A stretch of 64,000 bases of DNA, taken from contig NZ_JBANRJ010000001.1 of assembly GCF_037154075.1 (NCBI RefSeq), forward strand, positions 1,037,501-1,101,500. Reading direction: 5' to 3'. Shown piece by piece: positions 1 to 64,000 of the stretch. Position numbers and translations under genes: made by a program. The notes beneath the pieces are model-generated. The model worked only from the letters and a program-made list of their open reading frames with translations, was not told the DNA's origin and ran no database searches. The DNA is from Sphingobium aromaticiconvertens (lineage in GTDB: Bacteria; Pseudomonadota; Alphaproteobacteria; Sphingomonadales; Sphingomonadaceae). Numbering within the stretch: the stretch's first letter is position 1; every line of letters begins with the position of its first letter.

Positions 1-2
1 CG

Positions 3-1577
3 CGACGCGACATGCTGACACGCGCGGCGGCGCTGAGCACTATCACTGCCGCCCCGGCCGCAATGGCGCGCGTTGCCGCCCCGCCCCGCTCGGTGGAGCG
101 CTGGGGCGTTTACGAGATCGCCTTGGACGGCCCGCGCGAGGGTAAACCGTTCGACGACGTTCAGGTCGCCGCCACGTTCGAGGGGTGGGGCACGCGGGTC
201 AAGGTTCCTGGCTTCTATGACGGCGACGGCGTCTATCGCATCCGCTTCAGCCCGCCCGAACTTGGCCAATGGCGTTGGACGAGCGAAAGCAACAATGCCT
301 CGCTCGCCGGGCGTTCAGGCAGTTTCGATGCCATCGCGCCGGCGAAGGATAATCATGGCCCGGTTCGCATCAGCAAGGACGGCTATCACTTCGCCTATGC
401 TGACGGCACGCCGTTCCGGCAGATCGGTACGACCTGCTATAGCTGGGCGCTGCAATCCGATGCGAAATGCGCCGAAACGCTGAAAACGCTGGGGAGCGCA
501 CCATTCAACAAGATGCGGATGCTGGTCTTCCCCAACGTGGAATCGGTCGCGACCAACCCGTTCGCGCGCACCGGTGATGGCCTGCGCGCCTGGGATCCGA
601 CGCGCTTCGATCCCGCCTATTTCCGGCGTTATGAGGATCGCATCCAGCGGTTGGGTGCGCTCGGTATCGAGGCTGATGTCATCCTCTACCACCCTTATGA
701 CGAAAAGCGGGGCTATTCGGACATGAAGCGGGAGGATGACGAGCGTTATGTGCGCTACATTTCCGCCCGTTTCGGCGCCTATCGCAACGTCTGGTGGTCG
801 ATGGCCAATGAATATGACGATGTGGAAAGCAAATCGATCGAGGATTGGGACCATCTGTTCCAGATACTCGTCGCGGCCGACCCGCATGATCGGCTGCGAT
901 CGATCCATCAGATAAACACCTATTATGATCATCGAAAGCCATGGATCACCCATGCCAGCATCCAGAACGGAGCGGCGGTGCTGGATGATTTGCGAGCCGA
1001 ACTGCATCGCGCCTTCACGCTGAAGCCGGTGATTTTCGATGAGGTCGTCTATGAAGGCAATTTGGCGGAACGCTGGGGTCAACTGACCGGCGAGGAAATG
1101 GTCGAACGTTTCTGGTTCGGGCTGATCGGCGGCACCTATGTCGGGCACAGCGAAACCATTGATCCGGGCCGCAACGCCGATTCGTCCTGGCTGGGCAAGG
1201 GCGGCAAACTGGTCGGCAACAGCGCTCCGCGTCTCGCTTTCTTGCGGCGCATCATGGAGGAGGGACCGGTTCCAGGGATCGAGCCGATCCAGCCATGGTG
1301 GAACTATCATATCGGCGGCAAGCAGCACGAATATTTCCTGAAATATTTCGGATCGGAACAGCCGACCGAATGGCAGGTGGTCTTGCCGGGGCGCGGCGAA
1401 GCGGCGCTGCAAACCTATCGTGCCGATATCATCGATAGCTGGAACATGACGATTACGCCGGTCAATGGCGTGTTCAGGATGGCGCGCAAGAACCAGTATG
1501 ACGTCCACGACCCCGCACGGCCGACGCTGCCCCTTCCCGGCAAGCCGTGGATCGCGGTGCGTATGGTCAAGGTGTGA
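3..1577 (+). CDS. DUF5060/DUF4038-type glycoside hydrolase, 5' end outside window
   Basis: Putative exported glycoside hydrolase. An N-terminal beta-sandwich of the DUF5060 type (ERWGVYEIALDGP to about residue 95) precedes a TIM-barrel of the DUF4038/DUF5605 type. Barrel signatures include GTTCYSW, the strand segment EADVILYHPYD, and WWSMANEYD, where the Asn-Glu pair is the likely acid/base. An ATG lies at base 12, but the frame stays open to the left edge and the codons just before it read Arg-Arg-Asp. RRDMLTRAAALS therefore looks like a Tat signal whose true start lies outside the window. A paralogue sits at 57002-58588 at the far end of the locus. The family is poorly characterised: relatives act on plant polysaccharide side chains, and the substrate here cannot be read from sequence. 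Confidence 0.8.
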   Translation, partial: RRDMLTRAAALSTITAAPAAMARVAAPPRSVERWGVYEIALDGPREGKPFDDVQVAATFEGWGTRVKVPGFYDGDGVYRIRFSPPELGQWRWTSESNNASLAGRSGSFDAIAPAKDNHGPVRISKDGYHFAYADGTPFRQIGTTCYSWALQSDAKCAETLKTLGSAPFNKMRMLVFPNVESVATNPFARTGDGLRAWDPTRFDPAYFRRYEDRIQRLGALGIEADVILYHPYDEKRGYSDMKREDDERYVRYISARFGAYRNVWWSMANEYDDVESKSIEDWDHLFQILVAADPHDRLRSIHQINTYYDHRKPWITHASIQNGAAVLDDLRAELHRAFTLKPVIFDEVVYEGNLAERWGQLTGEEMVERFWFGLIGGTYVGHSETIDPGRNADSSWLGKGGKLVGNSAPRLAFLRRIMEEGPVPGIEPIQPWWNYHIGGKQHEYFLKYFGSEQPTEWQVVLPGRGEAALQTYRADIIDSWNMTITPVNGVFRMARKNQYDVHDPARPTLPLPGKPWIAVRMVKV

Positions 1578-1588
1578 CGGGCATGTAG

Positions 1589-1819
1589 GTGACGCGGCGG
1601 GAAAACCTGGCGATGGCGTTGGGCGGAACCCTGCTCGCGGGTCATATGGCGGGATGCGGTGAGGCAATGGTGGGGCTTCCGGCGCGGCAAGTCCAGCCAC
1701 CCCAATGGCGGCGTGGCTTCGATCGTCAGCGGATTGCCGATCTGGGCGACGGGCGCTTTCTCAATCCGCTGCTGTCCGGCGATCGGCTCGATCCAGCGAT
1801 CTTACTCCGCGCGCTCTAG
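1589..1819 (+). pseudogene. Truncated GH43 N-terminus (relic)
   Basis: A 76-codon frame with a GTG start 11 bases after the preceding stop. It opens with a lipoprotein-like leader (ALGGTLLAGHMAGC). It then reads RQRIADLGDGRFLNP and SGDRLDPAIL, which closely resembles the first strand of GH43 arabinofuranosidases/xylosidases, where the Asp of the DP pair is the catalytic base. The family normally continues for 300-500 residues, but here a stop follows directly and none of the six frames downstream resumes the fold. I read it as a 3'-deleted GH43 lipoprotein gene once in operon with the upstream hydrolase. It could instead be a short expressed peptide, which is less likely. Confidence 0.6.
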
Positions 1820-1828
1820 GACGCCGAT

Positions 1829-1914
1829 AGTGCTTGTAAACCTATTGTGGCGCCAGCGCTACAATGCCATGAAAACTGCTCAAATAATCATCATACCAAT
1901 TTACAACATTGCAA
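1829..1914 (+). promoter_or_regulatory. Two TTTACAA-type operator copies upstream of TonB receptor 1
   Basis: Two copies of the motif TTTACAAsAT occur here: TTTACAAGCACT on the minus strand at 1829-1840 and TTTACAACATTGCA on the plus strand at 1900-1913. They face each other between the GH43 relic and the receptor gene. The same motif precedes the genes starting at 6752, 51795 and 58588. Binding by a GntR-type regulator is inferred. Confidence 0.5.
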
Positions 1915-1973
1915 CCAACCTGTAACTTGGTTTCAAACGAGCGAGCAGGGCCGTTTGAAGTACAGGAGGGGAT

Positions 1974-4973
1974 ATGGATATGCGCAAAAGCTATCTTTTT
2001 GCGAGTGCGGCTATTGCAATCATCAGTTGTCAATCATGGGCCGCCTATGCGCAGACGGCGGAAGGGGCAGGGGGTGCCCTGCCGCAACGTGTCGAAGACC
2101 AGTCTGATTCGGATCTGACCCGCAACATCGTCGTCACCGGCAGCCGCCTGCGCAGCCCGACTCTGACCTCGCCCAGCCCGCTGCAGGTGATCGACCAGCA
2201 ATCGATCAAGCGCGAAGCCTTCATCAATGTGCTGGACGCGATCCAGCTCAATCCGACCTTCGGCAATCCCGGCAACAGCCGCACCTCCTCAAACGGCAGC
2301 CGGTCGGGCACCGGATCGTCGCAGATCGGTTTGCGCAATGCGGGGCCGGGCCTGACGCTTACACTGATTGATGGTCGCCGGATGGTGTCCAACGATGTCG
2401 GCTTTATCCCGACCGGCTTCGTCGACCGGATTGAGGTCCTCACCGGTGGCGCTTCGGCCGTCTATGGGTCGGACGCGCTGGCGGGCGTCGTCAACTTCAT
2501 TTTCAAGAAGGATTATAACGGCCTGCAGGCGAACGTGCAGGCGGGCCTGTCGGAACGCGGCGACAATGGCGAATATCAGGCCGACCTGACGCTGGGCCGC
2601 AACTTCGCCGATGGTCGCGGCAACGCGCTTTTCTATGTCGGTTGGTCGAAGCAGGAACTCGTCTCTGCCGCGAACCGCGACTTCAGCGCAGGCGGCTTTA
2701 CCAGCCTTGGCACGACTCAGCGGCGCGGGACGCGGGATGACAACAACCTCATCGCTGCGCAGAATCTGTTCGTGCCAGTGCCAATCTATTCGCAGACGAC
2801 CCCTGCAGGCCTGTTCACGGCGGGCGGACGCAACTTCACGGTTGGCGCAGACGGTATGGCACGCCCACCATTGGCCAGTGAAACCTTTAACGGCGCGCCC
2901 TTCGGTGCGCTCGCCAATCCGCTCCAGAGGTTGAATTCCGCTGCGCGGATCAATTACGAGTTGAACGATAATATCAATCTGTTTGCGCAGGGCACCTATG
3001 CCCGCACCACCACCACCGCCTATCTGAACCCATTGGGGCTGGTGTCGGGCGGTGGGCTAGGCGTGTTTGGCAATGGCGGCGTCTACAATATCGAATCCTA
3101 CATCACGTCGCAGGCCGGGACCACTAGCAAGGTGCGTAACGCATTCGTGCCCGATGCGATCTTCAATGCCGCAACCGATACCAACCGCGATGGCCTGCGC
3201 GACATCAGCTTCAGCAAGCGATTGAGCGACTATGGCGGCTTCACTTCCCGTCAGGAACGCGAAACCTATCAGGTGACCGTAGGGGCCGAGGGTGATCTTG
3301 GCTCGGACTGGCGGTATGAGGCCTGGTATTCCTATGGTGTTGCACGCGCGAACCAGAATGGCAGCGGCGTCGTCAACGCCGATCGCTACGCGCAGGCGCT
3401 GGAGGCCGTCCGTGACATCAACGATTTTGACCGCGACGGCGATGTATCGGAGGTCATCTGCGCCAGCGCCGTCGCCCGCGCGGCGGGCTGCGTACCCGCC
3501 AATATTTTCGGAGAAGGCCGCCTTTCTTCTGACGCAATTGCCTATACTCGCGGTACGGTGCTGCGCGATTCACGCCAGACGCTGTCGGACTTTTCGGCCA
3601 ACATCAACGGTCCGCTGTTCCAGCTATGGCCCGCCGGTCCCGTCCAGATCGCTGCGGGCATCGAACATCGGCGCGAAACCAGCAGCGAGATTTTCGATCC
3701 GATCGCCAATGCCGGGCGCAACGGCTATGCGCAGCAGACCAACACCGCCGGGGCGATCACCATCAAGGAAGCCTATGGTGAATTGCAGGTGCCGTTGCTC
3801 GCCAATATCCCCTTCTTTCACAATCTGACGGCGCGCGGTGCGGCGCGCGCGTCCAAATATTCGCAGCTTACCCGCACTTTCATCGGCTATAATGTCGGCT
3901 TTGAATATGCGCCGGTCCGCGACATCCGGTTCCGCGGCGTCTACGCCCGCGCGATCCGCGCGCCGGGGATCAGCGAGCTGTTCCGCCCCGCGCAGGTGAC
4001 AATCGACACCGTGGCCGATCCGTGCCTTGGCGTCACGCTCACCAGCGCCGACGCGACGAGCGTGAATTGCCGTCGCGATGCGTCGGTTGTCGCGAACATC
4101 AACGCCAATGGCGGCGTCTTCTCGCTCAACACGCAGGATCGGGGGGCTTCGGTGACCACCCTGACCGTGCCGAATCCCGACCTGAAGGAGCAATATGCGA
4201 TCACCCAAACGCTGGGTGCGGTCATCAACCCGGTGTCGATCAATGCGCTGCGCAATCTGACCGTCACCGGCGATTATTATAAGTTGAAGATCACGGGCGG
4301 TTTCGGCGCTAACAATGTGAGCACTACCGCAAACCTCTGCTACGTTCAGGGTTTTGATCAGTTTTGCGACCAAATCATCCGCCGCACCACTCCGGTCGGT
4401 CCGTATAGCGTCGGCTCGATCGACCAGTTCCGTGGGCAGCTTGTCAACGGTACCGGCGTCCGCATTGTCGAGGGGCTGGACTTCAGCATGTCCTATTTCA
4501 CCACGCTTGATAATGTGGGCATCAACGGCAGGCTCAGCGTCTCGGGCAGCTACAGCCACCTCCTGCGCAGCTACACCACGCCGACAGCGGGCGCGGCCAA
4601 GCGCAACCTGAAGGGTGAACTTGGCACGCCGTCTGATCCGGCGTCGGGCACCATCAGCTTCGACACCAAGTCGTTCGGCTTCTCGGTCACGGGCCAATAT
4701 GTGTCGGCCGCCTATCTGGAGGAACCGTTCCGCGCCAACTATCTGATGGCAGATGGCACACCGGTCGATCGCAAATATTTCAAGATCCCGCATTATTTCT
4801 ACACGAACGTCCAGTTGCGCGTGAATGCGGGCGAAAAATACCAGATGTTCTTCGGCATCAAGAACCTGACCGATACGCAGCCGTTCGTGCTGTATGCAGG
4901 CCTGCCGGGCAATGGCTACACCTATGATCCTTTTGGGCGTCGCTTCTACGCCGGCGTGCGTGTGACGATGTAA
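1974..4973 (+). CDS. TonB-dependent receptor 1
   Basis: Outer-membrane TonB-gated importer of about 999 residues, probably for oligosaccharides released by the neighbouring hydrolases. A Sec signal peptide (RKSYLFASAAIAIISC to AYA-QT) is followed by the TonB-box/plug region (NIVVTGSRL). The plug carries the usual LTLIDGRRM, DRIEVLTGGASAVYGSDA and AGVVNFI motifs. The barrel ends in an aromatic terminal strand (GRRFYAGVRVTM). AGGAGG at 1964-1969 stands before two possible ATGs, 1974 and 1980; spacing favours neither decisively. Upstream TTTACAA motifs suggest co-regulation with the hydrolases at 5085 and 57002. A rho-independent terminator follows. Ligand identity is inferred only from neighbours. 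Confidence 0.95.
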   Translation: MDMRKSYLFASAAIAIISCQSWAAYAQTAEGAGGALPQRVEDQSDSDLTRNIVVTGSRLRSPTLTSPSPLQVIDQQSIKREAFINVLDAIQLNPTFGNPGNSRTSSNGSRSGTGSSQIGLRNAGPGLTLTLIDGRRMVSNDVGFIPTGFVDRIEVLTGGASAVYGSDALAGVVNFIFKKDYNGLQANVQAGLSERGDNGEYQADLTLGRNFADGRGNALFYVGWSKQELVSAANRDFSAGGFTSLGTTQRRGTRDDNNLIAAQNLFVPVPIYSQTTPAGLFTAGGRNFTVGADGMARPPLASETFNGAPFGALANPLQRLNSAARINYELNDNINLFAQGTYARTTTTAYLNPLGLVSGGGLGVFGNGGVYNIESYITSQAGTTSKVRNAFVPDAIFNAATDTNRDGLRDISFSKRLSDYGGFTSRQERETYQVTVGAEGDLGSDWRYEAWYSYGVARANQNGSGVVNADRYAQALEAVRDINDFDRDGDVSEVICASAVARAAGCVPANIFGEGRLSSDAIAYTRGTVLRDSRQTLSDFSANINGPLFQLWPAGPVQIAAGIEHRRETSSEIFDPIANAGRNGYAQQTNTAGAITIKEAYGELQVPLLANIPFFHNLTARGAARASKYSQLTRTFIGYNVGFEYAPVRDIRFRGVYARAIRAPGISELFRPAQVTIDTVADPCLGVTLTSADATSVNCRRDASVVANINANGGVFSLNTQDRGASVTTLTVPNPDLKEQYAITQTLGAVINPVSINALRNLTVTGDYYKLKITGGFGANNVSTTANLCYVQGFDQFCDQIIRRTTPVGPYSVGSIDQFRGQLVNGTGVRIVEGLDFSMSYFTTLDNVGINGRLSVSGSYSHLLRSYTTPTAGAAKRNLKGELGTPSDPASGTISFDTKSFGFSVTGQYVSAAYLEEPFRANYLMADGTPVDRKYFKIPHYFYTNVQLRVNAGEKYQMFFGIKNLTDTQPFVLYAGLPGNGYTYDPFGRRFYAGVRVTM

Positions 4974-4997
4974 GCGCCTTCCCTCCTCCCCCCTTGG

Positions 4998-5034
4998 AAC
5001 CCGATCCGGCAAACTGCCGGGTCGGGTTTTCTTT
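4998..5034 (+). terminator. Rho-independent terminator after TonB receptor 1
   Basis: Arms AACCCGATCCGGCA and TGCCGGGTCGGGTT pair with one mismatch around a 2-base loop. The hairpin is followed by TTTTCTTT. It sits 25 bases after the receptor stop and between convergent genes, so it may work in both directions. Confidence 0.85.
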
Positions 5035-5084
5035 GGATTGGATCGGGTGATCGAATGTCGCCGGTCAGGATCGACCGGTCACGG

Positions 5085-6752
5085 CTATGCGATCCGGGCG
5101 GACAGCCGCTTGAGCTTTGCCGAACGGGCAACCACCTTACCGTCGACCAGCAGGGTCAGCCCCTTGCCCTTGCGATAGCGCGCGCCGTCCCGGTCCCACA
5201 GGATCGTCAATATGCGCCCGCGATACGGAACCCCGTCAAGGGCGAACCAGTCCCAGGCATCGTCGGGCACCAGCGGATGTACGACCAGCCGCTCTCCCGC
5301 TTCAGGCCGCACGCCTACCAGCCCGTTGATCACCAGGTCGCAATAGGTAGAATGGTTATAATATCGGCCGCGTTCCAGATCGTTGTGGAGATATCGGCCC
5401 GTCACCTCATCCAGATATTCGCCGATATAGGGCTTGCCGTCACGATAGGTCGCGCGGGCATAGGTGCGCAATGCATCGAAATAGTCGCGCGTGGCGACAT
5501 GCGGCTGCGCGCCCTTATTCAACAGGTTGCCGAGCGCCGTCAGCGTCTGCGACGTCGCGAATGGCCAGACCGGCCCGTTCCATTCGCACCGCCCCTCGAC
5601 CCGGTATCGAAAACGCGGATGCCGCCGCTCTGCCGTGGTGATGCCGAAGGGTGCGTCGAAGCCCTGGGGATCGCGAAGCTGCGCCCACGCCGCCTCATAG
5701 CCGCGCTCTCGGTCGGGCAGGTCGAAATACCAGGGGATGAAGCCTAACGCCTCGCGCGCATCGCTTAGCGTGCCGTCGTCGGGCTGGCCGGGGTGGACGA
5801 AGCGCACTTTGAAGAAATCGGCGCGCTTATCCCACAATCTATCCTGCACCACATGCTTGAGTGTCGCGGCCTTGTCGCGGTAGCCGCGCTCCAGTTCGGG
5901 CCGTCCGGTCAGCCGGGCGATCGCCGCCATCGCGACGGCGTTGCCGTACATATAGCTGTTGAGCGGCGGGCGCAGATTGCGATCCGTGCGCGAACCGCTG
6001 ATCGATTCCTCCATCGCGTCGCGCACGTCATATTGCCAGAATGACCCGTCCGGGTTCATCCTTTCCCGCTCCCAGCCCTGATAATAGATTTGGAACGCAT
6101 CGAACATGGCGGCCATCCCGGCGGTATCGCCAGTGACCAGCCAGCGCTGCCAGGCGGCCCAGATCGTCCAGCCGCTATATTTGAACAGATCCTTGGGCGC
6201 CGCCCCATCGGCACGATCGCCCAGCCAGTAGCGCAGGATGTTGTCGACCCAGCTTGGGTCGCGCAACCATCGTCCTTCCATCACATGATGGCCGACGGCG
6301 CTGCTGACCGGTGCGCGATGATAGAATTCCGTGGCGTTTATGCCCTCGGGCGTGCGGACCAGCGCCTTGCGATAGCTCCACCAGCGGAACCAGTAGATTT
6401 CCTCAACCTGGGGGTCGGGACATTCGAAGGCCGGGACGTTGCGCATCATCCATTCCCATGCCCCGCTGTTGGGGATCAGGTTGAACGGGCGTTCCGGATC
6501 CTGCGCATTGAACCGATCGACATGATGCCCGAAACGCGCATAATCGAGTATGGCGAGTGGTTGCGGTTGCGCAGCGAGTGCGGGAGCGGCGGCGATCGCC
6601 ACGCCGCCCGCTCCCAGCCCCAGCAGCGCGGCGATTGAGCGAATGGCCCGTTGCCGGGAAAATCCTGTTCTGGGGCATGGCGCTATCCATCCAGCATGTG
6701 CGCCGACCCCATGGGGTGACAGCCGACTTCGTGGTGAGCAGGCTACAAACAT
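5085..6752 (-). CDS. MGH1-like (alpha/alpha)6-barrel glycoside hydrolase
   Basis: Predicted exported glycosidase of about 555 residues. A hydrophobic N-terminal segment (IRSIAALLGLGAGGVAIA, then PALA-AQ) precedes an all-helical barrel of the GH63/trehalase/MGH1 type. Supporting motifs are IYWFRWWSYRKAL, YSGWTIWAAWQRWL, CEWNGPVWPFATSQTLTAL and NHSTYCDLVINGL. A short beta-domain closes the protein. The only in-frame ATG that leaves a short N-terminus is at 6752, 28 bases after the SDR stop; it lies inside an operator-like sequence and gives an unusually long n-region, so the start is uncertain. It is last in the 16703-to-5085 operon but may also have its own promoter at 6741-6780. Glycoside linkage is unknown. 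Confidence 0.8.
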   Translation of the reverse strand: MFVACSPRSRLSPHGVGAHAGWIAPCPRTGFSRQRAIRSIAALLGLGAGGVAIAAAPALAAQPQPLAILDYARFGHHVDRFNAQDPERPFNLIPNSGAWEWMMRNVPAFECPDPQVEEIYWFRWWSYRKALVRTPEGINATEFYHRAPVSSAVGHHVMEGRWLRDPSWVDNILRYWLGDRADGAAPKDLFKYSGWTIWAAWQRWLVTGDTAGMAAMFDAFQIYYQGWERERMNPDGSFWQYDVRDAMEESISGSRTDRNLRPPLNSYMYGNAVAMAAIARLTGRPELERGYRDKAATLKHVVQDRLWDKRADFFKVRFVHPGQPDDGTLSDAREALGFIPWYFDLPDRERGYEAAWAQLRDPQGFDAPFGITTAERRHPRFRYRVEGRCEWNGPVWPFATSQTLTALGNLLNKGAQPHVATRDYFDALRTYARATYRDGKPYIGEYLDEVTGRYLHNDLERGRYYNHSTYCDLVINGLVGVRPEAGERLVVHPLVPDDAWDWFALDGVPYRGRILTILWDRDGARYRKGKGLTLLVDGKVVARSAKLKRLSARIA

Positions 6753-6770
6753 ATAAACATGTTGTAAACC
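6741..6770 (-). promoter_or_regulatory. TTTACAA-type operator/palindrome before the MGH1-like gene
   Basis: On the minus strand TTTACAACATGT runs straight into TTATATGTTTGTAG, forming an imperfect inverted repeat (TACAAACAT facing ACATGTTGTA). It overlaps the only plausible start codon of the downstream gene. It belongs to the same motif class as 1900-1913, 51751-51793 and 58611-58622. This suggests an internal regulated promoter within the long minus-strand operon. Confidence 0.5.
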
Positions 6771-6780
6771 TGTACATCCA

Positions 6781-7509
6781 TCATATCGACCAGCCGCCGT
6801 CGATATTGTGAATCTGTCCCGTAGTATAGGTTGCGCCCGCCAGATAGACGACCAGATCGGCGATTTCCTCTGCCTGACCCAGCCGTCCAATCGGCTGCCG
6901 CGCGACGAAGGCGGCACGGGTTTCCTCATAATCCCCCTGCGCCGCCAGCCGCGCGTTAAGCGAAGGCGTGTCGACCGTACCGGGACAGATGGCGTTGCAG
7001 CGAACGCCCATTCCCACATAATCGGCGGCCACTGCCTTGGTCAGGCCGATTACCGCTGCTTTGGTCACGCCATAGACGAAGCGATTGGGCACGCCCTTCA
7101 CGCTGGAAGCGACCGAGGCCATGTTGATGATGGCGCCTTCGCGCCGATCGATCATGCCGGGCAGGCAAGCGCGGATCATCCGGGTCATCGCCTTGATGTT
7201 CAGGGCATAGGCAAAGTCGAGATCGTCGTCGGAGGCTTCCAGCAGCGTCCCGCTATGGACTACGCCCGCGCAGTTGAACAGGATGTCCGCGCGGGCCATC
7301 CGGTCGGCCATGCCGTCGATGGCGGCCGGGTCCAGCACGTCCAGCCGCGCCGTTTCCACCGACGCACCGCTCAGTCCTTCCAGAGCGTCTTCGTCGATAT
7401 CGGTGGCGATGACATGCGCGCCCGCTTGCGCCAGCGCCAGGACGGAAGCACGGCCTATGCCATGGGCGGCGGCGGTGACGAGGGCGGTCTTGCCCGACAG
7501 GTCGATCAC
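6781..7509 (-). CDS. SDR dehydrogenase, 2-keto-3-deoxy-L-fuconate/rhamnonate dehydrogenase type
   Basis: NAD(P)-dependent short-chain dehydrogenase of 242 residues. The cofactor motif is TAAAHGIGR, followed by an acidic residue pattern (VIATDID) that favours NAD. NCAG is present, then the Ser-Tyr-Lys triad (MASVASS, YGVTK). The stretch RCNAICPGTVDTPSL is typical of the subgroup that oxidises C4 of 2-keto-3-deoxy-L-fuconate or -rhamnonate in the non-phosphorylated 6-deoxyhexose pathway. A close paralogue lies at 22775-23515. It follows the Gfo/Idh gene by 12 bases in the long minus-strand operon. The general class is secure and the exact substrate is inferred. Confidence 0.85.
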   Translation of the reverse strand: MIDLSGKTALVTAAAHGIGRASVLALAQAGAHVIATDIDEDALEGLSGASVETARLDVLDPAAIDGMADRMARADILFNCAGVVHSGTLLEASDDDLDFAYALNIKAMTRMIRACLPGMIDRREGAIINMASVASSVKGVPNRFVYGVTKAAVIGLTKAVAADYVGMGVRCNAICPGTVDTPSLNARLAAQGDYEETRAAFVARQPIGRLGQAEEIADLVVYLAGATYTTGQIHNIDGGWSI

Positions 7510-7521
7510 GATTTGGCTCTC

Positions 7522-8571
7522 CTAATATCCGGGCACAGGCGTGCCGGGGCGGGTGTTGGATTGATAACAGGCCTCGACCAGCGCCATGCTGTGCCAGGCA
7601 TCCTCGACATGGGTGGCGAGGCGGTCATCCTCCCCCGCGGTAAAGCGCTGGAGATTGGCCATCGGGCCGATGAACGCGTCGGGAAACCAGCCGCCGTCCA
7701 GCGAATGTTGTTCCCATGGTCCGCCACGCGGGGCAGTCCATAATTCATCTGCCTCGCCGGTGGGATAGTCGAGCAACAGGCCGAGCTTGATCATCGCCGC
7801 GCCCTGCGTCCCTTCGATGCGGAAGGCCGCGTCCTGGAAACGACGGCCAAAATCATGATGATGATTGATCGACAGGACCGCGCGCAGCGCACTGCCATAG
7901 TCCAGTATCGCGCTGGTGCGCGTGTCCGCCAGCGGGCTGGACGGATGGCCGTAGCTGCGTGCCATCACTGCCAGGGGATTGCCCGCCAGCGCACGTATCG
8001 CATCCAGATAATGGATCGAATGCGACACGATTTCCACGCGCGGATTGGCATTGAGATGGGGGAACAGATGCCATGGCGTGACGAGGTTGATATGGACCTC
8101 AATCTCGACCAGTTCGCCCAGATCGCCGCGCGTGATCGCATCGGCGACCGCCAGCATCATCGGTGCATAGCGAAGCTGGAAATTGACGGCGGCGATCAGC
8201 CGTCGGTCCCGGCATAGCTGCCGGATCGCGGTTGCTTCGGCCAGGTCCAGCCCCATCGGCTTCTGCAACAATATGCTTGCGCCTTCGGGCAGGGCGGACA
8301 GGATAGCCCGATGCGCGACCGGCGGCGCAGCCACGTCGAATATGGCATCCGCCGCCGCCGCTTCCTCCAGCGATCCAAAGACGATCGGCACATTCCACGC
8401 ATCAGCCAGTTCCTGCGCCCGGTGTCGATCGGTATCGAACAGGCCCGCGACGACGAACCCCGCCTTGCGATAGGCTGGCAGATGCGCGTCGCGCACGATC
8501 CCGCCTGCACCGATGATGACGATGGGCCGGGGCGCCGTCGGCATCGGCCAATGTTGCTGCAGGGCGCTCAT
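7522..8571 (-). CDS. Gfo/Idh/MocA-family oxidoreductase
   Basis: Cytoplasmic NAD(P)-dependent sugar or sugar-acid dehydrogenase of 349 residues. The N-terminal Rossmann fold has the dinucleotide motif IIGAGGIVRDAHLPAY. The family's EKP-like loop appears here as LLQKPMGLDL, where the Lys-Pro is kept but the usual Glu is Gln. The C-terminal alpha/beta domain contains SHSIHYLDAIRAL with the His residues expected near the active site. The ATG overlaps the preceding stop (ATGA). Placed between an ABC importer and an SDR, it probably oxidises or epimerises an imported sugar. The substrate is not recognisable. Confidence 0.85.
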   Translation of the reverse strand: MSALQQHWPMPTAPRPIVIIGAGGIVRDAHLPAYRKAGFVVAGLFDTDRHRAQELADAWNVPIVFGSLEEAAAADAIFDVAAPPVAHRAILSALPEGASILLQKPMGLDLAEATAIRQLCRDRRLIAAVNFQLRYAPMMLAVADAITRGDLGELVEIEVHINLVTPWHLFPHLNANPRVEIVSHSIHYLDAIRALAGNPLAVMARSYGHPSSPLADTRTSAILDYGSALRAVLSINHHHDFGRRFQDAAFRIEGTQGAAMIKLGLLLDYPTGEADELWTAPRGGPWEQHSLDGGWFPDAFIGPMANLQRFTAGEDDRLATHVEDAWHSMALVEACYQSNTRPGTPVPGY

Positions 8572-9761
8572 ACGATCTGCTCTGCGCGCGTCTGTGCCTG
8601 CGCCAGCAACTGCGCAGTCGGCGCGTTACTGGTCATCGCCTGGCCCAGCATGTCATCGACGATCTGCGATATCGCCGCCAGATGCGGCGTCAAAGGCATC
8701 TGGCGGGCATGATCGTGCAGCCAGTCGAGCCGGTGGTAATAGGGGATCATGGCGTTGATGTCCGGATCGCTCCAGGTCGACCGGCGCACGCCGATAGCGC
8801 CTTCCATCGCCGTGATCCGGTCCATCGGCGCGCTGGCGCAATGGCGCAGGAAATCCCAGGCCAGCGCCTTGTGCCGCGACCCCGAACCGATGCCCAGCAC
8901 CCAGAAGACGTTGAGCGATACGCTCTGGCCGGACGGGCCAGCGGGCAGGGGAGCGACATCCACCAGCCCGCGCACCCGGCTGTCGTCGGCCGTGTCGGCA
9001 TAGGCGGCGAAACCGAACCAGTTGGCCATCAGGGCAACCTTGCCCTGCGCGAACAACATGCCCGACGCGACGCTGTCCAGCGTCCGCGCATCGGGCGCGA
9101 TCGCCCCGTCATCGGCCGCCAGCGCGCGCAGATAATCAAGCGCCGCATGGGCCGGGCCGCTGGTGAAATCCGGGCGTCCGGCCGCGTCGAACGGCTCGCC
9201 GCCCCGCGACCAGATGTGGATGCAGAAATCGTAGAAGCCGTTATGCCCATCGGGAAACAACGCCAGCACGGTTCCGTACAGATCGTCCTGCGGCCGGTGC
9301 AGCGCTCGCGCCGCCGCATGATAATCATCCCATGTCCGGGGCACGTCCAGCCCGGCGGCGTCCAGCAGGTCGCGGCGGTAGATCAGGCATTCCGGTCCGT
9401 CATGATAGGGCATCCCCCAATAGCCGCCGGCAAAGCGCTGCATGCCCGTTAGCGACGGACTCCAGGCCTGCGGAAAGTCCGGCACTGGCGCGCGTGTCAT
9501 GTGCGGCGCCAGATCCTCCAGCAGACCCGCCGCTTGCGCTTCGGCCAGCCAGTCGGTCGCCATGAAGGCGATGTCCCACGCGCCGCTGGCAAGGCCGCGC
9601 TGGCCGATGATGCTCTCATGCAGCGGATTGAGGTCCATCGGCACCGCCTCGATCGACGCATCGATGCCTGTGACCGCCAGGAAGTCGGCAAATTGTTTGA
9701 TGATGGCGCTCTCGAACGGCCCGAACCGCCGGACGGCGACGCGCAGCGTGGGGGGGGTCAT
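8568..9761 (-). CDS. Solute-binding-like protein (family 1) without signal peptide
   Basis: About 397 residues with the fold signatures of family-1 extracellular solute-binding proteins: GGYWGMPYHDGPECLIYRRD, LLDAAGLDVPRTWDDY and LNVFWVLGIGSGSRHKALAW. The protein begins directly with the first beta strand (MTPPTLRVAVRRFGPF) and has no export signal. The start is fixed by an ATGA overlap with the permease stop and there is no upstream in-frame signal segment. Family-1 proteins normally pair with MalFG-type permeases, yet this one follows an RbsC-type permease that already has its own Peripla_BP_4 partner. It may be a cytoplasmic ligand-binding protein. A second signal-less member is at 16808-17920. 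Confidence 0.8.
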   Translation of the reverse strand: MTPPTLRVAVRRFGPFESAIIKQFADFLAVTGIDASIEAVPMDLNPLHESIIGQRGLASGAWDIAFMATDWLAEAQAAGLLEDLAPHMTRAPVPDFPQAWSPSLTGMQRFAGGYWGMPYHDGPECLIYRRDLLDAAGLDVPRTWDDYHAAARALHRPQDDLYGTVLALFPDGHNGFYDFCIHIWSRGGEPFDAAGRPDFTSGPAHAALDYLRALAADDGAIAPDARTLDSVASGMLFAQGKVALMANWFGFAAYADTADDSRVRGLVDVAPLPAGPSGQSVSLNVFWVLGIGSGSRHKALAWDFLRHCASAPMDRITAMEGAIGVRRSTWSDPDINAMIPYYHRLDWLHDHARQMPLTPHLAAISQIVDDMLGQAMTSNAPTAQLLAQAQTRAEQIV

Positions 9762-10915
9762 GCCGCTGCTCCCTGTGCGGAAGGGGGTGGGGAGGTGTCG
9801 GCTTTTGCCGGACGCCGCGCCCGGCCCGCGCCCACCGTGTAGATCGCCGCCGCCGTGATCACGACGATGCCTTCGATAAGCCCCTGATAGTTGGCGCCCA
9901 GGTTGAGGATGTTGAACCCGTTGGTCAGGGTGAAAAGCAGGAAAGCGCCGACCACGGTCTTCAACACGCTGCCAGCGCCCCCCAGCAGCGATGTGCCACC
10001 CAGGATCGCGGCGGCGATCACCGTCAGTTCCGTCCCCTGCAGCGCGGTCGGGTTGATCGCTCCCAGACGGCAGCCGAACAATATCCCCGCAAAGCCCGCG
10101 GCGGCGCTGGACAGAACGAAAGCGCCGATGCGGTAGGCGTCGACATTTATGCCCGACAGCCGGGCCGCCTCCGCATTGCCGCCCACCGCATAGATGCGGC
10201 GGCCCATGACGGTGAAGCGCAGCACGAAGCCGATCAGACAGGTGAACAGTGCCAGATAGAGGACTGGCGCGGCGAGGCTGAGGCCGGGACCGGCCGCCAA
10301 AGCCACCGCGCCCAGCGCCGCGCCGCCCAGCACCGTCGGCCCGTGCCGCCGCCATGCGCCGAGCGCGAGAAGCACTCCTGCAAGGATCAGCATCGGCCAG
10401 AAGGCGGCGATGCGCGTACTCTCAAACGCCAGCATCTGCGCCAGCACCTGCGGCTGCTCGACCATCAGCGATCGCCCGTCGGTCAGGATTAACACCAGCC
10501 CCCGCACGGCGGTCAGCGTGCCCAGCGTGACGATGAAGGCGTTAATGCCGACGAACTGGACGATCGCGCCATTGAGCAGCCCGATCGCGGCGGCGGTGCA
10601 GAGCGCGGCGACGGCGGCGGGTACGAAGCCGATCTGACCCGCCAACGCAACCAGCACCGCCGCCGCCAATGCCGCCACTGACGCCACCGACAAGTCAAAG
10701 GCGCCGGTGATCAGCATCACCGTCATGGCAACACCCATGATGCCGACCAGCGCAGCCTGATAGGCGATATTGCCCAGATTCTGGCCGCTGATATAGGCGG
10801 GCAGGCCGCGGTTGGCGGCGATCGCGGCCAACACCGCGATCAGCAGCGCCAACGCATAATAGACGCCGGCTTCGCGCAATCCGAAGATGCGACGCCAGTC
10901 GGTAGGGGCGGTCAT
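9758..10915 (-). CDS. Sugar ABC transporter permease (RbsC/BPD_transp_2 family)
   Basis: Inner-membrane permease of 385 residues with about ten hydrophobic segments. It carries the family features FDLSVASVAALAA in the second third and the late EGIVVITAAAIY segment. GGNAEAARLSGINVDAYRI is the conserved cytoplasmic loop that contacts the ATPase. It probably forms a homodimer. The gene overlaps its ATPase and the following gene by ATGA. It resembles ribose, galactose and rhamnose-type importers, and the neighbours suggest a pentose or deoxyhexose substrate. Confidence 0.92.
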   Translation of the reverse strand: MTAPTDWRRIFGLREAGVYYALALLIAVLAAIAANRGLPAYISGQNLGNIAYQAALVGIMGVAMTVMLITGAFDLSVASVAALAAAVLVALAGQIGFVPAAVAALCTAAAIGLLNGAIVQFVGINAFIVTLGTLTAVRGLVLILTDGRSLMVEQPQVLAQMLAFESTRIAAFWPMLILAGVLLALGAWRRHGPTVLGGAALGAVALAAGPGLSLAAPVLYLALFTCLIGFVLRFTVMGRRIYAVGGNAEAARLSGINVDAYRIGAFVLSSAAAGFAGILFGCRLGAINPTALQGTELTVIAAAILGGTSLLGGAGSVLKTVVGAFLLFTLTNGFNILNLGANYQGLIEGIVVITAAAIYTVGAGRARRPAKADTSPPPSAQGAAA

Positions 10916-12405
10916 GGGGCAACTCCCTGAACAGGATCGGGCCGACGTCCGCCGCCGGCGATGAGGAGGAGGTCGGCTTCGTCCACGCGGTCAGGATCGA
11001 CGTCGGCGACCACATGGCCGTCGCGCATCACCAATATGCGGTCGCAGATAGCGATCAGCTCGGCAAATTCGGACGAAACCAGCAAGACCGGGAGGCCGTC
11101 GTCGGCCAGTGAACGGATCAGCCGCAATATGTCGGTGCGCGCGCCGATGTCGATCCCGGCGGTCGGCTCGTCCAGCATCAACACACGCGTGCGCGGCTTC
11201 AGCCATTTGGCGATCACCACCTTCTGCGCGTTGCCGCCTGACAGATCGGTCGGCAGGGCGTCTATATCCTTCGCCCGGATCGCCAGTTGCGCGACCGCTT
11301 CGGCGGCGTGTGCGCGTTCGTCGCGCGATGGCTTTATGAACCCGCCGGGGTCGGCCAGCGCGATATTGTCGGCCAGCGACAGCAACGGGACATAGCCCTG
11401 TTTCGCCCGATCCTCCGGCACCAGCGCCAATCCGGCAGCGACTGCCTCGTCGGTGCGATGCAGGACGGATTGTTTGTCGACCAGCACCGTGCCGGTGGCA
11501 TCGCGATCAGCGCCGAAAATGGCATGCAGCAATTCGCTGCGTCCCGATCCCAGCAGGCCCGCCAAGCCGATAATCTCGCCTGCGCGCAACATGAAGCTGG
11601 TGGGAGCCAGCCGCCCCGGCGCGGCCAGATCGCGCACCTCCAATATGGCGTCGCCGAAGGCGCGCTTATGGCCGTCGCGCTGCAGGGCCTGCACCGCGCG
11701 CCCGGCAATGGCGTCGGCCACGGCCTTTTCACTGAGCTGCGCGGTCGGCGCGTTCAGGACCGCCCGACCGTCGCGCAGGACCGTGACGCAATCGGTCAGG
11801 GCGATGATCTCGTCGATGAAGTGGGAAATGAACAGCACCGTCCGGCCCTCTGCCTTCAACCGGCGAATGGTGGCATAGACATTGTCGCGCTCATGGCCTG
11901 CGAGCGAAGCGGTCGGCTCGTCCATGATGATGAGTTGCGCATCGGCCGCCAGCGCCTGAACGATGGCGACCATCTGCCGCTTGCCGATCGGCAGGTCGGC
12001 GACCAGCCCATCAAGCGGAAAGGGGTTGCCCAGATCGTCGACGATGGCCTGCACATGATCCCGCGCGACCAGATCGCGACGCCACAGGCCGGAACGGTCG
12101 AGCTGGATATTCTCGATCGCGGACAGGGTCGGGACCAGCGGTACATGCTGGTAGATGGTGGCGATGCCCGCCGCCCTGGGTGCGGCGGGGCCGGTCCACG
12201 TGACGGGCGCGCCCTGCCATTCCATCCGGCCGTCGCTGGGTTGCAGGGCGCCCGCCAATATTTTGATCAGCGTCGACTTGCCCGCGCCGTTGGCGCCCAG
12301 CAGGCCATGGACCGTGCCCGGCGCGACGGTCATGTCGACGCCCTTCAGCGCGGCGGTGCCGTTGGGGTAGGTCTTGGCCAGCCCCTGCAGGGTCAGGATG
12401 GGCAT
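10912..12405 (-). CDS. Sugar ABC transporter ATP-binding protein (RbsA/MglA/XylG type)
   Basis: Tandem ATPase of about 497 residues with two nucleotide-binding domains. The first has Walker A GANGAGKSTL and Walker B LIIMDEPTAS. The second has the degenerate Walker A GLLGSGRSEL usual for this family, the signature LSGGNAQKV, and Walker B VLMLDEPTAGID. The ATG at 12405 forms a TGATG overlap with the preceding stop. An ATG two codons earlier (12411) is also possible. It energises the permease encoded directly downstream. Confidence 0.93.
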   Translation of the reverse strand: MPILTLQGLAKTYPNGTAALKGVDMTVAPGTVHGLLGANGAGKSTLIKILAGALQPSDGRMEWQGAPVTWTGPAAPRAAGIATIYQHVPLVPTLSAIENIQLDRSGLWRRDLVARDHVQAIVDDLGNPFPLDGLVADLPIGKRQMVAIVQALAADAQLIIMDEPTASLAGHERDNVYATIRRLKAEGRTVLFISHFIDEIIALTDCVTVLRDGRAVLNAPTAQLSEKAVADAIAGRAVQALQRDGHKRAFGDAILEVRDLAAPGRLAPTSFMLRAGEIIGLAGLLGSGRSELLHAIFGADRDATGTVLVDKQSVLHRTDEAVAAGLALVPEDRAKQGYVPLLSLADNIALADPGGFIKPSRDERAHAAEAVAQLAIRAKDIDALPTDLSGGNAQKVVIAKWLKPRTRVLMLDEPTAGIDIGARTDILRLIRSLADDGLPVLLVSSEFAELIAICDRILVMRDGHVVADVDPDRVDEADLLLIAGGGRRPDPVQGVAP

Positions 12406-13424
12406 CACCATTGGCCGACACACGCATCGACATTGGCGCGGGTGACGGCGGGGATGGGATAGGTCAGAAAACGGTCGCCTCCTGCCTTTGCGCCGTTGGC
12501 GGCGCGATGCAGCGCGGCGAAGGCAAGCGCGCCCAACGCTTCTGGCTTGAAACAGACGGTGCCGTCCACGGCCCCGGCCTTGATCGACGCGATCGCCAGC
12601 CGCGATCCGCCGACCCCGATGAGCCGCGCCTTCGACCCGGCGGCGCGCACCGCGCGGGCGCATCCGATCACCATGTCGTCGGCCTCATTGAAGATCAGGT
12701 CGATCCGGGGTTGGGCGGTCAGGATATTCTGGCAGGCCGCCTCGCCCCCCTGCGACGACCAGTTGCCGGGTTGAGAGGCCATAATGCGATAGAGGATGCC
12801 CGCCTTGTCCAGCGCCTGCCGGAACCCGCGCGCCCTTTGTTCGACTTCCGGGAAACCGGCGGCGCCCTCGATTACCGCTATCCGTGCCGGTCGGCCGGTC
12901 GGCAGCAGGCGCGCGGCGAGCTGGCCGGCCGCTTCGCCCGCCGTCACCTCGTCCTGCGATACCAGCGCGGTCAGCCCCGGATAGACGTCGCGCACCGATC
13001 GTTTGCGCGGATCGCCGATCAGTGCTGCGACCGACACGACCGGAATCGCCTGCCGCCCGATGCGGTCGACCCAGCCCTGCGCCACTACGGAATCGATCGG
13101 CATGATCGCGATGCCTTTGGCGCGCTGGGCGATCAGGTCGTCAATATCATTGGCCTGCTTTTGTACGTCGCCCTTGGCGTCAAGCACGACCGCCATAGCG
13201 CCCGCGCGCGCGGCGGCGTTGCTGAATCCCTTGGCGATGGCGGCGGCGAATGGATAGCTGAGGCCCACGGTGGACAGGCCGTACCGGTCCCCGCCGACCT
13301 GCACAGGGGGGGAGGCGGGGCGGCCCGCCTGCACCGTCTGCCGCACCGCGATGAGCGATGCGCCCGCGATCAGCAGGACGACCAGCGACAGCGCGCGCAG
13401 GACATGACGGCTCCGCAATATCAT
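12405..13424 (-). CDS. Periplasmic sugar-binding protein (Peripla_BP_4, RbsB-like)
   Basis: About 339 residues. A hydrophobic export segment (VLRALSLVVLLIAGASLIA) precedes a LacI/RbsB-type binding fold: GLSYPFAAAIAKGFSNAA, then AQRAKGIAIMPIDS, VSQDEVTAGEAAGQLAA, IAVIEGAAGFPEVEQRARGF and IDLIFNEADDMVIG. It is the canonical partner of the ATPase and permease that follow. The start is ATG at 13424, five bases after the MaoC stop. The ligand is unknown. Confidence 0.9.
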   Translation of the reverse strand: MILRSRHVLRALSLVVLLIAGASLIAVRQTVQAGRPASPPVQVGGDRYGLSTVGLSYPFAAAIAKGFSNAAARAGAMAVVLDAKGDVQKQANDIDDLIAQRAKGIAIMPIDSVVAQGWVDRIGRQAIPVVSVAALIGDPRKRSVRDVYPGLTALVSQDEVTAGEAAGQLAARLLPTGRPARIAVIEGAAGFPEVEQRARGFRQALDKAGILYRIMASQPGNWSSQGGEAACQNILTAQPRIDLIFNEADDMVIGCARAVRAAGSKARLIGVGGSRLAIASIKAGAVDGTVCFKPEALGALAFAALHRAANGAKAGGDRFLTYPIPAVTRANVDACVGQW

Positions 13425-13428
13425 GGTT

Positions 13429-13881
13429 TCAGGCGGCCGCGTCGCGCCGCAGGACCAGATACAGATGCTCGCACGCCAGCACGGTTTCGTCGCGCTGGTT
13501 GCGGATGTCGACCGCTTCGGTGACGACGCCATGGTCGATCCGCTTGGCGTGGTCGCGCTTGTCGGCGATGCGGGTGATCGTGTGGATCGTGTCGCCGATA
13601 TGGACCGGGCGGATGAAGCGCAGCCGGTCATAGCCATAGGACATGGCATGGGGGTTGATGACCGTGGCGGTCAGGCCGATGCCGATGCTGAAGATCATCG
13701 TGCCATGGGCGATCCGCTGGCCGATATCCTGTGTCGCGCACCAGTGGGCATCCATATGGTGCGGGAAGAAATCGCCGGTATGGCCAGCATGGACGACGAA
13801 ATCGGTTTCGGTGATCGTGCGGCCGAAGCTCCGGCGTTCCGACCCGATATCATAGTCCTCGAAATACTGTTCCACGATCAT
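13429..13881 (-). CDS. MaoC-family (R)-specific enoyl-CoA hydratase/dehydratase
   Basis: Hot-dog-fold protein of 150 residues. The MaoC hydratase motif region is present as [11 protein letters not shown], where the expected catalytic Asp/His pair can be placed. [17 protein letters not shown] is the conserved helix, and [17 protein letters not shown] is the terminal strand pair. It would hydrate or dehydrate a CoA thioester. The gene overlaps the interrupted CoA-transferase by ATGA and precedes the ABC importer by four bases, so an imported acid is probably activated to a CoA ester and processed here. The substrate is unknown. Confidence 0.85.
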
Positions 13882-14327
13882 GCGGCACCTGTGATGTCTG
13901 ACTGGATGGCCTGGCTGTCGGCGCCCAGTCGGGGCGCCGCGCGTTCGTTCTTGATGATCCGGCCATCGATGCGAATGGGGCAGCGGGTCAGCGACAGGGA
14001 CGCGCCATCAGGCGACGTGACGGACTGCACCGCGTCCAGCGCGGCAAAGCCGGGGTCGGCGATCAGCGTTGGCCAGTCCAGCACCGGCGCGGCCCAGATG
14101 CCGGCAGGTTCGAGCCGCGACAGCCAGTGGGCGGTGGATTGGCCAACGAGATGATCGCGCAGCCGCGCCTTGATCGCGTCGCGATCCGCGAACCAGCGGT
14201 TTGGCGCGAAATCGGTCAGATCGGCGCAGTCGATCAGCGCGCCCAGCCGGTCGACCGGCGCCATGGCCAGCGCCATATGGCCGTCCGCCGTCCGATAGAT
14301 GCCATAGGGCGCGGCCAGATAGCCCGC
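13878..14327 (-). pseudogene. CaiB/BaiF CoA-transferase, C-terminal part (IS-interrupted)
   Basis: C-terminal 150 codons of a class III CoA-transferase. It resumes at KAGYLAAPYGIYRTADGH, which matches the equivalent segment of the intact paralogue at 17920-19068 (YLAAPYGVYRTRDGW). It continues through WLSRLEPAGIWAAPVLDWPT to the end. The N-terminal part lies at 15975-16703 beyond an IS1380-family element. A GTG just inside the insertion could start a truncated product, but this would lack the CoA-binding Rossmann domain and the catalytic Asp. Confidence 0.85.
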
Positions 14328-14345
14328 CTTATTCACCAAAAGTGT

Positions 14346-15843
14346 CCTGAAGGGTTGGCGGGAGTGGCGTAAGCCTCTGATCTGAATTAGGAACTGGGTG
14401 TCTAAGCCGAACCTGCCGCAGGGCAGAAAATGCCACGGGCCACACCCGCCATGAACGATGATATCGCAAGCTCATTTGGATTCCCAGCAGTCGGCCGCAA
14501 GAAAATCACAGCTGCGTTCGACGGTGGCCGGCTTACCTCGGATGGCGGTGTTCTACTGCTTGCACAGGCCGAGCGCGCGATGGGGATTTGCCAGCGCCTG
14601 GCGGCTTGTATTGCCGATCCGCGCGATCCAGCGCGGGTGATCCATCGCCTGGATGACATTCTGCGTGCCCGTGTGTTCGCGATTGCGTGCGGCTATGAGG
14701 ATGCCGATGATCTCGATGCTCTGCGCGACGATCCAGGCTTCCGCCTGGCGCTCGGCAAGCTGCCGGAATCGGGCGCGGGGCTGGCCAGCCAACCGACGAT
14801 GAGCCGGTGGGAAAATGCACCGACTACGCGCGAACTGGCCAGCATGATGGCCGCGATGATCGACATCTACTGCGCCAGCTATCCCGCCCCTCCGACAGCG
14901 GTCACGCTGGATATCGACGACACGTGCGACGTCGTGCATGGCTATCAACAGCTCTCGTTCTGGAACGGGCATCATGGGGAGCGCTGCTTCCTACCGATCC
15001 ATATCTACGACACCGCGACCGGCAGGCCGGTGGCCATGCTGCTGCGCACAGGCAAGACGCCTTCTGGAAAGGAGGCGGCGGGGCACATCCGACGCCTGGT
15101 GCGTCACCTGCGCCGTAATTGGCCCGATACCCACATCACTATCCGCGGCGACGGGCACTATGGTCGACCCGAGGTCATGGCCTACTGCGATGCGGCCCGC
15201 GTCGATTACGTGTTCGGCCTGCCCACCAATTCAGCGCTGCGCGCCGATCCCGCCATTGTTGCGGTCGCCGATGCCTGCGCGGTCAAGCGCGCCCAGCGTC
15301 AGTGTCCCGTCCTGCGCAACTATGCCGAGACCCGCTATGGGGCAAAGACCTGGAAGTGCCAGCGTCGCGTCGTTGCACGGATCGAGGCCAGCACGCTGGG
15401 CATGGACATCCGCTATGTCGTCACCTCGTTGGCAACAGGATCGGCCGAGCACATCTACGACACGCTCTACTGCGCGCGTGGTCAGGCCGAGAACCTGATC
15501 AAGCGCCACAAGTCCCAGCTCGCCAGCGACCGAACCTCGTGCCGCTCGGCCAATGCCAATCAGATGCGCCTGATACTGCACACTGCCGCATACTGGCTGC
15601 TATGGCGCATCCAGCAGGCGATGCCCAGGACCGCTGCTCTGGCAAGCGCGGAGTTTACCACCTTGCGCCTGCGGCTGCTCAAGGTCGCTGCGCGCGTCGT
15701 AGAAAGTGCTAGCCGCATCCGCATTGCCTTCGCTTCCGCCTGTCCGGATGCCGACCTGTTCCGCGCCCTCGTTCTCCGGCTGAAGCCTGCGCCGACGTAG
15801 CCCATGCGGCAGCGCCGCAGAACTCCGAGCCCAGCCCTTCAAC
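14346..15843 (+). mobile_element. IS1380-family insertion sequence
   Basis: An element of about 1.5 kb carries one transposase gene. Candidate terminal repeats are CCTGAAGGGTTGGC at 14346-14359 and the complement of 15830-15843 (GTTGAAGGGCTGGG), matching at 10 of 14 positions with a shared GAAGGG core. No clean short target duplication is visible next to these ends. A second, outer inverted pair CTTATTCAC (14328-14336 and complement of 15955-15963) would give about 1.64 kb. The exact boundaries are therefore unresolved. Confidence 0.75.
14430..15800 (+). CDS. IS1380-family DDE transposase
   Basis: Transposase of 456 residues. The start [23 protein letters not shown] and ERAMG are typical of the IS1380 N-terminus. 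The catalytic DDE acids can be placed at [19 protein letters not shown] and in the C-terminal [15 protein letters not shown] signature (Glu of EN). A WLL-type hydrophobic segment near residue 390 and a basic C-terminus are also typical. The frame is intact, so the element may be active. Start ATG 14430 is used; ATG at 14451 is an alternative. Confidence 0.95.
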
Positions 15844-15974
15844 CCGAAAAGCCCATCAATCCGAATGCGGTGAAACAAACGCCAGCGATGCCGGTCGTCC
15901 GCGCAATACAGCCAGCCGCAGCAAATGCCCAGAGCGGGCCCGAAACCGAGCGTCGTGAATAAGAGAGGATAGAG
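15844..15974. other. Unexplained segment between IS end and CoA-transferase break
   Basis: About 130 bases separate the inner IS repeat from the last recognisable CoA-transferase codon. The minus strand stays open here and reads a segment with [14 protein letters not shown] and [17 protein letters not shown], unlike either side. It contains GTGAATAAG at 15955-15963, the inverse of CTTATTCAC at 14328. It may be the outer part of the element or the remains of an earlier insertion. Confidence 0.4.
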
Positions 15975-16703
15975 GTTGGCATTGGCCACCGCGCTACGCT
16001 GGGGCATGTCGCCCCCGCGATTGAGATAAACAGCCAGATGCTCGAATTGCAGGTCGATGGCGGTTTCGATCAGGCTCACATCGACGCGCCCGCCTTCGCC
16101 AGTCACGCCCCGGCGCACCAGCAGGGCAAGGATGCCCTGCACCAGTTGCGCGCCCGCCATCATGTCGGTGATGGACAGCCCGGCGGGGATGGGCGGTCCG
16201 TCGCCATTCCCCGTCAGCCAGGCGATGCCCGACAGCGATTGGACCAGCAGGTCCTGCCCCGGCCGGTCGCGCCATGGTCCTTCCGGGCCATAACCACTGA
16301 CCCCGGCATAGACGAGGCGCGGATTGACGGCGCTGACCTGATCCCAGCCCAGCCCCAGCCGGTCCATGATGCCGGGGCGAAAATTGTGGATCAGCACATC
16401 GGCGCGCGCCACCAACCGCAGCACCATCGCCAGATCGTCGGCGTCCTTCAGGTCGGCGGTCAGGCTCTGCTTGCCCCGGTTGATGGCATGAAACAACGCG
16501 CTGTCCCGATCGAACGCCAGGTCGGCAAGGTAGAGATTGCGGCTGGCGTCGCCGCCGTCGGGCCGTTCCACCTTGATGACCCGCGCGCCCAGATCGCCCA
16601 GCCGCAGTGCTGCCGAAGGTCCAGCCAGAAACTGGCTGAAATCCAGGATCGTCACGCCTTCCAGGGGAAGGGACATCGGTCGATCGCTGTTGCCCGCTGA
16701 CAA
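15975..16703 (-). pseudogene. CaiB/BaiF CoA-transferase, N-terminal part (IS-interrupted)
   Basis: First 243 codons of a class III CoA-transferase: [44 protein letters not shown] and [12 protein letters not shown]. The catalytic Asp is in [10 protein letters not shown]. Homology stops after SAVANAN, where the insertion begins. The likely start is TTG at 16703, backed by GAGAGGGTGG just upstream; an ATG at 16676 lacks such a site. It is first in the long minus-strand operon, so the insertion probably reduces or reroutes transcription of everything to 5085. It is closest in the window to the protein at 17920-19068. Confidence 0.85.
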
Positions 16704-16718
16704 AAAACCACCCTCTCA

Positions 16719-16751
16719 AAAATATTTGTCATTTAATATGATATTTGTTCA
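16719..16751. promoter_or_regulatory. AT-rich operator-like region between divergent CoA-transferase operons
   Basis: The 104-base divergent gap holds AATATTTGTCATTTAATATG followed by ATATTTGTTC. It resembles the ATTTGTCATATGAAT-type element in the palindrome at 58760-58799 and, more weakly, the ATAATACATATTAT motif class. It could serve both operons. This is a weak member of the set. Confidence 0.35.
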
Positions 16752-16807
16752 GGCTATGGATACGGCCATAGTGAGTCAACAGATTTCGTGGCCGGGAGAG
16801 AGTATCT

Positions 16808-17920
16808 GTGCGAGGCATGACATGGGACCATCCGCGCGGTTATGATCCGCTGGCGGCGGCCACGCGCGAATGGCGGGCGCAGACCGGGCAGGACATCCAG
16901 TGGGATCGCCGCTCGCTGCAGGATTTCGAGACATTTTCGGTCGAGGAACTGGCGCGTCAATATGATCTGATCGTGATCGATCATCCCCATGTCGGGCAGG
17001 TCGCCGACGCCGGATGCCTGCTGGCGCTCGATACAGTCTGCGATCCCGCGTCGCTGGCCGCCATCGCCGCCGGGTCGGTCGGCGCCTCCTTTCCCAGCTA
17101 TCACTGGAAGGACCATCAATGGGCGCTGCCGATCGATGCGGCGACGCAGGTGCAGTCCTGGGTGCCGGGCAGGTTGCCGGGGCCGGTGACGACATGGGAT
17201 GCGGTGATGGCCCTTGCCGGGGCGGGAGGGATCGCGCTCGCCCTGCGCCCGCCCCATTCACTGATGTCGCTCTTCACCCTGTGCGGGCTTCAGGGACTGA
17301 CCCTCGACGTGACGGGGGTGGACCTTTTCCCACCCGAAGCGCGGCTTGCCTATCAGCGCCTGTCGCAACTGGTCGCGCTGCTCGATCCGCAGGCCTATGA
17401 TCAGGACCCGATCGCCGTGCTGGAGGCGATGGGCGAGGCGCGATCCCGCATTGCGGCGTCGCCGCTGATCTACGGTTATGTCAGCTATGCGCTGGAGGAT
17501 TTCCGCGACACGCGCATCGCCTTCCACGACCTGCCCCTCGTCGGTGCGGCCGGTCCCGCCGGATCGGCGCTGGGCGGCACCGGCATTGCGGTTTCGGCTA
17601 ATAGCGAACACCGGGACGAAGCCGCCGCCTTCGCCCTGTGGGTCGCGAGCGGTCCCATCCAGACGCGCGTCTATGCGCCATCTGGCGGTCAGCCCGGTCA
17701 TGCGCAGGCGTGGGAGGATGCGGCGCTCAACCGCCAGACTATGGATTTCTACACCGCCACACGTGCGACGTTGGACGGGGCCTGGCTGCGGCCGCGCCAT
17801 GCGGGCTATATGGGTTTTCAGCAGCAGGCATCTGATCGCCTCAATGACGCCCTGCGTGGTGGCGAGGATGCGGACGGGACGATCGCCGCGCTGAACCGGC
17901 TGTACCGGGCCAGCCTTTGA
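16808..17920 (+). CDS. Signal-less solute-binding-like protein coupled to CoA-transferase
   Basis: About 370 residues, beginning with MRGMTWDHPRGYDPLAAATR, i.e. at the first strand of a family-1 solute-binding fold with no signal peptide. Later features are QYDLIVIDHPHVG, HWKDHQWALPIDAATQ (the usual YGLPYxxD-like element), FHDLPLVGAAGPAG and GGTGIAVSANSEHRDEAAAFALW. The stop overlaps the start of a CaiB/BaiF CoA-transferase (TGATG), implying translational coupling and perhaps a complex. With no export signal it should be cytoplasmic, so transport is an unlikely role; sensing or presenting an acyl substrate is possible. Function is unknown. Confidence 0.75.
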   Translation: MRGMTWDHPRGYDPLAAATREWRAQTGQDIQWDRRSLQDFETFSVEELARQYDLIVIDHPHVGQVADAGCLLALDTVCDPASLAAIAAGSVGASFPSYHWKDHQWALPIDAATQVQSWVPGRLPGPVTTWDAVMALAGAGGIALALRPPHSLMSLFTLCGLQGLTLDVTGVDLFPPEARLAYQRLSQLVALLDPQAYDQDPIAVLEAMGEARSRIAASPLIYGYVSYALEDFRDTRIAFHDLPLVGAAGPAGSALGGTGIAVSANSEHRDEAAAFALWVASGPIQTRVYAPSGGQPGHAQAWEDAALNRQTMDFYTATRATLDGAWLRPRHAGYMGFQQQASDRLNDALRGGEDADGTIAALNRLYRASL

Positions 17921-19068
17921 TGGAGGCCGATCCATTGCCGCCGGACCTGCCCCTTGACGGCTTGCTGGTGCTCGACATGGCGCAATTTCTGTCGGGACCG
18001 TCCGCCGCCCTGCGTCTCGCGGATCTGGGCGCGCGGGTCATCAAGGTGGAGCGACCGGGCGCGGGCGATATCTGCCGCAGCCTTTACCTGACCGATACCG
18101 ATATCGGCGGCGATTCGACCCTGTTCCACGCAATCAACCGCAACAAGGAGGGGATCGCGCTCGACTATCGGATGGAGGCCGACCGCGAAACGCTGTTCCG
18201 GCTGGCCGATCGCGCCGATGTCGTGATCCAGAATTTCCGGCCCGGCGTCGCGGACCGGCTGGGCATCGGGCCAAAGGCGCTGGGTGCGCGAAACCCCCGC
18301 CTCGTCGTCGGCACCATATCGGGCTATGGCGAGGATGGACCATGGGCCGGATGGCCGGGACAGGATCTGTTGGCGCAGGCCCTGTCGGGCGCGATGTGGC
18401 TGAGCGGCAGCGCCGACGACGGGCCGGTGCCCTTCGGCCTGTCGGTCGCCGACATGCTCGCCGGTCATCTGCTCACCGAAGGCCTATTGGCTGCGCTGGT
18501 TCGCCGGAGCATCAGGGGACAGGGCGCCCATGTCGAAACCAGCCTGCTGGAAGCGATGATCGATTTCCAGTTCGAGGTGCTGACCACCCATCTCAACGAT
18601 GGCGGACGCCTGCCCCGGCGGGCGCAGGTGCGCAACGCCCATGCCTATCTCGCCGCGCCCTATGGGGTCTATCGCACGCGCGACGGTTGGCTGGCGCTGG
18701 CGATGACGCCTTTGCCTCGATTGGAGGAGGCGTTCGCTATCCCGCTCGCGGGGGACGCCTTTCGCGACCGCGATCGGCTGCGTCAGCTCCTGGCCGATCG
18801 CATCGCGCAGGAGGATAGCGAAAGCTGGCTTGCGACGCTGCGAGCGCGCGACATCTGGTGCGCGCCGGTGCTGGACTGGCCACAACTGATGGCGGACGAA
18901 GCCTTCCGCCGGCTGGAGATGCTGCAACCCATCGGGCGGGACGGCGACACATTGATGACCACGCGCTCACCGCTGCGCTTCGACGGGCTGCGGGCGCGCA
19001 ACGGTCGCGGCGCCCCGCATGTCGATCAGCATGGCGCCGCCATCCGCCGGGAAATGGGCGAGGCCTGA
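17920..19068 (+). CDS. CaiB/BaiF (class III) CoA-transferase
   Basis: Cytoplasmic enzyme of 382 residues that would move CoA between carboxylic acids. Motifs: [70 protein letters not shown]. The catalytic Asp is near residue 178 in GLSVADMLAG. The C-terminal domain has YLAAPYGVYRTRDGWLALAM and DIWCAPVLDWPQL. It is the intact sister of the IS-split gene in the divergent operon, and it may take over that role or once formed a heteromer with it, as BbsEF does. The start ATG overlaps the preceding stop. The substrate is unknown. Confidence 0.9.
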   Translation: MEADPLPPDLPLDGLLVLDMAQFLSGPSAALRLADLGARVIKVERPGAGDICRSLYLTDTDIGGDSTLFHAINRNKEGIALDYRMEADRETLFRLADRADVVIQNFRPGVADRLGIGPKALGARNPRLVVGTISGYGEDGPWAGWPGQDLLAQALSGAMWLSGSADDGPVPFGLSVADMLAGHLLTEGLLAALVRRSIRGQGAHVETSLLEAMIDFQFEVLTTHLNDGGRLPRRAQVRNAHAYLAAPYGVYRTRDGWLALAMTPLPRLEEAFAIPLAGDAFRDRDRLRQLLADRIAQEDSESWLATLRARDIWCAPVLDWPQLMADEAFRRLEMLQPIGRDGDTLMTTRSPLRFDGLRARNGRGAPHVDQHGAAIRREMGEA

Positions 19069-19074
19069 TCGGAC

Positions 19075-20076
19075 CTAGACGGGCGCGCGCGGATCGATTA
19101 GCCCCGCGTCGCGCATCGCGGCCCACAGACTGCCAGGCACGGGTTCGGCCAGATGCGCGATGGCCGCATCCACCTCGTCCTTGCCCGCAAAGCCCGCGAC
19201 CACCGTGCCGACGACGGGGTGTCTGAGCGGGAAGTGCAGGGCCGCGCGACCCAGCGGCACGCCATGGCTGGCGCACAGAGCATCCAGTCGCTGCACTCGA
19301 TCGACGATCGCAGGCGGCGGAGCGCCATATTCATAATGGGCCTGACCGGCTTCCCCATCCCGCCCTGCGCTACGCGCCAATATGCCCGAATTATAAGGGC
19401 CGCCGATCACCACCTGAACCCCTCGTTCTACGCAGAGCGGGAACAGCCGATCCAGCGGCTCCTGCTGTAGCAGCGTGTAGCGCCCTGCCAGCAGCAGGAT
19501 GTCGATATCGGCATGGGTCAGCATCTCCTCGCACACCGCCACTTCATTGACGCCGATGCCGATCGCCCGCACCGCGCCTTCGTCGCGCAACCGCCGCATC
19601 GCGCGAAAACCGCCGTCCAGAAAGGCGCGCATCTGCGCGGGATGATCCGCGCCATGGGCGAGGCGGCCGATATCATGGGCATAGAGAATGTCGATCCGCT
19701 CGCGCTTCAGGCGCTTCAGGCTCTGCTCGTGGGATCGCATCACCGCGTCATGGCTGTAGTCAAATCGGCTTTCAAAGGGTTCGGGTGACAGAAAGCCTTG
19801 CCGCACCGCATGCAGGTCGGCTTCGGGAAAGGGGTCCAGCCGCCGTCCGACCTTGGTGGAGATGATTGCCTCGCCACGGGGGTCGAGGAGAGCCAGCGCT
19901 TCGCCGAGCCGCTTCTCGCTTAGGCCGAAGCCATAATGGGGTGCGGTGTCGAAATAGCGCAGGCCCGCCGTCCATGCCGCCGCGATTGTCGCTTGCGCCT
20001 CGTCATCCGATATGGCGCGGAAGAGGTTGCCGATCGCTGCCGCGCCGAAGCCCAATGGGCCGATGCCGGATATCAT
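19075..20076 (-). CDS. Aldo/keto reductase, probable L-fucose/aldose 1-dehydrogenase
   Basis: Cytoplasmic (beta/alpha)8 oxidoreductase of 333 residues. The catalytic tetrad can be placed: Asp and Tyr in FDTAPHYGFGLSEKRLG, Lys in IISTKVGRR, His in DILYAHDIG. It resembles D-threo-aldose/L-fucose dehydrogenases, which oxidise the sugar to its lactone. The gene overlaps a lactonase gene by ATGA, the natural next step, and shares the operon with a GH28-like enzyme. L-fucose, L-galactose or a related aldose are all possible substrates. Confidence 0.85.
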   Translation of the reverse strand: MISGIGPLGFGAAAIGNLFRAISDDEAQATIAAAWTAGLRYFDTAPHYGFGLSEKRLGEALALLDPRGEAIISTKVGRRLDPFPEADLHAVRQGFLSPEPFESRFDYSHDAVMRSHEQSLKRLKRERIDILYAHDIGRLAHGADHPAQMRAFLDGGFRAMRRLRDEGAVRAIGIGVNEVAVCEEMLTHADIDILLLAGRYTLLQQEPLDRLFPLCVERGVQVVIGGPYNSGILARSAGRDGEAGQAHYEYGAPPPAIVDRVQRLDALCASHGVPLGRAALHFPLRHPVVGTVVAGFAGKDEVDAAIAHLAEPVPGSLWAAMRDAGLIDPRAPV

Positions 20077-20936
20077 GCCATTTTCTCCGTTAGGCCGTAA
20101 AAGGCGTGGGCAGCGCCACGGAACAGGCGGGCGCGCTCCTCAATCGACAGCGGCCCGCACAGCCGGAGCGTATCGCGTACCCCATCGGCATAGCTGTCCC
20201 CCGCGTGCAGCAGGACCGGCCAGTCGCTGCCCCACATCGTCCGATCACCGAAACTGGTCAGGATATGGCGGACATAGGGGGCAAGGGCATCGGCGGACTG
20301 GTCCGGCGCCTGCTGGGTGCGCAGGCCGGACAGCTTGCACCAGATATGCGGCCAGTCGGCCAGTGCCGCCAGATCGTCGCGCCACGGGTCGATTGCGCCG
20401 TGCGCGGCGTCGGGCTTGGCGCCATGGTCGATGACGATCGGCAGGGTCGGCCAGCGGTCGGCCAGCCGGGCGATAATGGGCAGGTGGCGCGGCTCGATCA
20501 GGGCGTCAAGCCGCAGACGATGATTCACCATCGCCTGCAGAGCGGGCGCGACGGCATCGGACAATATCCAGTCCGGATCGTCGATTCCCTGTAGCATCGG
20601 ACGCAGACCGACCATCTTGTTGCGCGCTGCCAGGGCACCGATCCGGTCCGGCGCATCGGCCCGGTCCAGCCCGACCCAGCCGACGACGCCTAGAATCATG
20701 GGGTCTTTTGCGGCCAGATCCAGCATCCAGTCGGTATCGCGATCATCCGGCTGCGACTGGACCAATATCGTCCCGGCCAAGGGGAGGGGGGCCGCTGCGT
20801 CCCGCAGGTCGGCGGGCAGGAAGTCCCGGTACAGCGTCGGCCAGTCAGTATCGGGCCATTGGTGCCCCGGCGCATCGATCCGCCAGAAATGCTGGTGGGA
20901 ATCGAGAATCTGCATGTCGCTGCCGTCGTCGCTCAT
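20073..20936 (-). CDS. Amidohydrolase-family sugar lactonase (fuconolactonase-like)
   Basis: TIM-barrel metal hydrolase of 287 residues in the amidohydrolase-2 family. It has the metal motif DSHQHFWRID near the N-terminus, LPIVIDHGAKPD, WCKLSGL, and the terminal GSDWPVLLHAG. Family members hydrolyse L-fucono- or L-rhamnono-lactones to the free aldonate. ATG at 20936 overlaps the GH28-like stop (ATGA), and its own stop overlaps the aldo-keto reductase start. A dehydrogenase plus lactonase pair strongly suggests a non-phosphorylated deoxysugar route. Confidence 0.87.
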   Translation of the reverse strand: MSDDGSDMQILDSHQHFWRIDAPGHQWPDTDWPTLYRDFLPADLRDAAAPLPLAGTILVQSQPDDRDTDWMLDLAAKDPMILGVVGWVGLDRADAPDRIGALAARNKMVGLRPMLQGIDDPDWILSDAVAPALQAMVNHRLRLDALIEPRHLPIIARLADRWPTLPIVIDHGAKPDAAHGAIDPWRDDLAALADWPHIWCKLSGLRTQQAPDQSADALAPYVRHILTSFGDRTMWGSDWPVLLHAGDSYADGVRDTLRLCGPLSIEERARLFRGAAHAFYGLTEKMA

Positions 20937-22585
20937 GCGACGCGCCTTGCGTCCCGCACGACGATATCGCGGCTGTCCACCTGCGACACCATGGCAGCGG
21001 TTGGGTTGGGGGCGATGATGCCCGTAATCAGGGCGTGATCGACATGGCGCAGCGCTACGGTCGGCCGGGCATCGGGCGTCTCGACCAGAAAGCTGCAGTC
21101 GCGCAATGTCAGCTCCTTGGCGTGGCGGGCGTAGAAGCCGTGGGCAGGCAGGGTTTTCAGATAGGATATCTCCAGGCTGGTTTCGCGCCGATATTCGGGA
21201 TTGCGCGCGGCATCCTGCGCCGTCCCGCCGCCCGTCGCCACGACCGAGATGTCGGAAAAGGCGATATCCTCGACCGGCGCATCGGCAATCCCCTCCACCG
21301 CGCAGGGAAAGGCCATGCGCGCGCCCGATATGCTGATCTGGTCGAACCGGATGCGACGGATGCGGCCGACGGGCGTCCCGCGCGGTGCCCGCATCCGCGC
21401 GCCATGATGGACCGCCAGCGGATGGTTCACCGGATCGCGCAGGCTGATGCCGGAAATGCTGACATCCTCCATCGTGCCGCCATCGACGATCCCGATCAAC
21501 AGGCCACGGCTGTTGCGGCACAGGCAGTCGGTGATCTGCACATTGCGAAAGCCGCCATTAGTCTCCGTCCCCATCTTGATCCGCCCCAATGGTCCCAGAC
21601 CGTCGGGCGAGAGATAGTCGGACGGGCGGTAACTGCCATCGAGCAGCGTGCCCATGGCATAGCCGCTGGTCTTGCAGCCGGTAATCAATATGTCCTCACA
21701 CATGACGGCGCGGCCGAGCGCATAGCTGCTCTTGAGGACGATCGCATCGTCCTTTGGCGCGTTCACGACGCAGCCGGTCACGCGGACGTCGCGGCAGCAA
21801 TCGATGTCGATGCCGTCGCGGTCGGTGTCGATCACCAGACGGTCGATGGCCATGTTGGTGCAGCCATGGGCGATTATGCCGAAATGCCCGCCCTGCAGGA
21901 TGGTGAAGCCTACCAGGCGGACGTTGCGGCAGTTCATCAGGCCGATAGTCTTGTTCGCGCGCCCGATCTGCGCGGCTTCCCTGGGGTCGCGCAGCGCGAG
22001 ATCGCGGGGCGAGATGCCGACCGCTGCTGCCGATTGCCATATAGCCCGCGCATGCCAGCGATCGCCGGGGCCTTCGCGATCCAGTCCGACGCCGTGCAGC
22101 ATCCCTTCGCCCATGATCGCGATGTCGCGCGCGCCATCGGCGTAGATCAGGCTGTTGTGGACATGGGTGATGCCGAAATCCTGAAACTGTTCCTCCAGAT
22201 AATTTTCGGGCGCGTCATAGCGGGCGCCGTGGCTGTCCGGGTCCGCCGCGACGATCGTCGATCCGGCGGACAGGTACAGCGTCACATGGTCGCGCAGCCG
22301 GATGGAAAAGCAGAGATACCGACCGGGCGGTACGAAGACGATCCCGCCGCCGCGCCGGGCGGCCGCATCGATCGCGCGGTTGATGGCCGGACTGTCGATC
22401 GCCTTGCCATCGCCGCGCGCGCCATGCCGCTTCACATCCTCGATTGCGCCGCTGGACAGGCCGCTGGCGGCCAGCGCGGGCGATCCCGCCACCAGTGCCA
22501 GCCCTGCCAACGCATGGCGCCGCGACAGCATCGCCCCGTCTTCGCTCACGCTGCCTTCGTCCTGTGGATCTCGCTCTTGCGCCAT
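20933..22585 (-). CDS. GH28-like parallel beta-helix hydrolase, paralogue A
   Basis: Exported right-handed beta-helix enzyme of 550 residues, with a Tat-type signal after a short extension (LSRRHALAGLALVAG). Mature start IEDVKRHGARGDGKAIDSPA is typical of GH28/pectate-lyase-3 proteins. Candidate catalytic Asp residues are near 257 (DTDRDGIDIDCCRDV) and 279/280 (NAPKDDAIVLKSSYAL), and GRIKMGTETNGG matches the substrate-binding Arg-Lys motif. The canonical Gly-His-Gly is not obvious. Good Shine-Dalgarno (GGAGAGGATAAG). It probably removes galacturonate or rhamnose from pectin side chains. Paralogues: 36473-38167 and 55397-56995. Confidence 0.85.
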   Translation of the reverse strand: MAQERDPQDEGSVSEDGAMLSRRHALAGLALVAGSPALAASGLSSGAIEDVKRHGARGDGKAIDSPAINRAIDAAARRGGGIVFVPPGRYLCFSIRLRDHVTLYLSAGSTIVAADPDSHGARYDAPENYLEEQFQDFGITHVHNSLIYADGARDIAIMGEGMLHGVGLDREGPGDRWHARAIWQSAAAVGISPRDLALRDPREAAQIGRANKTIGLMNCRNVRLVGFTILQGGHFGIIAHGCTNMAIDRLVIDTDRDGIDIDCCRDVRVTGCVVNAPKDDAIVLKSSYALGRAVMCEDILITGCKTSGYAMGTLLDGSYRPSDYLSPDGLGPLGRIKMGTETNGGFRNVQITDCLCRNSRGLLIGIVDGGTMEDVSISGISLRDPVNHPLAVHHGARMRAPRGTPVGRIRRIRFDQISISGARMAFPCAVEGIADAPVEDIAFSDISVVATGGGTAQDAARNPEYRRETSLEISYLKTLPAHGFYARHAKELTLRDCSFLVETPDARPTVALRHVDHALITGIIAPNPTAAMVSQVDSRDIVVRDARRVA

Positions 22586-22629
22586 TCTTATCCTCTCCGC
22601 TCAATCGGCGCTTGCGACCGTTTAAAACA

Positions 22630-22645
22630 TACGACATCATACAAC
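22630..22645. promoter_or_regulatory. ATAATACATATTAT-class operator in divergent promoter
   Basis: ATACGACATCATACAA lies at 22630-22645, part of CATACGACATCATACA. It sits between the minus-strand lactonase operon and the plus-strand FAH relic/SDR/GH141 operon. It shares the ACAT core and flanking TA..TA pattern with seven other intergenic sites. Confidence 0.55.
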
Positions 22646-22695
22646 ATGAATGATGGCTGTCCATGCCGATTGATCCTGCCGAAAGGAAGTGCGGA

Positions 22696-22770
22696 ATGAA
22701 ATTATGTCGTGTGGGTGATGGCATCGAAAAGCTGGGCGAGCAGCGCCAGCGCTTCATCGCCGCGGCCTGA
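22696..22770 (+). pseudogene. 24-codon collapsed FAH-family hydrolase gene (LRA6-like) or leader peptide
   Basis: ATG at 22696 follows AAGGAAG and encodes MKLCRVGDGIEKLGEQRQ plus six residues, then stops four bases before the SDR start. The first dozen residues resemble the N-terminus of FAH-family 2,4-diketo-3-deoxy-L-fuconate/rhamnonate hydrolases (MKLxRxGxxGxEKP). The rest resembles their extreme C-terminus (GIDGLGEQRQ). Such enzymes are about 280 residues, so about 260 codons seem lost by an in-frame deletion between similar GIE/GxEK stretches. The position directly upstream of the SDR of the same pathway fits. This is inferred from memory of the family; a genuine leader peptide is the alternative. 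Confidence 0.55.
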
Positions 22771-22774
22771 GACG

Positions 22775-23515
22775 ATGGTCTTGGGACGCCTTGCGGGAAA
22801 GACCGCGCTTGTGACCGCCGCTGGTCAGGGGATTGGCCGCGCGACGGTCGAAGCCTTTCTGCGCGAAGGCGCGCGCGTCATCGCAACCGATGTACGCGAA
22901 GAGACGCTGGAGGGGTTGGCGGCGGCCGGTGCCGTGACGCGCGTGCTGGACGTTACGGACGCGTCGGCGGTCAGCGCGACCGCCGCCGATCATCCCGACC
23001 TCGACATCCTGTTCAACTGCGCGGGCTATGTCCATGCGGGTACGATATTGGACTGCGACGATCAGGCCTGGGACTTTTCCCAGGCGCTCAACGTCACCGC
23101 CCAATATCGCATGATCCGCGCCGTCCTGCCCGCGATGATCGCGCATGGTGGCGGGTCGATCATCAACATGTCGTCGGTCTGTTCCAGCATCAAGGCGGTG
23201 CCCAATCGCTTCGCCTACGGCGCGACCAAGGCGGCGGTGATCGGGCTCACCAAGTCGGTGGCGGTCGATTTCGTGACGCAGGGCATCCGGTGCAATGCGA
23301 TATGCCCCGGCACTGTCGAAACCCCTTCGCTGCTCCAACGGCTGCACGACACGGGCGATTTCGACAAGTCCTATGCTGAATTTACCGCGCGTCAGGCGAT
23401 GGGACGGTTCGGCCATGTCGAGGAACTGGCCGCGCTCGCGCTCTATCTGGCATCGGACGAATCCGCCTTTACCACAGGCACGATCAACGTGATCGATGGC
23501 GGCTGGGTCAACTGA
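22775..23515 (+). CDS. SDR dehydrogenase, 2-keto-3-deoxy-L-fuconate dehydrogenase type
   Basis: Short-chain dehydrogenase of 246 residues: TAAGQGIGRA cofactor loop, VIATDVREE (NAD preference), NCAG, and the catalytic Ser and YGATK. It also has RCNAICPGTVETPSL, diagnostic of the ketodeoxy-fuconate/rhamnonate dehydrogenase group. It is more similar to that group than the paralogue at 6781-7509 (VLDVTDASAV). The ATG at 22775 follows the 24-codon FAH relic by four bases. The expected product is 2,4-diketo-3-deoxy-aldonate, the substrate of the enzyme that seems deleted immediately upstream. Confidence 0.88.
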   Translation: MVLGRLAGKTALVTAAGQGIGRATVEAFLREGARVIATDVREETLEGLAAAGAVTRVLDVTDASAVSATAADHPDLDILFNCAGYVHAGTILDCDDQAWDFSQALNVTAQYRMIRAVLPAMIAHGGGSIINMSSVCSSIKAVPNRFAYGATKAAVIGLTKSVAVDFVTQGIRCNAICPGTVETPSLLQRLHDTGDFDKSYAEFTARQAMGRFGHVEELAALALYLASDESAFTTGTINVIDGGWVN

Positions 23516-23568
23516 CGGCGATAAGCATGCCCGGCCGATCTTGGGCAGCGGGCGAGGGAGAGGATGAT

Positions 23569-25578
23569 ATGGGGTTGGGCAGAATCATGCTGCGCGTGGT
23601 GGCGCTGGCGGGCTGGGCGTTGGCCGCGCCGACTGTCGCGCGGACGGCAGCGGCGGTCGAAGTGCATGTCGCGCCTGCCGGTGACGACGCCAATCCCGGC
23701 ACGGCCGCGCGACCGGTGCGCTCGCTCGCTCGCGCGCAGGCGCTGGTTCGCACGCGCAATGCCAGGGCGGACTTCACCGTCATATTGGCCGACGGCGCCT
23801 ATCGGCTGGAACGGCCGCTGATCTTCCGGCGCGCCGATGGTGGACGGAACGGGCATCAGGTGACGTGGCGCGCGGCGGAGGGTGCCAGCCCCATGCTGTC
23901 GGGCGGCCAGCCGGTTAGCGGCTTCAAGCTCTATGATGAGGAAAGGCGCATCTATGTCGCCGACGTGCCGCGCGGCATCGACGCTCGCCAGCTATGGGTT
24001 GACGATACGCTGGCCGAACGTCCCTGGATCGAGATCCGCGCCACCGACCTGCGCTTTGGACCTGACGGCTTCGATATCGTCAATCCCGACCTCGCCTGGC
24101 TGTCCGGCATCCGCCGTCCCGACCGGCTGGAGCTGGAAGCGACCGGCTTCTTCACCGATCGCCGGTCCCCGGTAAAGGCGATCGCGGGCAACCGCGTGAC
24201 CATGCAGCAACCGGCCTGGGACAATAATAGCTGGGGCTATGATACCGTAACCAAGCCAATATTTCCAGACGATTCACGCCTGTTTCTGGTCAATGCTCTG
24301 GAATTTATCGACCGAACCAACGACTGGCATGCGCGACCCTATCAGTGGTTCCTCGATCCGCAGGCGGGCAAGCTCTATCTGCGCATGGGACTGGACGAGG
24401 ATATCGCCCAACGCCGGGTCATGCTCCCCATGCTGGAAGCGTTGGTGTCGATCAGCGGCACGACCGACCAGCCTGTCGAGCGGCTGCGGTTTGAGGGACT
24501 GCGCTTCTCCTACACCTCATGGCTCGGCCCTTCGCGGCCCACCGGCTATGCCAATCAGCAGAGCGGGTCCTTCCTGCTGGAGACCACGCCGATACGTCCC
24601 AAGGACGCGTGGACCAGTTGCGGCTGGGGTTGCGTCGAATTTGAATCGATGCGCCAGAAATGGAACCAGATGCCCGCCGCCGTCCAGGTTTCCGCCGCGC
24701 GCGACATTCGTTTCACCGGCAACCATTTTTCGCAACTTGGACAGGTGGCGCTGGGCATCGGCAACGACGCCAATGCCCATCTGACCGGCGTGGGCCTTGC
24801 CACGCAGGATATCCGTGTGACGCGCAACCGCTTCACCGTCCTGTCGGGCGGCGCGATCATGGCGGGCGGCATCCGGGTGGAGGCGCATCACCCCGACGCA
24901 CCCGCCCTCATCAATCGCGATCTGGTGATCGAGGATAATGTCGTCGCCACCGTCAGCCAGGATTACAAGGACAATGCCGCCATCCTCACCACCTACATAT
25001 CAGGCGCGCGGATCGCGCATAACGACGTGTCGGACGCGCCCTATGACGGCATCGCTATGGGCTGGGGATGGGGCTATAACGATGCGGGCGGCAATCCCAA
25101 TTATGACGAAAAACAGCACGGCTATGTCCATAACCGGAAATATGCGACCCCCACCACGCTGCGCGACACGCTGGTGGAAGGTAACCGCATCCATGGGGTC
25201 AAGACCTGGTTCATGGACGGCGGTGCCATCTACAACCTGTCGGCCAATCCCGGCGCGGTGATCCGCGCCAATCATATCTTCGACATCAACAATCGGATCG
25301 GCATTTATCTGGATGAAGGGTCCAAGCATTTCCGGGTCGAGGGCAATGTCGTCGAAACCCAGGGCAAATGGCTGAACATCAACACGGCAGGGAAAATGTA
25401 TCGCCGCCGCATTTCGACGGACAATATCGCGACAGGCAACTGGCATATCTCCAACAGCACCGGCGGTCGCTGGCTGGAGGAGATCGGCAATGTGGCCCGC
25501 GACAACAATCTGGTGCCCGATCGCGATTGGCCCGTCCCGGCCCGGCAGGTAATCGATCAGGCGGGCGTCCGGCCCTGA
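23569..25578 (+). CDS. GH141-like right-handed beta-helix glycosidase
   Basis: Exported parallel beta-helix protein of about 669 residues. A signal peptide (LRVVALAGWALAAPTVA) is followed by VHVAPAGDDANPGTAARPV, a start typical of GH141-type helices. Helix rungs carry HNDVSDAPYDGIAMGWGWGYND and the HGVKTWFMDGGAIYNLSAN segment with conserved acids. GH141 includes an alpha-L-fucosidase acting on rhamnogalacturonan II and some xylanases. With the SDR/lactonase genes and a GH95 enzyme nearby, fucose release is a reasonable inference. Start 23569 is chosen because GAGAGGA lies just upstream; ATG 23527 would add a non-signal extension. Confidence 0.75.
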   Translation: MGLGRIMLRVVALAGWALAAPTVARTAAAVEVHVAPAGDDANPGTAARPVRSLARAQALVRTRNARADFTVILADGAYRLERPLIFRRADGGRNGHQVTWRAAEGASPMLSGGQPVSGFKLYDEERRIYVADVPRGIDARQLWVDDTLAERPWIEIRATDLRFGPDGFDIVNPDLAWLSGIRRPDRLELEATGFFTDRRSPVKAIAGNRVTMQQPAWDNNSWGYDTVTKPIFPDDSRLFLVNALEFIDRTNDWHARPYQWFLDPQAGKLYLRMGLDEDIAQRRVMLPMLEALVSISGTTDQPVERLRFEGLRFSYTSWLGPSRPTGYANQQSGSFLLETTPIRPKDAWTSCGWGCVEFESMRQKWNQMPAAVQVSAARDIRFTGNHFSQLGQVALGIGNDANAHLTGVGLATQDIRVTRNRFTVLSGGAIMAGGIRVEAHHPDAPALINRDLVIEDNVVATVSQDYKDNAAILTTYISGARIAHNDVSDAPYDGIAMGWGWGYNDAGGNPNYDEKQHGYVHNRKYATPTTLRDTLVEGNRIHGVKTWFMDGGAIYNLSANPGAVIRANHIFDINNRIGIYLDEGSKHFRVEGNVVETQGKWLNINTAGKMYRRRISTDNIATGNWHISNSTGGRWLEEIGNVARDNNLVPDRDWPVPARQVIDQAGVRP

Positions 25579-25595
25579 CGGCCTGACCCGCCCCA

Positions 25596-25632
25596 GAAAA
25601 ATGACGCCGCCCGCTTCATGGAAGGGGCGGCG
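25596..25632 (-). terminator. Rho-independent terminator after TonB receptor 2
   Basis: GCCGCCCGCTT and AAGGGGCGGC (25606-25630) form a GC-rich hairpin. Read on the minus strand it is followed by GTCATTTTT. It lies between the convergent GH141-like gene and the receptor. Confidence 0.7.
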
Positions 25633-25661
25633 CCAGGCCAGGCTCCGGGGGAGGGAGACGG

Positions 25662-28244
25662 TCAGAGGGAGAGGCGCAGACCCAGTTGATAGGTGCGATC
25701 GAGCTGATTGGACTGGGCCGGCATGGCGGGCGTGTCATAATATTGGCGCAGATAGGCCCGCTCGATGTTCACCATGTCGAACTTCAACGTCAGATAGCTG
25801 GTCAGGTTGTAGGATGCAGACAGGTCGAACGAGGATTGCGGTGCGATCCAGAGCCGCCGCCCGGCAGCGTCGGCCGAATTGGACTGCACGCTGCGCGACC
25901 GCCAGTTATAGGAGGCTTGCAAGGATACCGGTCCTTTTTCGTAGATGCCCGTCAGGTTGAAGGCATGGCGTGAAAGCTGGTCGGCAGGCACCCGGTCGGT
26001 ACGGCCCTGCACCTGCAGCTTGCTGTCGACGAAGGTATAGTTGCCCTGAAAACCCAGACCGTTCAGCAGGCCGGGCAGGAAGTCGAAAAATTGCTGGTAG
26101 GACAGTTCGACGCCCCGAATGCGTCCGTCATTGGCGTTACGCGGGCGGTTGATCAGGTAGGTTTGGCCATTCACCGTCTCCTCTGCGCGGAACTCCTGGA
26201 TGAAGCCGGTCACATCCTTCTGGAACAGCGTCACGGCGGCATAATTGGCCTTGCCAAAATAATATTCGACCGACGCATCATATTGATCAGCGGTGGTCGC
26301 GCGCAAATTGGGGTTGCCGCCGCTGCCGGTCAGGCTGTTGACGTCCAGCACCAGCGCGGGTGACAACTGCCCAAATTCGGGCCGGGTGATCGCCTTTGAA
26401 AAGGCGAGGCGCAGGAACAGGTCGGGGGTGAAGCGGGCGCGGACGTTTACGCTGGGCAGATAATTGTCATAGGGCGATCCGCCCGCAATCTGTACCAGTT
26501 GCCCGGCGGCGTTGCGCTGATAAACGCGCTGGACGCCATCGGTGCGCACGGCGCGCAGGCCCAGATTGCCGTCGATCGGCAGGGCGCCAATGTCGAAGGC
26601 GAACTGCGCCTGAACATAGCCGGCCAGCGTTTCCTCGCGATAATCATAGTTGCCGGTCAGCGGATAAGCCGGATCGTCGATCGGCACTTGCGCCAGATAG
26701 CGGGTCAGCCGCTTGTCGGAGAGATAGCGCGCGCGGATGGCCGCCCATTGATTGGTGGAGACGCGCTGGTCGCCCCGAAACAGCCGGTCGGGCGTCAACG
26801 TGCTGGCCTGTGCAAAGGGTTGGGCCAGGGCGTTGCTGGCGTTAAAGGTATAGACGTCGTAAATGGCGCGATGCTTGGTCCAGCGCCCGCCCGCGAGCAG
26901 CGCTGTGATCGGGCTGTCCTCAAATTCATATTTGACGTCGATCCGCGCCGAAGGCTGGCGCGCGGTGGCATTGGTGCCAAGGTCGCTATAGGCGGGTGAT
27001 GTCCAGCCCGCCGGATCATTCAGGTCCACCCCGCTGGTCGAAAAATTGGGCGCTTCCCCCGTCAGGTCGACGCTGGCGCTCGGCGCGCGCTTGTTCAGCG
27101 TGATGCTGCGCGAATAAAAGGGACCCTTGCTTTCGGTATAGGCGAATTGCGCCGACAGGGTGAGGGGACCGGAAATCCAGTCTGCCGTCACCGCGCCATG
27201 ATAGGTGTCATAAGGGTTTTCGGTCGCGCCCGTCTGGCTGCGCAGTACGGCATTGGCATAGCCGAAGGCGGACGGAACAGTGCTGCCCGGATTGAGCGTC
27301 GGCACGCCCACGCCGCGGGTCGCACTGTCGGTCTGCAACGTCAGTTGCTGGGTCGCCGATCGCCCGTTCGAATGGGTATAAAGGCCATCGAGCGACAGGG
27401 TGAATTCCGGCGCAGGCCGCCACTGGACGGCGGCGTAGAGAGCCGATCGCGTCCGCTTGCCCAGTTCGTAGCGGGCGCGGACCTGACCCGGCAGGGTGAT
27501 GGTGTCGGCCGCCTCGTTGCGGATGCCGTTGCCGTTGACGTCGAACAGCGCGCGATTGTCCGCATAGGCGTTGGTGGAGGCCTGATAGCCGCCCGAATAG
27601 AAGGTTTCATACTGGCCGCCCAGCATGACACCGAATTCGCCCGATCCCAGTGCCCAGCGGTTGGACACGACGCCCGACAGGCGCGGCGAGGCGCGGTCGT
27701 GGAACTCGGAATAGCTGGCCGATGCGTTCGCCGACAGGTGGAACCCCTTATAGTCGAACGGGCGCGCGGTGCGGATGTTGATGAGACCGCCCAAACCGCC
27801 CTCGATCTGGTCGGAGGTCGCGGTCTTGTAGACATCCAGTCCCGACAGCACGTCGGCGGAGAAGTCCAGCAGTGATGCGGTGCGGTTGGTGGTGGAGAAA
27901 ATCTGCCGGCCGTTCACGGTCGTCATTACCTGACGCAGCCCCTTGACCACATAGCTGTTGCCTTCGCCGCGCGTGTTGCGGGAAATCTGGACGCCTGGAA
28001 TGCGCTGCAGCGTTTCGGCGATGCTGGTATCGGGCAGGTTGCCCAGATCCTCCGCCAGCAACGAATCCTGGATCTGGCCCGCATTGCGCTTGGCATTGGC
28101 CGAATTGGCCAGCGTCGCCCGAAATCCCGTGACGATAATATCCTCGCTACCGGATTCGGAGGCCGCCTGCTGTTGCGCGTGAACAGGGGCTGCCGACAGG
28201 GCCATGATGGCCGCGCTGCTCAGCAGGATCGATTTCGGGGGCAT
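25662..28244 (-). CDS. TonB-dependent receptor 2
   Basis: Outer-membrane importer of about 860 residues. Sec signal peptide (LLSSAAIMALSAAPVHA), then a TonB-box-like EDIIVTGFRA. The plug has DSLLAEDLGNLPDTSIAETL, typical of the Xanthomonas/Caulobacter carbohydrate receptor class, and TVNGRQIFS. The barrel ends with a terminal aromatic strand (TYQLGLRLSL). ATG at 28244 is preferred because GAGAGGA stands upstream; ATG 28259 adds five residues. An ATAATACATATTAT-class operator lies 83 bases upstream. Probably imports glycans cut by the adjacent GH2 and GH95 enzymes. Confidence 0.93.
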   Translation of the reverse strand: MPPKSILLSSAAIMALSAAPVHAQQQAASESGSEDIIVTGFRATLANSANAKRNAGQIQDSLLAEDLGNLPDTSIAETLQRIPGVQISRNTRGEGNSYVVKGLRQVMTTVNGRQIFSTTNRTASLLDFSADVLSGLDVYKTATSDQIEGGLGGLINIRTARPFDYKGFHLSANASASYSEFHDRASPRLSGVVSNRWALGSGEFGVMLGGQYETFYSGGYQASTNAYADNRALFDVNGNGIRNEAADTITLPGQVRARYELGKRTRSALYAAVQWRPAPEFTLSLDGLYTHSNGRSATQQLTLQTDSATRGVGVPTLNPGSTVPSAFGYANAVLRSQTGATENPYDTYHGAVTADWISGPLTLSAQFAYTESKGPFYSRSITLNKRAPSASVDLTGEAPNFSTSGVDLNDPAGWTSPAYSDLGTNATARQPSARIDVKYEFEDSPITALLAGGRWTKHRAIYDVYTFNASNALAQPFAQASTLTPDRLFRGDQRVSTNQWAAIRARYLSDKRLTRYLAQVPIDDPAYPLTGNYDYREETLAGYVQAQFAFDIGALPIDGNLGLRAVRTDGVQRVYQRNAAGQLVQIAGGSPYDNYLPSVNVRARFTPDLFLRLAFSKAITRPEFGQLSPALVLDVNSLTGSGGNPNLRATTADQYDASVEYYFGKANYAAVTLFQKDVTGFIQEFRAEETVNGQTYLINRPRNANDGRIRGVELSYQQFFDFLPGLLNGLGFQGNYTFVDSKLQVQGRTDRVPADQLSRHAFNLTGIYEKGPVSLQASYNWRSRSVQSNSADAAGRRLWIAPQSSFDLSASYNLTSYLTLKFDMVNIERAYLRQYYDTPAMPAQSNQLDRTYQLGLRLSL

Positions 28245-28326
28245 GCTCTTCCTCTCCATGCGGTGGCGTCTTGCGCGCGTTTTTTGCCTCGCCATTGTTA
28301 GCGAGCGTCCGGCTCAATGCAACAAT

Positions 28327-28342
28327 GATATTACATATTATG
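28327..28342. promoter_or_regulatory. ATAATACATATTAT-class operator before TonB receptor 2
   Basis: GATATTACATATTATG occupies the gap between the upstream GH2 gene and the receptor. It matches the motif found at 38185, 45132, 46420, 48914 and 59773. The receptor therefore likely has its own promoter. Confidence 0.6.
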
Positions 28343-28349
28343 AATATGG

Positions 28350-31300
28350 TTATTCAAAGCGGATGGAATCGATCGCCGACTCAGCGCCTTCCGCTAGCTT
28401 TATCTGCAACCGATAGCTGCCCGCGTTGATGAAGCCGGGCGTCTGGACAGACGCGACCTGCCAGTCACTGCCGCCCTCTAGCGTCATCGGCATCTGCGCA
28501 ATCGCGATGCCACTGCTGTCGATCAGGACGATCTGCGCCTGCCGCTCCGCGCCAGGTGGCACCTGGTATCGGATCTGGATGGTCCGGCGGGCGGCGGCGC
28601 CGCTTTCCACCGGCAGGGACAGCGTACCGGGTCGCGCGCCGATCGCCACATAGCCCGGACCCGAATGGCCGCGCAGGCGATTGGCGATGGGCGCATCTTT
28701 GCCTGTCACGGCCTTGTCCTCCGCCTCGAACAGGGCGCGATCCTTGGCGAAGGTGAAATTGCCCGGCGCATATGGCGACGGCAGCGCGCGGCGCAGCAAC
28801 AGGGGCGTGGCCAAGGGCAGGCTGATTGCCTCTCCAGTGGCTAGCGCGCGCGTCACGAACCGCATCGGGCGCATCTTTCCGTTGTCCGGACGGATGAGTG
28901 TCCCTTGTTCCTCGCTCGCCTGCCAGCCGGTCGGTATCGCGTCGTCCGGGGCGATGGCGCGATACAGCGTCAATGCTTCGCGCGCTCTCAAGCGTATGCT
29001 GCCGCGATCGCCCGACCGGTGGGGTTGCACCGCGTCGCTGTCCAGCAGGGCAGGGGACAGCCCCGTCCAGCGCCACTGACCAGAGGCGATGTCGCCATTG
29101 TCGACGAACCGCGCCAGGGTCGCGCCCTTGCCCGTCATCGCCGCGACCATATCGCTTTCGGCAGGCGGCGGCGCTATCGCCGCCCTGGACCGATCGTCAC
29201 GGTTGGCGATGGCGATGGCCGACAGCACAGCCTGCCCAGCTTTCACCTCAGGAAAGTCGATTCGCAATTCACCGCCGCTTATGTCGGCGTCCACCACATG
29301 GCGCACTGCCCGGCCAAAGCCCGCTTGTGCGAACAGGTCCAGATCGTCGATCACCGTCCGGCCATTCACCGCCACGTCGAACAGGCGCCACCCGCGTGCG
29401 TCGATCCCCGCGCGGCCATACCAGGGTTCGACGAAGTAAAGTTCGATCCGATAGCGCCCGTCCGGTACCCTGAAGCGATAGGCGAGCGCGTCGCGACCAA
29501 AGCGCAGGCTGTCGAACAGGGTCGGATCGTCGGTTCCTTCGACGGGATCGAAAACGGGCCGCCTGCTGCCCAGCATCGGGTCCAGCCCGGTAAAAGCCTG
29601 CGCCCAGCTTTCCCAGCCCCATTGGCGTCCTGGCGCATATTGACGGTCGGAGTCCCAGCGCTGGCCATGCGCATCGATATGGGCATCGCCACCGGCATTG
29701 ACCCGATAGAGATAGCGATAGCCCGGCTCTGCCGCCGTGATCGAAGGGATGGCGGGGCGCTCCGTCCGGTCGCCCGGCGCGGCGGGCAGATTGTTCAGCC
29801 GCACCTGGTCCCGCGCGGCAATTCGATCGCCGATCAGGCAATGCGCTGCCAGCCGGTCATAACGTACCGGCATGTCGTTCCAGACGAAACGCCCCTCCGC
29901 ATCGCGGCGCTTGCGCCCCAGGCTGATCGCGGCGCTTGCGTCGTTGAACAGTTCGACCGCCTCGCAATTGGAATAAACCTCAATCCCCGACCGGATGCCG
30001 GGCGATCGCCAGCGGTCGGGCCAGCTATGCGACACGATATAGACCATTGGCGCGACTGTCGCGGATACGTTGCGGGCGCGATACATATAATAGGCGTCGG
30101 TCGGTTCGCCCCACAGCGTCATCAGCCCCTTGTTGTTGGCCGGACCGATATGATCGAGCGCCCGCACCCCGTCCCATATCTGCGTGCCGTCCGCCCGCAT
30201 CGGCCGCCCCGGATTTTCATGGGTGGCAAGCAGCCACTGGAAATGACCGACGGCCTTGTCCGCTGCCGTTTCGGCAAGGCGCGCCTTGGTCTGCATCAGC
30301 CCGGCGAAATGCTCCTCCGACGTGGGGGGCGTGCCCTTGGCCGGGGCCTCGGCGTGCAGGTCGATCGACCGCCAGCCACCATATTCACCCACCAGCCCCT
30401 GCTCCGCCAGTTCCTTGCCGAATTTCAGGGGATCGCCGCCATAGGTGCCGGACCAGTTTTGCGGCACGTTCCAGTCGGCGCCCTCACCGCCGTTGCAGGT
30501 CACGACCAGCCTGCCACGCGAGGCTGTCGGGTCCAGTTCGCGAATGACCGCCACCATCTCGCGTGCAAAGTCGGCGGGCAGGCGACTTTCATTCTGCAAC
30601 CCCCACAGAAAGACCGCCGGATTATTGCGCCGCTCGCGCACCCAATCCTCCAGCCGTGCGCGAAAATTGGCGCGAAAGGCCGGGTTGTCGAACCAGATAT
30701 GGGCGCTGAACTGCGGCCACCACAGCATGCCCGTCCTGGCGATTTCCTGGCCGTAACGCAGATTATGGGGATAATGGGCATCTCGAAATGCGTTGAACCC
30801 CGCCGCACGCGCCTGGCCCACACGGGCGACCACCTGCGCGTCGGAAAAGGCATGCGACCCGCCCAGCATATGCTCATATTCGGCGATGCCGCGCAGGAAG
30901 ACGGGCTTGCCATTGACCAGCAGGCGCCGTTGGCCATTCGCGTCCTTGCTGATGACGACATCACGAATGCCATAGGTCGTGCGCGTTTCGTCGATGATCC
31001 GCCCGTCCTCGCGCACGATGGTGACCAGGCTATGCAGATAGGGCGTATCGGGCGACCAGAGGCGTGGCCGGACGATGGCGGGCAGGGCGCGCTCGACACT
31101 GGCCGACTGTCCCGCCGCCAGCCGCTGCGGGAAGCGGGTCGATGTCACCGTCCGTCCATCAGCGTCGATCATGGCGACCTCCACCTCCATCTGGCGCGCG
31201 CGGTCCGATCGGTTCTCCAGTTCGACGCGGGCCGTCAGCCGGGCGGCGGCCGCATCGATCGCGCCCGGCGCTCCCCAGGCATAGGCGCCCATGGGCTTCA

Positions 31301-31922
31301 CTCGCAGGGCCGACGACCGCTCGACATGGACCGGGCGAAAGATACCGAAAGGTTGCGATCCTTCGGCGAAACCGTTTTCCGGCTGATCGTCACCCGATAT
31401 CCAGGGCAGGTCGGTGATGCCCGCGGGATTATCCAACCGCACCGCGATTTGGTTGTCACCGGGGCGCACGGCGTCGGTGATGTCCACGGCAAAGCTCGTC
31501 AATCCACCGGCATGGCTGCTGATCGCCTGACCATTGATCCAGATCGAAGCATAGCTGTTCACCCCCTCGAACCGCAGGGCGATCCGTTCGTCGGCGCGAG
31601 GGGCGGCGATCGCCACCGTCTTGCGATACCAGGCGACACCGTGGCGGGCGCCGACGCGTAACTGGCGGTTATAGGCATAGCCCTGCCAATTATGGGGGAC
31701 GGCGACCTGCCGCCAGCCGCGCGTGTCGACATCCGCATCTGCATAAGCGGTAGGTGAGAGGGCGCGCGCGCCATCCTGCGCTTCGATCAGGATCGACGCC
31801 CATTGCCCTTCGATGCGGATGCTTTGTTGCGCTTTAGAGGTCGTCGCGCTGGATAGTCCCAGCAGGATCACCGCACAGAACTGAAAGGCCAGTCTCCACA
31901 CAGGTGGGCGTGATGACAGCAT
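28350..31922 (-). CDS. GH2 family glycosidase with malectin-like domain
   Basis: Exported GH2 enzyme of about 1190 residues. Order: signal peptide (LAFQFCAVILLGLSSATTSKA), sugar-binding sandwich (WYRKTVAIAAP, SYASIWING), immunoglobulin-like domain, then TIM barrel. Acid/base is Glu near 445 (LWGLQNES) and the nucleophile Glu near 513 (LVGEYGGW). The C-terminal third holds a malectin-like carbohydrate-binding domain (GRYRIELYFVEPWYG, WRLFDVAVNG) and an extra beta domain. The start at 31922 is chosen for GGGAGA upstream. GH2 covers beta-galactosidase, glucuronidase and arabinosidase activities, so specificity is open. Confidence 0.9.
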   Translation of the reverse strand: MLSSRPPVWRLAFQFCAVILLGLSSATTSKAQQSIRIEGQWASILIEAQDGARALSPTAYADADVDTRGWRQVAVPHNWQGYAYNRQLRVGARHGVAWYRKTVAIAAPRADERIALRFEGVNSYASIWINGQAISSHAGGLTSFAVDITDAVRPGDNQIAVRLDNPAGITDLPWISGDDQPENGFAEGSQPFGIFRPVHVERSSALRVKPMGAYAWGAPGAIDAAAARLTARVELENRSDRARQMEVEVAMIDADGRTVTSTRFPQRLAAGQSASVERALPAIVRPRLWSPDTPYLHSLVTIVREDGRIIDETRTTYGIRDVVISKDANGQRRLLVNGKPVFLRGIAEYEHMLGGSHAFSDAQVVARVGQARAAGFNAFRDAHYPHNLRYGQEIARTGMLWWPQFSAHIWFDNPAFRANFRARLEDWVRERRNNPAVFLWGLQNESRLPADFAREMVAVIRELDPTASRGRLVVTCNGGEGADWNVPQNWSGTYGGDPLKFGKELAEQGLVGEYGGWRSIDLHAEAPAKGTPPTSEEHFAGLMQTKARLAETAADKAVGHFQWLLATHENPGRPMRADGTQIWDGVRALDHIGPANNKGLMTLWGEPTDAYYMYRARNVSATVAPMVYIVSHSWPDRWRSPGIRSGIEVYSNCEAVELFNDASAAISLGRKRRDAEGRFVWNDMPVRYDRLAAHCLIGDRIAARDQVRLNNLPAAPGDRTERPAIPSITAAEPGYRYLYRVNAGGDAHIDAHGQRWDSDRQYAPGRQWGWESWAQAFTGLDPMLGSRRPVFDPVEGTDDPTLFDSLRFGRDALAYRFRVPDGRYRIELYFVEPWYGRAGIDARGWRLFDVAVNGRTVIDDLDLFAQAGFGRAVRHVVDADISGGELRIDFPEVKAGQAVLSAIAIANRDDRSRAAIAPPPAESDMVAAMTGKGATLARFVDNGDIASGQWRWTGLSPALLDSDAVQPHRSGDRGSIRLRAREALTLYRAIAPDDAIPTGWQASEEQGTLIRPDNGKMRPMRFVTRALATGEAISLPLATPLLLRRALPSPYAPGNFTFAKDRALFEAEDKAVTGKDAPIANRLRGHSGPGYVAIGARPGTLSLPVESGAAARRTIQIRYQVPPGAERQAQIVLIDSSGIAIAQMPMTLEGGSDWQVASVQTPGFINAGSYRLQIKLAEGAESAIDSIRFE

Positions 31923-31950
31923 ATACTCTCCCATGTGCACCGCTTGGATT

Positions 31951-31966
31951 TGTATGACGTCTGATA
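31951..31966. promoter_or_regulatory. ATAATACATATTAT-class operator between GH2 and GH95 genes
   Basis: TGTATGACGTCTGATA lies midway in the 96-base divergent gap. It keeps the TGTA, GAC and TGAT elements of the site at 45132 (TGTAAGACATATGATG). It could control both genes. Confidence 0.5.
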
Positions 31967-32018
31967 TATTGTCGGGCCGACCGGGACAAGCGCCGGAAAA
32001 AATTGGAGAGGAAAGCCT

Positions 32019-34370
32019 ATGCGGATCGACAGGCGGGATGTGCTGCGGGGCGGACTGCCGACGATCGCCGGGCTGGGATGGCCCGGAAGCAGAGTAGTCG
32101 CCGCAGCACCCGACGCCGCCGAACCGCTGTCCCGATCCCTGCTATGGTACGGCCAGCCCGCCCGCGTGTGGGAAGAGGCGCTTCCGGTCGGCAACGGGCG
32201 GCTGGGCGCGATGATCTTCGGCGGGGTCAAGCGCGAACGGCTGCAGTTGAACGAGGATACACTCTGGTCGGGCGGTCCTTATGACCCTGTAAACCCGCGC
32301 GGGCGGGCCAGTCTGAAGCAGGTGCGGGCGCTGATCTTCGCCAGGCGCTATGCCGAGGCGGAGGCGCTGGCGGCGCAGGACATTCAGTCGCTGCCCATGC
32401 GGCAGATGTCCTACCAGTCGCTGGGCGACCTGCTGATCGAGCTGCCGCTGGTCAACGAAACCGACGTCACCGCCTATCGCCGGTCGCTCGACCTGGATTC
32501 GGCGATCGCCGAAACGCGCTTCACGGCGGCGGGACAGGATTATATCCGCACGGTGTTCGCTAGCCATCCCGACCAGCTACTGGCGATCCGCATGACCAGC
32601 GACGCCCCGTTCGACCTGTCGATCCGGCTGGAGACCGGTCAGCGCGGCACGGCGGCGATCGAGGATGGCGCGCTGCTGCTGTCGGGTGTGAACAATCAGG
32701 ATCGTGGCGTTGCAGGCGCTTTGAAATTTCAGGCGCGGGCCATCCTGCGGGCCGATGGCGCGCCGGTGCAGGCGGATGGCGACGCGCTGGTCGTCCGGGG
32801 TGTACGCGCGGTGGAGATCATGCTGGCTGCGGCGACCAGTTTCCGGTCGCCGGGCGATCAATCGGGCGACCCCGGACGCCTGACTGCCGACCGGCTTGCG
32901 GCGGTGGCGGTCACCGATCATGCGACGCTTCGCGACCGGCACATGGCGTCGCATCGCGCTCTGTTCCGCCGGGTGACGATCGATCTGGGCGATGCCGGGA
33001 AGGGCGGACGGCCCACCGACCAGCGCGTGCGGCGTGGCGGCGGGCAGGAGGACCCGGCGCTCGCCGCGCTCTATTTCCAATATGGCCGCTATCTGATGAT
33101 ATGCAGTTCGCGCCCCGGCTCACAGCCCGCCAATCTGCAGGGCATATGGAATGACAGCAACCGGCCGCCCTGGGGATCGAAATATACGCTGAACATCAAT
33201 GCCGAGATGAATTATTGGCCCGTGGACAGCGCTGCCCTGTCGGAATGTTTCGATCCCTTCGTCACTCTGGTCGAGCAACTGGCGGAAAGCGGGCGCAGGA
33301 CCGCGCGCACGCTCTATGGCGCGCGGGGATGGGTGGCGCATCATAATACGGACCTGTGGCGGGCATCGGCCCCGGTCGATAATGTGCGGACGGGCCTGTG
33401 GCCCTGCGGCGGGGCCTGGCTCGTCTGTCAGCTATGGGATCATTGGGACTTTCACCGCGACGACGCCTATCTGGCGCGCATCTATCCGCTGATGCGTGAT
33501 GCGGCCCTGTTCTTCGTCGATACGTTACAGGCTGAACCCGGCACCGACTATCTCGTCACCAACCCTTCCAACTCACCCGAAAACCAGCATCCCTACGGAT
33601 CGACGCTATGCGCCGGACCGGCGATGGACAGTCAGATATTACGCGACCTGTTCGACCGCACCGGCGACGCCGCGCGCCGCTTGGGCCGGGATGCGGCGCT
33701 GCGGCGCGCCTTTGCGCAGACGCGGGCGCGGCTGGCGCCCGATCGGATCGGGGCGGCGGGCCAGCTTCAGGAATGGCGGCAGGATTGGGACATGGCCGCA
33801 CCGGAGCCGCAGCATCGCCATGTCTCGCATCTCTACGCCCTTTATCCCGGTCAGCAGATCGATCGGGACGCCACGCCCGACCTTGCTCGCGCGGCGCGGC
33901 GGACGCTGGACCTGCGCGGCGACGATGCGACCGGCTGGGGATTGGGATGGCGGCTCAACCTGTGGGCACGGCTGGGCGACGGGGAGCGCGCGCATGCCAT
34001 ATTGGCGCGGCTGCTGGCCCCTGAGCGGACCTATCCCAATCTGTTCGACGCACATCCGCCCTTTCAGATCGATGGCAATTTCGGCGGCACGGCGGGCATT
34101 ATCGAAATGCTCGTGCAAAGCCGGGAGGAGGTGACGCGCCTGCTCCCCGCGCTCCCCCGCGCCTGGCCGAGCGGGTCTATCGCCGGCATCGCCCAGCGCG
34201 GCGGCGTCACGATAGAACTGACCTGGCGCGAGGGGCAGGTTGAACGGCTGACGCTCACTGCCCGCCATCCGATCCGCCGACGGATCATCGCGCCCGCCGG
34301 CGTCGCGACCGTCGCCCTGCGCGCCGGGGAGCGGCGGACGATCGGCCCCGCCGATTTTACCGCCGCCTGA
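32019..34370 (+). CDS. GH95 alpha-L-fucosidase/galactosidase
   Basis: Exported enzyme of 783 residues. Tat-type signal (RIDRRDVLRGGLPTIAG), then the GH95 start WYGQPARVWEEALPVGNGRL and LQLNEDTLWSGGPYD. The (alpha/alpha)6 barrel carries LQGIWNDSNRPPWGSKYT and NINAEMNYW; Asn392 and Asn394 correspond to water-activating residues of GH95. TNPSNSPENQHPYG holds the probable general acid Glu521. GH95 inverts and releases alpha-1,2-linked L-fucose, or in some members L-galactose. GGAGAGG precedes the ATG at 32019. With the deoxysugar oxidation genes it supports fucosylated glycans as the substrate. Confidence 0.95.
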   Translation: MRIDRRDVLRGGLPTIAGLGWPGSRVVAAAPDAAEPLSRSLLWYGQPARVWEEALPVGNGRLGAMIFGGVKRERLQLNEDTLWSGGPYDPVNPRGRASLKQVRALIFARRYAEAEALAAQDIQSLPMRQMSYQSLGDLLIELPLVNETDVTAYRRSLDLDSAIAETRFTAAGQDYIRTVFASHPDQLLAIRMTSDAPFDLSIRLETGQRGTAAIEDGALLLSGVNNQDRGVAGALKFQARAILRADGAPVQADGDALVVRGVRAVEIMLAAATSFRSPGDQSGDPGRLTADRLAAVAVTDHATLRDRHMASHRALFRRVTIDLGDAGKGGRPTDQRVRRGGGQEDPALAALYFQYGRYLMICSSRPGSQPANLQGIWNDSNRPPWGSKYTLNINAEMNYWPVDSAALSECFDPFVTLVEQLAESGRRTARTLYGARGWVAHHNTDLWRASAPVDNVRTGLWPCGGAWLVCQLWDHWDFHRDDAYLARIYPLMRDAALFFVDTLQAEPGTDYLVTNPSNSPENQHPYGSTLCAGPAMDSQILRDLFDRTGDAARRLGRDAALRRAFAQTRARLAPDRIGAAGQLQEWRQDWDMAAPEPQHRHVSHLYALYPGQQIDRDATPDLARAARRTLDLRGDDATGWGLGWRLNLWARLGDGERAHAILARLLAPERTYPNLFDAHPPFQIDGNFGGTAGIIEMLVQSREEVTRLLPALPRAWPSGSIAGIAQRGGVTIELTWREGQVERLTLTARHPIRRRIIAPAGVATVALRAGERRTIGPADFTAA

Positions 34371-34376
34371 ACGGTA

Positions 34377-36476
34377 TCAGGGGCGGGTTGCGTACCGCCA
34401 GGCCACCTTGTCGGTCAGCATCTTGGCCCCGGCGCCCGCGCGCGCCTCGACATTGTTGTCGCCCATAGCCAGATCGATGGTCCAGCTCGCGATATGATCG
34501 TCGGCCTTGACCCGTGTCCACGCGCCACCGTTCAGGCGCAGTTCGACCGATGGCTGGTTGGTGAAGACGGCGACGGTCACGCGCTGTGTCCGCTTCTGCA
34601 CGTCGCGGCGGCTGGCGATATGCAGCATCGGCACGTCCGACCAGTTGGCCTGATACCAGTAATAGGCGTCCTTGCGGACCTTGCGATCCTCCGTCACCAG
34701 CCCCTTGTCGTTGATCGCCGGGCGGTCCCCTTCGTTGCGCTTGAATGACGGGAAGTCGATGCCGACCCAGATGAAGGTCGACCAGAGGAAGGGCCGCTTC
34801 TTCATCTCACGCCAATGCTTGATGTGGAAATCGGTCTGATATTGTTCGGGATGCCAGTATCCGTTGGATTCCGGGCGTTTCACCACCGGGTCCTCCTGAT
34901 GCAGGATACTGGCCCCCGCGCCATATTCGCTCACCCCGATCGGGCGGCCCGGCAGCTTGGCGTGAAGCTCGTCGGCCCAGGGGCCAATATCTTCCGACTT
35001 GGTCCAGTACCAGCCGAAATAGCGGTTATAGGACACGGTGTCGCTATGCTGCGCGATCGGATCGCTATCCTCCAGGCAACAATGGGCGTAGGTCGTCGGG
35101 CGCGTGGGGTCCAGCGTCTTGGCCGTCGCCTGCAACTCGGCCAGGATACGGTTGGACGCGGCGTCGGATTTGCGGATTTCGTTGCCGATCCCCCACAGAG
35201 CGACGGCGGGGTGATTGCCGGTTTGCGCGATCAGCTCGCGCATCTGCTGCACCAGATTTTCGCGGAAGGCGTCGGACGGATCATGATCGTCGATCAGCGG
35301 CACTTCGGTCAGCAGCAGCAGGCCCAGTTCGTCTGCTCGTTCATAGACGCGCGGGGGATGCTGCATATGGGCAAGGCGGATGGCCGTGGCCCCCATCTCG
35401 TGGAAAATGCCCAGATCCTCGTCAATCTGCGCGTCGGTGACGATCGGTCCCTGCCCGAAGCGGGTGGGATGTTGCAGGTTGACGCCATAGAGCCTGTAGG
35501 GCGCGCCGTTCAGCAGCACCGAACCATCGGGTTTGACCGCGATGGTTCGGACGCCCAGCGGCACCGTCTGGCTGTCCAGCGTCCGATCATCCTCGGCAAC
35601 ATCGGTCACGACCCGATAGAGATAGGGGGCCTTGCGCCCTTCCCAGCGATGCGGATTGCGCAGCGTGAAGGACTGGTCGACCGACCGCGCCTCACCGGGG
35701 GCCAGCGACAGGGCGGTCGTGCCCTGCGCCACCGTCTTGCCCGCGGCATCGACGATCCGGCTCTTGAGGGAAAAGCGCACCGTGCTCGTCCGGTCGTTCT
35801 TCACCGCGATCCGGGCGGAAATCGCTGCCGATCGGGCCGTCAGTCCGGTGGTGCGCACCTGCATACCCGGACCAGCATGGTCCATCCGGTCGATGTGCAG
35901 GTCGTTGGTCGTGATCAGCTTGACCGACCGATACAGGCCGCCGAAGATATTGAAGTCGCCGTTCAGCGGGGCGTAGCGCGTGTTGCGCGCATTATCGACC
36001 CGCACCGCGAGCAGGTTGTCGCCCGCTTTCAGCACATCAGTCACATCGAAGCGGAAGGCGGCATAGCCCCCTTCATGTGTGCCCAGCCTGCGCCCGTTCA
36101 GCCACACATCGGCCTTCAGCGTCGCGCCGCCGAAATGCAGGATGGTGCGCGTGCCCGGCGCGGGCTGGTACGCGATCACGCGCCGATACCAGGCGGGGCC
36201 GCGATAATAGACACCCTCCGGCTCGCCGCGCGCCTTGGCCCCGCCAATCCCCGAATCCTCGACATTGTAACTGTGCGGCACCTGAACGCGCGCCCAGCCG
36301 CTGTCGTCGAAGGTCGGCGCCGACGCATTGTCCGCATCGGCCTTCAGGAAACGCCATCGATCGGCGAGCGGTATGTCCTGCGCGGCACGCGCTGGCGTCA
36401 GGAGGCACAGGAACAGCAGCGACAGGATCGTGGCGGCGACGCGGGGGGGCAGGCGGGTGATGGCGATCCTCCTCAA
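34377..36476 (-). CDS. GH2 family beta-galactosidase-like glycosidase
   Basis: Exported GH2 enzyme of 699 residues with a signal peptide (ATILSLLFLCLLTPARA). Sandwich domain: LADRWRFLKADADNA, VQVPHSYNV, YRRVIAYQPAPG, ADVWLNGRRLG. The TIM barrel has NLQHPTRFG, the acid/base Glu433 in WGIGNEI and the nucleophile Glu517 in GVSEYGAG. It overlaps the GH28-like gene by ATGA and follows it in the operon. It is more compact than the malectin-containing GH2 at 28350 and closer to classical beta-galactosidases. Confidence 0.92.
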   Translation of the reverse strand: MRRIAITRLPPRVAATILSLLFLCLLTPARAAQDIPLADRWRFLKADADNASAPTFDDSGWARVQVPHSYNVEDSGIGGAKARGEPEGVYYRGPAWYRRVIAYQPAPGTRTILHFGGATLKADVWLNGRRLGTHEGGYAAFRFDVTDVLKAGDNLLAVRVDNARNTRYAPLNGDFNIFGGLYRSVKLITTNDLHIDRMDHAGPGMQVRTTGLTARSAAISARIAVKNDRTSTVRFSLKSRIVDAAGKTVAQGTTALSLAPGEARSVDQSFTLRNPHRWEGRKAPYLYRVVTDVAEDDRTLDSQTVPLGVRTIAVKPDGSVLLNGAPYRLYGVNLQHPTRFGQGPIVTDAQIDEDLGIFHEMGATAIRLAHMQHPPRVYERADELGLLLLTEVPLIDDHDPSDAFRENLVQQMRELIAQTGNHPAVALWGIGNEIRKSDAASNRILAELQATAKTLDPTRPTTYAHCCLEDSDPIAQHSDTVSYNRYFGWYWTKSEDIGPWADELHAKLPGRPIGVSEYGAGASILHQEDPVVKRPESNGYWHPEQYQTDFHIKHWREMKKRPFLWSTFIWVGIDFPSFKRNEGDRPAINDKGLVTEDRKVRKDAYYWYQANWSDVPMLHIASRRDVQKRTQRVTVAVFTNQPSVELRLNGGAWTRVKADDHIASWTIDLAMGDNNVEARAGAGAKMLTDKVAWRYATRP

Positions 36477-38167
36477 CTCAGGACATGGATATTGCCGGTC
36501 GCGATGTCGCGACTGGCGATGGCGCGAACCGCGTCACGCGGCGATCGGGTGGACCGCAGGCCGTCGACCACGCCGCCCGCCACATCGTCGAACAGGATGG
36601 CGGGGCGCGCGTCGGGCTTTTCGACGTCGAAGCTGACGTCGCGCAAACTGATGTTGCGGGCGTGCCGAATATAAAGGCCGTGCGCGGGCAGCGTGCCCAT
36701 ATAGCTGGGTTCAAGGCTGGAGCCGGGGCGCTCCGGAATCGCGCGGGCAGCGTCCGCAGCCGTGCCCCCGCCCGCCGACCGGACATGGACGCCCGAAAAG
36801 CTGATATCCTCGATCGGCTGGCCGGGATTGCCGACGATCCCGCAGGCATAGGGGCCGGATGCGCCCGACACCTGAATATCCGAAAAGCGGACACGGCGCA
36901 CCCGCGATGGACCATTGCCGCGCGGTGCGCGGTTGCGCGCGGCCAGCCGGACGAAGATCGGATGATTGACAGGTGCGCGCAGATGGATGTCGTGGAAGGT
37001 CACGTCTTCCAGCACGCCGCCGTCGATCGCGCCCAGTTGCAAGCCCCGTGTATTGTCGCAGGTGCAGCCGCTGATCAGGATGTTGCGAAATCCCGTGGCC
37101 GAATCCGTGCCCAACTTGATGCGGCCCAGCACGCCCAGATCGTCAGTCGATCGATAAGGGGAGGGGCGATAGCTGCCGTCCACAATGGACCCCAGCAGAT
37201 AGCCGCTGGTCTTGCAGCCGATGATCGTCACCTCCTCGCAGAAGCGTGCCTCCTGCAAGGCGTAGCTGCTCTTGAGGACGATCGCGTCGTCCTTGGGCGC
37301 GTTGACGATGCAGTTGCTGATCCGCACGTCGCGGCAGCAGTCGATGTCGATCCCGTCGCGGTCGGTATCGACCGTCAGATTGTCGATGGTGACGTTGGTG
37401 CAGCCCAGCACATAGCAGGCGAAATGGCCGCCCTGCAGGATGATGACGTCGCGCAGCAGTACATTATGGCAGCTGCGCAGGCCGATCGCCTTGTTGCCCC
37501 GGCCCTCATAGCTCATTTCCAACGGGATGGCGCGGCGCGCGGCATCGGCGCTCAGGCCCTGTTCCGCGGGGGATCGCCAGCCCGCAATGCCGTGCCAGCG
37601 GGGCGGCGGCCCTTCGCGATCCAGCCCCAACCCATGGATGATGCCGCGCCCGACGATTGCGACGTCGGTTTCGCCGTCAGCATAGATCAGGCTGTTGTGG
37701 AAATGGGCCAGCCCATAATCGACCAACTGCTCCTCGAACACGCCTTCGGGCAGATCATATTGCCCCTTGTGCCGCTTGGGGTCTGCCGCCTCGATGATGG
37801 CCCCGGGCATCAGCAACAGGGTGATGTGGCTCTTCAGCCGGATCGAAAAGCAGAGATAGCGTCCCGGCGGCACCACTACCGTACCGCCGCCTGCCGCGCT
37901 GGCCGCCGCGATGGCACGGTTGAAGGCGGGCGAATCGATCGTCGCCCCGTTCCCCTTCGCGCCATGGTCGCGCACATCGTGAAAGCCGGTGAGCGACCCG
38001 GCGGCGCGGACGGGCCGCGCGGCAAGGGCGAAGGCAGCGCCAAGGCCCAACGTCACGGCCCGGCGCCCGAACAGCGCGCGATCGATCAGGAGTGAAGATT
38101 GGGCCACAGACAGGCAGTCGGTCGCTTTGTCGGGCATGTTCGGCAACGCAGCCAATGGGCCATCCAT
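36473..38167 (-). CDS. GH28-like parallel beta-helix hydrolase, paralogue B
   Basis: Exported protein of about 564 residues. A Tat-like motif (GRRAVTLGLGAAFALAA) follows a 50-residue N-terminal extension. Mature start FHDVRDHGAKGNGATIDSPAF. It shares with paralogue A the segments DTDRDGIDIDCCRDV, NAPKDDAIVLKSSYAL, GRIKLGTDSATG and TLPAHGLYIRHA. GGAGGATAAGG precedes the ATG at 38167, and a regulatory site lies 18 bases further upstream. In operon with a GH2 galactosidase-like gene, so galactose- or galacturonate-containing pectin side chains are likely targets. Confidence 0.85.
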   Translation of the reverse strand: MDGPLAALPNMPDKATDCLSVAQSSLLIDRALFGRRAVTLGLGAAFALAARPVRAAGSLTGFHDVRDHGAKGNGATIDSPAFNRAIAAASAAGGGTVVVPPGRYLCFSIRLKSHITLLLMPGAIIEAADPKRHKGQYDLPEGVFEEQLVDYGLAHFHNSLIYADGETDVAIVGRGIIHGLGLDREGPPPRWHGIAGWRSPAEQGLSADAARRAIPLEMSYEGRGNKAIGLRSCHNVLLRDVIILQGGHFACYVLGCTNVTIDNLTVDTDRDGIDIDCCRDVRISNCIVNAPKDDAIVLKSSYALQEARFCEEVTIIGCKTSGYLLGSIVDGSYRPSPYRSTDDLGVLGRIKLGTDSATGFRNILISGCTCDNTRGLQLGAIDGGVLEDVTFHDIHLRAPVNHPIFVRLAARNRAPRGNGPSRVRRVRFSDIQVSGASGPYACGIVGNPGQPIEDISFSGVHVRSAGGGTAADAARAIPERPGSSLEPSYMGTLPAHGLYIRHARNISLRDVSFDVEKPDARPAILFDDVAGGVVDGLRSTRSPRDAVRAIASRDIATGNIHVLS

Positions 38168-38184
38168 CCTTATCCTCCACCATT

Positions 38185-38200
38185 CATATGATGTATTATA
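38185..38200. promoter_or_regulatory. ATAATACATATTAT-class operator before GH28-like/GH2 operon
   Basis: CATATGATGTATTATA on the plus strand, i.e. TATAATACATCATATG in the direction of the minus-strand operon. It lies between the LldD stop and the GH28-like start and overlaps a likely promoter. Confidence 0.6.
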
Positions 38201-38225
38201 GGATGAAGATCGCCCTGCCAAGGAC

Positions 38226-39356
38226 TTAGGTCAGGCTGCTCCGGTCGATTTCTCCCACGGAACGCACGCCGTTGAGCGCCATGGACACAGTCATGCCCTG
38301 TGCGATGAGGTTCAGCAAATGAGTCACCCCTTGTTCGCCGCGCGCGGCCAGCGCGTAAATATAGGCGCGGCCCAGCAACACGCCCCGTGCGCCCAGCGCC
38401 AGCATCCGCACGACATCCAGCCCGGTGCGGATGCCGCCATCAACCAGCACAGTCAGCGCGTCACCCACGGCGTCGACGATGGCGGGCAGGGCGCGGGCGG
38501 TCGACAGCGCGCCATCCAGTTGCCGCCCGCCATGGTTGGACACGATGATGCCATCCGCGCCGAAGCGCACGGCGTCGCGCGCATCATCGGGATCCAGCAG
38601 CCCCTTGACGATCATCTCGCCTTTCCAGAAATCGCGGATCCATTCCAGGTCGCGCCAGGTGATGGCCGGATCGAAATTGGCGCCCAGCCAGCCGATATAG
38701 TCCGTGAGGCTTGTGGGCTGCCCGCGATAGTCGGTAATATTGCCCAGATCATGCGGTCGTCCCCGTAGTCCCACATCCCATGCCCATCCCGGTCGCCCGA
38801 CCGCCTGCATCATCCGGCGCAGCGGTGCATGCGGGCCGCTCATGCCGGAATGGGCATCGCGATAGCGGGCGCCGGGGACGGGCATGTCGACGGTGAAGAC
38901 CAGCTTGGTCGCGCCCAGCGCCTGCGCCCGTTCCAGCGCATGGCGCATGAAGCCGCGATCCTTGAGTACATAAAGCTGGAACCAGACTGGCCTGCCGCAA
39001 CTCTGTGTGACCTCGGCGGCGGAACAGACGCTGACGGTCGAGAGGATATAGGGAATGTCGGCGCGGCAGGCGGCGCGTGCCACCTGCACTTCGCCCCGGC
39101 GGCGCATCATTCCGCCCAGACCGATCGGCGCCAGCAGCACCGGCATCGCCATCCGCTCACCGAACAGGCTGGTTTCCAGGCTGGGCGCGGACACATCCCG
39201 CAGCACCCTCTGGCGCAGGCGTATGGCGGAAAGGTCGGCGCGGTTCGCGGCCATCGTCTCCTCGCCGAACGCGCCGCCGTCGACATAATCGAACAGGAAG
39301 CGGGGCAGCCGTCGACGCGCCGCTTCCCGATAGTCGAGCGGGGACGAAAGGATCAT
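38226..39356 (-). CDS. lldD: FMN-dependent L-lactate dehydrogenase / alpha-hydroxyacid oxidase
   Basis: FMN TIM-barrel enzyme of 376 residues that oxidises L-2-hydroxyacids. Seen: [12 protein letters not shown], the Lys strand [12 protein letters not shown], the catalytic His/Arg motif [11 protein letters not shown], and the FMN phosphate site [18 protein letters not shown] with GVLLGRAY. L-lactate is an end product of the non-phosphorylated L-fucose/L-rhamnose route, so this enzyme would return it to pyruvate. Its start overlaps the glycerate kinase stop by ATGA, at the end of the 45112-to-38226 operon. Oxidation of another hydroxyacid such as glycolate cannot be excluded. Confidence 0.88.
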
Positions 39357-40165
39357 GGGCTGCTCCGGGGCTGGCGATGGCTGTCGAGGGGAAGGACCAG
39401 ATCGGCATATCCCGGCATGTCGGCCAATATGTGGCGAGTCAGGCGCTCATAATGCTGGACGAAGCGATCGAGCGCGGCGTCGTCCATCACGCCGGTTTCG
39501 TCCCGCCCCGTGACCGACAGGCTTTCGCGCAGGGCGGTTTCCTGTTCGCCCCGCCAGCACCGGACGATGGCGAAGCCGGGCGCGGCGAGCAGCGCCAGCC
39601 GGTCGATCCGCGCAAACAGGTCGGTATAGGAGCCGCTCAGCCTGTCGTTTACATATCGCCGCCAGAGGCCCGCCTCGTCCTCGTCGCGTTCCAGCGCGTT
39701 GCAGGGGTCGGCGAGCGCGGCATCGCCCTGCGCCCGTGCGCCCACGCACCACCCCTCAAAGATCAGCAGGTCGACCGGGCCGTCGATGCGGTCCCATTGA
39801 TCAGGCGGGGCCTGTTCGTCACGCGCCTTGTCGAAACGGGGCAGGGGCGCGGCGATTCCCGCATGAACGGCGTCCAATATGGCGCATCCGCGTGCGACAT
39901 CGTGCGTGCCGGGGACGCCGCGCGTGCGCAATAGCGGGTGGATGGTGTCGGCCAGTTCCTGCCGCTTCGCGCCGGGCAGGTAGAGATCGTCGATCGACAG
40001 GATGGCGATCCGCAGGCCCCGCCTGGCCAACCGCTCCGCCAGCGCCGCCGCCAGCGTCGACTTGCCCGATCCCTGCGCCCCGCAAAGCCCCAGGACAAGG
40101 GGACGGTCAGCCGCCGCCATCCAGCCCATGGCGGCTTGGTCCAGCCGGTCAATCGACGGGGTCAA
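39353..40165 (-). CDS. D-glycerate 3-kinase (GLYK-like P-loop kinase)
   Basis: P-loop kinase of up to 270 residues: Walker [15 protein letters not shown] near residue 30, [20 protein letters not shown], and [13 protein letters not shown], all seen in plant-type glycerate kinases. It would phosphorylate D-glycerate to 3-phosphoglycerate. A TTG at 40165 overlaps the upstream hydroxyacid dehydrogenase by 17 bases; ATG 40129 is an alternative. Next to a D-2-hydroxyacid dehydrogenase (possible hydroxypyruvate reductase), it implies a C3 acid intermediate that the fucose route alone does not explain. Confidence 0.8.
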
Positions 40166-41108
40166 GCAATGCCATTTCGTCGAAGAAGCGGTCCAGATTA
40201 TCGGCGACCTTCATGCCCATCGCCGTCCGCGTCTCCAGCGTCGCGCTGCCCAGATGGGGCAACAGCACGACATTGGGCAGGGTCAGCAGGGCGGCATGGA
40301 CACGCGGTTCATGTTCATACACGTCCAGCCCGGCGGCGGCGATGCTGCGATCCGCCAGCGCGGTCGCCAGCGCCGCTTCGTCGATCAGCGACCCGCGCCC
40401 GGTGTTCACCAGCACGGCGGTCGGCTTCATCCGCGCCAATATGTCCGCGTCGATCATGTGCCGGGTTTCGGCGCCGCCCGGTGCATGCAGAGACAGGATG
40501 TCGGCCTGCGTGGCGAGTGTGGCCAGATCGGGATGATAGGCCTCGTCCGGCATGTCCGGCGCCGGGCGGCGGCTATGATAGGCGATGCGCAGGCCGAATG
40601 CGCTGGCCCGGTCCGCCACGGCGCGGGCGATGCGGCCGAAACCGACCAGACCGAGCAGATTGCCGTCCAGCGAATGGCCCAGCATGTGGGTCGGTCGCCA
40701 GCCGCTCCATGCGCCGCTGCGCACCTCCCGCTCGCCTTCCGCCGCGCGCCGCGTGGCCATCAGGATCAGGGTCAGGGCGATATCGGCGGTCGCGTTGGTC
40801 AGCACGTCGGGCGTGTTGGTCACGGCGATGCCTGCCTCTCGCGCGGCGGACAGGTCTATATGCTCGACGCCTGCGCCGAAATTGGCGACGATCCGCGCGC
40901 GACGGTCCGGGGCCAACAGCAGGTCGCGGTCGATCCGATCAGTCACCGTGGGACACAGCGCGTCATGATCGCGCATCGCCTGCGCCAGCGCGGCGTCGTC
41001 CATTGGTTCGTCCGACAGGTTGGGCGTCACCGCGTAGCGATCGGCGAGCCGCGCTTCCACCGCATCGGGCCAGCGGCGGGTCAGCAGGATGCGGGGACGA
41101 TCATCCAT
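40149..41108 (-). CDS. D-2-hydroxyacid dehydrogenase (glyoxylate/hydroxypyruvate reductase type)
   Basis: NAD(P)-dependent enzyme of 319 residues. Cofactor motif GLVGFGRIARAVADRASAFG, substrate loop VANFGAGVEHIDL, the Arg of VNTGRGSLIDEAAL, and the catalytic Glu/His with LLPHLGSATLETR. It probably reduces hydroxypyruvate or glyoxylate to D-glycerate or glycolate. It overlaps a glycerate kinase gene, which supports hydroxypyruvate or tartronate-semialdehyde-like substrates. An 83-base gap separates it from the upstream enoyl-CoA hydratase, without a clear promoter. Confidence 0.88.
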   Translation of the reverse strand: MDDRPRILLTRRWPDAVEARLADRYAVTPNLSDEPMDDAALAQAMRDHDALCPTVTDRIDRDLLLAPDRRARIVANFGAGVEHIDLSAAREAGIAVTNTPDVLTNATADIALTLILMATRRAAEGEREVRSGAWSGWRPTHMLGHSLDGNLLGLVGFGRIARAVADRASAFGLRIAYHSRRPAPDMPDEAYHPDLATLATQADILSLHAPGGAETRHMIDADILARMKPTAVLVNTGRGSLIDEAALATALADRSIAAAGLDVYEHEPRVHAALLTLPNVVLLPHLGSATLETRTAMGMKVADNLDRFFDEMALLDPVD

Positions 41109-41191
41109 GGCGGCGCGCGCCGGGCGGGAGCGTTAATGGCATGGACCGACCATAGCCGGTGCAGGAACGGCGCAAAAGCGATACGTGCATC

Positions 41192-41962
41192 TCAGCGCCG
41201 CTGGAATTTGGGCGCGCGCTTTTCGGCGAAGGCGGCGCGCCCTTCGGCGGCGTCAGCGGTTGCGAAGCAGATCGCCTGCAGGTCACGCTCATATTCGATC
41301 GCCTTGTCGAACGGCATCTGGTGCGCCGCGCGCAGGTTCAGCTTGGCGGTTTCGGCGGCGATCGGCGCGCGCTGTGCGATCGTGGCAGCGATGGTGACGG
41401 CGCGCGGCATCAACTCGCCGGGGGGCACGACCGCGCTCACCAGTCCCCATGCCAGCGCGCGGTCGGCATCCACCATGTCGCCGGTCAGGATCATCATCGC
41501 CGCGTTGGACATGCCGGCGGAATGGGCAAGGCTGACCGCCATGCCGCCGCCGCCGATCCAGCCCAGCTTGATTTCCGGCGCGGCGAAGCGGGCGTTGGTG
41601 GAGGCGATGCGTATGTCGCAGGCCATCGCCGTTTCCAGCCCTCCACCCAGCGCATAGCCGTTGATCGCCGCGATCACCGGCTTGCGGCACCCGCGCAGCG
41701 CGTCGCAATAATCCTGGCGGTTGCGGAAGTCCCAGGGCGTCGCATAGCCGTCCAGCGTCGATATGTCGGACCCGACCGAAAAGGCGCGATCACCCGCGCC
41801 GGTGACGATCACGCAACGTACGGCATCCGATCCGTTGCAGTGGGCCACCGCCTCGACCAGCGCCTGCGCCATGTCCGGAGTCATGGCGTTCAGCTTGTCC
41901 GGCCGATTAATGGTAATGGTCGCGATGCGATCGGCGATGGCGACGGTCAATTGAGCGTTCAT
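41192..41962 (-). CDS. Enoyl-CoA hydratase/isomerase family protein
   Basis: Crotonase-fold enzyme of 256 residues: TITINRPDKLNAMT, the oxyanion-hole strands RAFSVGSDIS and INGYALGGGLETAMACDI, then FAAPEIKLGWIGGGGMA. The usual catalytic Glu pair of true hydratases is not evident: the second position reads WIGGGG. Isomerase, lyase or decarboxylase chemistry is therefore as likely as hydration. It lies 27 bases after a CoA-transferase gene, so it probably acts on the CoA ester that enzyme makes. Confidence 0.87.
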   Translation of the reverse strand: MNAQLTVAIADRIATITINRPDKLNAMTPDMAQALVEAVAHCNGSDAVRCVIVTGAGDRAFSVGSDISTLDGYATPWDFRNRQDYCDALRGCRKPVIAAINGYALGGGLETAMACDIRIASTNARFAAPEIKLGWIGGGGMAVSLAHSAGMSNAAMMILTGDMVDADRALAWGLVSAVVPPGELMPRAVTIAATIAQRAPIAAETAKLNLRAAHQMPFDKAIEYERDLQAICFATADAAEGRAAFAEKRAPKFQRR

Positions 41963-41989
41963 TCGGTTTCTCCTCGACGGGACAGCCGC

Positions 41990-43180
41990 TCAGCCATGCT
42001 GGCGCACGACGCCGGATTCGACCAGTTGTGCGATCTCGTCGTCGCTCCGCCCGATTTCGCGCAGCACGTCCGCGCTATGTTCACCGACCAGCGGGGCGCC
42101 GCGCGTGACCGTGGAGGGCGTGCGCGAAAAGCGGATGGGAAAGCCCGGCGTCTTGACCCGGCCCTCGGTCGGATGGTCATATTCCACGAAGGTGCCATTA
42201 TGCCGTATCTGCGGATCGTCGATCAGGTCGGCATAGCCATAGACCGGCCCCGCCCATATGTCGGCGGCGCGAAATATCGCCAGCCAGTCGGCGCTGTCGC
42301 GGGTTGGCAGATGTTCCTTCAGCCGGGCGAAGATCGCGTCGCGCTGGGTCCAGCCATCCTTTTCCTCGTCCATGTCGGCAAAGAAGGGATCGTCCAGCAC
42401 CTCGCCTAGCTTGCGCAGCGACGCCATCGCCAGCGTGATATAGCCATCGCGCGTACTGAAAACGCCATAGGGCGCGCGGATATAGCTGTGTGCGTGGCGT
42501 TCGGCCGATCGCGTCTGCGGCTTGCCGCCGACGGTGAACACCGACAATTCCTGCATCTGGATGGTAGTGATCGCGTCGAGCATGTTGACCTGCACCAACT
42601 GCCCCTCGCCGGTGCGTTCGCGGTGGAACAAGGCGGCAAGCGCGCCCTCGAACGCCGAATAAGCGGTGATCGCGTCGACCAGATACTGGCCGGCGGGAGC
42701 AGGCGGTTCGCCCTCGGCCCCGGCGGACAGCATCGCCCCGGACATGCCTTGCAACAGCAGGTCCTGCCCCGGATAGCTGCGATAGGGACCATCCTCGCCA
42801 TAACCCGACATGGAAATATAGATGAGGCGCGGGTTGATCGCGGAAAGTGTCGCATAATCGACGCCCAGTCGCTCGGCCACGCCCGGCCGGTAATTTTGCA
42901 GGAACACATCCGCCCCGCGCACCAGGTCGATCAGGACCGTCTTTCCTTCCGCCGCCTTCAGGTCGATGGCCAGCGACCGCTTGTTCCGGTTCAGCGACAG
43001 GAAGGACACGTTGATCTGATTGCCCGTCGCGCCGCCCGCCGCAGCGTGCCGTTGCCATTCGCCGCTGGTCGGTTCCACCTTTATGACGTCCGCGCCCATG
43101 TCGCCCAACCGCTGGGCGGCGAACGGGCCAGCCATCGCAATCGAACAGTCGATGACCCGAATATCCTTCAATATGCTCAT
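41990..43180 (-). CDS. CaiB/BaiF (class III) CoA-transferase
   Basis: CoA-transferase of 396 residues: VIDCSIAMAGPFAAQRLGDMG, ADVIKVEPTSGEWQR, LQNYRPGVAERLGVD, SMSGYGEDGPYRSYPGQDLLL. The probable catalytic Asp is in GQYLVDAITAY. The C-terminal domain has IRAPYGVFSTRDGYITLAM and ADIWAGPVYGYADL. It diverges from the two CoA-transferases at 15975-19068 and so probably has a different substrate. It is followed by a crotonase and preceded by an SDR in the same operon. Confidence 0.9.
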   Translation of the reverse strand: MSILKDIRVIDCSIAMAGPFAAQRLGDMGADVIKVEPTSGEWQRHAAAGGATGNQINVSFLSLNRNKRSLAIDLKAAEGKTVLIDLVRGADVFLQNYRPGVAERLGVDYATLSAINPRLIYISMSGYGEDGPYRSYPGQDLLLQGMSGAMLSAGAEGEPPAPAGQYLVDAITAYSAFEGALAALFHRERTGEGQLVQVNMLDAITTIQMQELSVFTVGGKPQTRSAERHAHSYIRAPYGVFSTRDGYITLAMASLRKLGEVLDDPFFADMDEEKDGWTQRDAIFARLKEHLPTRDSADWLAIFRAADIWAGPVYGYADLIDDPQIRHNGTFVEYDHPTEGRVKTPGFPIRFSRTPSTVTRGAPLVGEHSADVLREIGRSDDEIAQLVESGVVRQHG

Positions 43181-43190
43181 GATCGTTCCT

Positions 43191-43937
43191 TCAGGCCATG
43201 ACCCAGCCGCCGTTTACATGCAGCGTTTGTCCGGTGATGAATCCCGCTTCTTCGGCTGCGAAGAAGCCGATGGCATGGGCGATGTCGGCGGCCGTGCCGC
43301 GCCGTTTCACTGCCTGCGCGTCCAGTACCATGCGGTTGTAGCCGTCGGGGTCGGGGTAGATTTTCTCCGCGTCGGTCGGGAAGGCGCCCGGCGCGATCGC
43401 GTTGACGGTGATGCCGTTGGCGCCGAATTCGCGCGCCCAGGCCCGCGTAAGCCCGATCAGCGCGCCCTTGGACGCGATATAGGGCGACAGGTTCGCCCAG
43501 CCGCCCGACAGGGTGATGCTGGCGATGTTGATGATCCGGCCAAATTCCTTGGCCTTCATGCCGGGCAGCGCGACCTGTACGGCGACGATTCCGGCATCGA
43601 CATTGACCCGCTGGACCAATTGATGCTCATCGATCGAAAAATCCTCAAAGGGCTTGGACGGGTAGATGGCGGCATTGTTGATGACGATGTCGAACCCACT
43701 ATGCTCGGCGCTCAGAGCCTCCAGCGTGGTGCGCAGGGCCGGAAGGTCGGACAGGTCAGCCTGCGACACGATCAGCCTTCCCGCCTGCACGCCAGCGGCG
43801 GCATGGGTCAGCCGCTCGACCTTCGCAGCGTCCCTGTCGACCGCGATCACCGTGGCGCCCCGCGCCAGCAGCAGCAACGTGCTGTCCAGGCCCAGCCCGC
43901 CCGCCGCGCCGGTATAGAGGATGACCCGACCCCTCAT
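43191..43937 (-). CDS. SDR family oxidoreductase
   Basis: Short-chain dehydrogenase of 248 residues: YTGAAGGLGLDS cofactor loop, VIAVDRDAAK, NNAAIYPSKPFEDF, NIASITLSGGWAN with the catalytic Ser, and PYIASKGALIGLTRAWA with Tyr and Lys. AIAPGAFPTDAEK follows. It differs from the two ketodeoxyaldonate-type SDRs elsewhere in the window and resembles sugar or 3-oxoacyl reductase-like SDRs. It overlaps the DUF4432 gene by ATGA. A sugar-oxidising role fits, but the substrate is not recognisable. Confidence 0.87.
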   Translation of the reverse strand: MRGRVILYTGAAGGLGLDSTLLLLARGATVIAVDRDAAKVERLTHAAAGVQAGRLIVSQADLSDLPALRTTLEALSAEHSGFDIVINNAAIYPSKPFEDFSIDEHQLVQRVNVDAGIVAVQVALPGMKAKEFGRIINIASITLSGGWANLSPYIASKGALIGLTRAWAREFGANGITVNAIAPGAFPTDAEKIYPDPDGYNRMVLDAQAVKRRGTAADIAHAIGFFAAEEAGFITGQTLHVNGGWVMA

Positions 43938-45112
43938 GCCGCCGCGCCGATTGGCGGAAAGCGCCCGGACGGCGCGGGATAGTCGTCGGCGGGCTGGATG
44001 GCGACGCCTTCGATCCGGCGGACCGCATCGGCGACGGCGGCTGTGTCAGGCAGCACGTGCAACTCGGTTTCGTACAGCCGCTCCTCGCCATGTTCCAGTT
44101 CGATCAGCTCGCCTCGGTCGCGGGCGAAATCCTTGCCCAGCACATGGTTGGTCGATGGCTCGATGCCCACGGCATAATGGCCCGCATGCAGGTTCTGCCA
44201 TTCAAACATGGCCGGAAATTGATCCTTGCGGGTGATGACGGAAAAACCGAAGCCCAGCGCTTCGTTGACCAGCGCAACCTCGACCCGGCCCTGCGCATCG
44301 GGGGCCATGTCATGTTGCCACACCTGTTCGTGGAAGTTCGGGATCGGGGCGGGCAGGGTGCGATAACCGACCCCCTGGGCGCGATACTTGTCGGCATGGG
44401 CGGCCCAGATCACGTCGCGCACCGGCGCGACATAGCGCGATCCTTCCGCCACCACCGGATGGCCGACATTGATATGGTAACAGAACATGTGCGGCGTGCG
44501 GTAAAAGCCGTGATTGACGACCCGATCCGTCAGGCGGATGGCGTCGCCGCCCATATCGGCCTCGATCCGGCGGATGAGGTGCAGGTCTTCGCCGAATACG
44601 GTCGATTGCTGCACCACGCCCTCTGCCCACAGGATGCAGCGGTCGCCATCCCACCGCTCACCATAGCCGGTCAGCCGCGCCGGGATCGTGCCGACCCGGC
44701 CGTGCAAGGAGGATGCGACCGCCTTGCGCGGGCCATAATGATAATGGCCCGCCGGATCGTCGTGCATGAACAATATGTGATCGAGGCCGCAGGTGATATT
44801 GAGACCGGACATGGACCGGAACCAGCCCAGCCCGCTCTCGCCTTCATAATCGTGCAGCCCCGGATGGCGGAAGCCCGACGGCGAATGCCACCCGACCGCG
44901 CGCCCGGCATGGTCGCATTGCGCGATGTCCATCGCCCGATCGACCAGCACGGTAAAGCGCAGGCCCGAACCGGTGGAAAAGTCCAGCATCCGTATGCCGC
45001 GTTCCACCCCGTCGCCCAGCGTGACCAGGCGCACGCCCGCAAATTGCGACAGGGCGCCCGATCGCATGGCGAGTTCGCACCGCGACAGGTTCTGGCCATA
45101 AAGATATGGCAT
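43934..45112 (-). CDS. DUF4432 aldose-epimerase-like protein
   Basis: About 392 residues with a galactose-mutarotase-like beta-sandwich of the DUF4432 type. Features: LVTLGDGVERGIRMLDFSTGSGLRFTV and RAMDIAQCDHAGRAVGWHSP. Also GLNITCGLDHI, RLTDRVVNHGFYRTPHM and YHINVGHPVV; His residues in the last could be the mutarotase acid/base. It is probably cytoplasmic and interconverts anomers of a sugar or sugar acid. Start 45112 is preferred (GAGAGGAT upstream), rather than the longer frame from 45178 that would run across the operator. First gene of the 45112-to-38226 operon. Confidence 0.82.
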   Translation of the reverse strand: MPYLYGQNLSRCELAMRSGALSQFAGVRLVTLGDGVERGIRMLDFSTGSGLRFTVLVDRAMDIAQCDHAGRAVGWHSPSGFRHPGLHDYEGESGLGWFRSMSGLNITCGLDHILFMHDDPAGHYHYGPRKAVASSLHGRVGTIPARLTGYGERWDGDRCILWAEGVVQQSTVFGEDLHLIRRIEADMGGDAIRLTDRVVNHGFYRTPHMFCYHINVGHPVVAEGSRYVAPVRDVIWAAHADKYRAQGVGYRTLPAPIPNFHEQVWQHDMAPDAQGRVEVALVNEALGFGFSVITRKDQFPAMFEWQNLHAGHYAVGIEPSTNHVLGKDFARDRGELIELEHGEERLYETELHVLPDTAAVADAVRRIEGVAIQPADDYPAPSGRFPPIGAAA

Positions 45113-45131
45113 ATATCCTCTCCCGCTATCT

Positions 45132-45147
45132 TGTAAGACATATGATG
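45132..45147. promoter_or_regulatory. ATAATACATATTAT-class operator before DUF4432 operon
   Basis: TGTAAGACATATGATG lies 20 bases upstream of the DUF4432 start and 47 upstream of the divergent mutarotase start. It could control both transcripts. Confidence 0.6.
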
Positions 45148-45193
45148 AATAGGCAGGCTGGAGAGAGGCGTCAACCATGGGAGGTCATCGCGC

Positions 45194-45553
45194 ATGAATC
45201 AGGTCATCCGCCGCTGCTTCGTCGTCGATCTTATCGATGACGACGACATGATTGATCGCTACCGCGCCTGGCACCGCCCCGGCGGCCCGCCCCAGACGAT
45301 CAACGATGCGATCCGGGCCGATGGCGTGCGCGACCTTCAGATATGGATGGTCGGCGATCGCATGGTGATGATCATGGAACAGGATATGGCGATGGCCGCC
45401 GATCGGGATGGCAAGGCGGCGCGCGACGCCGCCAATCCCGATGTGCAGGCGTGGGATGCGCTGATGCGCCGGTTCCAGAAATCGCTGCCCTTTGCACCCG
45501 ATCGCACATGGGTGGAAATGGAGCGCATCTATGATCTGGGCGAACAGCCCTGA
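45194..45553 (+). CDS. L-rhamnose/L-fucose mutarotase family protein
   Basis: Small dimeric alpha/beta-barrel enzyme of 119 residues in the RhaM family. YRAWHRPGGPPQTINDAIRADG contains the conserved Tyr and His, followed by RDLQIWMVGDRMVMIMEQD and the WDALMRRFQ helix. It equilibrates anomers of a 6-deoxyhexose before oxidation. Xanthomonas uses a member of this family in its L-fucose operon, so L-fucose is as plausible as L-rhamnose. It is divergent from DUF4432 and convergent with the GntR gene. Confidence 0.85.
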   Translation: MNQVIRRCFVVDLIDDDDMIDRYRAWHRPGGPPQTINDAIRADGVRDLQIWMVGDRMVMIMEQDMAMAADRDGKAARDAANPDVQAWDALMRRFQKSLPFAPDRTWVEMERIYDLGEQP

Positions 45554-45570
45554 CCGCGACGCCGGGTGCC

Positions 45571-46332
45571 CTAGTCGTGCGGCAAGGGCGCCGACCGGCG
45601 CTTCGCCCAGGACGACTCGATATGGTCGCGCATGGCGCGACTCGCAGCGTCGGGGTCGCCCGCAACGATCGCGGCGTGGATGCGACGATGGGCTGCATGA
45701 GTGTCGCGCACATGGTCGACGTTCAGCCGACCGCTATAACCGTGCGTCTGCAACGCCTTTGACTGGACGCCATCGATGATCGCCTTGCTCAGCCGATCGC
45801 CTGACATACGCATGATGATGTCGTGGAAATTCACATCTTCATGCACATAGGCGGCGGGCATGGGGATCAACTGTTCCAGCTTGTCGATCTGGGCAGTCAG
45901 TTCTGCGACCTGTTCGGGCGTTGCCCGCCGCGCCGCCTTGGCCGCCATCGCCGCTTCCAGCGAGGCGCGGATTTCCGACAGGTTGTCGAGGTAGGACAGG
46001 CCGTCTTCGCGCCGGAACAGCGCCGACAGGATCATCGGGTCCAGCAGATTCCAGGCCGAAGAATCCCGCACGATCGTGCCGCGTCCCTGCTGCGACACCA
46101 CCAGTCCTTTTTCGGTCAGCGCGGTCGTCGCCTCGCGCACGACCGTCCGGCTGACGCCATATATGTCGCACAGCATGTTTTCAGGCGGCAGGGCGGTGCC
46201 GGACGGATAGATTTCGGTGACGATCGCGCTGACCAGGTCGTCGACGACCGCCGTGGCAAGGCGCGGTCGCTTGCGCGCGCGCTGGTTCGCGATGTTGAAG
46301 GGGACGCCGGGCCTGCCCTGTTCGCTAGTCAC
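45571..46332 (-). CDS. GntR-family transcriptional regulator (FadR/FCD type) 1
   Basis: Regulator of 253 residues. N-terminal winged helix: LVSAIVTEIYPSGTALPPE, then ENMLCDIYGVSRTVVREATTAL (recognition helix) and QQGRGTIVRD. C-terminal FCD ligand domain with metal-binding acids and His in EDVNFHDIIM, THAAHRRIHAAI and AMRDHIESSW. GTG at 46332 follows AGGGA. It sits among acid-sugar genes; FCD proteins usually sense aldonates or their products. It is the best candidate to bind the ATAATACATATTAT motif, one copy of which lies 88 bases upstream of its start. Confidence 0.92.
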   Translation of the reverse strand: MTSEQGRPGVPFNIANQRARKRPRLATAVVDDLVSAIVTEIYPSGTALPPENMLCDIYGVSRTVVREATTALTEKGLVVSQQGRGTIVRDSSAWNLLDPMILSALFRREDGLSYLDNLSEIRASLEAAMAAKAARRATPEQVAELTAQIDKLEQLIPMPAAYVHEDVNFHDIIMRMSGDRLSKAIIDGVQSKALQTHGYSGRLNVDHVRDTHAAHRRIHAAIVAGDPDAASRAMRDHIESSWAKRRSAPLPHD

Positions 46333-46419
46333 TCTGTTTCCCTATAGTCGGCCTTTAAGCCCTCTGAAAATGTCGTGGACCCGATCATCCCTCATCGTCA
46401 AGTCTTGCTATTCTACAAA

Positions 46420-46435
46420 GATAATACATAGTATG
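46420..46435. promoter_or_regulatory. ATAATACATATTAT-class operator between GntR 1 and dehydratase
   Basis: GATAATACATAGTATG in the 141-base divergent gap, 38 bases before the dehydratase ATG. The position suits control of the dehydratase/MFS operon and autoregulation. Confidence 0.65.
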
Positions 46436-46473
46436 TTTGTCATTGGCGGATGCGGGCGTAAGGAACGACAAGT

Positions 46474-47628
46474 ATGAAAATAACGGGGTATCGCAGCCTT
46501 TCGACGGTTCACCAGTGGGGACGCCCCGTCGGCGATGTTAATGGCGTGGTGCAGGATGGCGTGACCGAAGTGCCTGTACTGCTGCTCGAAACCGATGGCG
46601 GGCTGACCGGCGTGGGGCTGGGACCGCATGACGACATCGCGCGGGTATTCCCGGCGGTGGAGGGGCAGGATCCTCGCGCGGTTTCTGCACTTTACGATGC
46701 GATGCTGGCGCAGGTGTTCAAAAGCGGCCATGCCGGGGCCACCTATGGTTCGATCGCGGCGATCGACATGGCTCTGTGGGATTTGAAGGCGAAGATGGCG
46801 AACGAGCCGCTTTGGCGGACGCTGGGCGCGGCCGACCGCTTCGTGCCCGGCTATGCATCGGGCCTTTGTTACGGCCTGGACGACGACGCTTTCGCATCGC
46901 TTTACCGGTCCTGGGCCGATCGGGGGTTCAGCGCGGCGAAGATCAAGGGCGGCGCCGACATCGGCCGTGATATTGCCCGGTTGGAAACGGTTCGCGACAT
47001 ATTGTCGGTCAACAGTGCGCGTCCCGCATTGATGCTGGACGTGAACGAGATGTGGAACCGCAAGCAGGCGGTACGACATCTGGCCGAGATAGAGGCCCGG
47101 ATCGACCTGACCTGGATCGAGGAACCGGTGCGGCGCTGGGACGCGGATGGCCATGCCCAGATCACCCGCGCTGCCCGCGCGAGCGTGGCCAGTGGCGAAA
47201 ATTTGACTGGGTTGGAGCAATATATGCCACTGATCGCGGCGGGCGGGGTCGATATCGTCCAGGCCGGTAGCGTCTGGGGCATCACCCATTTCAATCGAGT
47301 GGCGATGGTCGCCCATGCCCATGGTCTGCCGGTGTCCCCGGTCGCCTATAACGCCAATCCGCTGGCCCATGCCGCGGCGGCCGTGCCGAACATGATCGGC
47401 GTGGAGATTCAGGATTTCGGCTGGCCCGATCATCTGGACGTGGATCAGCAAATCGTCGACGGTGGCATCCTGCTGGGTGACCGGCCGGGGCTGGGCATAG
47501 AGGTGGACGAAACCGGCATCGCCCAGGCCGCGAAGGCGGCCGGTTGGGGCGCGCAGGGCGGTCCGCACCGCCGCTCGCGCGAGGCGGGATTGCGGCTGGT
47601 GCCGGAACCGCAGGCCAAGGCCAAGTGA
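46474..47628 (+). CDS. Enolase-superfamily acid-sugar dehydratase
   Basis: Mandelate racemase/enolase superfamily enzyme of 384 residues. N-terminal capping domain, then barrel with AAKIKGGADIG (Lys156, Lys158), metal ligands Asp189 (DVNEMW), Glu216 (WIEEPV) and Glu242 (SGENL), and QAGSVWGITHFNRV. It would dehydrate an aldonate to the 2-keto-3-deoxy acid. L-fuconate or L-rhamnonate is the pathway's expected substrate, but at 384 residues it is shorter than characterised L-fuconate dehydratases (about 440), so galactonate or arabinonate is possible. It overlaps the MFS gene by GTGA. Confidence 0.87.
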   Translation: MKITGYRSLSTVHQWGRPVGDVNGVVQDGVTEVPVLLLETDGGLTGVGLGPHDDIARVFPAVEGQDPRAVSALYDAMLAQVFKSGHAGATYGSIAAIDMALWDLKAKMANEPLWRTLGAADRFVPGYASGLCYGLDDDAFASLYRSWADRGFSAAKIKGGADIGRDIARLETVRDILSVNSARPALMLDVNEMWNRKQAVRHLAEIEARIDLTWIEEPVRRWDADGHAQITRAARASVASGENLTGLEQYMPLIAAGGVDIVQAGSVWGITHFNRVAMVAHAHGLPVSPVAYNANPLAHAAAAVPNMIGVEIQDFGWPDHLDVDQQIVDGGILLGDRPGLGIEVDETGIAQAAKAAGWGAQGGPHRRSREAGLRLVPEPQAKAK

Positions 47629-48911
47629 CACGGCACGAAGCCCCGATGATCGATATTGCCGCGCCCTTCCAGGTTCCGGGGCACGTCACCGGCGCGCGGC
47701 GGATGCGGCTGCAACTGTCGCTGATGGTCAATTTCTTCCTGCTGATGGCGCTTTACAGCGGCGTGCTGGGCGTGCTGCTGCCTAACCAGATCGCGGAACT
47801 GGATGCGGGTAACAAGGCGACCAATCTGGCGATCCTGTTCGCCATCACCTCCATCTTCTCCACGCTCGCCACGCCGATCGCGGGCGCGCTGTCCGACCGG
47901 ACCCGCAGCCGTTGGGGACGGCGCAGCCCGTGGATCGCCATCGGTTCGCTGATCGGATCGCTATGCCTGTTCGGCGTGTCGTGGATGACCAGCTTCTGGT
48001 CGCTGATGATCCTGTGGGTGATGGCGGCGACGGCGTATAACAGCATGCAGCCCGCCCTGACGACGCTGATCGCGGACCGCTTCGCACCGGAAACGCGCGG
48101 TGCGGTATCGGGCATCGTCGGCGCGGGAATGACCGCCGGGCTGACGGCAGGCACGGTGGTCGCGGGCTATCTCGCTGGGGAGCGCATATTGGCCTATGGC
48201 CTGTTCGCGGCCGCAATCGCCATGGCTTGTCTCGTCTTCGTGCTGATCAACCGAGAACCGCCGAGCGACGCCATGCCGCCCCGGCCAATTCAGTGGGGCG
48301 CCTTCTTCCGCAGCTTCTGGATCAGCCCGCGCGCCCATCCCGATTTCGCCTGGGCCTTTGCCAGCCGATTCACCATCTATATGGGCTATCAGGCGGTCGC
48401 CGCCTATCTGCTCTACATATTGCGCGACTATATCGGGCTGGGCGATAATGCCTCCAATATCGCGATCGCGAACATGGCGATGGTGACGTTGGTCTGCCTG
48501 GTTCTGTCCTCGCTGCTATCGGGTTGGTTGTCGGACCGCTACCAGCGGCGCAAGCCCTTCGTCATCCTGGGCAGCCTGGTGATGGGCTGCGCAATGGCCG
48601 CGCCGCTCGCTATGCCGTCGATGACCGGCATGTGGGTCTATGCCGCCATCATCGGCGTGGGTTACGGGATGTTCATGTCGATCGACATGGCGTTGATGAC
48701 GCAGGTTCTGCCCCAGAGTGCCGATGGGGACGAGGGCAAGGATCTGGGCGTGCTGACCACCGCCGTCAACATTCCCCAGATCATCAGCCCGATCATGGCG
48801 GCCCTGCTGCTTGGACTGTTCGACAATGACTATCGCACCATCTTCGTCGCCGCACTGATTTTCGTGTTCGGATCGGCGCTGTGCATCCTGCCCATCAAAT
48901 CGGTGCGATAA
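47625..48911 (+). CDS. MFS transporter (sugar/sugar-acid)
   Basis: Inner-membrane transporter of about 428 residues with twelve predicted helices. The loop-2 signature is AGALSDRTRSRWGRRSP and the loop-8 counterpart GWLSDRYQRRKPFV. GTG at 47625 overlaps the dehydratase stop; ATG 47646 is an alternative and would drop seven residues. Coupling to an acid-sugar dehydratase suggests import of a sugar acid or monosaccharide across the inner membrane after periplasmic glycan breakdown. Confidence 0.9.
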   Translation: MTRHEAPMIDIAAPFQVPGHVTGARRMRLQLSLMVNFFLLMALYSGVLGVLLPNQIAELDAGNKATNLAILFAITSIFSTLATPIAGALSDRTRSRWGRRSPWIAIGSLIGSLCLFGVSWMTSFWSLMILWVMAATAYNSMQPALTTLIADRFAPETRGAVSGIVGAGMTAGLTAGTVVAGYLAGERILAYGLFAAAIAMACLVFVLINREPPSDAMPPRPIQWGAFFRSFWISPRAHPDFAWAFASRFTIYMGYQAVAAYLLYILRDYIGLGDNASNIAIANMAMVTLVCLVLSSLLSGWLSDRYQRRKPFVILGSLVMGCAMAAPLAMPSMTGMWVYAAIIGVGYGMFMSIDMALMTQVLPQSADGDEGKDLGVLTTAVNIPQIISPIMAALLLGLFDNDYRTIFVAALIFVFGSALCILPIKSVR

Positions 48912-48913
48912 TT

Positions 48914-48946
48914 CATATTACATATGATGATAATTTGACATATCTG
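48914..48946. promoter_or_regulatory. ATAATACATATTAT-class operator pair before TonB receptor 3
   Basis: CATATTACATATGATG at 48914-48929 is followed closely by ATAATTTGACATATCTG, a second looser copy. They lie between the MFS stop and the receptor start at 48996, 67 and 50 bases upstream. Confidence 0.6.
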
Positions 48947-48995
48947 TTTCCGTAAGGCATGTTTCGATCAACAATAATGCCGGGGAGAAGATGTC

Positions 48996-51725
48996 ATGCC
49001 GAAGGCTGCAAACCTTCATTCGTTCCTGTTGCTTTCGACCGCCGCCATGGCGATCGCGATGCCGGCCATGGCGCAGACGACACCGCCGACAACGCCGCAG
49101 GCACAGGCAGGCAACGAGAATATTCAGGACATCATCGTCACCGGCATCCGCGCCAGTCAGAAGGCGTCGATCGACCTGAAGCGCGATGCCGTCGGCGTCG
49201 TCGATTCGATCGTGGCGGAGGATCTGGGCAAACTGCCCGACCAGAATGTCGCGGAATCGCTCCAGCGCATCGCGGGCGTCACCATCGAACGCAACCGGGG
49301 CGAGGGGCGGTTCATCACCGTGCGCGGTTTCGGGCCGAAGTTCAACGCAGTGACGGTCAACGGCCGCACCCTGGCCACCGACAATAATGGCCGTGAATTT
49401 TCGTTCGACGTCCTGCCGTCCGAAGTCATTTCCGGCGCGGACGTCTACAAATCGCCGCAGGCCAATATCAATGGCGCGTCGATCGGCGCGACGGTGGATG
49501 TACGCACCTTGCGCGCGATCGACCAGAAGGAAGCTTTCTCTCTGACCGGATCGGGCGGTTTCCAGTGGGCGGAACTGGCCGACACGTTCAACCCCGAACT
49601 GTCGGGCGCCGCAGCCTGGCGGAACGAGGATCGCACCATCGGCCTGTCGCTGTCGGCGGTCTATACCAAGCGCGAGACGCGCAACGACGAATTTACGATC
49701 GGCGCCGGACATGTTCGCCGGTCGAGCACCGATTCCTACTATAATCGCGGCGGGGTCGCGGGTGGACGTATCGGACCGGGTGTCGCGCCCTTCTCGCGCA
49801 TCTCCATGCCGTCCAACCTGTCGCCCTTTTTCTTCGAGCGCGACCTGGAACGTTACGGCCTGTCGGGGTCGCTCCAGTTCCGCCCGGTGGAGACGCTGAC
49901 CGTCACCTTCGATGGCCTTTATTCCAAAGCCAAGTTCACAGAACAGCAGACCGGCCTCGCCTACGACTTTGCGGGCGGCACACTGGTGGATCAGGTGGTC
50001 GAGGGCAACGAGGCGGTGTTCCAGCGCTATCAGGGTGGCTTCGTCGACCAGATCATCCAATATGACCAGCGCAACGTGACCACCGATCAACTGGGCGTCA
50101 ATATCGACTGGAAACCGTCCGAAACCTTCACGCTGAAGCTGGACGCCTCGCGTTCCAACGCGCGGCGCCGGGGCAAGGAGAATAACCTTTTCACGACCAT
50201 CCGGCGCAAGAATGTGGATATGTTCTTCGATCGGCGGTCGGGCAGCCCGATCTATGACTATGGCTTTACCAGTTCGCTCTATCCCAACGCCGCGACCAAT
50301 CCGCAGGGGCTTACCGCCCACTATTATATCTGGGGTGGCGGTACCGATGTGGATGACGAGATTCGCGAATATCGGGCCGATGCCGAATGGAAGCCGACCA
50401 GCAATCTGACCTTCGCCATCGGCGGCATGATCGCGGATCGCAAGAAAACGCTGACCGGCGACGAAATGCCGTTCGACCAGCAATGCACCTATTGTGATTC
50501 CAACCGGGTGCTGCCGACATCGCTGTTCAGCCCAACCAACCGCAATTTCTTCCAGGGCGGGGGCGCCGGCAATATCCTGCGCGACTGGCTGATCTATGAT
50601 CCCTTGCAACTGGTGCAGACGATCGACCAGTTCGCGCAGCAGGACGGCAAAGCCTTCGATCCGGCAATCTTCTCCCCCTCCGCTTCGTCCGTGGTCGATG
50701 AAAAGGTGCGGATCGGTTATATCATGGGCACATGGGAAACCAGCATCGGGTCGATGCCGCTGACCATCAACGCCGGGCTTCGCTACGAAAATACCGACTA
50801 TACGTCGACCGGCGCCTCGCGGACGGTGATCAGCGCCCGACCCAATCAGGGCGGGCAGAATATCATCGTCGTGTCGCCGGTCGTGCCGGTGGGTTTCCGC
50901 GGCAAATATGACGACTGGCTGCCCTCGCTCAACGTGAAGCTGTCGATTACCGATACGCTGCTGTTGCGCCTGGCCGCTTCGAAGGTGATGACGCGCCCGA
51001 CCCTGACCGACCTGTCCCCGCGCCAGTCGATCCAGACCAATCCGGGCAATGAGACGATCCGGCGCGGCAATCCCGATCTGGCGCCTTTCCGGGCCGACCA
51101 GATTGAGGGTGGCGTGGAATGGTATTTCTCGGATTCCTCGCTGCTGTCCTTCGCGGCCTTCTACAAGGATATCAAATCTTTCGTGACGCTGGTGACGACG
51201 CCGCAACTGGTCGATCAGGTGACATTCCAGGTGACCGTGCCAGACAATGGCGAGGGCGCGACCGTCAAGGGGATCGAAGTCGGTTATCGGCAGGCCTTCA
51301 CGGCGCTGCCCGCGCCGTTCGACGGTCTGGGCGTGCAGACCAGCTTCAACTATACCAAGTCGAACGCCAGCTACCAGAATAGCGTGGCCAATGTGTCCTT
51401 CGGCCTCGAAGGCCTGTCGAAATATTCCTACAGCCTTGTGGGCTTCTACGAAAAGAACGGCATTCAGGCCCGGGTAGCTTATACTTGGCGCGATAATTTC
51501 CTGCAGGTCGCGTCCGGCCGGAATGGCGAGCCGGAATATTTCGACGCTTATGGTCAGCTCGATGCGGGCCTGTCGCTGGACGTGACGCCGCAATTCACGC
51601 TGTTCGCCGACGCGACCAACCTCAACGACGCCAAGGAGTTCATCTATTCGGTCAGCCCCGACCGGACGAAGGAATATCGCAAGACCGGGCGGCGCATCTC
51701 GGCGGGCGTGCGCCTGCGCTTCTGA
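48996..51725 (+). CDS. TonB-dependent receptor 3 (Xanthomonas/Caulobacter carbohydrate class)
   Basis: Outer-membrane receptor of 909 residues. Signal peptide ends near PAMAQT. A TonB-box-like IQDIIVTGIRASQ is followed by VDSIVAEDLGKLPDQNVAESLQR, the hallmark of the large carbohydrate TonB class, then TVNGRTLATDNNGREFSF. The barrel has periodic aromatic strands and ends with GRRISAGVRLRF. Start ATG 48996 follows GGGGAGAAG. Followed by pectin methylesterase and polygalacturonase genes, it probably imports oligogalacturonides. Confidence 0.95.
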   Translation: MPKAANLHSFLLLSTAAMAIAMPAMAQTTPPTTPQAQAGNENIQDIIVTGIRASQKASIDLKRDAVGVVDSIVAEDLGKLPDQNVAESLQRIAGVTIERNRGEGRFITVRGFGPKFNAVTVNGRTLATDNNGREFSFDVLPSEVISGADVYKSPQANINGASIGATVDVRTLRAIDQKEAFSLTGSGGFQWAELADTFNPELSGAAAWRNEDRTIGLSLSAVYTKRETRNDEFTIGAGHVRRSSTDSYYNRGGVAGGRIGPGVAPFSRISMPSNLSPFFFERDLERYGLSGSLQFRPVETLTVTFDGLYSKAKFTEQQTGLAYDFAGGTLVDQVVEGNEAVFQRYQGGFVDQIIQYDQRNVTTDQLGVNIDWKPSETFTLKLDASRSNARRRGKENNLFTTIRRKNVDMFFDRRSGSPIYDYGFTSSLYPNAATNPQGLTAHYYIWGGGTDVDDEIREYRADAEWKPTSNLTFAIGGMIADRKKTLTGDEMPFDQQCTYCDSNRVLPTSLFSPTNRNFFQGGGAGNILRDWLIYDPLQLVQTIDQFAQQDGKAFDPAIFSPSASSVVDEKVRIGYIMGTWETSIGSMPLTINAGLRYENTDYTSTGASRTVISARPNQGGQNIIVVSPVVPVGFRGKYDDWLPSLNVKLSITDTLLLRLAASKVMTRPTLTDLSPRQSIQTNPGNETIRRGNPDLAPFRADQIEGGVEWYFSDSSLLSFAAFYKDIKSFVTLVTTPQLVDQVTFQVTVPDNGEGATVKGIEVGYRQAFTALPAPFDGLGVQTSFNYTKSNASYQNSVANVSFGLEGLSKYSYSLVGFYEKNGIQARVAYTWRDNFLQVASGRNGEPEYFDAYGQLDAGLSLDVTPQFTLFADATNLNDAKEFIYSVSPDRTKEYRKTGRRISAGVRLRF

Positions 51726-51750
51726 TGCGAGTGGCGACCTGACAAGGTGA

Positions 51751-51793
51751 TTTACAAGATTGACGAATAACCGATCATCTTTACAAGTTTGAC
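51751..51793 (+). promoter_or_regulatory. Tandem TTTACAA-type operators before pectinesterase operon
   Basis: TTTACAAGATTGAC (51751-51764) and TTTACAAGTTTGAC (51780-51793) are direct repeats 29 bases apart. The second abuts the pectinesterase start codon. The spacing is close to three helical turns (inference), so two dimers could bind the same face. Confidence 0.6.
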
Positions 51794-51794
51794 G

Positions 51795-52760
51795 ATGTTC
51801 CGGATTCTGCTTTTTCTGACCGTTGCGGTTGTCGTCACGATCCCCGCTTTTGATCGGGTGGCGGAAGCGGCCGCCGACAGCGATGTTAGCATCCGGGTGC
51901 GACCCGGCGGCGATATACAAGCAGCGATCGATGCGCTGCCCGCGAAGGGCGGCACGGTGCGGATCGCGCCCGGCGCCTATCGGGGGCAGGTGCGGATCGG
52001 CAAGCCAGATGTGCAATTGATCGGCGAGGGCGAGAGGCCGCAGGAGGTGCGGATCGTCGCGAGCGAAAGCGCGGCGACTCAGGGATCGATCTACGCGTCG
52101 GCGACCGTCCATGTGGCTGGGGAGGGCTTCCGCGCCCGCAATCTCAGCTTCGTCAACGACTGGGAAAGCCGCAATCGCGGTTCATCGCAGGCGGCGGCGC
52201 TGGCGGTGTCGGGCGACCGAGCGCTGTTCGAGCAGGTGGTGGTGTCGGGCGGACAGGACAGCCTTTATCTTGCCCGACCGCCGGGGCGGATGACGCGGCA
52301 GGTCTTTCGCAATTGCCGGGTGGAAGGGCATGTCGATTTCATCTTCGGCAATGCGAAGGCCTATTTCGACCGCTGCACCATTCACGGCCTGCGCCATGAC
52401 AAGGTGATGTACACCGCGCAAAGCCGCAATCATGCGACCGACGAGAGCGGCTTCGTCTTTCACCGCTGCACCTTCACGGCGGACCAGCCAAGGGAGATCT
52501 ATCTGGGCCGACCGTGGCGACCCTATGCGCGCGTCATCCTGATCGACAGCCAGATTGTAGCCCCGCTGTCACCGGGCGGCTGGCGCGAATGGAAGCCTGG
52601 CCTCACCAATGATGCCAAGACGGCGATGTTCGCCGAATATGGCACGGTCCATGCGGCAGGGCCGCCGCAGCGATCGAAGATCCGGCAACTGACGACGGCG
52701 CAGGCGCAGGCATGGACGCTCGACGCGTTTCTGGGCGGCGATACTGGCTGGGCACGATAG
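51795..52760 (+). CDS. Pectinesterase (CE8) 1
   Basis: Exported pectin methylesterase of about 322 residues that de-esterifies homogalacturonan. Signal peptide FRILLFLTVAVVVTIPAF. CE8 motifs: SSQAAALAV, GGQDSLY with catalytic Asp155 and its Gln154, VEGHVDFIFGNA with Asp181, and YLGRPWRPYA with Arg239 and Trp241. ATG 51795 has no Shine-Dalgarno; a TTG at 51789 is in frame. A TTTACAA motif abuts the start. First gene of a CE8-GH28-CE8 operon. Confidence 0.93.
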   Translation: MFRILLFLTVAVVVTIPAFDRVAEAAADSDVSIRVRPGGDIQAAIDALPAKGGTVRIAPGAYRGQVRIGKPDVQLIGEGERPQEVRIVASESAATQGSIYASATVHVAGEGFRARNLSFVNDWESRNRGSSQAAALAVSGDRALFEQVVVSGGQDSLYLARPPGRMTRQVFRNCRVEGHVDFIFGNAKAYFDRCTIHGLRHDKVMYTAQSRNHATDESGFVFHRCTFTADQPREIYLGRPWRPYARVILIDSQIVAPLSPGGWREWKPGLTNDAKTAMFAEYGTVHAAGPPQRSKIRQLTTAQAQAWTLDAFLGGDTGWAR

Positions 52761-52776
52761 CAAAGGGGATACAGCG

Positions 52777-54210
52777 ATGATCGATGAGTGGAATCAGGGG
52801 CCGCGCGACATGGCCAGACGGTCGGTGCTGGCTGGTGGTCTGGTGGCGGCGATGGCTGCGACACTGCCACTGGTCGCCGCCGTGACGGGCGAGGATGACT
52901 GGGCGCCGGCCCGCGCGATCCTGGCCCGCATCCGGCCACCCAGATTTCCCCGGCGGGATTTCGACATCCGCCGCCATGGCGCCGATCCGGCAAACCAGGC
53001 CAAGACGAGCGCCGCGATCCGCGACGCCATCGCCGCCTGCGCCAAGGCGGGCGGCGGTCGGGTTGTCATCCCCGCAGGACTGTGGCCGACCGGCGGCATC
53101 CGCCTGCTGAGCCGGGTGGAGCTGCATCTGGAGGATGGCGCGACGTTGCGCTTTTCGACCGATCCCGCCAACTATCTGCCGATGGTCCTGACCCGGTTCG
53201 AGGGGGTGGAGTGCATGAACTACGCGCCGCTCATCTACGCGCATGAGGCGCATGACATCGCGATCACGGGCAAGGGGCGGCTGGAGGGGCAGGCCGACTG
53301 GACCAACTGGTGGAACTGGATTTCGCGCAAGGATGAGGTGATCTCCTCCGGTCGCCGCGCCGCGCAGAAGCGTCTGGCCGACATGGCCGCGAAGGACGCG
53401 CCGGTCGCCGACAGGATCATGGGGCCGGGCGCCTATCTGCGGCCCAGCTTCATCCAGCCTTATAACTGCCGCAACGTGCTGATCGACGGACCGACCATCA
53501 CTGGATCGCCGATGTGGGTGATCCATCCCGTGCTGTGCAGCAACGTCACGGTGCGCGATGTCGTCATCCAGTCGCTTGGTCCCAACAGCGATGGATGCGA
53601 CCCCGAATCCTGCCGCGACGTGTTGATCGAGGGATGCGACTTCACCACCGGCGACGATTGCATCGCCATCAAGAGCGGCCGCAATCGCGACGGGCGGCGG
53701 GTGGCCATGCCCAGCGAGAATATCGTCGTCCAGCAATGCCGGATGCGCGACGGCCATGGTGGCGTATCGCTGGGCAGCGAGGCGTCGGGCGGCATCCGCA
53801 ATGTCTTTGTCCGCGATTGCCGCATGGGCGGGTCGGACCTGCTGCGCGCTCTGCGGTTGAAGACCAACAGCTATCGTGGCGGCTATATCGAAAACATTCT
53901 GTTCCGCGATGTCGTGGTCGACAGCGTCAAGGAAGGGGTGCTGGAAATCAGCCTTCTCTATGGCGAGGGTCCGGGCGGTCCCAATCCGCCGCGGCGTGTG
54001 GGCGGGGTAACGATGCGCAATGTGCGCAGCAGCGGCAGCCTCTATGCGCTGGATATTCAGGGCGATGCCAGCCTGAAAGTGGACGATGTGACAATCATCG
54101 ATTGCGCCTTCGACAATGTTCGCAAGGGCAACCAACTGGTTCGGGCAGAAGTGGAGGCGCGGGGCGTCACCATCAACGGGCGGGCCTGGAACGGGTTAGG
54201 GCAGGCATGA
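52777..54210 (+). CDS. Polygalacturonase (GH28)
   Basis: Exported GH28 hydrolase of 477 residues cutting alpha-1,4-galacturonan. Tat-type signal (DMARRSVLAGGLVAAMAAT), then FDIRRHGADPAN. All four GH28 signatures are present: NSDGCDPES (Asp272, Asp275), TGDDCIAIKSG (Asp293, Asp294), DGHGGVSLGSE (His327) and RLKTN (Arg360, Lys362). SGCDPESC-type loops often mark exo-acting members. The stop overlaps the next pectinesterase start (ATGA). The full canonical motif set contrasts with the three GH28-like paralogues. Confidence 0.95.
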   Translation: MIDEWNQGPRDMARRSVLAGGLVAAMAATLPLVAAVTGEDDWAPARAILARIRPPRFPRRDFDIRRHGADPANQAKTSAAIRDAIAACAKAGGGRVVIPAGLWPTGGIRLLSRVELHLEDGATLRFSTDPANYLPMVLTRFEGVECMNYAPLIYAHEAHDIAITGKGRLEGQADWTNWWNWISRKDEVISSGRRAAQKRLADMAAKDAPVADRIMGPGAYLRPSFIQPYNCRNVLIDGPTITGSPMWVIHPVLCSNVTVRDVVIQSLGPNSDGCDPESCRDVLIEGCDFTTGDDCIAIKSGRNRDGRRVAMPSENIVVQQCRMRDGHGGVSLGSEASGGIRNVFVRDCRMGGSDLLRALRLKTNSYRGGYIENILFRDVVVDSVKEGVLEISLLYGEGPGGPNPPRRVGGVTMRNVRSSGSLYALDIQGDASLKVDDVTIIDCAFDNVRKGNQLVRAEVEARGVTINGRAWNGLGQA

Positions 54211-55181
54211 TCCGCTACTGCCTGGCGCTGCTGCTGGCGCTGCTGGCGCATCCCGCCCTGGCGGAAACGGTCCGCGTATCGCCGAAAGCAACGCACGCCT
54301 ATCGCACGGTCGGCGCGGCGATCGAGGCGTTGCCTCCCTTCGGCGGCGAAATACGCATCGATCCGGGCGAATATCGCGAAAAATTGTGGATCACCAAGCC
54401 CAACGTCCACCTGATCGGAACCGGCGCGCGGCCGCATGACGTGGTACTGGTCTATGGCGACAGTTCGGCCTCCGTCGGCAATACCTATGAAACGCCGAGT
54501 GTCTATGTTGCGGCCAGCGGATTTCGCGCCGACAATCTGACGATCGCCAACGACTGGGCGCGCGATCCGGCGCATCCCAACTCTCAGGCCGTCGCGCTTG
54601 CGGTGTCCGGCGATCGCGCCGTCTTTACGCGCGTCCGCATCCTCAGCACGCAGGATACGCTCTATCTGGTTCATCCGCAGAACGAACAGAGCCGCCAGCT
54701 TTTTCGCGACTGTTATGTGGAGGGGCATGTCGATTTCGTCTTCGGCAATGCGAAGGCCTATTTCGACCGTTGCGAACTGCACGGTTTGGCACGCGACAAT
54801 ATATTCTACACCGCGCAGAGCCGCAGCCGCCCCGACGAGGACAGCGCCTTCGTCTTCAACGATTGTGTGCTGACCGCCTCACCCGACGCCAAAGGGATTT
54901 ATCTGGGCCGGGCGTGGCGCCCCCATGCACGGGTCATCTGGCTGTTCACCCGCATGGAGGCGGTGATCGAACCGGCGGGCTGGCGTGAATGGTATCCCGG
55001 CCGGTCCAAGACGCTCGATACCGCCTATTTCGCCGAATATCGATCCAGCGGTCCCGGCGCATCCCCCACGACCCGCGATCCGCGTTCGCATCAATTGACC
55101 GACACACAAGCCGCGCGCTGGTCGCTGGCGCGGTTTTTCGGCGACGATATCGGCTGGATTGATCGGGGTGGGACTCCGTGA
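54207..55181 (+). CDS. Pectinesterase (CE8) 2
   Basis: Exported CE8 enzyme of 324 residues with a Sec signal (CLALLLALLAHPALA-ET). Motifs: NSQAVALAV, STQDTLY with Asp150, VEGHVDFVFGNAKAYF with Asp176, and YLGRAWRPHA with Arg235 and Trp237, where Ala replaces the usual Pro. It is about as long as CE8 copy 1 but clearly diverged, suggesting different methylation patterns or chain positions. It is translationally coupled to the polygalacturonase. Confidence 0.94.
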   Translation: MIRYCLALLLALLAHPALAETVRVSPKATHAYRTVGAAIEALPPFGGEIRIDPGEYREKLWITKPNVHLIGTGARPHDVVLVYGDSSASVGNTYETPSVYVAASGFRADNLTIANDWARDPAHPNSQAVALAVSGDRAVFTRVRILSTQDTLYLVHPQNEQSRQLFRDCYVEGHVDFVFGNAKAYFDRCELHGLARDNIFYTAQSRSRPDEDSAFVFNDCVLTASPDAKGIYLGRAWRPHARVIWLFTRMEAVIEPAGWREWYPGRSKTLDTAYFAEYRSSGPGASPTTRDPRSHQLTDTQAARWSLARFFGDDIGWIDRGGTP

Positions 55182-55396
55182 TTTTCACACTTCGGCGTAT
55201 CGCTGGGAAGCTTCAAAGGGTACCGAGGACGGTTCATCCTCAACTGAATGACCGAACCAGCCCCACAACCATTTGAACATGACATCTACCTCGTAGAAAC
55301 CATGTTAGCGCTCGTTACAAAACTCGGCAAACGGTGAAGTTTGACGCGCTTCGAAATGCCCGGACGTCAGCAAGCCTTCTGCCCCTTCATCGCCCC
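55182..55396. other. Intergenic 215 bases, convergent genes, no clear gene
   Basis: No ordinary gene is seen. An open tail after the pectinesterase stop reads HFGVSLGSFKGYRGRFILN before a stop and might be the end of a deleted gene, but I cannot assign it. AAGTTTGACG near 55331 repeats part of the TTTACAAGTTTGACG element. No convincing terminator hairpin is visible. Confidence 0.3.
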
Positions 55397-56995
55397 CTAA
55401 CGCAGTTGCGCGATGTTGGACGCCTGCACATCCTCGCAGGCGATCTGGCGGAGCGCATTGCCGGGGTCCGTGTCCGCCCGCATCCCGTCGATGATCGCTC
55501 CATGCACCTTGTCCAGCACGATGGCGGGGCGCGCGTCGGGCTTTTCCAGGTCGAAGGTCATGTTGGACAGGCGCAGATTGCGGGCGTGGCGCGCCCAGAA
55601 GCCAAAGGCGGGCAGGGTGCGCAGGAAATTGACCTCCAGGCTGGATTCCCGCCGTTCGGGCGGCACCAGCGCGGCGTCGGCTGCCGTGCTGCCGCCTGCA
55701 CTGGTGACATGGATATTGTCGAACGTCACATCGTCGATCCATCCGTCCACGATCCCTGCCAGGCCGCAGGGAAAGCGGGCGTCCGCGTCCGACACCATGA
55801 TGTCGCTGAACGCGATCCGCCGGACAGCGCCCACAGTTGTTCCCTGTGGCGCGCGCAGCCGCGCGGCCTGTCGCACGAACAGGGGATGGTTCAGCGGCTG
55901 GTGCAGGTTGATATTGCTGATGGTCACATCCTCCATCACACCGCCATCGACTACGCCCACCAATATGCCGCGGCTATGATCGCAGCGGCAATTGGTGATG
56001 AGGATGTTGCGGAAGCCGCCATTGCTTTCGGTGCCCATCTTGATGCGGCCGATGATCCGATCCCATCGGAACTTGGTCTGATAGGTGCCGTCCAGCACTG
56101 TTCCCATGTCGAACCCGCTGGTGCGGCAGCCGGTGACGGTGATATTCTCGCAGATCTGCTTGCGGTCGAGCGCATAACTGGACTTGAGGACGATAGCGTC
56201 GTCGAACGGGCAGTTGACGACGCAGCCGGTGACGATGACGTCGCGGCAGCAGTCAATGTCGATGCCGTCGCGATTGGTGTCGATGGTCAGGCTGTCCAGC
56301 ACTGCATTGCTGACCCCCAGCAGGTGCACGCTGAAATGCCCGCCCTGCAACACGGTGAAGTCGGACAGGCGGACGTTGCGGCAATTCTTGATGCCCACGG
56401 CGCGGATGCCCTGACCTTCGAGCGCCGCTTCCTTGGGGTCGCTCAGGCGTGCCTGCCGCGGGGTCATGCCCCGGTCGGCGGGGGTGCGATAGCCCTTCAC
56501 CCCGTGCCAGCGTGCGCCGGTATCCTCGCGCAGCAGGCCCTTGCCATGGATCAGGCCCTGGCCGCCGATAGCGATATTTTCCGCCCCGTCCGCATAGATC
56601 AGGCTGCAATGAAACTGGGTGATGCCGAAATCCTGATATTGCGCGGCGAAATCGCTTTCGGGGAGGTCATAGGTTCCGCGATGCGTGGCGGGATCGGCCG
56701 CCTCCAGCACGCAGCCGCGCGCCAGCAACAGCGTGACGTTGCTCAACAGGCGGATGGAAAAAGAGAGATAATGGCCTGGCGGCAGCAGCACCGTGCCGCC
56801 GCCTGATCGCGATGCGTCGCCGATCGCCTGATTGATCGCGGCGCTGTCAACCGTGCGGCCGTCGCCGCGCGCGCCATAGTCGCGCACATTGTAGATGCCA
56901 TCGGCGGGCCGCGCACGGATGGCGGCGCGGGCGGCGACCGGAGCCGCCAATATGGTGGCGAAGGAGGATGCGAAAGCGCGGCGGGTGAAATCCAT
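55397..56995 (-). CDS. GH28-like parallel beta-helix hydrolase, paralogue C
   Basis: Exported protein of 532 residues with a clean Tat signal at the start (MDFTRRAFASSFATILAAP). It shares with paralogues A and B the segments YNVRDYGARGDGRTVDSAAI, DTNRDGIDIDCCRDV, NCPFDDAIVLKSSYAL, GRIKMGTESNGG and TLPAFGFWARHARN. Candidate catalytic Asp residues are in DGID and FDDA. It follows the DUF5060 gene by six bases, so it belongs to the operon starting at 58588 and is likely under the TTTACAA-type operator, unlike paralogues A and B. Confidence 0.85.
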   Translation of the reverse strand: MDFTRRAFASSFATILAAPVAARAAIRARPADGIYNVRDYGARGDGRTVDSAAINQAIGDASRSGGGTVLLPPGHYLSFSIRLLSNVTLLLARGCVLEAADPATHRGTYDLPESDFAAQYQDFGITQFHCSLIYADGAENIAIGGQGLIHGKGLLREDTGARWHGVKGYRTPADRGMTPRQARLSDPKEAALEGQGIRAVGIKNCRNVRLSDFTVLQGGHFSVHLLGVSNAVLDSLTIDTNRDGIDIDCCRDVIVTGCVVNCPFDDAIVLKSSYALDRKQICENITVTGCRTSGFDMGTVLDGTYQTKFRWDRIIGRIKMGTESNGGFRNILITNCRCDHSRGILVGVVDGGVMEDVTISNINLHQPLNHPLFVRQAARLRAPQGTTVGAVRRIAFSDIMVSDADARFPCGLAGIVDGWIDDVTFDNIHVTSAGGSTAADAALVPPERRESSLEVNFLRTLPAFGFWARHARNLRLSNMTFDLEKPDARPAIVLDKVHGAIIDGMRADTDPGNALRQIACEDVQASNIAQLR

Positions 56996-57001
56996 GGATT
57001 G

Positions 57002-58588
57002 TCAGACCTTCGTCAGTCGGATGGCCATCCAGCGACGGCCGGGCAGGGCAATGATCGGGCGGCGCGGATCATGATGGGTGTAATGATCGCGCACGGCCAT
57101 GGAGAAGACGCCGTCGACGGGGGTGATCGTCATGTTCCAGGTGTCGATCACGTCGGCGCGATAGCGGACCATGGGGTCGTCGCCGCGCCCCGGCAGGACT
57201 AATGGCCACTGCGTCGGCTGGGCATCGCCGAAATAGCGCAGATAATATTCAAAGGGCTTCCCGCCGAGATGATATTCATACCATGTCTCGATCGGCTCGA
57301 TGCCCGGCGTCGGCCCTGCTTCCATGATCTTGCGCAGGAAGTGAAGGCGCGGGGCGCTGGTGCCGACCAGTTTGCCGCCCTGACCCAGCCATGACCCATC
57401 GGTCCCGCCGGGTTCGGAAAAAGCCTCGCTATGCCCGACATAGGTGCCTGCGATCGTACCCCACCAGAAGCGGGTGACAAGCTCTTCGCCCGATAGCTGG
57501 CCCCAGCGCCGCTCCGAATTGCCCTCATACAGCACCTCGTCGAAGATCACCGCCTTCTGCGCGAAATTGCGGTGCGGTTGGGCGCGGGCATCGTCCAGCA
57601 CGACGCTGCCATTCTGGATGCTGGCATGGGTGATCCATGGCCGTCGATGGTCGTAATAATCGTTGATCTGATGGATGGATCGCAGCCGGTCGTGGGGATC
57701 GGCGGCCTGAAGGATCTGGAACAGATAGTCCCAGTCGGCCATCTTCTTGCTCTTGATCCCGTCATATTCATTGGCCATCGACCACCAGACATGGCGATAG
57801 GCACCGAAACGCGCGACGACATAGCGCAGATAGCGTTCGTCGTCGGTGCGGCCCATGTCGGAAAAGCCGCGGCCCTTGTTATAGGGATGGAACAGGATGA
57901 CATCGGCCTCTATTCCCAACGCGGCCAGTTGTTTCAGTCGATCCTCGAACCGGCGGAAATAGGCGGGGTCAGGGCGCGCCGGATCCCAGTCGCGCGGTCC
58001 GGGGCCGGTCCGCTGGAACGGGTCCTCGGCCACGGATTTTACATTGGGAAACACGCACATGCGGATCTTGTTGAAGGGCGACGCCTTCAGCGTGGATAGC
58101 GTTTCGTCGCATTTGGCGTCGCTCTGCTGCGCCCAGCTATAGCAGGTGGTGCCAATCTGGCGGAAGGACGTGCCGTCGGCGTAGGCGAAATGATAGCCGT
58201 CCTTCGTCACCCGCACCGGCCCGTGGTTGGCCGGGCCGGGGGCGACACAATGCAGGACGCCCTGTTTCCCGTCCAGCGCCGGGGCCGAACTGGTCGTGCG
58301 CCACTGCCACGGTCCCGTCGATGGCGGGCTGAAGCGGATTCGATAGAGGCCCTCGCCATCGTAAAAGCCGGGGATCGTCAGTTGGACATCCCCCGAACGG
58401 AAGGTGGCGGCCAGGCTAACGTCGACGAAGGGGTTGCCGGTCGACGGCCCTGACAGCGTGATCTCGCCCACGCCCCAGCGTTCGACCCGCATCGCGGTCG
58501 GCGCCGTTGCTGCGCCGCCGGGGCTCGCAGCGGCGGCGGCGCCCCATGCAGCGGTCGTTGCCAGTACATCCCTTCGCGTCACGCTCAT
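57002..58588 (-). CDS. DUF5060/DUF4038-type glycoside hydrolase
   Basis: About 528 residues. Tat signal SVTRRDVLATTAAWGAAAAA, then DUF5060 sandwich (RWGVGEITLSGPSTGNPF) and TIM barrel with GTTCYSWAQQSDAKCDETL, IEADVILFHPYN and VWWSMANEYD. It is strongly similar along its length to the partial gene at 3-1577. Start 58588 is preferred over 58606 because GAGAGGG lies nine bases upstream. The two copies flank the locus; they may act on different branches of the same polysaccharide. Activity is not established from sequence. Confidence 0.87.
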   Translation of the reverse strand: MSVTRRDVLATTAAWGAAAAASPGGAATAPTAMRVERWGVGEITLSGPSTGNPFVDVSLAATFRSGDVQLTIPGFYDGEGLYRIRFSPPSTGPWQWRTTSSAPALDGKQGVLHCVAPGPANHGPVRVTKDGYHFAYADGTSFRQIGTTCYSWAQQSDAKCDETLSTLKASPFNKIRMCVFPNVKSVAEDPFQRTGPGPRDWDPARPDPAYFRRFEDRLKQLAALGIEADVILFHPYNKGRGFSDMGRTDDERYLRYVVARFGAYRHVWWSMANEYDGIKSKKMADWDYLFQILQAADPHDRLRSIHQINDYYDHRRPWITHASIQNGSVVLDDARAQPHRNFAQKAVIFDEVLYEGNSERRWGQLSGEELVTRFWWGTIAGTYVGHSEAFSEPGGTDGSWLGQGGKLVGTSAPRLHFLRKIMEAGPTPGIEPIETWYEYHLGGKPFEYYLRYFGDAQPTQWPLVLPGRGDDPMVRYRADVIDTWNMTITPVDGVFSMAVRDHYTHHDPRRPIIALPGRRWMAIRLTKV

Positions 58589-58610
58589 TGGTGTTGTCCC
58601 TCTCATTGGA

Positions 58611-58622
58611 CCATCTTGTAAA
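58611..58622 (-). promoter_or_regulatory. TTTACAA-type operator before DUF5060/GH28-like operon
   Basis: TTTACAAGATGG on the minus strand, 23 bases upstream of the 58588 start. It matches the sites at 1900, 6757, 51751 and 51780. Confidence 0.55.
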
Positions 58623-58759
58623 TTGTTGTTCTATCCGCCTTTGCGCTTGATCAGCAGATATTATGATTATATTTCAATGCACTGTTCTTTTTTGGTTACA
58701 TCGCCCAGAGTAAAATTGTTAAGCGCTGCATTACATATTTCTACACAGCTTTTCTGTAT

Positions 58760-58799
58760 CGTCCAATAATTTGCCATTCATATGACAAATTATTGGACG
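58760..58799. repeat. Perfect 14-base inverted repeat with 12-base spacer upstream of GntR 2
   Basis: CGTCCAATAATTTG at 58760-58773 is exactly inverted at 58786-58799 (CAAATTATTGGACG). The spacer is CCATTCATATGA. The spacer plus right arm (ATTCATATGACAAATTAT) resembles the operator at 38181-38199. It lies 109 bases before the regulator gene and has no T-run, so an operator is more likely than a terminator. Confidence 0.75.
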
Positions 58800-58908
58800 G
58801 AATGGCATGGAAATAGCGCTGGCCAAGGTGGAATGGCGTCGAGTCTGCTGTATCGGGCTTTACAAGTCCTCCCTTCACAAAATCGGCTGGACCCGCTAGC
58901 CTGGGGTA

Positions 58909-59739
58909 ATGCAGACCAGCTTTATAGAATCGGGAATTTCGCCGTTTGATCGACCGGATGGCGCGAGCGATGTCGACGGCGATGGGCGGGGCATGTTGTT
59001 GTCCGACATCGTGTACGATCGGCTGTTCCAATGCATCTCTTCCGGACAATTTTCCCAGGCGACCAAGCTGCCCAGCGAAAATGCGCTGGCCCGGTCGTTC
59101 GATGTGTCGCGGCCAGTGGTGCGCGACGCCCTGAAACGGCTGCGCGACGGCGGCATCATCTACTCGCGGCAGGGTGCGGGGAGCTTCGTTACGAAACAGT
59201 GGGACGATAATCGGGCAGCGCACGGCCTGGTCGATGGCGGTCAGGTGGGAAGCGGGGGCGATTGGAGCGCCACCGTTTTCCGTCCGGCCGAAACGATCGC
59301 CGACATCCAGCGCTGCTTCGAGTTTCGCGAGACGATCGAGACGCAGACCGCCATGCTTGCGGCCCAACGGCGCAATACCGACATGCTCGACCGATTGGAC
59401 CTGATCCTCAAGCGGCTGGAGCAGGCGACGGCGGGCCATGTCCATCGCGAGGACATCGATTTCGAATTTCACCTGACGGTTGCCAGGGCATCGAACAATC
59501 AATATTTTTCGACTGTGCTGCTGGGTCTGCGTGAACAGGTTGCGGTGGGCATGCACCTGCATGGCATGGCGTTGCTAAGTCCTGATGGACGTCTGGGGGA
59601 ATCTACGGACGAGCATAGCCACATTCTGCAGGCGATCCGCGCCGGGGACGCTCAGGCAGCGGGGCAGGCGATGGCCGCCCATATCCGCAATTCGCGTGAT
59701 CGGCTGTTCGGAGGTGGTTTGATGGACCTGCGCCTCTGA
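58909..59739 (+). CDS. GntR-family transcriptional regulator (FadR/FCD type) 2
   Basis: Regulator of 276 residues. Winged helix: LLSDIVYDRLFQCISSGQF, KLPSENALARSFDVSRPVV, RDALKRLRDGGIIYSRQGAG. The FCD domain shows EDIDFEFHLTV, STDEHSHILQAI and AMAAHIRNSRDR, giving the usual Asp-His-His-His metal/ligand set. An N-terminal extension of about 25 residues before the helix is acidic and poorly conserved. Placed next to the TTTACAA-type operator, the perfect palindrome and a FAH-family gene, it may respond to galacturonate- or ketodeoxy acid-derived ligands. It is diverged from GntR 1, consistent with a second operator class. Confidence 0.92.
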   Translation: MQTSFIESGISPFDRPDGASDVDGDGRGMLLSDIVYDRLFQCISSGQFSQATKLPSENALARSFDVSRPVVRDALKRLRDGGIIYSRQGAGSFVTKQWDDNRAAHGLVDGGQVGSGGDWSATVFRPAETIADIQRCFEFRETIETQTAMLAAQRRNTDMLDRLDLILKRLEQATAGHVHREDIDFEFHLTVARASNNQYFSTVLLGLREQVAVGMHLHGMALLSPDGRLGESTDEHSHILQAIRAGDAQAAGQAMAAHIRNSRDRLFGGGLMDLRL

Positions 59740-59772
59740 CGCCTCTGCGAGCCGTCGGCGGGTGGATCAATT

Positions 59773-59788
59773 AATAATATGTATTACA
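59773..59788. promoter_or_regulatory. Composite operator upstream of FAH-family gene
   Basis: AATAATATGTATTACA is a motif-1 site (TGTAATACATATTATT on the other strand). It overlaps TTACAACATTTATG, which resembles the TTTACAACATGTTTAT site at 6757. Both motif classes thus meet 180 bases before the FAH gene. Confidence 0.55.
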
Positions 59789-59965
59789 ACATTTATGTTG
59801 ACAGGTTTGATCAAGCCCATAAGGCTTGCGAGCCTGCAGACGCTTGGTCGCTCTATGCCATCGCAACCCCTGCTAGGCACCGCCATCGTGATGATCGCAT
59901 GAGTTTCGCCTCATGGGTGCAACGGCGCGTGGCCCAATTCAGCGCCATTTTTTGGGAGGTGGATG

Positions 59966-61090
59966 ATGTCGGGTTATTGGAATGTGGATGATGCCCTGCC
60001 GTCCGATTGGCGGGCAGGGCGCTTTGTGGGGCGGGTGCTGACGCAGCATGGGCCAAGCCCCATGCTGATCGTTGACGGCATCGCCCACGACATGGCGCGC
60101 GTCGCCCCCACGGTCGCCCAGTTGATGGACCAGCTTCCCCTCGATCCTGCCGATGGCATCATCCTTGGTCCGCTCGACAGCCTCGCCCTGCCGCTGCTCA
60201 GCCCCGTCGACCTGCAATGCATCAAGGCGTGTGGCGTGACCTTCGCCCTCTCGGCCATCGAACGGGTGATCGAGGAGCGCGCGCGCGGCGACGCAGGCGC
60301 GGCAGCGGACATTCGCGGACGGCTGGAGGAGCGTGTCGGTAGCTCGATCCGCGCCGTGGTTCCCGGCTCGCCCGAGGCGGCTGCGCTGAAAGCCGCGTTG
60401 ATCGAGGACGGCCTCTGGTCGCAATATCTGGAGGTTGCGATCGGCCCGGATGCAGAAGTCTTTACCAAGGCTCCGGTGCTTTCCACCGTTGGCGCGGGCG
60501 CCCTGATCGGCATCCGCTCCGATTCCACCTGGAACAACCCCGAACCCGAAATCGTGCTGATCGTCGATTCTCGTGGGCAAGCGGTTGGCGCGACGCTGGG
60601 CAATGACGTCAACCTGCGCGATTTTGAAGGGCGCTCGGCCCTGTTGCTGGGCAAGGCGAAGGACAATAATGCCTCCTGCGCGCTTGGGCCGCTGATCCGT
60701 CTGTTCGACAATGGCTATACGATCGATGATGTGCGCAATGCGGACGTGACGCTGACCATCGACGGGCCGGAGGGCTATCGCCTCGAGGGCATCAGCGCGA
60801 TGAACCAGATCAGCCGCGATCCGCTGGACCTCGTTCGCCAGACGCTCAGCGAACATCACTATCCCGACGGCTTCGTCCTGTTTCTGGGCACGCTCTTTGC
60901 CCCCGTGCAGGATCGTGACGATCCGGGGCGGGGCTTCACCCACAAGGTCGGCGACGTGGTGACGATCGCCACCCCGCGCCTCGGCCGCCTCACCAATCAG
61001 GTCACGACCTCCAAGGAGGCACCACCCTGGACGATGGGCCTTGGCGCCTTCATGGACAATCTCGCGCAGCGGGGCCTGCTGCAAGGCTAA
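59966..61090 (+). CDS. FAH-family protein, possible 2-keto-3-deoxy-pentonate dehydratase
   Basis: Fumarylacetoacetate-hydrolase-fold protein of 374 residues. Metal-site region: DAEVFTKAP, then PEPEIVLIVDSRGQAVGATLGNDVNLRDFEG and KAKDNNASCALGP. A long N-terminal domain makes it larger than the roughly 285-residue diketo-acid hydrolases. The size and motifs fit the XylX/KdaD group, which dehydrates 2-keto-3-deoxy-xylonate or -arabinonate to 2-oxoglutarate semialdehyde. The start at 59966 has better spacing from GGGAGG than 59963. It could serve pentoses from pectin side chains, or partly replace the collapsed FAH gene at 22696, which is less likely. Confidence 0.78.
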   Translation: MSGYWNVDDALPSDWRAGRFVGRVLTQHGPSPMLIVDGIAHDMARVAPTVAQLMDQLPLDPADGIILGPLDSLALPLLSPVDLQCIKACGVTFALSAIERVIEERARGDAGAAADIRGRLEERVGSSIRAVVPGSPEAAALKAALIEDGLWSQYLEVAIGPDAEVFTKAPVLSTVGAGALIGIRSDSTWNNPEPEIVLIVDSRGQAVGATLGNDVNLRDFEGRSALLLGKAKDNNASCALGPLIRLFDNGYTIDDVRNADVTLTIDGPEGYRLEGISAMNQISRDPLDLVRQTLSEHHYPDGFVLFLGTLFAPVQDRDDPGRGFTHKVGDVVTIATPRLGRLTNQVTTSKEAPPWTMGLGAFMDNLAQRGLLQG

Positions 61091-61133
61091 TCATCGCTTG
61101 GGCTTAGCGCGATGCCGCCCTATATCGGCAGGC

Positions 61134-62576
61134 ATGACTGACATCACCTCGCACTTCACCGATGCCCGTGGCCTGCTTTACCGTCCGGGGCTGCTTGATC
61201 CCGACACTGCAAGGCGCTTGACCGCAGACGCGCTCAAGGCTTGCGATGATGGCGAACTCTATCTCCAATATCGCGCGAGCGAGAGCTTCGGCTTCGACGA
61301 TGGACGTCTGAAGACCGCCGACTACTCCACCGATGCAGGCTTTGGCTTGCGCGGCGTGTCGGGCGAAATGACAGGCTTTGCCCATGCCAATGACATTAGC
61401 GAGGCCGCGATCCGCCGGGCGGCCCAGACGCTGACGTTGCTCGACCCGGCGAAGGGGCAGCCCGCGCCGCCTCCAGCACGCACCAACCGTCATCTCTACA
61501 CCGACGCAAATCCGCTGGAAATCGTCCCCTTCGCCGAAAAGGTGATGCTGTGCGGAGAGATTGACGCCGCCGCCCGTGCGCGTGACCCGCGTGTGGCGCA
61601 GGTGTCGGTCAGCCTCGCAGGCAGCTGGTCGGTGATCGAGGTTGTGCGCGCGGATGGTTTTACCGCCACGGACATCCGCCCGCTGGTGCGCCTCAATGTT
61701 TCGATCATCCTGGAGGAAGATGGCCGCCGTGAAAGTGGCAGCTTCGGTATTGGCGGGCGCTATCTTTACGATCAGGTCATGGAGCCGGCCGTCTGGAACC
61801 GCGCCATTGATGAGGCGATTGCCCAGGCGCGCGTCAATCTCCGTTCGGTCCCGGCCCCTGCGGGCGAGATGACCGTGCTGCTTGGCCCCGGCTGGCCCGG
61901 CGTGCTGGTGCATGAAGCCATCGGGCATGGGCTTGAGGGCGACTTCAACCGCAAGGGTACCAGCGCCTTTTCCGGCCGTATCGGCGAACGCGTCGCCGCC
62001 CCTGGCGTCACCGTGGTTGACGATGGCTCGATCGCGTCGCGTCGCGGCTCGCTCAGCATCGACGATGAAGGCACGCCGACGCGCGAAACCGTGCTGATCG
62101 AGGACGGCATTCTCAAGGGCTATATGCAGGATCGCCTCAATGCCCGGCTGATGGGTGTCGAGCCGACCGGCAACGGTCGCCGCGAAAGCTATGCCCACGC
62201 CCCCATGCCGCGCATGACCAACACCTTCATCACCGGCGGCAACGATGATCCCGAGGAACTGCTGGCGGGCATGAAGTCCGGCATCTTCGCCAAGAGCTTC
62301 GGCGGTGGTCAGGTCGACATCGTCTCGGGCAAGTTCGTCTTTTCCTGCACGGAGGCGTATAAGGTCGAAAATGGCAAACTGGGCGATCCCATCAAGGGCG
62401 CCACCCTGATCGGCGACGGGCCGACCGCGCTGACCAAGGTCATCGGCATCGGGAATGACTGGGCGCTGGACGAGGGCATCGGCATGTGCGGCAAGGGGGG
62501 GCAAAGCGTCCCCGCCGGTGTCGGGCAACCGACCCTGTTGATGGAAGGCCTGACCGTCGGCGGCACCGCGACCTGA
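61134..62576 (+). CDS. tldD: Metalloprotease TldD
   Basis: TldD of 480 residues, half of the TldD/TldE metalloprotease that processes microcin/CcdA-type peptides. The zinc motif HEAIGHGLEGD is near residue 260 (His260, Glu261, His264). Downstream segments RRGSLSIDDEGTPTRETVLIEDG, MPRMTNTFI, and EGIGMCGKGGQSVPAGVGQPTL are typical. ATG 61134 is the first start compatible with the conserved N-terminus; the frame upstream overlaps the FAH gene. It marks the return to housekeeping sequence. TldE is not in the window. Confidence 0.95.
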   Translation: MTDITSHFTDARGLLYRPGLLDPDTARRLTADALKACDDGELYLQYRASESFGFDDGRLKTADYSTDAGFGLRGVSGEMTGFAHANDISEAAIRRAAQTLTLLDPAKGQPAPPPARTNRHLYTDANPLEIVPFAEKVMLCGEIDAAARARDPRVAQVSVSLAGSWSVIEVVRADGFTATDIRPLVRLNVSIILEEDGRRESGSFGIGGRYLYDQVMEPAVWNRAIDEAIAQARVNLRSVPAPAGEMTVLLGPGWPGVLVHEAIGHGLEGDFNRKGTSAFSGRIGERVAAPGVTVVDDGSIASRRGSLSIDDEGTPTRETVLIEDGILKGYMQDRLNARLMGVEPTGNGRRESYAHAPMPRMTNTFITGGNDDPEELLAGMKSGIFAKSFGGGQVDIVSGKFVFSCTEAYKVENGKLGDPIKGATLIGDGPTALTKVIGIGNDWALDEGIGMCGKGGQSVPAGVGQPTLLMEGLTVGGTAT

Positions 62577-62585
62577 AGGACGGAC

Positions 62586-62655
62586 GCGCCGGATCGCGCC
62601 AATCGGAGCCACCTGTGCCATCGGCTGCGGAACGCATCCGGCGCAGACGCGTCTT
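62586..62655. repeat. Inverted repeat between tldD and DUF924 gene
   Basis: GCGCCGGAT at 62586-62594 is exactly inverted at 62636-62644 (ATCCGGCGC). It is followed by the palindrome AGACGCGTCT and TTTT at 62654-62657. It could be a weak terminator, but the long loop and the nearby start codon leave this open. Confidence 0.35.
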
Positions 62656-62661
62656 TTGCCT

Positions 62662-63237
62662 ATGAACATGCTGACCAACAGCCATGACGCCGTGACCGAG
62701 GACTGGGCCGCAGGGGTTGTCGATTTCTGGTTCAACCAGGTTGGCGAATCTGGCTGGTGGAGTCATGATGAGGCGCTTGACCGTCGCTGCAAGGCGCGCT
62801 TCCTGAAATTGTGGGAGGAAAAGCGCACTCTCCCGGCAGAAGTCTTTCTCGACAGAGCTGATGAAGCGCTTGCCGCCGTGTTGCTGTTCGACCAGCTTTC
62901 CCGCAACATGTTCCGGGGCGCTGCCCGCGCCTTCGAAACCGATCCGTTGGCCCGCGACATCGCAAAGGGGGCCATCGCCCATGGCTATGACATCCAGATC
63001 GGCGGCGCTGGCCGTGCATTTTTCTACATGCCTTTCCAGCATAGCGAAGCGATCGAGGATCAGGACCTGTCCTTGACCCTGTTTGAAGGACTGGGCGACG
63101 ATCAATCGCTGGACTTCGCTCGTCAGCACCATGCCGTCATTGCCCGTTTCGGTCGTTTCCCCCACCGCAACGCCGTGCTTGGCCGCCAAACCCGCCCTGA
63201 AGAGGCCGCCGCCGTCAGCGAAGGCACGGGCTGGTAG
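62662..63237 (+). CDS. DUF924 family protein
   Basis: Small soluble all-helical protein of 191 residues. The family pattern is present: VVDFWFNQVGESGWW near the start, LAAVLLFDQLSRNMFRGAARAFETDPLA in the middle, AFFYMPFQHSEAIEDQD, and FARQHHAVIARFGRFPHRNAVLGR near the end. DUF924 has a TPR-like fold and no assigned reaction. ATG 62662 is chosen over a TTG at 62656. A stand-alone gene between tldD and the nitrogen operon. Confidence 0.9.
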   Translation: MNMLTNSHDAVTEDWAAGVVDFWFNQVGESGWWSHDEALDRRCKARFLKLWEEKRTLPAEVFLDRADEALAAVLLFDQLSRNMFRGAARAFETDPLARDIAKGAIAHGYDIQIGGAGRAFFYMPFQHSEAIEDQDLSLTLFEGLGDDQSLDFARQHHAVIARFGRFPHRNAVLGRQTRPEEAAAVSEGTGW

Positions 63238-63375
63238 AAAAGTTCGAATCCTCCACTCATATGCTGCCCAAAAATTAGGCAGCACCGCGCATTTGCACAA
63301 TTTTTTAGCGGCCATCGCCCTCCGTTGGGATCAGGCACAGCGCATTTGCCTCGTATTAACGCTCATTTAAGAAAC

Positions 63376-63391
63376 TGGCACGGCTCTTGCT
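63376..63391 (+). promoter_or_regulatory. Sigma-54 promoter of glnK-amtB
   Basis: TGGCACGGCTCTTGCT fits the -24/-12 consensus (TGGCACG, four bases, TTGCT) exactly. It lies 35 bases upstream of the P-II ATG. RpoN/NtrC control under nitrogen limitation is expected. No unambiguous NtrC site could be read upstream. Confidence 0.9.
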
Positions 63392-63425
63392 GTGTTCCTC
63401 CTGCACACCAGCAACAGGGGGCGAC

Positions 63426-63764
63426 ATGAAACTAGTGATGGCTATCATCAAGCCGTTCAAGCTTGACGATGTCCGCGAGGCACTGTCCTCGCTGGGGATC
63501 GCCGGCATGACCGTAAGCGAGGTCAAGGGGTTCGGGCGGCAGAAAGGCCAGACCGAAATCTACCGCGGCGCCGAATATTCGACGAACATGGTTCCGAAGA
63601 TCAAGATCGAGGTAGTCTGCGACGACGACCTTGCCCCGCGCGTGGTGGAGGCTGTTCAGGCCGCCGCTAATTCGGGCGCCATCGGCGATGGCAAGATTTT
63701 CGTCCTCGATGTGGGTCAAGCCGTGCGGATCCGCACCGGTGAGACCGGCGAAACCGCGCTGTAA
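63426..63764 (+). CDS. glnK: P-II family nitrogen regulatory protein (GlnK)
   Basis: P-II signal protein of 112 residues, a trimer that binds 2-oxoglutarate and ATP/ADP and gates Amt[13 protein letters not shown] start, T-loop with the uridylylation Tyr51 in [15 protein letters not shown]-loop [14 protein letters not shown], and the C-loop [12 protein letters not shown]. Immediately upstream of an ammonium transporter and under a sigma-54 promoter, it is named GlnK rather than GlnB on context. Confidence 0.95.
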
Positions 63765-63774
63765 CAAGGGGGGA

Positions 63775-64000
63775 ATGATGACAGTTTCCAAGACACTCTG
63801 CGGCGCGCTGGGGGCCACCGGCCTCTCGCTGTTCGCCGCTATGCCCGCCTGGGCGCAGGAGGCCGCGACCGCAGCTGCTGCCGCGCCTGTGCCTAACAAG
63901 GGCGATACGGCGTGGATGATGATATCGACCGTCCTCGTCCTCGCGATGATCCTGCCCGGCCTCGCGCTGTTCTATGGCGGTCTGGTCCGGACGAAGAACA
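63775..64000 (+). CDS. amtB: Ammonium transporter AmtB, N-terminal part (cut by window)
   Basis: The first 75 codons are visible. A signal peptide ([23 protein letters not shown]) is followed by a short Ala-rich linker. The first transmembrane helix follows ([33 protein letters not shown]), matching the Amt start. Start ATG 63775 (or 63778) follows AAGGGGGG, ten bases after the glnK stop. Confidence 0.92.

Follow-up and report, generated by a model that had tools for sequence, protein, structure and literature searches.

The window, i.e., the whole stretch of 64,000 nucleotides of Sphingobium aromaticiconvertens DNA that was analysed, carries the gene of a family-1 solute-binding-fold protein devoid of a signal peptide (SBP1) and, directly after it, that of a CaiB/BaiF family III CoA-transferase (CoA-transferase A; Table 1). 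The two genes share the TGATG overlap described in the first-pass annotation, which lies at 17918-17922 and is common to the SBP1 stop and the CoA-transferase ATG at 17920; the list of open reading frames also gives an in-frame TTG one codon before this ATG, at 17917. CoA-transferase A matches CoA_transf_3 of Pfam over its full length (313.2 bits), and none of the named equivalogs (mesaconate, glutarate, oxalate, formyl, carnitine) could be assigned to it, the best score (183.9 bits) falling short of the cut-off (700). Divergent from this pair, a minus-strand operon runs from 16703 down to 6781 in the order CoA-transferase B, MaoC, RbsB, RbsA, RbsC, SBP2, Gfo/Idh and SDR. It does open with a CoA-transferase, as had been claimed, but not with an intact gene, since the reading frame is split by a transposase gene; the counterpart is unbroken in loci L036 and L042, and the listed repeats did not settle the ends of the insertion sequence. 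Counterparts of the MaoC-type protein are 82-91% identical in L036, L037, L041 and L042, and the Gfo/Idh/MocA dehydrogenase recurs near SBP1 or SBP2 in rhizobial, Bacteroidota and haloarchaeal loci. In a further operon of the window, CoA-transferase C is followed by an enoyl-CoA hydratase with no SBP1 gene between them. The window also holds a GH28-like gene, GH95, an FMN L-lactate dehydrogenase and an FAH-family protein.

Table 1. Genes of the SBP1 and SBP2 neighbourhoods and of the CoA-transferase C operon, in positions of the window
Feature	Position	Strand	Remarks
SBP1, signal-less family-1 solute-binding-fold protein	16808..17920	+	GTG start, 370 aa
CoA-transferase A, CaiB/BaiF family III CoA-transferase	17920..19068	+	382 aa; conserved Asp present
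CoA-transferase B, N-terminal part	15998..16703	-	CoA_transf_3 positions 1-215
Transposase gene, DDE_Tnp_1_4 (PF13701)	14430..15800	+	inserted in CoA-transferase B; outside the system
CoA-transferase B, C-terminal part	13878..14339	-	CoA_transf_3 positions 224-365
MaoC-type hydratase/dehydratase	13429..13881	-	150 aa; profile matches
RbsB-like exported sugar-binding protein	12405..13424	-	hydrophobic leader, KD 2.92
RbsA-like sugar ABC ATPase	10912..12408	-	Pfam
RbsC-like permease	9758..10915	-	Pfam
SBP2, signal-less family-1 solute-binding-fold protein	8568..9758	-	SBP_bac_1 110.1 bits (Pfam)
Gfo/Idh/MocA sugar dehydrogenase	7522..8571	-	Pfam
SDR dehydrogenase	6781..7509	-	64-72% identical in L001, L002, L004, L006, L007
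CoA-transferase C, second-operon CoA-transferase	41990..43180	-	separate operon from SBP1
Enoyl-CoA hydratase downstream of CoA-transferase C	41192..41962	-	27 bp from CoA-transferase C

SBP1 scores 34.5 bits against SBP_bac_8 (Pfam; cut-off 27), and its predicted model has the ordinary sugar-binding fold from end to end, so that Pfam match and model agree on a family-1 binding fold; no second domain was found by Pfam. That this fold starts at the mature domain was likewise borne out. Upstream of the GTG at 16808 the frame stays open for 11 codons only, up to a TGA at 16772, and no other in-frame ATG, GTG or TTG was read by eye between the two; SBP1 therefore lacks a hidden signal peptide. The same applies to its relatives. 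A leader test on the DNA, covering in-frame starts 12-60 codons before the domain and independent of database gene starts (which may be mis-set without affecting it), gave a hydrophobic in-frame upstream extension in one of 68 SBP1 loci, the window counted among them, while no export signal or lipobox was found in the other 67. In the lone flagged locus (L048) the likely start lies downstream of the hydrophobic stretch, and in the closely related L047 the frame is open for 4 codons only. Furthermore, at most 22 residues, none hydrophobic, precede the first conserved motif in all 120 of the best-listed SBP1 entries, the window's own included. An overlooked leader peptide was considered and is ruled out by these upstream-frame tests, and the expectation that the homologues are not exported was upheld.

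SBP1 is 58-59% identical to members from Phyllobacterium, Brucella endophytica and Skermanella, and 31 positions (W6, R10, D58, H59, P60, D110, R328 and P329 among them) are invariant across 23 diverse SBP1 sequences. Matches at E <= 0.001 numbered 4012 among 8000 scored candidates, ordinary binding proteins included. The alignment with maltose-binding protein is local only (residues 7-139, probability 50.8%); of eight aligned positions which we take to be maltose contacts in that protein, four are invariant in SBP1 (R10, D58, P60 and A112), which is suggestive only, as a hint at the ligand site. The second signal-less family-1 protein that the first-pass annotation placed in the divergent operon was recovered as SBP2. 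At most 8 residues precede its first conserved motif in all 120 of the best-listed entries, the window's own included, and relatives at E <= 1e-60 occur in five plasmid records (Croceibacterium, Rufibacter, two of Persicobacter and Halostagnicola larsenii), i.e., in sphingomonads, Bacteroidota and one haloarchaeon. Across eight SBP2 sequences 64 positions are invariant, and the motifs PDGHN and NWxGF as well as R325 are kept from sphingomonads to the haloarchaeon. SBP2 at >=37% identity lies within 8.5 kb of SBP1 in 8 of 54 wide loci.

Linkage of SBP1 to CoA-transferases is consistent, as had been proposed, but the proposed obligatory partnership does not hold. In the 54 wide loci, which include 13 stretches picked for a missing or unseen CoA-transferase and omit 13 adjacent cases, a CoA-transferase lies within 8.5 kb of SBP1 in 46 and within 1.3 kb in 36; in the subset below 90% identity (n=50) the counts are 42 and 32. 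Eight wide loci have none within 8.5 kb, five with flanks truncated by a contig end (L033, L035, L140, L143, L145) and three with full flanks (L034, L137, L142), by which an obligatory partnership is ruled out. The genome of L137 (G744) has a gene of the CoA-transferase A type in a different SBP1 locus (L149). A MaoC or enoyl-CoA hydratase was found within 8.5 kb in 42 of the 54 loci, an SDR in 28, Gfo/Idh in 24 and a mandelate-racemase or UxuA-type dehydratase in 23. The first set of 40 loci, composed of the window, 7 rhizobial loci, 20 of 22 found loci and 12 plasmid stretches hand-picked from 145 records, had a same-strand CoA-transferase within 2.6 kb in 34, the misses being L033, L034, L035, L049, L050 and L057. 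A fresh sample of 150 genomes from the order of G583 yielded 33 SBP1 matches in 23 genomes, 27 of them new, with an adjacent CoA-transferase in 14 of the 27 and one within 8 kb in 21. Thirteen of 24 newly retrieved loci had a same-strand CoA-transferase within 1.5 kb; the 13 wider stretches (10 of the 11 misses and 3 matches new to retrieval, L119 being omitted as a near-duplicate of L118 by its start) added L148 as adjacent and seven more with a CoA-transferase within 8 kb on either strand. In this sample no CoA-transferase was found for L137, L140, L142, L143 and L145 (within 8 kb) or for L119 (within 1.5 kb).

As for the background, the exported fucose-type binding protein was tried as a control and rejected, as it shares these clusters and has a CoA-transferase within 1.5 kb in 4 of 11 cases. 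Because it is not a clean control, the genome-wide count of PF02515 (CoA_transf_3) was used for a rough estimate: with 15 matches in the window's 5.45 Mb genome, some of which are fragments of a single gene, a CoA-transferase is expected by chance within 1.3 kb of about 1% of random genes, against 36 of the 54 SBP1 loci. Stop/start overlaps between the two genes occur in the window, L003, L004, L041, L053 and L054, while in some loci they lie 4-7 kb apart, and on opposite strands in L138 and L139. In the family, three of five genomes have SBP1 immediately after the CoA-transferase C counterpart and before the hydratase, whereas the two genomes without it in that operon (the window's and G331) have SBP1 at another locus. 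SBP1 proteins about half identical to that of the window pair with the CoA-transferase A type or the C type (L005 and L062 versus L001). SBP1 (E <= 1e-30) and CoA-transferase A (E <= 1e-75) were found in the identical 13 of 299 genomes of the phylum, and SBP1 and CoA-transferase C (E <= 1e-120) in the identical 5 of 149 genomes of the family; such identical sets speak of joint inheritance rather than contact, as cassette transfer of neighbours can give the same pattern. The conserved aspartate, presumably the catalytic residue of family III CoA-transferases, is kept in 33 of 34 CoA-transferases adjoining SBP1 (the remaining one has a gap) and aligns with an Asp of 10uh and 4ed9.

The partnership is met again in distant bacteria. 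Rufibacter and Persicobacter (Bacteroidota) have SBP1, two CoA-transferases, SBP2 and Gfo/Idh in this order, then MaoC, accompanied by a RhaT-type symporter; ADH and SDR lie between Gfo/Idh and MaoC in Persicobacter, and tblastn gave SBP1, two CoA-transferases, SBP2, Gfo/Idh and MaoC in Persicobacter JZB09. Streptomyces ITFR-6 has SBP1, FAH, a CoA-transferase, an MFS transporter and MaoC, while Pseudosulfitobacter and two Sinorhizobium plasmids have the order SDR, CoA-transferase, SBP1, enoyl-CoA hydratase, with FAH in Pseudosulfitobacter. The pair is also present on pSymB of Sinorhizobium meliloti, where some 9.5 kb separate it from a fucose-type sugar operon in strain 1021; in the record of 1021 the CoA-transferase is in two reading frames with SBP1 open, so that this strain may be without a functional partner, and in ml21 the CoA-transferase is annotated as one gene. 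Sugar ABC importers near SBP1 in the window and in rhizobia come with their own leader-bearing binding protein, and all five importer binding proteins tested from SBP1-type clusters have a hydrophobic leader. In Rufibacter (L056), Persicobacter (L060 and L100) and Streptomyces (L057), no ABC permease or ATPase was found around SBP1 with five ATPase/permease queries (E 1e-3) in stretches of 18-19 kb, a search which distant ABC types could escape and which gave the expected matches in two rhizobial stretches as positive control. SBP1 is therefore not simply an importer subunit.

The neighbouring genes point to oxidised 6-deoxyhexoses of the L-fucose/L-rhamnose type or related sugars. Rhizobial and rhodobacterial loci combine an IclR regulator, a sugar ABC importer, a mandelate-racemase-type dehydratase, L-rhamnose mutarotase, Gfo/Idh and MaoC, some with two MaoC genes and, where the stretch reaches far enough, SDR; an L-fuconate dehydratase is annotated in the Shinella locus. 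The SBP2 cluster of Halostagnicola larsenii holds alpha-L-fucosidase, L-rhamnose mutarotase, an amidohydrolase, a CoA-transferase, an AMP-binding protein and MaoC, and gene names for mutarotase, dehydrogenase, lactonase and sugar-acid dehydratase occur by annotation in rhizobial, rhodobacterial and haloarchaeal loci. Of the oxidative L-fucose gene set, the window itself has only the dehydrogenases and a fuconolactonase-like amidohydrolase (157.5 bits, below the cut-off of 400). In the annotated Bacteroidota stretches, whose gene tables are incomplete, no aldolase, FAH or mandelate-racemase gene was found within 9 kb. Judged from this gene content, sugar acids of an oxidative 6-deoxyhexose route are the most likely substrates for activation. 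For Rhodobacteraceae, PMC5507952 reports a putative rhamnose locus that contains RhaM as well as six enzyme genes left unassigned, and it may or may not be the SBP1/CoA-transferase module.

Fusions add to this picture. Among the 120 matches listed for a fused query, 119 are tandem CoA-transferase fusions, the named ones mostly from Hymenobacter along with Planctomycetota and Pelagicoccus, which suggests that the paired CoA-transferases of this clade act together. The remaining one (P0352) is an SBP1-CoA-transferase fusion in which the last helix of SBP1 is missing and the linker is odd; it may be a frameshift product and is given little weight. Its predicted model (single chain, unpaired alignment of 35 rows) has a pTM of 0.52, a disordered linker and no confident arrangement.

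As the same partnership is met in distant bacteria, it probably represents a hitherto undescribed part of sugar metabolism. At a chance just short of even, it would be a CoA-dependent sugar-acid pathway in which one or two cytosolic binding folds serve as subunits or enzymes together with CoA-transferases in pairs (tandem-fused in some cases) and a hydratase of the MaoC or enoyl-CoA type, and in which 6-deoxyhexonates (L-fuconate, L-rhamnonate or alike) are converted to CoA thioesters; it would span Alphaproteobacteria, Bacteroidota, Actinomycetota and, with SBP2, haloarchaea. For SBP1 itself, the best explanation is held somewhat more tentatively still: a binding protein recruited into the cytosol that presents a sugar-acid intermediate to the CoA-transferase/hydratase module. 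Its ancestor would have been an exported sugar-binding protein, taken over as a ligand-binding partner of a module of one or two family III CoA-transferases, a hydratase (MaoC or enoyl-CoA hydratase) and sugar dehydrogenases (Gfo/Idh, SDR), joined by SBP2 in some lineages. The sugar would be oxidised and delactonised to a polyhydroxy acid, around which, or around a related intermediate, SBP1 may close before passing it on to the CoA-transferase translated from the same coupled mRNA; the latter would form the CoA thioester via its conserved aspartate, and the hydratase would then dehydrate or hydrate the 3-position. The invariant SBP1 positions would fit a ligand site held constant while neighbouring hydratases and importers change, and such constancy favours the presentation of a common sugar-acid intermediate. 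Against presentation stand the non-obligatory linkage (8 of 54 loci), the two of five CoA-transferase C operons without SBP1, the lack of a confident arrangement in the predicted model of P0352, the CoA-free route available on paper wherever a locus has a sugar-acid dehydratase and FAH hydrolase of its own, and the possible partner loss in Sinorhizobium meliloti 1021. Pairing with either CoA-transferase type also suits a role at the pathway level more than a tight complex.

The serious rival to presentation, and the strongest one, is catalysis by SBP1 and SBP2 themselves, the cleft having turned into an active site for a sugar acid or CoA ester, e.g., as a lyase, epimerase or dehydratase. Type-II periplasmic-binding folds have become enzymes elsewhere (MqnA, HemC, Thi5), and catalysis would account for the SBP1 loci without a CoA-transferase and for the pathway steps left over in the Bacteroidota stretches that lack aldolase, FAH and mandelate-racemase genes within 9 kb in their incomplete gene tables. 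The conservation of SBP1, strong for such a fold in both its identity to distant members and its invariant positions, and the SBP2 motifs kept as far as the haloarchaeon agree with it. Nevertheless, no known catalytic motif was identified in SBP1, the model predicts an ordinary sugar-binding fold throughout, and the translational coupling seen in many loci needs no catalysis. An enzyme is considered less likely than presentation, if well worth weighing.

Clearly less probable is a cytosolic sensor or buffer of the intermediate, with the operon or the CoA-transferase under its control. The fold and location of SBP1, the loci without a CoA-transferase and the analogy to NrtC-type ATPases, which have a cytosolic binding domain, would suit it, but dedicated regulators (IclR, GntR, LacI) are already present in many SBP1 loci, Pfam gives SBP1 no second domain, and its frequent partners are a CoA-transferase and a hydratase. 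Co-inheritance only, with SBP1 and the CoA-transferase acting at different steps of a common sugar pathway, out of contact with each other, is rated slightly lower again; the pairing with different CoA-transferase types, the occasional 4-7 kb separation and the opposite strands in L138 and L139 speak for it, whereas the stop/start overlaps and the order CoA-transferase, SBP1, enoyl-CoA hydratase in distant genera speak against it. An ordinary importer subunit with an overlooked leader, or a leaderless relic in sugar clusters, is hardly credible, for although sugar ABC importers often share the clusters and Pfam groups SBP1 with extracellular binding proteins, no leader was found in 67 of 68 loci, the 120 best-listed entries have at most 22 residues before the first motif, the five tested importer binding proteins carry theirs, four stretches gave no ABC permease or ATPase match, and SBP1 is strongly conserved.

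Compared with known systems, SBP1 keeps the fold of the family-1 (MalE/LpqY/SmoF-type) ABC importer proteins (SBP_bac_8/SBP_bac_1) but differs in having no leader, in its CoA-transferase and hydratase partners and in the four ABC-free stretches. CoA-transferase A resembles the CaiB/BaiF family III (formyl-CoA transferase, succinyl-CoA:mesaconate and succinate-glutarate CoA-transferases, benzylsuccinate BbsEF) in its full-length CoA_transf_3 match and kept Asp, and two-gene and tandem-fused forms occur, much as BbsEF consists of two subunits; it nevertheless falls below the listed NCBIfam equivalog cut-offs, and none of these named families is known to be coupled to a binding-fold protein. Itaconate/mesaconate-type modules likewise have a CoA-transferase and a MaoC hydratase in one operon, but the MaoC of the window scores 46.7 bits against the RipB/Ich model, far below its cut-off of 340, and its neighbours are sugar dehydrogenases and importers. 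Genes of the oxidative L-fucose/L-rhamnose (diketo-hydrolase) pathway stand beside the module in several loci (mutarotase, Gfo/Idh, lactonase-like amidohydrolase, mandelate-racemase dehydratase and SDR, with FAH in some), whereas the textbook route is not known to require a CoA-transferase, MaoC or binding protein. In Burkholderiales, orphan Bug/TctC-type binding proteins are often encoded beside CaiB/BaiF genes and are alike in this respect; these are exported members of a different binding-protein family, unlike SBP1. The pairing of an SBP1-type protein with a CoA-transferase was not found described in the literature searched, in which subscription journals are thinly covered, and the arrangement is rated as a categorically new kind of system with a putative function.

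Among the proteins annotated as ‘extracellular solute-binding protein’ there is a conserved clade that is apparently not extracellular and, in some lineages, apparently has no ABC transporter nearby. Should SBP1 act as partner or enzyme in the CoA-dependent breakdown of sugar acids, a widespread annotation would be corrected, and the pair on pSymB of Sinorhizobium meliloti makes the question testable in a laboratory species. Such a role would put one of the commonest bacterial folds to a new use and offer an entry point to an unassigned 6-deoxyhexose pathway for plant and algal polysaccharides.

Since the CoA-transferase gene of the divergent operon (CoA-T B) is split by a transposase gene, the strain probably lacks a working copy of this enzyme; its counterparts are unbroken at two homologous loci (L036 and L042). 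On Sinorhizobium meliloti 1021 pSymB (L051), the CoA-transferase adjoining the SBP1 relative is spread over two reading frames (12833-13989) and the SBP1 frame is open. No CoA-transferase was found anywhere in the fetched stretches around the SBP1 relatives of four loci (L034, L035, L142 and L145), two of which (L035 and L145) lie near a contig end. Some of these relatives have a sugar-acid dehydratase, an SDR or ABC genes of the peptide type as neighbours, and the four proteins perhaps represent an SBP1 subfamily with a different partner.

In the second CoA-transferase/enoyl-CoA hydratase operon of the window, only 27 bp separate the two genes; three related genomes (L065-L067) have an SBP1 gene at this place in the operon. 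Among the matches listed, 119 relatives of the SBP1-coupled CoA-T A (P0243-P0362 except P0352) are tandem CoA-transferase fusions of 674-860 aa, with named sources being mostly Hymenobacter, along with Planctomycetota and Pelagicoccus.

The haloarchaeal SBP2 gene set (L101) is embedded in an alpha-L-fucosidase cluster. The polysaccharide-use region of the window, which harbours GH95, TonB receptors, L-lactate dehydrogenase, a DUF4432 protein, one scanned GH28-like gene and others similar to it by eye, resembles a locus for pectin or fucosylated side chains.

Coordinates of the features discussed
Feature	Location	Strand	Remark
CoA-T B, divergent operon	window 13878-16703	-	split by transposase gene
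Transposase gene inside CoA-T B	window 14430-15800		PF13701
Second CoA-transferase/enoyl-CoA hydratase operon	window 41192-43180	-	
Large polysaccharide-use region	window 20933-58606		
SBP2, CoA-transferase, AMP-binding protein and MaoC	L101 4927-10686		haloarchaeon plasmid
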